Shown piece after piece: positions 1 to 21,932 of a stretch of 21,932 nucleotides of DNA. This DNA comes from a virus. Under the pieces are notes generated by a model, which saw only the letters and a list, made by a program, of their open reading frames with translations, made no database searches and had not been told where the DNA came from. The DNA lies in the IMG/VR virus record IMGVR_UViG_3300005613_002533, positions 1 to 21,932 of that record; one strand, 5' to 3'. Both the position numbers and the translations under genes were made by a program. Each line of letters opens with the position of its first letter. Positions within the stretch are counted from its first letter, which is position 1.

Positions 1-761
1 ACAATTGGGACTTATTCACTTTAGATTCTACTGGTAGTGGGAGTTATGACGGAACAGGCGGCAACCTTGTTATAAGGTCTACTGAAGCTGTTTGGAACGA
101 AGGTGGAGCAGACGTAGACTTCCGTATAGAGGGAGACAACGAAGCTAATCTACTTGTAGTAAACGCAGGGGATGATGATATAGTTATGACTTCTGCACAG
201 ACAGATAGTTCAGTACTTACGATAGACGCTAACGGAACTACTGGAGCTACTGGAGAAGCAGCGGTAAGGATAGATAGTGAGAATACTGATACAGCAGCTT
301 TGTATATTACTAGTGCTGTTGATGCTAGTGGTGCAACTAATGTAGATGATTATGGGTTGGCTGTACAGACTGAAGGTCTTGGTGGGTGTATGTATGAATA
401 TAGAAATACAGTAGCCGTTGTACCTATGCACTATATAATAGAAGCTAATGCTAATTCACAAGGGGCTTTGTTATCTATGACTACTGCTCAAGATGATACT
501 GTTGTAACTTCAGCATTGAACATATCTTCCTCTAACGCTGCCTACGATAGACCTCTAATAGACCTAACTCAAGCAGGTGTTACATCTACCAACTTCAAAA
601 AAATGATAGAGCTTGATGGTCTTACTATCTGGATTTCTGACGGCACAACTGCTGAAGGTAACCTAACTGGAGTAGAAGGAGACATCTGTTTAAACGGTGG
701 TACTGGAGCAGGACAGATGGCTTACTGTGACGCCTCGGGGACCAATTGGACCGACATGTAA
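1..761 (+). CDS. Tail-fibre-like structural protein, C-terminal part (5' end outside window)
   Basis: The reading frame is open from position 3, so the true start lies upstream of the window; the Met at 186 is internal. About 252 residues are visible. The protein is low in charge and rich in Gly, Thr, Ser, Asn and Asp, with the pattern VDFRIEGDNEANLLVV near the start, which is familiar from phage tail-fibre and receptor-binding proteins that carry repeated beta-structured segments. The last residues, YCDASGTNWTDM, resemble the C-termini of many phage fibre proteins (YCxGTNW). The stop TAA (759-761) is followed one base later by the stop codon of an antisense HNH gene, and a second copy of the final eight codons lies at 1285-1308. 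The fibre assignment rests on composition and style, not on a catalytic motif. Confidence 0.7.
   Translation, partial: NWDLFTLDSTGSGSYDGTGGNLVIRSTEAVWNEGGADVDFRIEGDNEANLLVVNAGDDDIVMTSAQTDSSVLTIDANGTTGATGEAAVRIDSENTDTAALYITSAVDASGATNVDDYGLAVQTEGLGGCMYEYRNTVAVVPMHYIIEANANSQGALLSMTTAQDDTVVTSALNISSSNAAYDRPLIDLTQAGVTSTNFKKMIELDGLTIWISDGTTAEGNLTGVEGDICLNGGTGAGQMAYCDASGTNWTDM
738..761 (+). repeat. Recoded 3' end of the fibre gene, upstream copy (GTNWTDM-stop)
   Basis: These eight codons encode G-T-N-W-T-D-M-stop and form the present end of the fibre gene. The downstream copy at 1285-1308 encodes the same peptide. The two differ at five of 24 positions and all five are third codon positions: GGG/GGA, ACC/ACA, AAT/AAC, ACC/ACT, GAC/GAT. 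TGG, ATG and TAA are identical. Confidence 0.85.
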
Positions 762-762
762 G

Positions 763-1248
763 TTAGATTATATTACTAATAATGAATTTAGGATTTTTAT
801 GAAAACGCATATGAGCAGATTTACTAGGAAACAGATAAAGATTTTCAGGGCGATTATCAAGTTTGTCTCCGTTAATATGGTGGATTACTTCCGCCTTAAG
901 GAGATAGCGTCCAAGAGATTTCTCTGCTACAAGAATTTGCTCAGGCACATAACCATTCTTCATAGCTCTATGATGGTGAGGTTGAAAGATGTGTTTATAA
1001 CCAGTTGTTGTAATGGTGTATCCTTTTGGTATAGGTCTATTAAGTTTCTTACCCTTACACCAAGGAATATGTCCTTTTTTAAACGAACCAGAGTTGTTTT
1101 TCATAATACCCTTAGTTCCAGTATTCCAAGTGGGTTTACCTTTCTTGGAAATACCATAACAGGTATGAGAACAATATTTATGAACTCTATTACCTTTAGA
1201 CCTACGAGAAAATTCTTTACCACATTGTTTGCAAGTGTATGTTTTCAT
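763..1248 (-). CDS. HNH homing endonuclease (free-standing, antisense)
   Basis: This 161-residue protein begins MKTYTCKQCGKEF. An N-terminal zinc finger is formed by C6, C9, C26 and C30. Next come short Gly/Lys/Trp-rich DNA-binding segments of NUMOD3-like style (GKPTWNTG near 37-44, GSFKKGH at 54-60). The catalytic HNH region is VIHHINGDKLDNRPENL (about 121-137) with H123-H124, N132 and N136, followed by H146 and H150. The enzyme should make a site-specific break that drives its own copying into phages lacking it. The frame continues upstream to 1344, but MKTYTC is the better start because the extra 32 residues read through the fibre gene remnant. There is no Shine-Dalgarno sequence before the ATG; a consensus promoter directly upstream suggests leaderless translation. 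It is the only convincing gene on the - strand here. Confidence 0.9.
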   Translation of the reverse strand: MKTYTCKQCGKEFSRRSKGNRVHKYCSHTCYGISKKGKPTWNTGTKGIMKNNSGSFKKGHIPWCKGKKLNRPIPKGYTITTTGYKHIFQPHHHRAMKNGYVPEQILVAEKSLGRYLLKAEVIHHINGDKLDNRPENLYLFPSKSAHMRFHKNPKFIISNII

Positions 1249-1254
1249 AGGTCT

Positions 1255-1284
1255 ATTATAACAGGAGGAAGTCCTATTTGTCAA
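1255..1284 (-). promoter_or_regulatory. Consensus sigma-70 promoter for the antisense HNH gene
   Basis: On the - strand, TTGACA (+ coordinates 1279-1284) is followed by an 18-bp spacer and TATAAT (1255-1260). Both hexamers match the bacterial housekeeping consensus exactly. Only six bases separate TATAAT from the HNH ATG (1246-1248), so the expected transcription start falls at or next to the start codon. The -35 box lies within the remnant fibre gene end, on the opposite strand. Confidence 0.7.
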
Positions 1285-1308
1285 GGAACAAACTGGACTG
1301 ATATGTAA
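1261..1308 (+). pseudogene. Remnant of the original fibre gene 3' end (downstream copy)
   Basis: In the + frame this piece reads TGGSPICQGTNWTDM-stop. Its last eight codons (1285-1308) match the end of the fibre gene at amino-acid level with only third-position changes. The preceding part aligns loosely with TGAGQMAYCDAS of the upstream copy, including the shared Gly and Cys. It has no start of its own and is cut off from its gene by the HNH element. Its TAA overlaps the ATG of the next gene (TAATG), which probably keeps the pre-insertion junction between the fibre gene and its neighbour. Confidence 0.75.
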
Positions 1309-1721
1309 TGAAAACATTACTAACCCTGATAACTGTAATTGCACTTATGTTAGCTATCCAAGTTTACGGGTCTGCTAGATATGATGAATGGCAGTGGATG
1401 GCGGGGGAGTTATACATACAAGATAAAAGCAACACTGTATGCAGACACCGATGTGCTTTAATCGCTAAAAGGATGATAGAGAACGGGAAGTCTTTTGATC
1501 TCGTATTTGGTACAACGCCTACAGCCAAGCGTCATGTAAGGATAGAATACTGGAAAGATTACGAATTTGTGATCCTTGAACCTTCATGGTCTGATAGTGC
1601 TACATATAAGTTTATAGAAGATGATAGATGGTCGTATATTCCAAATGAAGATGCTAATATTCGAGTTATAAGTTGGGTCAACAGAGTATTGTTAGAGCTT
1701 GGCGAAAGACCAACAGATTAG
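1308..1721 (+). CDS. Exported protein resembling a transglutaminase-like cysteine peptidase
   Basis: This 137-residue protein starts with a lysine and a hydrophobic stretch (residues 3-20, LLTLITVIALMLAIQVY) typical of a signal peptide or membrane anchor. The mature part has C45 and C49 at the head of a predicted helix (CALIAKRM), H76 in RHVRIEYW and E91 in ILEPSW. This order, Cys on a helix, then His-Val with an aromatic strand, then an acidic residue before Pro, resembles small bacterial transglutaminase-like cysteine peptidases. The protease assignment is tentative because the triad is inferred by eye. The start overlaps the stop of the fibre remnant; an AAGGA at 1283-1287 is too distant to be a good ribosome site. 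It may act in the envelope during lysis or entry, or on a virion protein. Confidence 0.5.
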   Translation: MKTLLTLITVIALMLAIQVYGSARYDEWQWMAGELYIQDKSNTVCRHRCALIAKRMIENGKSFDLVFGTTPTAKRHVRIEYWKDYEFVILEPSWSDSATYKFIEDDRWSYIPNEDANIRVISWVNRVLLELGERPTD

Positions 1722-1731
1722 GAGAAGACCA

Positions 1732-2028
1732 ATGCGTATTCCTAGAGACGGAGAGAAGATAGGATTTAAAGAAGCGTTCGCAGAAAGTTTAGATGGTAAC
1801 AGTTATTTATGTGAGTGTGCTGTATGCGGTAGAGAGACTACCGAACTCACTATTAACATCGAAGGTAGCGAGATCGCTTTCCATTATCACTGTCTGCACA
1901 AACTGATCCATATACTCCGCAACATGATCAAATACTCACCGATAGATTTTAACTTCGTAACCACACCTACCATTAACAATTATGGAATTATCCTCGAAAG
2001 CACTGGAACTGAAGAAGAAACTGCATAA
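1732..2028 (+). CDS. Small putative zinc-binding protein upstream of terminase
   Basis: The gene encodes 98 residues starting MRIPRDGEKIGF. The ATG at 1732 is chosen because GGAGAAG lies four bases upstream (1721-1727); an earlier TTG in frame lacks such a site. A Cys/His cluster, C27-x-C29-xx-C32 followed by H51, H53, C54 and H56, suggests a metal-binding knuckle. No known family is recognised. It overlaps the terminase gene by 47 nt, so the two are probably translationally coupled. The place in front of the large terminase is where many phages keep a small terminase subunit, but no helix-turn-helix is evident, so that role is only a possibility. Confidence 0.6.
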   Translation: MRIPRDGEKIGFKEAFAESLDGNSYLCECAVCGRETTELTINIEGSEIAFHYHCLHKLIHILRNMIKYSPIDFNFVTTPTINNYGIILESTGTEEETA

Positions 2029-3439
2029 GGCTGAAGAAGATTTAATATTCTTTGCTCAAGAGTTTATTTCAAAGGCTCTAGTATCTAAATATACACCTGA
2101 TTTTCACAGGGAACTCTATAAGCTTATCTCGAAGCTTAAAGGTTTTAATCTTATAGTAGCCCCTAGAGGTCATGCAAAAAGCACAGCTTGTAGTGTTATA
2201 TTCCCGTTATGGTGTGCGATGTATGGTCACAGGAAAGACATTATCATAGTATCTGCGTCACAGGGGTTATCTGTTGATCTCTTGAGGAAGATCAAGATGG
2301 AGTTAGATACTAATAAGTTATTTAACGGTATAGGGTGGAGATATAAGACCGCTAAGTGGTCAGAGAACCATATACAGATTAGAAGTCTCAAGGGAGATAT
2401 AATCAATGTAAGGGCGTTAGGTGCGGGAGGTCAGACGAGAGGATGGCGACCCGATTTATTTATACTGGACGATATAGAGAATGATGAAGGTGTCCAAAGT
2501 TTAGATCAACGGAAGAAACTGAAGGAATGGTTGAATAAAGCAGTTATAGGAACTTTACTACCAGAAGGACAGATCGTTGCTGTAGGGACGATACTGCACC
2601 ATGATTCTATGTTACAGAACATACTGGATCAACCGTTAGGGTGGACAACTAAGTTTTATCAGGCATACATAGACGCAGTGCAGGACGAAGATCATGTTCT
2701 CTGGAAAGAACAATTTAACCATAAGCAACTTCAGGAGCGTAAGGCGATTCAGGGCAGTTGGGCTTTTTCCTCAGAGTATTTGAACATCCCAGTATCACAA
2801 GAAGACGCTCCTTTTAAGCCTAACGACATCAGGTATTTTGAGGAACTTCCAGATAAATATTCTATGGTAGTCACACTTGATCCTGCTTATACAGAAGGAA
2901 ACCAGTCTGACTATAAAGTATGTGTAGTAATCGCAAGGGATATGGAGAACAACCGATACCTAGCAGACTACACAGCTACCAAACTCCCTATGAACGATTA
3001 TATGCAGTCAGCATTAAATCTTATACTCAAGTACAAAAACAAGATCACTTCAGTAGGGATGCCTTCAGGCAGAGAGATAGATTTCTGGAACAAGTTTATA
3101 GAGTTTTGTGCAAGTAAGGGACATTATTTCAATTTCGTAGAGTTAAAGAATACATCAAGTTTACAGACAAACCTTTCGATGAAAGGTAAAAGTGCAAGAA
3201 TCATAGCGAGTTTGCAAGGTCTATTTCAGCAAGGCAAGTATTACCTTCGCAAGAGTCAAGAGTTAGCGATAGACCAATTAGCAACTTTCCCTAGAGGAAA
3301 ACATGACGACATCATAGATGCGATGAGTTATGCAGAACAGATTATCATGCCAGTTTATTTTGATACAGAAGGTGATGATCCGACACTAGGTAAAGAAGAA
3401 CCCGTTTTAAACAGAGGAATTTGCGGATATGACAGCTAA
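1982..3439 (+). CDS. terL: Terminase large subunit
   Basis: This 485-residue protein is the packaging motor that drives DNA into the prohead and cuts the concatemer. The ATPase domain holds Walker A APRGHAKST (residues 60-68), Walker B LFILDDIE (159-166) and a likely coupling motif in AVGTILHHDS (200-209). The C-terminal RNase H-like nuclease domain has D300 in TLDPAYTEGNQSD and the late acidic cluster HDDIIDA (441-447). The length fits the family. The start has no strong Shine-Dalgarno site and lies inside the preceding gene, suggesting coupling; the first residues (LSSKALELKKKLHKAEEDL) form a plausible helix. It overlaps the portal gene by 11 nt, the classic terminase-portal order. Confidence 0.97.
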   Translation: MELSSKALELKKKLHKAEEDLIFFAQEFISKALVSKYTPDFHRELYKLISKLKGFNLIVAPRGHAKSTACSVIFPLWCAMYGHRKDIIIVSASQGLSVDLLRKIKMELDTNKLFNGIGWRYKTAKWSENHIQIRSLKGDIINVRALGAGGQTRGWRPDLFILDDIENDEGVQSLDQRKKLKEWLNKAVIGTLLPEGQIVAVGTILHHDSMLQNILDQPLGWTTKFYQAYIDAVQDEDHVLWKEQFNHKQLQERKAIQGSWAFSSEYLNIPVSQEDAPFKPNDIRYFEELPDKYSMVVTLDPAYTEGNQSDYKVCVVIARDMENNRYLADYTATKLPMNDYMQSALNLILKYKNKITSVGMPSGREIDFWNKFIEFCASKGHYFNFVELKNTSSLQTNLSMKGKSARIIASLQGLFQQGKYYLRKSQELAIDQLATFPRGKHDDIIDAMSYAEQIIMPVYFDTEGDDPTLGKEEPVLNRGICGYDS

Positions 3440-5567
3440 AAAAACTAAGAAAGTACCATACTTCCCAAAGAAAGACGAACTTTGTGATCATTGGGTAAAT
3501 GAAGTTGACCACGCTGACACAGCGAGAGATACTTGGAAAAGTAACCGTGAGAAATGGTGGAAGATGCGTATGCGTATCAGAAAGGTTAAAACCTTTCCTT
3601 TTGCGGGTTGTGCAAATGTAAAGATGCCTACGGTAGAGAGTATCCTACGAAAACTTAAAGCACAGAAAGTAAACACAATTTTTGGTGTTAGACCAGTTGT
3701 ACAGGCTATAACACCACCTTCAGTTGATCCGCAGATAGGGGTAAGAGCAGAGAAGTTTATAGATCACCTTATCATGGATGTAGATAGGGCTAAACTCAGA
3801 GCAGTCAGAGCTATAGACCAAGAACTAGAACAGGGTTTTGTAGTGATGAAACCTTACTGGGCGTATGAGGAGACTAACAGGATAGAGACTATAAAAATAG
3901 ATGAACTACCAGAAGATTTCATAAACCTTCTATTTTCCACAGAAGTTTCTGATGACATCGTTCTACAGTTAGCAGTTCAGCATTTAGAAGTTGATATGTC
4001 TGATGATGTCATGGACGACAACATTCAAGCAATACAACAGGCTATACAGACGCTACGCACAGGAGCGGATGAAGTTAATATCGTTCTTAAAGATGTATTA
4101 AAGAACCATCCTTCCTTTGATGTATATGACGCTGATAAGGTATATGTTCCTTCAGACAGTAAAGCCGATCCTCAGAACGCAAGATGGATAGCATTTGAAA
4201 TGTATATGCCTTATGAGGAAATGTTACGAAATGTAGAGGTCAAGGAATGGGATAAGAACGCAGTCCTTGACATAGACTGGCTACGCACTGCTGATAAAGA
4301 CCAGATAAAAGAGTATGTAGCAAGTGAAGTCCAGAAAGTTAAAGACATTGATTATAAGGACTTGGGAGAGGGTATCAATAGGATTAACAACCCCTCACAC
4401 CTAGTAAAGATATATGAGATATACGGATGGCATGATGTTAATGGTGACGGGGTAGAAGAAAAAGCTATCATCACTGTAGCACCAGACTTCAAGAAAGTTC
4501 TCCGAAAGACCACACTTCCTTTCGATAGTGGCAGGTATCCTGCAATAAAACTTGCATACGAACAGAGGGAAGACCGATGGTATGCACATAGAGGTCTATC
4601 AGAGATTATGGAAGACATCGTGAAAGAGATTGATACAGTTCACAACATGAAACTGGATTCTCTTACTATCCGTAATGCTCCGATGTTCACATTTAAGGCA
4701 GGTGCGGTAAACCCACGAATGATCAAGTTCATACCCGCACAGGCTATTCCGAGACAGGATAAAGATGATATAACACCGCTTAATAACTCAAACCCACAAG
4801 CAGATTTCTCATGGGATAGGGAACAGCAGATACTTGAAAGTAAACTCTCAGAGCTTACAGGACAGATCGATTATACCCTACAGTCTCAGATGAACAGGAG
4901 ACAACCGAGAACTGCACAGGAAGTTCAGGCACAACAATCAGCTTCACAGATGGTATTCAACCTAGATGCTGAACTTACTACAGAAGCTTTCAGCGAGTTG
5001 TTTCAGTGGTATGCTGATCTATACTCCCAGTATGGCGACCAGAAAGCCGAAATAGCTTACTTTGGTCAGGACGGTCAGGAATCTATCAAGATGACTAGAG
5101 AAGAACTACAGGGTCTTCGTCTGATAGTCAGAGGTAACGATAGAAACACCAATCCACAGGTCAAAATGCAGACAGCCCAGATGATACTTCAGGATGTTTA
5201 CCAAGCATTACAGACTGGGACTGCTACACCTATGAATATATTTAACGCTCGTAAGAGATTCTATCAAGCTCTTGGTGAGACTAATCCAGAACAGTTCGTT
5301 CAGCAACCACAACCACAACAGCCTAAACCAGACACGGAAGTTCTCAAGACTATCTATGATAACTTGTCAGTAATGGAACAGGCACAGGTTAAGCAGATGA
5401 TGGGGATACAACCTGATATGCAAGGTAGTATGGCTGAGAAGAAACTGGAAGTCGCTGAGAGAGATTCTGAAATCAAAAAAAGGGAAAGCGATGCTCAGGG
5501 CGACATGATGAATACCCTAATAAAAGGTGAGGGTGAAATACAGAAAGCGTTTGGAAACAAAGAATAA
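3429..5567 (+). CDS. Portal protein
   Basis: The gene encodes 712 residues directly after terminase, the usual place for the dodecameric portal that forms the DNA channel at the capsid vertex. The N-terminal region has a Trp/Arg-rich segment followed by KTFPFAGCANVKMPTVES (about 54-71), a pattern seen in large podovirus-type portals. The middle contains RYPAIKLAYEQREDRWY and GLSEIMEDIVKEIDTVHNMK, typical of the stem and clip region in this family. The C-terminal third is helical and Gln-rich, with a QQPQPQQPKP stretch near residues 623-632 and a coiled-coil-like tail. The ATG follows a weak GAGG site and overlaps the end of terL. Confidence 0.9.
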   Translation: MTAKKTKKVPYFPKKDELCDHWVNEVDHADTARDTWKSNREKWWKMRMRIRKVKTFPFAGCANVKMPTVESILRKLKAQKVNTIFGVRPVVQAITPPSVDPQIGVRAEKFIDHLIMDVDRAKLRAVRAIDQELEQGFVVMKPYWAYEETNRIETIKIDELPEDFINLLFSTEVSDDIVLQLAVQHLEVDMSDDVMDDNIQAIQQAIQTLRTGADEVNIVLKDVLKNHPSFDVYDADKVYVPSDSKADPQNARWIAFEMYMPYEEMLRNVEVKEWDKNAVLDIDWLRTADKDQIKEYVASEVQKVKDIDYKDLGEGINRINNPSHLVKIYEIYGWHDVNGDGVEEKAIITVAPDFKKVLRKTTLPFDSGRYPAIKLAYEQREDRWYAHRGLSEIMEDIVKEIDTVHNMKLDSLTIRNAPMFTFKAGAVNPRMIKFIPAQAIPRQDKDDITPLNNSNPQADFSWDREQQILESKLSELTGQIDYTLQSQMNRRQPRTAQEVQAQQSASQMVFNLDAELTTEAFSELFQWYADLYSQYGDQKAEIAYFGQDGQESIKMTREELQGLRLIVRGNDRNTNPQVKMQTAQMILQDVYQALQTGTATPMNIFNARKRFYQALGETNPEQFVQQPQPQQPKPDTEVLKTIYDNLSVMEQAQVKQMMGIQPDMQGSMAEKKLEVAERDSEIKKRESDAQGDMMNTLIKGEGEIQKAFGNKE

Positions 5568-5575
5568 GGAGGAAC

Positions 5576-5902
5576 ATGGCTAAGAAGAATGTAGAGAAGA
5601 ACCCAGAGTCAAGAGAGGAAGCGTTAGCGAACGCATCAGCAGTAGAAGCAATAACACACACAGAAGGATGGAAAGTTCTAAGAGAGGATATGGCAGGATG
5701 GCAGGATCAGTTGTTATCACAGCTATTGTATCTTGATCCCGAATCACCAGAAGCCAAGAGACTTAAAATCCTTGCTATAGCAGTTCATCAGTTACCACTC
5801 TTAATAGCGAACTACTCACTTGTTAAAGAACAAATAGAGAAAGATATAGTAGAAGGTGAAAACAAAGACATGGTAATTCCTAAATATTGGGATGGAGAAT
5901 AA
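5576..5902 (+). CDS. Small protein of unknown function between portal and cell-wall hydrolase
   Basis: This 108-residue protein has a strong ribosome site (AAGGAGG, 5567-5573) and a Lys/Glu-rich N-terminus followed by a mostly helical region: EGWKVLREDMAGWQDQLLSQ, then a leucine-rich helix with LKILAIAVHQLPLLIANYSLVKEQIEKD. No catalytic motif is visible and the family is not recognised. Its stop codon overlaps the next ATG (TAATG). Genes of this size in the portal-scaffold interval are common in phages and often encode minor virion or assembly proteins; that role is inferred from position only. Confidence 0.75.
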   Translation: MAKKNVEKNPESREEALANASAVEAITHTEGWKVLREDMAGWQDQLLSQLLYLDPESPEAKRLKILAIAVHQLPLLIANYSLVKEQIEKDIVEGENKDMVIPKYWDGE

Positions 5903-6459
5903 TGTCGGACACTACACTAAGACATTTACAAGCAACACTATTTTCAGAAGCCCTTAAATCAGAAGGACTTGCAGACTTCTCAAAAGATGCTATGAAGATA
6001 GCAGGGGTCATGCAGAACCGATATAACAACCCTGAGAGGTATGGTGACGGTTGGAGCGAGATCGCTTCGCAGAGCCAATTCTCAGGCGTTAATTCTGACG
6101 AGTATTACAAGGCTTTTAACAACGAACTCACCGATGAGGAGAGACCGTTTGCTAATAAAGCCCGTCAGATCGCTTATATGGCGATGCAAGGCAACATACC
6201 AGAGGTTAAGGCAGATCACTATTACTCAAAGAAAGTTGATCGGATAAGTGATAAGGAACACTGGACGAATCAGTATCCGATAGTAGATGAATCAGAAGGT
6301 CATATATTTATGTCTGAAAAAGAATGGAACGCAGGGAAACTTCAGACAAAGAGCTACGCAGACGACATACCGTTTGAGTCAGCTTTTGCGAAGGCGAGGA
6401 AGAAAGGGAATAAGACTTTCTCATGGCGTGGAAAAAGGTATTCCACTGCTGTCAAATAA
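5902..6459 (+). CDS. Cell-wall hydrolase, SleB-like (Hydrolase_2)
   Basis: The gene encodes 185 residues starting MSDTTLRHL at the ATG in the TAATG overlap, with GGAG about five bases before it; a TTG fifteen bases earlier is less likely. Residues 10-70 match the SleB-type peptidoglycan hydrolase pattern: a conserved Glu-rich segment (TLFSEALKSEG, E16 or E21 as candidate catalytic acid), AMKIAGVMQNRYNNP, and the QSQFSGV block (57-63). The C-terminus, KTFSWRGKRYSTAVK, resembles the KTFxWxGKxY endings of phage virion-associated lysins. Its place between portal and scaffold fits a virion-associated lytic enzyme used to cross the cell wall on entry better than a lysis-cassette endolysin, but either is possible. 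Confidence 0.75.
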   Translation: MSDTTLRHLQATLFSEALKSEGLADFSKDAMKIAGVMQNRYNNPERYGDGWSEIASQSQFSGVNSDEYYKAFNNELTDEERPFANKARQIAYMAMQGNIPEVKADHYYSKKVDRISDKEHWTNQYPIVDESEGHIFMSEKEWNAGKLQTKSYADDIPFESAFAKARKKGNKTFSWRGKRYSTAVK

Positions 6460-6493
6460 ATTTCGCTATCCCCTTGCGTAAACAGGAGGAAAC

Positions 6494-7432
6494 ATGGTTA
6501 AGAACCAAGACGATGTAATTCTGGACTCATCACCAGAGGACGAGGATGTAAATGGTGGAACACTCACCGATGTTGAATACTCATCCGATTCAGCAGAAGA
6601 TCAAGCTCAGGAAGACTCATCCGCATCGGAGGATGTAAAAGAAACCGTAAGTGGGGATGAAGTTGAGATACCTACCGACAGACCACCAAAGAATGTCATA
6701 GCAGAGCTTCAGCGTAAGAACGAGAAGCTTGAGAACGAAATGCAAATGATGAACTTTAGGTCTCAGGAGAAGGAAGATCAATTTCTGAACAAAATGAATG
6801 AGCTTGTGAACACGATGCAGACTTCGAAGCAAAGTGCGTCAAACGAGCTAACCAGAGATCAGTTAGTTACGCTCATGCAACAGAATCCCGAACACGCTCC
6901 GTTATATCAGGCTGAGTTAAATAAGCTTGATTTAAAGGATCAGATGGATTCTTTCAAGCAGGAGTTATTCTCCAAACAGAAAGAATCAGAGACTCTGGCA
7001 CAGCATGAAAACATCAGAAAACAAGCCTACGGTTATGTTACTGGTTCTTATAAGAACGCTCTCGTTGACGGGCAGTGGAATTATACCGATCCAGTAATAA
7101 AACGAATGACCCAAATACTCTACATGGAGAAAGACCCCATGAGCGGTAAAGTTCTAAAGGATCATCCGTTAGGACTACAGGTGGCTTTCGATAGGGCGTT
7201 TACTGAAGTGACTCTGAGTAAGCAACCGAAACAAACTGAGCAGATGAAGAAACTGCAACGGAAAACAAAGAAGTTACAAAAAGGACAACTGACTGAAGGG
7301 GGATCGAGTGCATCACCCAAGTCGGAAGTCAAACTGAAGCAACTCCAACAACTGAAGGAAAAGTCTATGCGTTCGGGGAACTTTACAGACTACCTGAAGG
7401 CTTCAGGCATGATACCAAAGTTTGAGGAGTAG
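6494..7432 (+). CDS. Scaffold-like protein
   Basis: This 312-residue protein is translated from a strong site (CAGGAGGAAAC). The first 60 residues are very acidic and Ser/Asp/Glu-rich, residues about 66-110 form a likely coiled coil (VIAELQRKNEKLENEMQMMN onward), the middle is helical and Gln-rich, and residues about 243-260 are strongly basic (MKKLQRKTKKLQKG). An acidic N-terminus, a central coiled coil and a basic capsid-binding C-terminal region directly before the major capsid gene are typical of head scaffolding proteins. No protease motif is seen. The call rests on composition and position. Confidence 0.75.
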   Translation: MVKNQDDVILDSSPEDEDVNGGTLTDVEYSSDSAEDQAQEDSSASEDVKETVSGDEVEIPTDRPPKNVIAELQRKNEKLENEMQMMNFRSQEKEDQFLNKMNELVNTMQTSKQSASNELTRDQLVTLMQQNPEHAPLYQAELNKLDLKDQMDSFKQELFSKQKESETLAQHENIRKQAYGYVTGSYKNALVDGQWNYTDPVIKRMTQILYMEKDPMSGKVLKDHPLGLQVAFDRAFTEVTLSKQPKQTEQMKKLQRKTKKLQKGQLTEGGSSASPKSEVKLKQLQQLKEKSMRSGNFTDYLKASGMIPKFEE

Positions 7433-7451
7433 CGGTTAAGGAGTTATTCTA

Positions 7452-8342
7452 ATGGCTGATACTTTTACATATAGTTATGACAACCTAGCCATCAAAGAAG
7501 ACTTGTTAGACCTTATCGCTAATGTCGATCCCACTGAGACTCAGCTTCTAAGTGGTTTGAAACAAGGCAAGGCTAACCAAGTTATTCACACATGGTTAAA
7601 TGATACACTCGGTACTGTCGGTGCAAACGCACAGATAGAGGGTGTAACACTTGAAGGTGCAACAAGAACGAACCCATCAAGAGACAGAAACTACACACAG
7701 ATCGTTACTAAAGCTGTAGCTGTTTCTGAATCAGATCGTGCAAGTGATTCCGCAGGTATGAGCGATAGGTATGCCTACGAAATGAATAAGGCGATGAAAG
7801 AATGGGGAAATGACGCTGAATATGCTCTTATGCGTGGAACACTGGTTTGTGGTGCAGGTACTACAGCCCGTTCTATGAAGGGTCTTAAAGCGTTTGCTTC
7901 TACTCTCAAAACAACTAGCTCTGGCACATCACTTTCCGAAGCGATCATGCTTGACTGGTTGGACTTAGCTTGGGACAACGGGACAAACATGAAGGAAGTT
8001 TATGTTGGTCGTGTACTCAAGAGAAGGATCGATGAGTGGACAGCAGGTTCAACCAAGAACATCGATGCAGAAGACCGCAGACTTGTTCGTGCAGTTGATG
8101 TGTATGAAGGAACGAATGGTATCCAGAAAATATTTAGGCACAGATATATCACTGTATCTGGCGACACTAACTACGATCTGGTTATGGTTGATCCTGATTA
8201 TCTAAGCACTGCATATCTCAGGAAACCAAAGCACATATCATTGGCGAAGATCAATGATAGCACAAGGGGTGCGATAGTCGGAGAGCTTACGCTTGAATGT
8301 AGGCACGAAAAGGCTGTTACGCTTCTAGCACAGTTGCTTTAA
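7452..8342 (+). CDS. Major capsid protein, SU10-like
   Basis: The gene encodes 296 residues preceded by AAGGAG. The sequence follows the SU10-type (HK97-fold) major capsid family: an N-terminal segment around DLIANVDPTETQLLSGL, then VHTWLNDTL-like and VEGVTLEGATRTNPSRDRNYTQI-like regions (here IHTWLNDTLG and IEGVTLEGAT, about 45-72), VAVSESDRAS, and the central helix YEMNKAMKEWGNDAEYALMRG. The C-terminal half contains VDVYEGTNGIQKIFRHRYI and DLVMVDPDYL, as expected. It should form the icosahedral shell together with the preceding scaffold. A GC-rich hairpin follows the gene. Confidence 0.9.
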   Translation: MADTFTYSYDNLAIKEDLLDLIANVDPTETQLLSGLKQGKANQVIHTWLNDTLGTVGANAQIEGVTLEGATRTNPSRDRNYTQIVTKAVAVSESDRASDSAGMSDRYAYEMNKAMKEWGNDAEYALMRGTLVCGAGTTARSMKGLKAFASTLKTTSSGTSLSEAIMLDWLDLAWDNGTNMKEVYVGRVLKRRIDEWTAGSTKNIDAEDRRLVRAVDVYEGTNGIQKIFRHRYITVSGDTNYDLVMVDPDYLSTAYLRKPKHISLAKINDSTRGAIVGELTLECRHEKAVTLLAQLL

Positions 8343-8355
8343 CCAATACGGGGAA

Positions 8356-8375
8356 GGGGGGCTATAAAGCCCCCC
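8356..8375 (+). terminator. Strong hairpin after the major capsid gene
   Basis: GGGGGGC (8356-8362) pairs perfectly with GCCCCCC (8369-8375) around a TATAAA loop. It lies 14 bases after the capsid stop. The expected T-tract is absent (AGAACC follows), so it may be a weak or partial terminator, an RNA processing or 3'-protection element that raises capsid mRNA, or both. Confidence 0.65.
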
Positions 8376-8396
8376 AGAACCACGAAGGAGAAGAAG

Positions 8397-8732
8397 ATGG
8401 CGTTCTCGCAGACAACGGACAAGATGGTAGCTTACAGAGCTTACATCAACACACTACTAAAAGACCCAGAGATATATAAAGAAACAATGGGCGTATGTCA
8501 GGCAATTAAAGAGAAGAAGGATTCATTCGATAACAACCTCGCACAAACCAAGAGTGGCAATATGAGGTTCGCTCTTACATTACCTGATGTGTTATTGAAG
8601 GCGTTAGAGAAGTATGAGAGAGATAATGGCGGAAGATTTTTTACTGAAGAAAACGATAGGGTCAAAGGGAAGAAAGATATGCACGAATTTATGAGGAGAT
8701 TCCCTGAATTTTGCAGACCTGAGAGGATTTAA
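8397..8732 (+). CDS. Small hypothetical protein after the capsid gene
   Basis: This 111-residue protein has a good ribosome site (AAGGAG, 8385-8390, about six bases before ATG). It is charged and probably helical, with YRAYINTLLKDPEIYKETMG near the start and LTLPDVLLKALEKYERDNGGRFF in the second half. No motif or known family is recognised. It lies between the capsid hairpin and the glycosyltransferase cassette and ends one base before the next ATG. A minor head protein or a capsid-linked accessory role is possible, from position only. Confidence 0.7.
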   Translation: MAFSQTTDKMVAYRAYINTLLKDPEIYKETMGVCQAIKEKKDSFDNNLAQTKSGNMRFALTLPDVLLKALEKYERDNGGRFFTEENDRVKGKKDMHEFMRRFPEFCRPERI

Positions 8733-8733
8733 T

Positions 8734-11013
8734 ATGAAGAAGACGACAGTAGGGTTAGGTATTATTTGCAAGGATGAAGTTGAAGATGTTTACAGGATAC
8801 TAAAGAATTACGGTAAATACTTTGACAAGATATGCGTTACCGTAACGAACAAGAAAGAATGGGAAGCCATTAAGAAGTTTGACAAGCTGAAGGATAAAGT
8901 CTATGTCAATTACTTCGAATGGTGTAACGATTTCTCTAAGGCAAGGAACTTTAACTACAGCCACTTAGGGACTGACTGGATTTTCTACATGGACTGCGAT
9001 GATGATATAGATCATCCAGAGAAGATCAGGGAGATAGCAGAGAAAGCTAACTTAGGTAATATCGACTTGGTTTGGATGTATTACTACTACGACCTTAAAG
9101 AAGGTGTGGAGCATTGGAAAGAAAGACTAATGCGTAACGATGGCACTTTTGAATGGAAAGGTGTAGTCCATGAAAACCTGATAGCAAAAGAGAATAGGAA
9201 GTTTGAGATAAGCTCCACAGATGAAGTTGCGTTGATCCATAGACCTACAGAAGAAAGGCAAGACGAGTCAGCGAGTCGCAACCTTCAGCTACTACTACAA
9301 GAATATAAGAAAGACGGGGATAAGACAGACCCTAGAATACTCTCTTATATAGCTATGACACTATATGGTATGGGTGGATACAAAGACTGTATCCCATTCT
9401 TTAATAAGCACATAGAGAAAAGTGGTTGGAAGGAGGATGTTTATAATTCATGGGTAGTTATGGCAAGGGCTTATCAGCATTTAGAGGATTACAAGAGTGC
9501 CATAGGCTGTCTATACGAAGCTATGGATATAAGGTCGGACTTCCCAGACGCATACCTCGCCTTAGCGGAAGTCAAGTTCTACGAGAAGGACTGGAAGGGA
9601 GTCGAGCAGTGGACACTGGTAGGATTACAGAAAAAGAAGCCTAAGTTTGGCATACCTTCTGTAAGAACCAGTAACTATACTTTCAGACCGCTTGTATTTC
9701 TATCACACGCTTATCTTAATGACGGTGAGATAGACAAAGCGTTTAACACCATAACATCAGCAAAGACTATTGCACCTAAGAACGAGTCGGTGCTTAAACA
9801 ATACGATTTCATCGAGAAGGTTTACACAGAGAAGAAGTATCTGCAAAACATGGTCTGGATGAAGACTTACTTAGAGGAGAATGATAAGGAGACAGCGTTT
9901 AACCTCCCGTCAATAATACCTGCTAACTTAGCAAGTGACGATAGGTTTATCAAGTTGAGGAACGCCTTATCGAAACCGCATAAATGGAACGAAAAAAGCA
10001 TCGTTATATATTGTGGGGAAGCATGGGAAGACTGGGCAGACCCATCAGTAATAACAGGAATAGGTGGATCGGAAGAAGCAGTAGTGTATGCGAGTCGGGA
10101 GTTAGTGAAGCAAGGTTACGAAGTAACCGTCTTCAACTCTTGTGGAAATTTAGAAGGGGAGTATAACGGAGTAGTTTACAAAAACTGGTATAACTTTAAT
10201 CCAGTAGATGTATTCAACACCCTTATATGTTGGAGAGGATCACTATTCAGACACTACAACCTCAAAGCTAAAAAGAAGATTGTATGGCTACATGATGTTC
10301 CCGCACAGAACGAGTTTAACGAAAAAGAGTTAAAAGAAATAGATCACATCATTGTTCTTTCTCAATATCACAAATCATTACTACCAACAGTACCAGAGGA
10401 CAAGCTATATGTCTCTACTAACGGTATAGTTCCTGAACAGTTTAAGCCAGATGCTCTAAAGCAAGACTTCAGGATGTGCTATACCTCAAGCCCTGACAGG
10501 GGTTTAGAACATCTACTTGATAGATGGGAAGACATAAAAGAAGGCTGTCCTGAAGCCGAACTTCATATCTACTACGGATGGGGGACATTTGATAAGAGGT
10601 TCAAAGAGAATAAAGAAATGCAGGCTTGGAAAGCTGAAATGGTAGAGAAGATGAAACAGCATGGTATCAAATGGTATGGAAGAATCGGGCATAAGAAGCT
10701 TGCAAAAGAAATGGCTCGATGTCGTATATTTGCTTACCCATGTAACTTTGAAGAAATCAACTGCATCAGTGTATTAAAAGCACAGGCAAGTAACTGTTTA
10801 GCTCTTACTACTAACTACGGTGCATTGAACGAAACGAATGAGTATGGCATCAAGATCAAGGGTAACACGAATGATAAGAAAGTAATGGATAAGTGGGTAG
10901 AGAACATCATCTACGAACTTAATCATCCTACGGATCAGAAGTGTGCAGATAAGATTCTAAAGAAATACTCATGGGAGAATGTAACCCAGAATTGGAGTAA
11001 GGATATTCTATGA
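8734..11013 (+). CDS. Bifunctional glycosyltransferase: GT2 domain, TPR region, GT4-like domain
   Basis: This 759-residue protein has two glycosyltransferase modules. Residues 1-180 are GT-A/GT2-like: VGLGIICKDEVEDV at the start, WCNDFSKARNFN, the metal-binding acidic cluster DCDDDI (87-92) and FEWKGVVHENL (139-149), as in TPR-linked GT2 proteins of Gram-positive phages and bacteria. Residues about 195-365 are helical repeats of TPR type. Residues about 420-759 are GT-B/GT4-like: GGSEEAVVYASREL (444-457), IVWLHDVP, VLSQYHKSLL, STNGI, SPDRGLEHLL, and a C-terminal Glu-containing donor-site motif near EEINCISVLKAQA (673-685). It may add two sugars in succession. It opens the cassette and overlaps the radical SAM gene by 4 nt. 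Acceptor and donor cannot be told from sequence. Confidence 0.85.
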   Translation: MKKTTVGLGIICKDEVEDVYRILKNYGKYFDKICVTVTNKKEWEAIKKFDKLKDKVYVNYFEWCNDFSKARNFNYSHLGTDWIFYMDCDDDIDHPEKIREIAEKANLGNIDLVWMYYYYDLKEGVEHWKERLMRNDGTFEWKGVVHENLIAKENRKFEISSTDEVALIHRPTEERQDESASRNLQLLLQEYKKDGDKTDPRILSYIAMTLYGMGGYKDCIPFFNKHIEKSGWKEDVYNSWVVMARAYQHLEDYKSAIGCLYEAMDIRSDFPDAYLALAEVKFYEKDWKGVEQWTLVGLQKKKPKFGIPSVRTSNYTFRPLVFLSHAYLNDGEIDKAFNTITSAKTIAPKNESVLKQYDFIEKVYTEKKYLQNMVWMKTYLEENDKETAFNLPSIIPANLASDDRFIKLRNALSKPHKWNEKSIVIYCGEAWEDWADPSVITGIGGSEEAVVYASRELVKQGYEVTVFNSCGNLEGEYNGVVYKNWYNFNPVDVFNTLICWRGSLFRHYNLKAKKKIVWLHDVPAQNEFNEKELKEIDHIIVLSQYHKSLLPTVPEDKLYVSTNGIVPEQFKPDALKQDFRMCYTSSPDRGLEHLLDRWEDIKEGCPEAELHIYYGWGTFDKRFKENKEMQAWKAEMVEKMKQHGIKWYGRIGHKKLAKEMARCRIFAYPCNFEEINCISVLKAQASNCLALTTNYGALNETNEYGIKIKGNTNDKKVMDKWVENIIYELNHPTDQKCADKILKKYSWENVTQNWSKDIL

Positions 11014-11894
11014 AGAATCTATACTTGAAACTGGCATACAGATACGAAGATGTTAAGAAGTGCCTGAAGGGGAAAACACCAATTCCTCTCTCAGCGACAA
11101 TATTCCCCAGTGAGAGGTGTAATCTTCACTGCGTTTATTGCCACTCCGAGAGCATACATGATGGAGGGCAGATGTCATGGGATACTTACAAATCTGTTAT
11201 AGACGACTTAAAGCTCTTTGGCGTAGAGTCCGTAGCTTTCGAGGGGGGAGGAGAACCTCTCTTAAACCCTTTGATGGGGAAATTTATAACATACGCAAAA
11301 GGGAAAGGGCTAGGCGTTGGCATACTCACAAACGGGACGATCTACATAGATGAACTTCTACTGGCTGACTGGATAAGGATAAGTCTGGATGTTCCGAACA
11401 AAGAGATATTCAACGAGATCAAAGTTCCTTCTGATCCAGAATGTTTCGATAAGATACTAGGAAACATAGCTACACTGGTTCAGAACAAGAGTAAGACCAC
11501 CATAGGGATAAAGTTCATGTTATCTAAATGGTGGACGGATAGGGAAGCTTGTAAGAAGCTTTGCAGAGACTTAGGGGTGGATTACTGCCAAGTCAAATAT
11601 GTAAGGCATCACAAGCTTTCACTAATGGACGACAGGGCAAGGGCAGGAGAAGCGTGTAAGTTGACACCCTTAAAAGTAGTAATCAACTATGACGGGTCTT
11701 TGCACCTTTGCCCCTTCTTCCATCATCAACCTCAGATGAAGATAGGAGACGGTCTGTTAAGCGAACTCTGGGGGAGCGAACAGCACAAGAAAGCCATAAG
11801 CTGTATAGACCCTAAGAAGTGTGCTTACTATGACTGTCCTATGAGAAACATAGACTTTCAAAGACTAGAGGATGCACATTTATCATGGGTATAA
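11010..11894 (+). CDS. Radical SAM protein with SPASM-like C-terminus
   Basis: The gene encodes 294 residues. The CxxxCxxC iron-sulfur motif is C37-NLH-C41-VY-C44, and the SAM-binding GGEP motif appears as EGGGEP (78-83). The C-terminal region has further cysteines, C216, C234, C265, C271 and C276, in the NYDGSLHLCPFF...CIDPKKCAYYDC pattern of SPASM or twitch auxiliary cluster domains. Relatives modify peptides or carry out radical steps in sugar and cofactor pathways, so the substrate is open; the surrounding glycan genes suggest a sugar or a glycan-linked group. The start ATG overlaps the preceding stop (ATGA), and no precursor-peptide gene is obvious nearby. Confidence 0.85.
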   Translation: MKNLYLKLAYRYEDVKKCLKGKTPIPLSATIFPSERCNLHCVYCHSESIHDGGQMSWDTYKSVIDDLKLFGVESVAFEGGGEPLLNPLMGKFITYAKGKGLGVGILTNGTIYIDELLLADWIRISLDVPNKEIFNEIKVPSDPECFDKILGNIATLVQNKSKTTIGIKFMLSKWWTDREACKKLCRDLGVDYCQVKYVRHHKLSLMDDRARAGEACKLTPLKVVINYDGSLHLCPFFHHQPQMKIGDGLLSELWGSEQHKKAISCIDPKKCAYYDCPMRNIDFQRLEDAHLSWV

Positions 11895-11914
11895 AGAGTA
11901 GAGGTAATTATAGC

Positions 11915-12064
11915 ATGGGGTTTTGCATGAAGTTTGACTGTAGAAACAGAGGAGAGAAATGTGACAAATGCTATGGACACACAGAGTATATTTCTGGCAA
12001 TAGGGGGAGACATCGGAGAGCGGTGTCTGAACTACTTAGCAAAGACGGGCGTAGAGATAACTGA
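11915..12064 (+). CDS. Possible small Cys-rich ORF overlapping the formyltransferase start
   Basis: A 49-codon frame starts MGFCMKFDCRNRGEKCDKCYGH and carries C4, C9, C16 and C19, a spacing that could bind a metal. The second half overlaps the formyltransferase in another frame, and the ribosome site is weak (AGAGG about 12 bases upstream). The stretch from 11895 to 11960 is otherwise the longest gap in the cassette, which is the main reason to list it. It may be a chance frame. Confidence 0.25.
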   Translation: MGFCMKFDCRNRGEKCDKCYGHTEYISGNRGRHRRAVSELLSKDGRRDN

Positions 12065-12578
12065 TGTATTACGGAGGGGAGAGAAGTTTAGAACAACCCC
12101 TGCTGATTTTCTGATCTCTATACAATACGATAAGTTGTTTAGCGAACAGGACTTATCGCAATACAAGAAAGCCTATAACTTTCATTTTAGTATGTTACCC
12201 CTTAACCGTGGATGTTTACCTATCAACTGGGCTATATGGAATGGTGATCCGATAGGTGTAACCTTACACGAAATGACAGACGGAATAGATGATGGTTGCA
12301 TCATCGATAAGATACAGGTTCAAGATGAAGTAGAGGAGACAGCATACACAGCATATAAGAAGTGTTGCAAAGCCTGTTACGAGTTACTAACAAGAAATAT
12401 TGGAAGGCTGTTGAGGGATGATTACACAGCTACCCCTCAAGATCACAGCAAGGCTACCTACCACAAGAAGGGAGAGTTCCCGTGCGACAAGTATTTGGAC
12501 GGGTTAAACAAGTGGGATAAGGAGCGGTTACAAAGGGCTTTATGGTTTCCAGAGAAGGAAGGAGCAAGATATAGATGA
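11961..12578 (+). CDS. Formyltransferase-family protein (sugar N-formyltransferase-like)
   Basis: The protein (205 residues) has the formyl-THF-dependent formyltransferase core: NFHFSMLPLNRG (N73 and H75 as the catalytic Asn and His), PINWAIWNGDPIGVTLHEMTDGID with D110 at the position of the catalytic Asp, then DGCIIDKIQV. It is shorter than methionyl-tRNA formyltransferase (about 310 residues) and lacks that enzyme's C-terminal tRNA-binding domain, so N-formylation of an amino sugar nucleotide is more likely. The start chosen is GTG 11961, because AGGAG lies six bases upstream; the ATG at 11973 has no such site, and the in-frame ATG at 11934 lies before it. It overlaps the next gene by 4 nt. 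Confidence 0.8.
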   Translation: MTNAMDTQSIFLAIGGDIGERCLNYLAKTGVEITDVLRRGEKFRTTPADFLISIQYDKLFSEQDLSQYKKAYNFHFSMLPLNRGCLPINWAIWNGDPIGVTLHEMTDGIDDGCIIDKIQVQDEVEETAYTAYKKCCKACYELLTRNIGRLLRDDYTATPQDHSKATYHKKGEFPCDKYLDGLNKWDKERLQRALWFPEKEGARYR

Positions 12579-13282
12579 ACTGGGCTACGATAACCATTTG
12601 TTATAACGAAGAAAAACGCATCAGACAAGCGTTGCAGAACAGAAAGGATGGTGGTTATGAAACAAACCTCGTCATGTTGTCAGAGAAACCGTTTTATGGG
12701 AAAGAGTATCCGAAGGATAGAACGGAAGAAATCGCAGAGGAAATGGGTGCTGAAGTTATTAAAGGTGTATGGTCACAAGATGATCCTATGCTTAATGTCG
12801 GTCTTAATGTGCTTAAAGGCTTTGATTATGTCTTATTTCTTGCACCAGACGAGTTCCTTACCAGAGAAGACCACATCGCACTTAGACGATTTGTGGAAGG
12901 ACAAGGGGACTACCCTGCCTTCGCAGTATCTAAAATGAACACCTACTTTAAGAGTTCTGAATGGAGGGTTGAACCCCGTGAAGACTACAAACCGATCATT
13001 GTTGTCGATCCTAAAAAAACGCAGTTCAGAGATATTCGTTCAGTTACAAGTAACTTCGGGTATCTTCCTGCTGATATTACTTTGTATCATTACAGTTGGG
13101 TACGAGGTGATGAAGAAGTTAGGCGAAAGCTTGACAACTTCTCTCACGCACCGCAAATAACACCTAATTGGTATGAAGAAGTCTGGGAGAAATGGACACC
13201 AGACACTAAAGACTTTCATCCAATGAACCCACCGCAGTATCATTCCGTAGTAAAAGACCCACCACCAGAGGAGTTTTTATGA
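12575..13282 (+). CDS. Glycosyltransferase family 2-like protein
   Basis: This 235-residue protein begins MNWATITICYNEEKRI, the usual first strand and NEE loop of GT-A glycosyltransferases. FDYVLFLAPDEFLTREDH (83-100) takes the place of the DxD segment, with D92 as likely metal ligand. The C-terminal half has LYHYSWVRGDEEVRRKLDNFSH and a Trp-rich end that recall the acceptor side of phage and bacterial GT2-like proteins. The canonical DxD is imperfect, so activity needs testing. It shares ATGA overlaps with both neighbours and probably acts in the same pathway. Confidence 0.7.
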   Translation: MNWATITICYNEEKRIRQALQNRKDGGYETNLVMLSEKPFYGKEYPKDRTEEIAEEMGAEVIKGVWSQDDPMLNVGLNVLKGFDYVLFLAPDEFLTREDHIALRRFVEGQGDYPAFAVSKMNTYFKSSEWRVEPREDYKPIIVVDPKKTQFRDIRSVTSNFGYLPADITLYHYSWVRGDEEVRRKLDNFSHAPQITPNWYEEVWEKWTPDTKDFHPMNPPQYHSVVKDPPPEEFL

Positions 13283-13677
13283 AGATAGTATTTACTTATG
13301 GTGTATTTGATCTCTTTCATGCAGGTCATGTGAAACTCTTAGAGAAGTGTAAGAGTTATGGTGACAGGCTGATAGTTGGTTTATACACAGACAAAGTAGC
13401 AGAAGATTTTAAGAGACCGCCAGTAATGGATTATGCAGATCGCAGGGATGTATTACAGGCTTGTGCGTTTGTAGATAATGTATGGATGTTAGACGACAAA
13501 GACCCTACAGATGCTCTTAGATATTTAGAACCAGATGTCTTAGCAAGAGGAGACGACTGGGATGTAATACTAGGCGAAGAATATATGAAGTTTCACGACA
13601 AACCTACCATCGCTATACCTTATCACGAAGGTATAAGCACATCGGAGATTATCAAGAAGATAAAAGATGAATATTGA
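13279..13677 (+). CDS. Cytidylyltransferase, TagD / glycerol-3-phosphate type
   Basis: This 132-residue protein is a compact nucleotidyltransferase. The HxGH active-site motif is HAGH (14-17) after TYGVFDLF, and the second nucleotide-binding motif is GISTSEII (118-125). The segment ARGDDWD (89-95) matches the KGDDW block of TagD-type enzymes, which make CDP-glycerol from glycerol-3-phosphate and CTP for teichoic acids. Length and layout fit that family. Closely related enzymes activate other phosphorylated alcohols or heptoses, so the substrate is a prediction. In this cassette it would supply an activated donor to the glycosyltransferases or to a phospho-transfer step. Confidence 0.8.
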   Translation: MKIVFTYGVFDLFHAGHVKLLEKCKSYGDRLIVGLYTDKVAEDFKRPPVMDYADRRDVLQACAFVDNVWMLDDKDPTDALRYLEPDVLARGDDWDVILGEEYMKFHDKPTIAIPYHEGISTSEIIKKIKDEY

Positions 13678-13948
13678 TTTATTCCTGAAGTTAATGACTT
13701 CATACCACATAACGGATTTCTTTCAACCGTCATGGCTGAAGACTGAGAAGAAAAGCAATATGTTATATCTCGTTCAACACGCCCTTATAGACGGAGGTTT
13801 GATATACCTTATAACGCAGGATATAGCGTTGTTTATGATGGTATCGCTTAGTCATTTTATTATAGATAAGTGGCAGTTACATAATGAAAACCGATTAGCA
13901 GACAGGGCAGGACATTTAGCAATATGGATACTATTAAGTTGCATTTGA
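13667..13948 (+). CDS. DUF3307-like small membrane protein
   Basis: The gene encodes 93 residues in two or three hydrophobic segments (about 40-64 and 84-93). It has the conserved polar pattern of DUF3307 proteins: H14-xx-D17-F-x-Q20 with W23 and K25, H38, S62-H63-F-xx-D67-K68 and D79-xxx-H83. Function of the family is unknown; the His/Asp arrangement inside the membrane suggests metal or proton chemistry. It overlaps the cytidylyltransferase by 11 nt, so it may be part of the glycan operon. The LAGLIDADG gene starts inside its last 25 nt. The protein ends soon after the last conserved His, so slight shortening by the insertion cannot be excluded. Confidence 0.7.
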   Translation: MNIDLFLKLMTSYHITDFFQPSWLKTEKKSNMLYLVQHALIDGGLIYLITQDIALFMMVSLSHFIIDKWQLHNENRLADRAGHLAIWILLSCI

Positions 13949-14373
13949 AAGACGATAATCTTTTATCTTGGATGGGTGGATTCTTTGATGGAGAAGGGTG
14001 TGTCAATCTGAACAAGAGTGGACTCAGAGTTGTTGTAACGAACACCAGATTAGATGCTTTGGAGATATTCCAGAACTATTTTACTGGTCTAGGTGCAAAA
14101 AGCAAGAAGTATAGGAGGAAAAACACAACAGCTAAGAAGGTTTGTTGGCAGTTGGTATATTGGAGTAATCACGCAGAGCTTGTTTTGAAAACTTTATTAC
14201 CTTATATGGTTCTCAAGAAAGAAGAAGCTGAAACTGCCTTAATGTATAGGTCACTTCAAATATATCACGGAAGGAAGTTACCGTGGTATAACGCAGTGGC
14301 AAGGAGAATGTTGGAGGATAAATGCAAAGCACAGAAAAGAAACGAGACGGAACTATTGTCCGTCTCCATTTAG
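13924..14373 (+). CDS. LAGLIDADG homing endonuclease (single motif)
   Basis: This 149-residue protein has one LAGLIDADG motif, LSWMGGFFDGEGC (about 14-26), with D22 and E24 near the catalytic position. It is followed by the usual alpha-beta pattern: LRVVVTNTRLDALEIFQNYF, a basic segment KKYRRKNTTAKKVCWQLVY, then LPYMVLKKEEAETAL. One motif per chain implies a homodimer acting on a roughly palindromic site. It overlaps the DUF3307-like gene by 25 nt and the methyltransferase gene by 52 nt, so it lies in an operon junction rather than in an intron. Unlike the two HNH genes, no duplicated neighbouring gene end is visible around it. Confidence 0.9.
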   Translation: MDTIKLHLKDDNLLSWMGGFFDGEGCVNLNKSGLRVVVTNTRLDALEIFQNYFTGLGAKSKKYRRKNTTAKKVCWQLVYWSNHAELVLKTLLPYMVLKKEEAETALMYRSLQIYHGRKLPWYNAVARRMLEDKCKAQKRNETELLSVSI

Positions 14374-14873
14374 GATGCGGACAGGATGTAAGGAAAGGGT
14401 ATATCAACATAGATAAGTTTGACACCCGTTGTAGTGGAGTTATACAGGGAGATATGCTTGATCTGGCAGAGTTCGATGATGAATCAGTAGATGAGATTCT
14501 AATGATAGAGGTTATCGAACACTTAGACTTTAAGGAGTTGGAGATAGGTTTAAGAGAGTGGCAGAGAGTATTGAAGCCTGAAGGTTTCTTACATACCGAA
14601 TGTCCAGACATCTTAGAAATAGCCAAGAAGATCGTAGAAGAAGACCTTACAGACCCTCTAATGTATGACATCTGGGGACAGTATTACAGACCGTGGGATG
14701 AAGAACATTACGGGGCTGACATATTACAGGGGATGTTTCATAAGCAAGGTTTCACTAAGAAGCGTATTGAGTGGTTAGCGAAAGAGCATGGTTTCTCAAG
14801 AATAGAAGACATACCTTTCAAGGATAAGCAATATCCTACACCATTATCTCTTGCTGTAAGGTGGTATAAATGA
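14322..14873 (+). CDS. SAM-dependent methyltransferase of glycan-cluster type
   Basis: This 183-residue protein is a class I methyltransferase. Motif I is LHLGCG (15-20), D31 in YINIDK ends strand 2, and EVIEHLD (63-69) and RVLKPEG (82-88) are the usual following motifs. The LGCGxxxxxGYINID style is common in lipopolysaccharide and capsule gene clusters, often beside glycosyltransferases. GGAGG lies a few bases before ATG 14322, inside the C-terminal part of the LAGLIDADG gene, and supports this start. It overlaps the next gene by 4 nt. The methyl acceptor is probably a sugar, but this is inferred from context. Confidence 0.85.
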   Translation: MQSTEKKRDGTIVRLHLGCGQDVRKGYINIDKFDTRCSGVIQGDMLDLAEFDDESVDEILMIEVIEHLDFKELEIGLREWQRVLKPEGFLHTECPDILEIAKKIVEEDLTDPLMYDIWGQYYRPWDEEHYGADILQGMFHKQGFTKKRIEWLAKEHGFSRIEDIPFKDKQYPTPLSLAVRWYK

Positions 14874-15616
14874 AGAACTTAATACTATGTTGGGATGCAG
14901 TAGCTCCTGACATACAACTAAGAAAAGAGTTTAATTTCCCATATCACGGGAAACTGCGTTGTCCCGCTACTTGTGGACAGAACTGGTCTTGCACCCTTAC
15001 CAGTATGATAAGTCTCTACATAGGGCGAATATGGGACGAATATTGTTACTGGGAGACAGCAGACCCACTACTTAATGGATTTGAAAAGACGCTCTTTAAC
15101 AAAGGCACATGGGGACTGTTAGGATTACCGTGGTTATATCCACTACCAGACGATCTAAAAGGGTGGGGGATAGTAGGGTTTCCTAACCCAGATATGCCAA
15201 AGTGCAGTCCGCACTATGAGAAACATGGCAGGATGTTCACTGAAGGTTTAGAAGAAGACTTCAAGATACTAAACGATTCATGGAACAAAGGGATATATGA
15301 TCCTGCTGTAGAGTATAAAATCAAGACAGACATACTCAAAAAGACACCTGAAGTAGATACAGTCTTCATGGAGTATGATTCAGTTAACAGGGGCTACCAT
15401 AAACTCGGTAATGCTGATGATGGAGTGATGTGGGAACAGTGTCTATGGTTTACCAACAAGCTATTAGATGAGTTCAAACCAGATAACTATATCATCTTCT
15501 CAGATCACGGTAAGCCTAAGAAACCAAAAGCCTACGACCATGATGGGGTCTGGGCTTCGAATCAAGATTTGAAGTTAGAAACATTTGAAGACTTAATAGG
15601 AGTATTACACAAATGA
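14870..15616 (+). CDS. Alkaline-phosphatase-superfamily-like enzyme
   Basis: The gene encodes 248 residues with the landmarks of the alkaline phosphatase/sulfatase/phosphodiesterase superfamily in order: D9 in LCWDAVAPD (metal ligand), NWSCTLTSMISLYIGR (38-53) with C41 or T42 as nucleophile, D170-xxN-xx-H177 in EYDSVNRGYHKLG, IIFSDHG (208-214) with D212-H213, and YDHDGVW (222-228). It is about half the usual size and seems to keep only the catalytic core. There is no signal peptide, so it acts in the cytoplasm. It may hydrolyse or transfer a phosphate or phospho-alcohol, perhaps on the same substrate as the TagD-like enzyme. Confidence 0.7.
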   Translation: MKNLILCWDAVAPDIQLRKEFNFPYHGKLRCPATCGQNWSCTLTSMISLYIGRIWDEYCYWETADPLLNGFEKTLFNKGTWGLLGLPWLYPLPDDLKGWGIVGFPNPDMPKCSPHYEKHGRMFTEGLEEDFKILNDSWNKGIYDPAVEYKIKTDILKKTPEVDTVFMEYDSVNRGYHKLGNADDGVMWEQCLWFTNKLLDEFKPDNYIIFSDHGKPKKPKAYDHDGVWASNQDLKLETFEDLIGVLHK

Positions 15617-16272
15617 AGTGGTCAATAATAATACCGTCATACCTGATTAATGCACGACTGGTAGCACTAGCTAACAAGTGTATAGCGTCTATACATAAGA
15701 CTACCAAACAAGAATATGAGATCATCATGGTTGAAAGTGGGGAGTATGAAGTTGAAGGTGCAGATATACTCATACGCCTACAAGACCAGACACCTTTCGC
15801 AAGGGCTGTAAATCTTGGAACGAGAGTAGCGAGTGGTGAATATCTGGTTATATGTAACAACGACTTAGAGTTACCTGAAGGATGGGAAGAAGCCATAGAA
15901 GAAACCTTCGAGTCGGATGATAATTGTGCAATAGCTACGCTACAGTCCAGTGAGGAAAACAAACCAGAGTTTGATGAGATCAGAGAAGACTTCTTCGGGG
16001 GGTTCTGGGTTATACATGAGGAGTCATTCTTTGACATAGGTGATCTGGACGAACAGTTTGTAAATTCATTTGAGGATGCCGATTACTGGCTAAGAACAAG
16101 AGCAGACGGAGCAAAGATACTAAAGAACTGTAAGCTTAATGTTCTTCATCATGCCAGACAGACAGTAGATATAGACCTACTGAACCATTCCCAAAATTAC
16201 ATAAAGAATAGAGAATTATTTAACCAGAAGCATGAGGGAAGCCAAGACTCATGGTTCGCGCACTTGAGGTGA
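15613..16272 (+). CDS. Glycosyltransferase family 2
   Basis: This 219-residue protein is a GT-A fold transferase: MKWSIIIPSYLINAR at the start, FARAVNLGTRVASGEYLVICNNDLELPEGW (62-91) with the acidic NND at 82-84 in place of DxD, GGFWVIHEESFFDIGDLDEQF, and the catalytic-type EDADYWLR (154-161). A His-containing strand (LNVLHHARQT) follows, as in rhamnosyl- and related transferases. It closes the glycan cassette, with an ATGA overlap to the preceding gene, and lies four bases before the virion genes resume. Donor and acceptor are unknown. Confidence 0.85.
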   Translation: MKWSIIIPSYLINARLVALANKCIASIHKTTKQEYEIIMVESGEYEVEGADILIRLQDQTPFARAVNLGTRVASGEYLVICNNDLELPEGWEEAIEETFESDDNCAIATLQSSEENKPEFDEIREDFFGGFWVIHEESFFDIGDLDEQFVNSFEDADYWLRTRADGAKILKNCKLNVLHHARQTVDIDLLNHSQNYIKNRELFNQKHEGSQDSWFAHLR

Positions 16273-16276
16273 TGAT

Positions 16277-16642
16277 ATGCCCTTTGAAGAAAACATAGTA
16301 GAAGATATACAGATACAACAACCAGTAACAGCAGAAGGAACAGCAGAAGTTCCTCCGATATTACAGATGTCTCCACTGATGGATCATTTTGAACTGCAAG
16401 GAACAGACAGGTTAGACGGTGAAGTTCAGGATAACATGATGGAGATATACGGATTTTTAGCGGGACAAGAGAAAGGTATGTATAGCGTTCTAGATGAACT
16501 CAGAAATATAGAGAACAGAATAGGCACTCCTAATGCGGGTGTTAGACGATATAACCATGTATTAAAATGGGTAAGGCTGACCAAACATATTAAAGCATTA
16601 GAACAACAAAGGACAGAGCATGAAAGAATTAATAGGCAATAG
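16277..16642 (+). CDS. Hypothetical phage protein
   Basis: The gene encodes 121 residues with GAGGTGAT before the ATG. The N-terminal 45 residues are acidic and Gln/Pro/Val-rich and probably unstructured. The rest is helical (LDGEVQDNMMEIYGFLAGQ, YSVLDELRNIENRI, NHVLKWVRLTKHIKALEQQ). No family is recognised. It is the first gene after the glycan cassette and overlaps the next gene by 23 nt. Its place between capsid and adaptor genes suggests a virion or assembly role, but this is not proven. Confidence 0.7.
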   Translation: MPFEENIVEDIQIQQPVTAEGTAEVPPILQMSPLMDHFELQGTDRLDGEVQDNMMEIYGFLAGQEKGMYSVLDELRNIENRIGTPNAGVRRYNHVLKWVRLTKHIKALEQQRTEHERINRQ

Positions 16643-16907
16643 CAAAGTATCACAAGCTGAGAGCAGGGAACACGACAGCGAGGTATTTGCAAAGAGAGTT
16701 ACGCAGACTCCTATGAACCTACAGGAACGATGGGATCGTTCTGCGTTAGGTAAGACTGAATATCATGGATACACTGACAGGGGTGTTAGCGAAGGTTCTA
16801 ACGGTTGGTTTATAGAGAAATGGGTTTATGCAGGTGGTAAACCTGTCTCTAAAACTATCGCTATAGGAACATCATGGAAGAACAGAACGAAAGCAGAATA
16901 CAAATGA
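16620..16907 (+). CDS. Hypothetical phage protein
   Basis: This 95-residue hydrophilic protein starts inside the end of the previous gene. Its C-terminal half, GSNGWFIEKWVYAGGKPVSKTIAIGTSWK, looks like a short beta-rich unit with aromatic residues. There is no recognised motif. The overlaps on both sides suggest translational coupling within the late operon. Confidence 0.6.
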   Translation: MKELIGNSKVSQAESREHDSEVFAKRVTQTPMNLQERWDRSALGKTEYHGYTDRGVSEGSNGWFIEKWVYAGGKPVSKTIAIGTSWKNRTKAEYK

Positions 16908-17206
16908 CACACGAACCCTGTAAGTTTGAAGACCGAATATTAAATATGGCTACAGATGTAGCTGAGACTAAGGTAGAACTCAAGTCTCTAAGCATGAGGA
17001 TTAATGGGTCTATGGATAGGTTCGCAGATCACATAGCTCAAGGTAGGGGATGGCGTATGGCTATCACTGGTTCTATCGTCATCATCATTATAAACATCTT
17101 GGCTTTTACTTTTTTCTTTGGGGCTTTAAACAAGACAGTATTGGTAAATGAAAGAATCTTACAGCGTATTTTAGAGAAATACGAACATATTATACATAAG
17201 GAGTAA
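16874..17206 (+). CDS. Coiled-coil protein with one TM segment (XhlA- or holin-accessory-like)
   Basis: The gene encodes 110 residues. An amphipathic helix (about 22-58, NMATDVAETKVELKSLSMRI onward) precedes a single hydrophobic segment (63-84, AITGSIVIIIINILAFTFFF) and a basic C-terminal helix. The layout resembles XhlA-type proteins and small holin partners. ATG 16874 has AGGA five bases upstream; ATG 16904, which overlaps the previous stop as ATGA, is a real alternative and would remove ten residues. A role at the membrane during lysis is plausible but could equally be a virion membrane anchor. Confidence 0.6.
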   Translation: MEEQNESRIQMTHEPCKFEDRILNMATDVAETKVELKSLSMRINGSMDRFADHIAQGRGWRMAITGSIVIIIINILAFTFFFGALNKTVLVNERILQRILEKYEHIIHKE

Positions 17207-17208
17207 TA

Positions 17209-17874
17209 ATGGCTAGAGACTTTAACACAATGGCAACCAATGTCGGTAGGACTATAGGGGATACTGGTGACACTACCAAGACCTTTATAAATACTTATCT
17301 TAATAACCGATATTTTGACATAGCTAACAGACTTGACTGGTCTGTTATGACTGAGCCTGATTACACACTTACATCTACCGCAAGTGTGAGATATATAGCT
17401 CTGCCTTCTGACTTCGATTCTGAGTTTAATGTTGTTGACACTACTAACGGTGAGAGTCTTGTTAGAATGACACAACAAGAATACTTACAGATGAACGCTA
17501 GTAACTTTACAGATGGTGACGCTGATCCGACAGGAGAAGCAGACCCTACAGGTTATTACATAAGTCGAGAGAACAGCAGAATATATTTTAATGAAGTTCC
17601 CTCAAGGGCAATAGTTTACTTGATGCCTTATAAAAAAAGGGTTACGGAAATGACTGCTGATAGTGACACTGTAGCTATAAGAGACATTGAATGGATCATG
17701 GAGATAGGTTCTATAGCTGACGCATGGGCTTACAAGAGACAGTTACAGAAAAGCTCATACTACGAATCCAGATATGAGGATGCTTTACAAAGGAGGATTC
17801 AGTCAGAGGTTGCACAATATAACCAGATACATCAATTTATACCTGCTGTATATCCTGAAAGGGAGTGTTATTAA
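17209..17874 (+). CDS. Head-tail adaptor-like protein
   Basis: This 221-residue protein has a strong site (AAGGAG) before the ATG. The N-terminal helix-rich part (TFINTYLNNRYFDIANRLDW, about 25-44), then YTLTSTASVRYIALPSDFDSEFNV, and a C-terminal helical part (EWIMEIGSIADAWAYKRQLQKSSYYESRYEDALQR) match adaptor or gatekeeper proteins that dock under the portal in podovirus-type and related phages. The middle has a beta-rich segment with RENSRIYFNEVPSRAIVYLMPYKKR. It is followed at once (TAATG) by a large tail protein, the usual pairing. The exact subfamily is not certain. Confidence 0.75.
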   Translation: MARDFNTMATNVGRTIGDTGDTTKTFINTYLNNRYFDIANRLDWSVMTEPDYTLTSTASVRYIALPSDFDSEFNVVDTTNGESLVRMTQQEYLQMNASNFTDGDADPTGEADPTGYYISRENSRIYFNEVPSRAIVYLMPYKKRVTEMTADSDTVAIRDIEWIMEIGSIADAWAYKRQLQKSSYYESRYEDALQRRIQSEVAQYNQIHQFIPAVYPERECY

Positions 17875-19682
17875 TGGCAAGAAGACGACTTAGATCGGAA
17901 ATGATACCCGTTAAGGATGATCCGATGCTATATGGATATTTGTCTTCATTCGTAGGTGGAGAGAATACCCGTATGCGGGATCAGAACCTTGCGGAGAATA
18001 TGGGAACTAGCCTAGTGAACGCTGATCTACTGGTTCAGGGTCATACTGGGAAGCGTTATGGAACATCCCTTATAGGAAGCGACTTAGGGAGCGTAGCTAT
18101 AGCAGGTATGGGACTCATGCAGGTATCTGGTGGAACAGACCAGATGCTAGTTGCTCAAGGTACAACTGTAAGTAAATGGACTGGTTCAGGTAGTTTCTCA
18201 TCAGTGAAAGCTGACTTTGCTAGTGGTACAGACTATGAGATCACAGTAGGTGGAGAGAGTGGAGAAGGAGATGTCTTCTTTGCTAGAAGTTCTGGTAACT
18301 GGTTTAGGATAAATGTAGCAGGGACAGCAGATGATCTTAATGTTATAGACGGTGCTATCACAGCATTTGCCGATGCGGGTGGTGGACAGGTAACAGTAAC
18401 TTCTGCAAGTCACGGACTATCTGATGGGTATTCAGTGACCATTACGGGAACGACAAACTATAACGGAACTTTTACTATAGCTAACAGTGATACTAACACC
18501 TTTGAGATCACCGACACATGGGTATCTGATGATGCAACAGGAACATGGACATACACAAACACTAACATAAATCCACCGTTAAGTAACATATCTATCTTCT
18601 TTATGAATCGTTGGTGGATAGCAGACGATGACCTACTCTACTACTCAGACGCTTACAGTTCTGACTATTCTAGAGCTTGGGATAGGACTTCTAACGCTTT
18701 CAGGTTTGTAGGTGGGGGAGCGATTAAAGCTATCTACCCAGTTAGAATAAATGGTGCAAACATGATAGTGGTTTTTAAAGAAAGCTCATCATGGTTGCTT
18801 AACATAAATACTACCACTATAGGTAGCTCAGTCATAGAACCACTAGACCTTAATGTAGGTTGTGTTGGAAGACACGCCTGTACTCAGGTAGGTGACGATG
18901 TATGGTTCATGTCTGCCGATGGTATAAGGTCTGTTGTTAAATCACAGTTGGACAGAGCCAGAGCAGGATCATCTAACGCTCTTACATTCCTCATCAAAGA
19001 TGAGATAGATGCTGTCAACTGGTCTTACATGGATAAGGTTGTATGTACATACTTCAAAGGTATGTTCTTAATGGCGTATCCTACGGGTGCTTCCCAGTAT
19101 AACAACAGAGTTATGGTGGGGTATCCACAGTTTATTAACCAAGTGGGAGCTAAAGATGCTTACCCATCATGGTCTATATTTGAAGGTCTTAATGTAGCTC
19201 AATGGTGTAAGTATTATATTTCTGGTGAAGAAAGACTTTACTACGGTAACGCAGGAGCAGACGGTCTTTGTTATAGATTCTGGGATGATACAGTGCTGAA
19301 TGATAACAGTGCATCTATACCTTTTGAGATCGCTACAAGAGCTATGGACTTTGGCTTACCGCAACAGACAAAGTATGGTGGGGAGTGTGAAATTAGGGCT
19401 GACTCAGGTGAGGGTATTCTTACCGTATCCGCACAGGTAGATGATGCAGGATGGGCTGTATTAGGAACAATGGACTTAGATCGTAGTGTTCTAACTATTC
19501 CGATAGCAGGACTACCGTTTGATCTTGATTCAGCAGTTCCTATAAGCCAGAAGTTTCATTTAGACTCACTGGGACAGTTTAGAAAAATAGAGATTAAAGT
19601 TGAATGTGACGAAGCTAATAGTGACATAAAGATATTCAGTATAGCAGTCGCAACTTTCCAAGACGAATACATGGGGGAATAA
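17874..19682 (+). CDS. Large tail / stabilisation-type protein with FCCH-like beta domain
   Basis: The gene encodes 602 residues from ATG 17874 (MARRRLRSEM), with GGGAG about eight bases upstream; an in-frame GTG nine bases earlier is less likely. The N-terminal part (GENTRMRDQNLAENMGTSLVNADL) and the later WIADDDLLYYSDAYSSDYSRAW and IVVFKESSSWLLN segments are typical of tail-nozzle or stabilisation proteins downstream of adaptors. Residues about 161-227 (GGGQVTVTSASHGLSDG..., then TNYNGTFTIANSDTNTFEI and DDATGTW) form an inserted beta domain of the kind called FCCH-like in phage proteins, often thought to bind surfaces. It should be part of the tail tube or the portal-tail complex. Confidence 0.75.
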   Translation: MARRRLRSEMIPVKDDPMLYGYLSSFVGGENTRMRDQNLAENMGTSLVNADLLVQGHTGKRYGTSLIGSDLGSVAIAGMGLMQVSGGTDQMLVAQGTTVSKWTGSGSFSSVKADFASGTDYEITVGGESGEGDVFFARSSGNWFRINVAGTADDLNVIDGAITAFADAGGGQVTVTSASHGLSDGYSVTITGTTNYNGTFTIANSDTNTFEITDTWVSDDATGTWTYTNTNINPPLSNISIFFMNRWWIADDDLLYYSDAYSSDYSRAWDRTSNAFRFVGGGAIKAIYPVRINGANMIVVFKESSSWLLNINTTTIGSSVIEPLDLNVGCVGRHACTQVGDDVWFMSADGIRSVVKSQLDRARAGSSNALTFLIKDEIDAVNWSYMDKVVCTYFKGMFLMAYPTGASQYNNRVMVGYPQFINQVGAKDAYPSWSIFEGLNVAQWCKYYISGEERLYYGNAGADGLCYRFWDDTVLNDNSASIPFEIATRAMDFGLPQQTKYGGECEIRADSGEGILTVSAQVDDAGWAVLGTMDLDRSVLTIPIAGLPFDLDSAVPISQKFHLDSLGQFRKIEIKVECDEANSDIKIFSIAVATFQDEYMGE

Positions 19683-19683
19683 C

Positions 19684-20493
19684 ATGGCATCAATAAGTTC
19701 AACAACTGGTCACACCTTCACAAACGGTGAGACAAACATAACGCACACTAAGTTAAATAACATAGTGAATAATGCGTCCATTTCCATCAGTTCTATAGAC
19801 ACTGCTGACATATCAGACAGTGCTATAACTGCTGACAAGATAGCGGTAGGTACTATCACTGACGCTAAACTAGCACAGATCACTACTGCTGATAAGGTAG
19901 CTACAAGTGCTGTCACAGACGGTGATATAGACTTAGCTGAAGTAACTGCTGACGCTCTAATACTAGAGGAAGGATCAGCAATAACTACTCCCGCAGGGGC
20001 TATGTCGCTATACACTAAGGATACCAGTGGACAGCCTGAACTGTTTTGCAGGGAAGAATCTGATGGTGATGAGATACAGCTTACTAATGCAGGTGCGGTT
20101 AAAGGTATCCCCACGACATTACAGGTTACAGGCACTTCTGATATTACTACCTCTGGCACTTCTTATGCCGACATGACAGATATGGAGCTTACCCTGACTG
20201 GTGCAGGAACATATATATTTACATTCAATGCTCCTATCAAAATTCATCAAAGCGGTTCATCAACTGTATCTTTAGCCCTAGATATAGACGGGACTGATGT
20301 TATAGAACAGGTTTATGGTGGGTATAGCATGAACACTGAAAACCCTGTAGGTAGGGTATCAACATCTATCCACTGGATCGCAACTATCACTACAGAAACA
20401 ACAGCAAAAGTACAATGGAAACACGGGACTAACACAGCTACACAATATGGGACTGATTCACCCAGAGTATTTAGCTTTGTAAAGATAGGATAA
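19684..20493 (+). CDS. Tail-fibre-like virion protein
   Basis: This 269-residue protein has an N-terminal stretch of short imperfect repeats (about 35-85: DTADISDSAITADKIAVGTI, then TDAKLAQITTADKV), a pattern seen in trimeric fibre stalks. The C-terminal half (about 145-269) is beta-rich, with LTLTGAGTYIFTFNAPIKIH and SSTVSLALDIDGTDVIEQVY, and could be a jelly-roll-like head domain. It follows the large tail protein directly. Receptor binding or virion decoration is likely. No enzymatic motif is seen. Confidence 0.65.
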   Translation: MASISSTTGHTFTNGETNITHTKLNNIVNNASISISSIDTADISDSAITADKIAVGTITDAKLAQITTADKVATSAVTDGDIDLAEVTADALILEEGSAITTPAGAMSLYTKDTSGQPELFCREESDGDEIQLTNAGAVKGIPTTLQVTGTSDITTSGTSYADMTDMELTLTGAGTYIFTFNAPIKIHQSGSSTVSLALDIDGTDVIEQVYGGYSMNTENPVGRVSTSIHWIATITTETTAKVQWKHGTNTATQYGTDSPRVFSFVKIG

Positions 20494-20494
20494 T

Positions 20495-20920
20495 ATGAAC
20501 TTAGGCGAATGGAACTATATTATATTACTTCCTATATCCAGTCTGCTCTTTATGATCGGTGGGACTGGGTTTAAGTGGGCTAGAAGGTTTGTCCTTCCTG
20601 CTGTCATAGCAGGTATGGCTATCCTGAATGGTTCTAATATATGGCTGTCACTTGGGGCAGGAGGGCTTCTGGTAGGAGCTTTCTGTATGCCTTATGGTGA
20701 CGGTAAGGACTGGTGGTTTAGGTTTATGATAGGGTGTTTATACGCTCTTGCCTTGCTACCACTAGGCTTTACAACCTTTCAAGCGATCTATCCTTTTATA
20801 TTTCTACTAACATTTTATATCAGCAACCAGAAATGGGGAGAGAAATGGCTACCGTGGAAGGCTTGGGAAGCTCTTAATGGTCTCTTGATAGGTTGGATGG
20901 CATCACTTCTAATAACATGA
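20495..20920 (+). CDS. Multi-pass membrane protein; target gene of HNH element 2
   Basis: The gene encodes 141 residues with about five hydrophobic segments (roughly 8-24, 32-46, 49-65, 76-108 and 127-141), and AGGA upstream of the ATG. No family is recognised; holin or superinfection-related roles are possible for a small phage membrane protein in this region. The final segment, GLLIGWMASLLIT (129-141), is encoded again after the HNH gene, at 21480-21521. The stop TGA overlaps the HNH start (ATGA), so the two are translationally coupled. Confidence 0.75.
   Translation: MNLGEWNYIILLPISSLLFMIGGTGFKWARRFVLPAVIAGMAILNGSNIWLSLGAGGLLVGAFCMPYGDGKDWWFRFMIGCLYALALLPLGFTTFQAIYPFIFLLTFYISNQKWGEKWLPWKAWEALNGLLIGWMASLLIT
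20879..20920 (+). repeat. Recoded 3' end of the membrane-protein gene, upstream copy
   Basis: The 14 codons encode GLLIGWMASLLIT-stop. Against the downstream copy, the first six codons differ strongly (GGT/GGG, CTC/CTA, TTG/CTT, ATA/ATT, GGT/GGA, TGG/AGC) yet only one residue changes (W to S). The next 20 bases (20897-20916 against 21498-21517) are identical, then ACA/ACC and TGA/TAA differ. Confidence 0.88.
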
Positions 20921-21480
20921 ATAGAATCAAACGAGATAAAAGTGGTCGTTTTGTGAGTGGAAGTTTTATCCCCACACCTGCAAATAAGGGGAAGCCTGAA
21001 CACTATAAAACCATTACTAAATATTGCGAGTGCGGTTGTGGTAAGATTGTAACCTTTAAACCTATAGAAAAAAGCAGAAGGAATCAGAGGTTTATCAAGG
21101 GTCACAATGCACGAATTTATAGCAAGGAGCATCGCCAGAAGTGTTCGGAAAAGGCTTCGAAGACTCGCAGGAATAACGGACAACCTCGCCTAACTCCGAT
21201 TTATAAGCGGATAAAAGTTAGTAAGAAATATAAAGAGTGGCGTATTCAAATATTCTCAAGAGATGGTTATAGGTGTCAGGAATGTGGAGGGCGTGGAGGA
21301 GAGCTAAATGCTCACCACATAAAACCCTTTTCGCATATCTACAGAGAAGCTATAGACATATATGATGATGGTAATGTTATAGAGTCTATCCTTGAATACG
21401 AACCCCTCTTTGAACTTGGCAACGGTATTACTCTATGCCGAGAGTGTCACATAAAGGTTCACAATGAGAAATACGCATAG
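20917..21480 (+). CDS. HNH homing endonuclease (free-standing, sense)
   Basis: This 187-residue protein begins MNRIKRDKSGRFVSG. It has a basic N-terminal region with a Cys cluster (C37, C39, C41 in CECGCGK) and a short GHNARIYSKEHRQKCSEKAS segment like those of phage HNH proteins. The catalytic C-terminal part is classic: WRIQIFSRDGYRCQECG with C120 and C123, AHHI (132-135), then N169 and LCRECHIKVH with C174, C177, H178 and H182. An earlier TTG in frame is possible, but ATG 20917 overlapping the TGA of the membrane-protein gene is the natural start. It should cut the unmodified target in related phages. It lacks the N-terminal zinc finger and NUMOD3-like parts of the other HNH protein here. 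Confidence 0.9.
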   Translation: MNRIKRDKSGRFVSGSFIPTPANKGKPEHYKTITKYCECGCGKIVTFKPIEKSRRNQRFIKGHNARIYSKEHRQKCSEKASKTRRNNGQPRLTPIYKRIKVSKKYKEWRIQIFSRDGYRCQECGGRGGELNAHHIKPFSHIYREAIDIYDDGNVIESILEYEPLFELGNGITLCRECHIKVHNEKYA

Positions 21481-21856
21481 GGCTACTTATTGGAAGCATG
21501 GCATCACTTCTAATAACCTAATAGCTAAAATATACAATTACTTCAAGTCCGATTATGGAACTGAGCAGAGCGAAGTGGATAAGATGCTCTCAACTCATAA
21601 GATATATAGGACTTTAATAATAAGTGACAAGGCTATGGCTAGATTTAATGTATCAGAAGATGGACTAAGAGCCGATGTCTTAGATGCGGTAGTGGTTGAA
21701 GGTGGACTCAAGACCTTACGGGAAATGATGAGGATAGGCAAAAAGAGATTCCCGACACTCACAACAATAACATGGGGGAGATCACATTCTCATCCGAATC
21801 CTAATAAACCCCATGAGGTAAAGACAAGAGATTTTAATAAACTTACAAAGGAGTAA
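21464..21856 (+). CDS. Hypothetical phage protein with a start possibly supplied by HNH element 2
   Basis: The frame encodes 130 residues from ATG 21464, which has AAAGG six bases upstream and overlaps the last 17 nt of the HNH gene. Residues about 1-18 come from the HNH 3' end and the gene-end remnant, so they cannot be original. The likely native part begins around LIAKIYNYFKSDYGTEQSEVDK (19 onward) and continues with YRTLIISDKAMARFNVSEDGLRADVLDAVVVEGG, a compact alpha/beta-looking segment. Other starts are GTG 21575 and ATG 21584, both without good ribosome sites. No family is recognised with confidence. Confidence 0.65.
   Translation: MRNTHRATYWKHGITSNNLIAKIYNYFKSDYGTEQSEVDKMLSTHKIYRTLIISDKAMARFNVSEDGLRADVLDAVVVEGGLKTLREMMRIGKKRFPTLTTITWGRSHSHPNPNKPHEVKTRDFNKLTKE
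21480..21521 (+). pseudogene. Remnant of the original membrane-protein gene 3' end
   Basis: In frame this reads GLLIGSMASLLIT-stop, which is the last part of the membrane protein with one change (S for W). It has no start and is detached from the gene by the HNH element. Its first base is the last base of the HNH stop codon. The same bases are read in another frame as part of the next gene if that gene starts at 21464. Confidence 0.8.
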
Positions 21857-21858
21857 CA

Positions 21859-21932
21859 ATGTCAGTTTGGAACTTACTACTAAAAACATTTATGCCAACT
21901 ATGCTTTGCATGGGTGGCGGTGGGGGAGACTC
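21859..21932 (+). CDS. Start of a glycine-rich virion-type protein (cut by window end)
   Basis: ATG 21859 follows AAGGAG. The visible 24 residues contain a hydrophobic stretch and then MLCMGGGGGD. A Cys followed by a poly-Gly run near the N-terminus is common in small phage internal virion or tail-associated proteins. The rest lies outside the window, so the type is a guess. Confidence 0.55.
   Translation, partial: MSVWNLLLKTFMPTMLCMGGGGGD

Follow-up and report, generated by a model that had tools for sequence, protein, structure and literature searches.

The closest described precedent for the arrangement reported here is provided by mobile ORF elements of fungal mitochondria that carry an inserted C-terminus (PMC3630166), exemplified by atp6 of Allomyces macrogynus and by atp6, atp9, cox2 and nad3 of Glomus (PMC3630166). 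In these elements, as in the sister phage loci L014 and L020 described below and, by inference, in the window, an endonuclease gene follows a foreign gene end that is diverged in DNA and conserved in protein, and the native end persists downstream as a relic resembling the sequence of relatives (PMC3630166). In Glomus atp6, the inserted and native ends share 63.5% DNA identity, and the duplicated end is 91.2% identical to that of a close relative (PMC3630166). The Allomyces atp6 design had been put forward as an analogue in the original prediction, and the published descriptions confirm that the layout is the same (PMC3630166). The fungal elements are found in organelles and encode LAGLIDADG or GIY-YIG endonucleases, whereas the phage cases encode HNH endonucleases in sense or antisense orientation; unlike the fungal ones, the latter also have short recoded ends (about 12 codons) and include probable mirror cases at gene starts (loci L025 and L031).

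Several phage systems share part of this design. In T4, mobA and the bypass of gene 60 also combine a free-standing HNH endonuclease invading a phage coding gene, a shielded host allele and a protein that is kept (PMC5009743); however, gene 60 is split and ribosomes bypass its 50-nt insert (PMC5009743), whereas the gene end is synonymously recoded in the phage cases presented here. F-CphI of cyanophage S-PM2, known for collaborative homing, is likewise a free-standing endonuclease whose conserved coding target is protected in its own genome, but by a group I intron and not by recoding (PMC6083498). The seg and mob homing genes of T-even phages are located close to conserved genes and in many cases overlap the stop of the gene upstream, and their endonucleases act through double-strand break repair with co-conversion; they are described as intergenic, and a duplicated recoded gene end is not mentioned in the accessible part of that source (PMC2988022). 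Within the open-access literature searched, no case of a recoded gene end in a phage came up, subscription papers being outside the scope of this search.

Here, we analysed a 21.9-kb virus record (the window), which holds terminase, portal and further structural genes. Genes of glycosyltransferase, radical-SAM-like and methyltransferase-like type form a long stretch between its capsid and tail genes (8734–16272), and a comparable block is annotated in MW202743 (L083). The body of a tail-fibre-like gene (3–722, plus strand; GC3 of about 23%) is part of an open frame covering positions 3–761, whose 5' end lies beyond the window; profile searches matched it to no family. The upstream segment 738–761 and the downstream segment 1285–1308 each encode GTNWTDM and end with TAA. 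These two 24-nt copies, spaced by 547 nt, are 79% identical, and their five differences all fall at third codon positions (5/5). Re-reading the window confirmed this pair and the antisense HNH gene that it surrounds, both of which had been noticed in the original prediction; the chance of 1 in 243 given there is right for codon position alone, the peptide-level figure being P = 1.5e-5, the Monte Carlo probability that five changes placed at random in the upstream copy leave all eight codons synonymous. The duplicated unit is larger than had been noted: the foreign-looking, functional upstream end begins near 723 (723–761, plus strand, approximate start, with the repeated part at 738–761), and the downstream copy, inferred to be a relic of the native end, extends from about 1261 (1261–1308, plus strand, TGGSPICQGTNWTDM-stop, left limit approximate). 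A relic start near 1261 is probable, since the frame ahead of 1285 reads TGGSPICQ and fits a longer native ending; the longer endings compared are YCDASGTNWTDM upstream and PICQGTNWTDM downstream. The relic retains a stop/start overlap with the following gene (1308–1721, plus strand, function unknown), its stop sharing bases with the ATG of that gene in TAATG at 1308.

The space between the two end copies is filled by HNH gene 1 (763–1248 from its ATG, minus strand), convergent with the fibre gene and predicted to encode a 161-amino-acid endonuclease. Its product belongs to the HNH_3 family according to Pfam PF13392 (E = 7e-11, 42 bits against a curated cut-off of 24.8) and also matches PHROG HNH families; a possible N-terminal zinc finger is sub-threshold in Pfam and has an E-value of 5e-7 by phmmer. 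The layout is that of a mobile C-terminus, with two copies of a gene end around an endonuclease gene and a functional copy that is synonymous yet diverged in DNA. A consensus sigma-70 promoter (TTGACA-18-TATAAT with an extended TG; 1255–1284, minus strand) reads into HNH gene 1 and ends 6 nt ahead of its ATG. It matches the consensus at 12/12 positions, is the sole such match in the window, where 0.02 would be expected, and has its -35 box inside the relic (1261–1284). Transcription of HNH gene 1 probably starts at this sigma-70 promoter of its own. Promoter-like sequences also occur near the duplicated ends of L020 (TTGACA-16-TATACT) and L044 (TTGACA-16-TATAAT).

Base composition bears on which of the two fibre ends is foreign. 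In the last 12 fibre codons, GC3 reaches 8/10 as compared with 22.5% in the gene body (Fisher, 3e-4), and P remains at about 0.004 or less wherever the tail is cut from 8 to 13 codons; the downstream relic is body-like in this respect (GC3 1/13). This contrast is compatible with import of the upstream end and a native origin of the relic, but it is supporting evidence and not proof, because the tail length was picked after the sequence had been seen. Searches with the terminase, fibre, membrane protein and portal found no relative of the window fibre or membrane gene that is empty, i.e. without the HNH gene, and a donor phage for the recoded end was likewise not found. The best relative of the window phage was a 62% portal match (L084/L085) without a recognisable fibre end. 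Another relative, L094, has an intein-like insertion in its terminase large subunit frame (1341–2362; CFTGETSVYT...VVHN before S). As empty alleles of its own fibre and membrane genes were not found, the polarity in the window rests on composition and analogy.

Because the searches failed to uncover a close relative of the window phage, we turned to relatives of the HNH gene, scanning 70 viral loci and the window genes for in-frame repeats across an HNH gene. In locus L014, a 94-amino-acid gene ending in IDGGKAYVYIY-stop is followed by an HNH gene, whose protein is 39% identical to the HNH gene 1 product, and then by the relic STIDGGKAYVYIY-stop. The sister locus L097 is without the HNH gene, is 94% identical in the protein of the 94-amino-acid gene and has the next gene in common. 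Within the final 36 nt, nine substitutions separate the upstream copy of L014 from L097, each at a third position and together affecting 9/12 codons, and three separate the relic from L097; over the initial 240 nt of the gene there are 22 (the body is 9% diverged). These counts indicate that the recoded end and the HNH gene are new in L014 and that the relic is the native end. In L014 the stop/start overlap with the next gene is absent, and a near copy of the start of that gene (AAGATGATAAAACTTAGC / AAAATGATAAAACTCGAC, at 3504–3523 / 3564–3583) lies ahead of the relic.

A second sister system, L020, has an antisense HNH gene as in the window, with KIDALVLGIKR-stop as functional end and GKIDTLVLRLK-stop as relic. 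In L107, L108 and L109, whose proteins are 63 and 58% identical to that of L020, KIDTLVL stands at the gene end and the gene runs straight into the next one with an ATGA overlap, which the L020 relic has kept. The stretch ATTGATACGCTTGTGTT is letter-for-letter the same in the L020 relic and in L107/L108, and over a 21-nt core the relic has 2 differences each from L107 and L109, against 5 and 6 for the functional copy. Querying the contigs of L097, L107 and L109 with the L014 HNH gene gave no match. Both systems therefore display the empty allele that had been anticipated, a gene body joined directly to sequence like the downstream relic (L014/L097 and L020/L107/L109), and in both the recoded copy is the functional end adjoining the HNH gene, as the nine synonymous sites of L014 illustrate. 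An empty allele resembling the upstream copy, which would have refuted the prediction, was not found among the sister systems.

A third locus, L015 (L110; a prophage in the genome of a Laceyella sacchari isolate), agrees with a native relic, although the evidence is weaker. Its methyltransferase ends in QAGNSVSVPVIFEIAK, and the C-terminus of the HNH protein itself constitutes the relic QAGNSVTVNVIYEIAK. Ends more similar to the relic than to the functional end are present in 8/8 of the closest methyltransferase relatives listed (L214, for example, with 16/16 versus 13/16 residues), and in the whole set of relatives the protein ends favour the relic by 34 to 8; DNA identity is near-even, 27 to 23. 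Among 80 genome loci with relatives of this methyltransferase, the only clear relic was that of L015/L110 itself.

The window also contains a second arrangement of this type (20879–20920 / 21480–21521), around a different HNH gene, which the original prediction does not mention. A membrane-protein-like gene (20495–20920, plus strand) has its end duplicated, one copy lying at 20879–20920 and the second, inferred to be the relic, at 21480–21521 (plus strand). Its stop is overlapped (ATGA) by the start of HNH gene 2 (20917–21480, plus strand; 187 amino acids), assigned to PF01844 (E = 2.6e-6) and PF13391. HNH genes 1 and 2 thus belong to different HNH families and lie in opposite orientations; only 8 relatives of HNH gene 2 were found in viral contigs, all weak. 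The two ends, GLLIGWMASLLIT-stop upstream and GLLIGSMASLLIT-stop downstream, differ at 10/42 nucleotides and are identical at 13/14 residues (P = 1.5e-5). A 20-nt stretch before the stop, ahead of the last base of the threonine codon, is identical in both copies, so any protection at this locus would have to rest on the diverged 5' part. The next gene (21464–21856, plus strand) reads through the relic and uses this stretch of the downstream copy in a different frame; it has its ATG and its AAAGG ribosome-binding site within the end of HNH gene 2. A third homing-type gene is present within these 22 kb, encoding a LAGLIDADG_3 protein (13924–14373) and overlapping the end of a DUF3307 gene (13667–13948); no flanking duplication was detected around it.

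Flanking duplications were counted by an identity-based test, a score-only version being inflated by low-complexity sequence. They accompany 8/80 non-redundant HNH genes (about 10%), as compared with 3/272 size-matched control genes from the same loci (1%), and in all eight the two copies differ. The 10% figure is rough, given that the loci were sampled as relatives of a few HNH genes. Two of the eight, L025 and L031, are the probable mirror cases, located at the start of cytosine methyltransferase genes; the L031 methyltransferase gene may be decayed, as its frame breaks after the downstream copy. L044 is ambiguous because its methyltransferase frame continues without interruption along the HNH gene. 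In this locus (2650–3420), as in L197 (Mycobacterium phage ShiLan gp65), the HNH gene lies inside an open DNA methyltransferase frame and has two similar copies of a VAxKP motif at its flanks, an arrangement that may reflect either dual coding or a variant of the same design located within a gene. In L193 (Alteromonas phage AD45-P4), thymidylate synthase is annotated as two pieces with two endonuclease-like genes between them. Annotated records of 14 phages with HNH relatives contained no clear case, two apparent ones being overlaps of the compared flanks.

Taken together, we consider it likely that these loci harbour a free-standing HNH homing endonuclease element equipped with a recoded replacement for the end of the invaded gene, cleavage and protection being inferred. 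The anatomy and the polarity are strongly supported by sequence comparison in the sister systems, and the same reading is extended to the window fibre locus by analogy and composition. The original proposal that the element brought a recoded fibre end is thus supported both by the sister systems and by GC3 in the window. In such a scenario, the HNH enzyme would recognise and cut the native gene end in co-infecting phages that are without the element; one broken end would invade the homologous gene end of the donor and copy the recoded end together with the HNH gene, and the other side would be joined illegitimately, at sites of little homology, beyond which the native end would persist as a relic. 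For intron homing in T4, repair from one side only, with junctions at microhomologies, is reported (PMC2988022). The sequence of the resulting hybrid protein would be essentially unchanged, and the host genome would presumably be protected because the recoded site no longer fits the nuclease.

The downstream copy might additionally be kept for regulation, contributing to the HNH promoter and to the start of the gene that follows, a tentative suggestion that adds to the main reading and does not substitute for it. The location of the -35 box of the perfect promoter within 1261–1284, the TAATG overlap at 1308 and the ATGA overlap of empty alleles kept by the L020 relic are all in line with such a role; these features could however be inherited passively, and L014 has no stop/start overlap to preserve.

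A more serious competitor to homing, which we nonetheless regard as unlikely, is ordinary mosaic recombination, by which a block made of a diverged gene end and an HNH gene would have been joined illegitimately to the gene end of the recipient. The duplication would then be a scar, the synonymous differences would reflect nothing but donor divergence and the recoding would not be protective. An identical anatomy would result without any enzyme activity, and HNH genes are known at boundaries of genetic exchange (PMC10448857). Yet the scar is enriched around HNH genes relative to control genes, L014 and L097 are conserved on both sides so that only the recoded end and the HNH gene are new, and the pattern recurs with different HNH families and orientations.

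An intron or intein with the HNH gene inside is very improbable. HNH genes do often reside in group I introns (PMC2988022; PMC3428280), and splicing of the insert would have refuted the original prediction, but no intron family was found by an Rfam search of the window and sister loci. HNH gene 1 is moreover antisense, and both end copies have their own stop, the fibre stop preceding HNH gene 1, so that neither a group I intron nor an intein can be recognised; an intron would also leave the exon sequence unduplicated. Lastly, a target-site duplication upon insertion followed by neutral drift, already disfavoured in the original prediction, would account for direct repeats at both flanks of the inserted gene but can practically be set aside, as it is contradicted by differences that are nearly all synonymous (P about 1e-5) though one copy would be free to drift, by an L097 empty allele that is like one copy and unlike the other, and by foreign GC3 confined to a single copy.

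Homing with a recoded gene end would explain how, in the absence of an intron or intein, conserved coding sequence can be targeted by a phage homing gene, namely through synonymous replacement. With somewhat less assurance than for the individual loci, we favour the view that free-standing HNH homing genes of phages recurrently rely on a general strategy, that of bringing along a recoded part of the gene they invade, at gene ends as well as, in mirror image, at gene starts, seen in roughly one in ten of the HNH genes sampled. The hypothesis gives a testable prediction on cleavage and a genomic signature for the targets of orphan HNH genes, as the relic marks the native target. If true, HNH homing genes could reside within essential coding genes with neither an intron nor an intein around them, and short gene segments would be swapped between diverged phages, providing a route to short mosaic exchanges where tail, membrane and methyltransferase genes end. 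It would also carry the design known from fungal mitochondria over to bacterial viruses.

Follow-up and report, generated by a model that had tools for sequence, protein, structure and literature searches.

Two phage HNH genes lying between diverged copies of a host gene end: candidate end-replacing homing endonuclease cassettes

The stretch of DNA analysed here, referred to as the window, is a complete IMG/VR virus record of 21,932 bases. It is part of a tailed phage and contains genes for an SU10-like portal and a major capsid protein (Pfam). Within 22 kb the contig carries two free-standing HNH genes, HNH-A and HNH-B, plus a third homing-type gene of the LAGLIDADG family. HNH-B (20917..21480, plus strand) encodes a free-standing HNH endonuclease of 187 aa with an intact HNH motif (PF01844, E=2.6e-6; PF13391, E=3.2e-5; phrog_119, E=4.7e-13). 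Its host gene is a complete plus-strand ORF of 141 aa (20495..20920), which probably encodes a hydrophobic, multi-pass membrane protein. The protein has no match in Pfam and a weak match to phrog_16151 (E=0.002).

The host gene ends in an inner, gene-fused tail (20879..20920, plus strand; DNA GGTCTCTTGATAGGTTGGATGGCATCACTTCTAATAACATGA) encoding GLLIGWMASLLIT-stop. An outer tail copy beyond the nuclease gene (21480..21521, plus strand; DNA GGGCTACTTATTGGAAGCATGGCATCACTTCTAATAACCTAA) encodes GLLIGSMASLLIT-stop. An earlier, sequence-only reading had found the host gene's last 14 codons on either side of HNH-B, and this is borne out to the base. Its coordinates and counts hold as well: the first six codons all differ, with 8 of 18 bases but one residue (W/S) changed; 20 identical bases follow (20897..20916 and 21498-21517, plus strand, by sequence comparison), and then ACA/ACC and TGA/TAA changes. 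Equally, the ATG of HNH-B (20917) overlaps the host stop codon (ATGA) and its TAG (21478-21480) ends on base 1 of the outer copy, as had been described. The inner copy is in frame with the membrane protein gene; an in-frame start at the outer copy could yield no more than 7 residues, MASLLIT. The tail pair reaches an alignment score of 54, and scores of at least 50 occur in 0.04% of pairings when the far sides of 168 phage HNH loci are swapped. The predicted junction of the empty site is 20878|21480.

The next ORF downstream (21464..21856, plus strand) has no family match among the Pfam and PHROG profiles. In its longest reading it begins within HNH-B and runs through the outer copy in a frame different from that of the tail; GTG 21575 and ATG 21584 are alternative in-frame starts. 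The best-looking start is ATG 21464, inside HNH-B and with AAGG upstream, although this, like the other start sites given here, is a predicted one. The HNH-B cassette may thus have given the downstream gene a new start.

A tail-repeat search around the other homing-type genes of the contig showed that HNH-A repeats the layout of HNH-B, the nuclease lying between two copies of GTNWTDM-stop. The host gene, a probable structural gene represented by its 3' part (3..761, plus-strand ORF, open at the contig start), ends GTNWTDM-stop in the inner tail copy (738..761, plus strand; DNA GGGACCAATTGGACCGACATGTAA). The outer copy lies at 1285..1308 (plus strand; DNA GGAACAAACTGGACTGATATGTAA). Between them and antisense to the host gene lies HNH-A (763..1248, minus strand; ORF open to 1344), a free-standing HNH_3 endonuclease (PF13392, E=1.2e-10; phrog_20891, E=1.7e-18). 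All five synonymously changeable codons differ between the two copies and no residue does. The outer copy overlaps the ATG (1308) of the next gene in TAATG (1306-1310). Such an overlap is a normal operon junction, which points to the outer copy as the original end. The empty-site junction is predicted at 737|1285.

Both nucleases have HNH domains exceeding the Pfam cut-offs (PF13392; PF01844 and PF13391), and at both loci the endonuclease gene has a complete host gene on one side and a repeat of that gene's end on the other. Each host gene is closed by a stop codon of its own, before or at the HNH gene start, which fits neither an intron nor an intein. Location of the HNH genes in an intron was rejected, since a search of the window with Rfam gave no match.

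How the two copies of each tail diverged can be judged from the substitutions. When 10 random substitutions were placed in the 42 bases of the HNH-B tail, at most one residue change resulted in 0 of 20,000 simulations; 5 random changes in the 24 bases at HNH-A gave the observed protein conservation in 0 of 20,000. As simulated random changes were never this silent, both copies diverged under coding constraint, and as the outer copies are now untranslated in that frame, the divergence predates the side-by-side arrangement. Under the codon usage of this phage, the probability that all codons differ between unrelated synonymous spellings is 0.07 for the five codons at HNH-A and 0.18 for the left half of HNH-B. 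The codon differences are thus no greater than unrelated spellings give, and import of a diverged allele is enough to explain them, with no need of selection for recoding; recoding in excess of saturation is unsupported. We read the differences as ordinary synonymous saturation, as expected of an imported allele. In the right half of the HNH-B tails five codons are identical (p=0.0012 by chance). The 20-base block may mark a recombination junction or shared short homology. The sequence-only reading had offered it as a possible junction; the block has no counterpart at HNH-A.

Which copy is native was sought in uninserted relatives. None of the window phage was present in the collections searched: the HNH-B membrane protein had no relatives in viral_contigs or phages even at E=10, the host gene of HNH-A none in phages or genome_contigs and the portal none in genome_contigs, and relatives of the tail gene and capsid were absent or only distant. 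A related case is more informative. In the isolate Vibrio phage 1.030.O (locus L019), an HNH_3 gene lies within the 5' end of an M15 peptidase gene, and relatives show presence/absence polymorphism at the insertion site. Of 36 bases, four uninserted relatives (1.086.O, 1.124.O, 1.174.O and PS15B.2) share 29-31 with the outer head and 18-22 with the inner; a fifth uninserted relative, H188, shares 26 with each. Against the uninserted relatives, the M15 gene shows identities of 0.56-0.80 over its first 50 columns, rising to 0.8-1.0 in most later bins; for 1.086.O, identity in the first 50 columns is 0.81-1.00 to the other relatives and 0.64-0.88 to H188. The closest relative of the inner head is H188 (85% over 75 nt), so that this head resembles another natural allele. 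Since the relatives match the outer head, the nuclease arrived bringing a foreign head to the gene, and it is the native one that now lies outside. Taken by itself the repeat at L019 carries little weight (p=0.03 when far sides are swapped); it is established through the relatives. By analogy, the inner tail at HNH-B would be imported and the outer tail the native left-over end.

The frequency of the arrangement was surveyed at 160 HNH loci from two alignment-based scans of viral_contigs, to which public phages added more; a single-protein scan with HNH-A gave no match. At each locus the comparison set the tail or head of the neighbouring gene, in that gene's reading frame, against the DNA across the HNH gene from it. 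Scores of at least 45 were found at 7 of 156 phage HNH loci versus 1 of 1036 control genes of the same loci (Fisher p=4e-6), and without the window contig at 5 of 154 versus 1 of 1012 (p=2e-4). Swapping the far sides among loci, which draws on the same loci as the control-gene counts and is not independent of them, gave such scores in 0.07% of pairings, with 0.12 expected versus 9 seen at 168 loci. These nine include the doubtful L140 and L141, rejected as examples because their matches look compositional. A repeat is thus detectable at only about 4-7% of the surveyed loci, a rough lower bound since the survey covers HNH genes and sees only repeats still recognisable as protein.

The clear examples comprise both gene ends. 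At L087 the head of an endolysin gene is repeated (18 codons, 78% of residues and 61% of bases identical), at L178 the tail of a phosphatase-like gene (62% residue identity) and at L145 the tail of QueC (50%). The HNH stop codon of L145 lies inside the outer copy, much as that of HNH-B ends on the first base of its outer copy. Further clear examples with unnamed host genes are L103 (head), L134 and L070 (tails). A DNA-level search of phages for uninserted relatives of L145, L178 and L087 found none, and the QueC relatives of L145 in viral_contigs, L145 itself aside, have at most 56% protein identity. The control loci L162, L175 and L005 carry other end repeats, which do not surround HNH genes; the signature is thus enriched at HNH genes, not exclusive to them.

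Taken together, we consider it quite probable that both HNH genes of the window belong to end-replacing cassettes, each built around a free-standing homing endonuclease. Counting against this are the small share of surveyed loci with a repeat, the LAGLIDADG gene of the contig, which has none, and the 20-base block at HNH-B, for which the reading gives no account. The sequence-only reading had tied the HNH gene to a diverged replacement of the host gene end and a left-over second copy, and this link gains support from its recurrence at HNH-A and other phage HNH loci and from the relatives of Vibrio phage 1.030.O. In the proposed mechanism, the HNH protein would cut an uninserted homologue in the coding sequence close to the end of the gene. 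Repair templated by the carrier would copy the nuclease gene together with the carrier's diverged gene end, which becomes fused to the gene body of the recipient. The host gene is then complete, as is seen, and what is probably the recipient's original end lies beyond the nuclease, untranslated in its frame. The old target would thereby be split, with body and diverged end on one side and the orphaned native end on the other. Following the model for yeast WHO elements discussed below, the orphaned end could act as a second homology arm in the next round of homing.

The diverged end most likely comes from another natural allele rather than from recoding in place. That selection for immunity to the HNH protein instead recoded the inner tail where it lies seems unlikely to us. 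All five changeable codons differ at HNH-A and all six codons in the left half of HNH-B, while every residue bar one is kept, as recoding would have it, but differences of this extent fall within those of random synonymous spellings (p=0.07 and 0.18). The claim that the recoded side is a selected protection is therefore unsupported in the form first given. Amino-acid divergence at other loci (L145, L178) and the likeness of the inner head of Vibrio phage 1.030.O to the natural allele of H188 both point to import. Insertion with target-site duplication, by a staggered cut or by transposition, followed by drift of both copies, would account for direct repeats around both HNH genes and for the 20-base identical block at HNH-B. 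We regard it as very improbable: a copy drifting untranslated would not be confined to synonymous changes, HNH-A is without a long identical block, and the four uninserted relatives of the Vibrio phage clearly match one copy only.

Two further explanations concern the data rather than the biology. As the contig is an IMG/VR virus record, metagenome assembly might have merged two strains, with and without the HNH gene. Two independent junctions in one contig, the base-exact abutment at HNH-B and the same layout in an isolate genome and other contigs make such a chimaera scarcely credible. A peptide as short as GTNWTDM might turn up repeatedly in tail proteins, so that a chance match or a recurrent C-terminal motif has to be weighed too. 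This we hold to be the least probable explanation of all, as scores of at least 45 are so rare in swapped pairings and yet occur twice in the window contig, and as control genes are without the signature at the rate for which the HNH loci are enriched.

Returning to the end-replacing cassette, the survival of a full outer copy in the carrier bears on the target. The cleavage site had been proposed to lie wholly in GGG-CTA-CTT-ATT-GGA-AGC; this is unsupported as it stands, since the same site would persist in the carrier at 21480-21497. The target should therefore straddle the lost junction and extend to the left of the outer copy. The exception would be an HNH nickase tolerating cuts in its own allele. 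Some phage intron HNH enzymes are nickases that tolerate action on their own allele.

A sigma-70-type promoter-like site on the minus strand (1255..1284) abuts the outer copy at HNH-A. It matches the consensus at 12 of 12 positions (TTGACA-N18-TATAAT, with TG before the second hexamer), and the second hexamer ends 6 nt before the ATG of HNH-A (1248), so that it would yield a leaderless mRNA. In the survey, with start codons assigned mechanically, promoter-like sites of at least 11/12 were commoner at HNH genes (13 of 156) than at other genes (6 of 1036), and the commonest promoter-to-start distance was 6 nt (7 of the 29 HNH genes scoring at least 10). These sites suggest cassettes with their own expression, self-promoted and leaderless.

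Arrangements of this logic are known outside phages. In the sections of PMC3630166 drawn on here, fungal mitochondrial mORFs (Allomyces atp6; Glomus atp6, atp9, cox2 and nad3) are described with an expressed foreign C-terminus and the native C-terminus left downstream. They share with the window an endonuclease gene beside a C-terminus, foreign in the mORFs and probably so in the window, that is fused to the host gene; for Glomus atp6, only synonymous changes separate the native end from its relative. The mORFs described there are mitochondrial and encode LAGLIDADG or GIY-YIG enzymes, in contrast to the HNH enzymes of a phage; their duplicated ends measure roughly 50-280 bp, versus 24-42 bp in the window; and those sections report gene ends, not heads, whereas the phage HNH loci include heads. 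In WHO elements at yeast FBA1, homing replaces the 3' end of the gene, giving a resistant allele and a duplicated 3' fragment. Experiments demonstrated allele-specific cleavage, and the authors' model uses the duplicated fragment as second homology arm (PMC7282813). The duplicated 3' fragment and, probably, the replaced 3' end are shared features; the WHO enzymes differ as intein-derived zinc-finger endonucleases, the elements are nuclear and the fragments measure about 400 bp (PMC7282813). Membership of HNH-A and HNH-B in the WHO family proper was rejected, both proteins being HNH and not intein-like endonucleases with a zinc finger; they would work like WHO without belonging to it.

Among phages, the free-standing homing endonucleases of T4-like phages (Seg/Mob) perform intronless homing with co-conversion of flanking sequence (PMC2988022). 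They resemble the window in their free-standing HNH genes, some of which, mobE for example, begin on the upstream gene's stop codon, but have separate cleavage and insertion sites (PMC2988022). The main text of that review makes no mention of duplication, synonymous changes or C-terminus. In lactococcal Skunavirus and ICP1-like phages, HNH homing genes often lie near or inside essential genes (PMC12724721, PMC10448857); a term search of the main texts found no duplication or recoding of a host gene end. No description of the end-replacing arrangement in phages was found in the literature on phages and fungi, a search from which subscription journals fell largely outside, leaving priority unproven. 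The novelty would thus lie in a known homing logic now met in phages, apparently with HNH enzymes, in either orientation and at the heads as well as the tails of genes. Whether end-replacing HNH cassettes form an unrecognised, recurrent class of phage mobile element, aimed at the coding sequence close to either end of important genes, with a cleavage-proof replacement end and in part with their own promoter and leaderless start, we judge to be evenly balanced. Such a class would be a natural counterpart of synthetic home-and-rescue gene drives.

For free-standing homing genes entering coding sequence without an intron or intein, the usual answer has been insertion between genes. Bringing the lost gene end along, as already shown in yeast, would be another route for phages, by which a selfish gene can spread without breaking its host gene. 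The arrangement leaves a scannable sequence signature, predicts the target of each nuclease as the gene body joined to the outer copy, would account for short foreign patches at the ends of genes, and provides a bacterial setting in which a natural equivalent of a rescue drive could be put to a direct test.

Several minor observations were made at other surveyed loci. At L162 (3598-4041) and L175 (1449-1895), non-HNH genes of similar size are flanked by gene ends ...KWNC-stop whose spelling has diverged; they may be a further kind of mobile gene that behaves alike. At L011 the end of a 418-aa gene, DKPINIKTNWIV-stop, has a diverged counterpart, DQPLNIGVGWIK-stop, immediately upstream of that gene (repeats at 5393-5431 and 6637-6675); no HNH gene was detected between the copies. 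In Alteromonas phage AD45-P4 (L016, 1368-3633), an HNH-family gene and an annotated homing endonuclease gene separate two annotated thymidylate synthase pieces.

In the window itself, the LAGLIDADG gene (13924-14373; profile match to PF14528) starts within the 3' end of a DUF3307 gene (region 13667-14373). The search that was applied to HNH-A and HNH-B found no tail repeat around it, and its insertion style is different from theirs. The region between the capsid and tail genes (8734-16272) holds genes for glycosyltransferases, radical SAM, formyltransferase, cytidylyltransferase-like and methyltransferase proteins, perhaps a block for sugar modification of the virion or cell surface.
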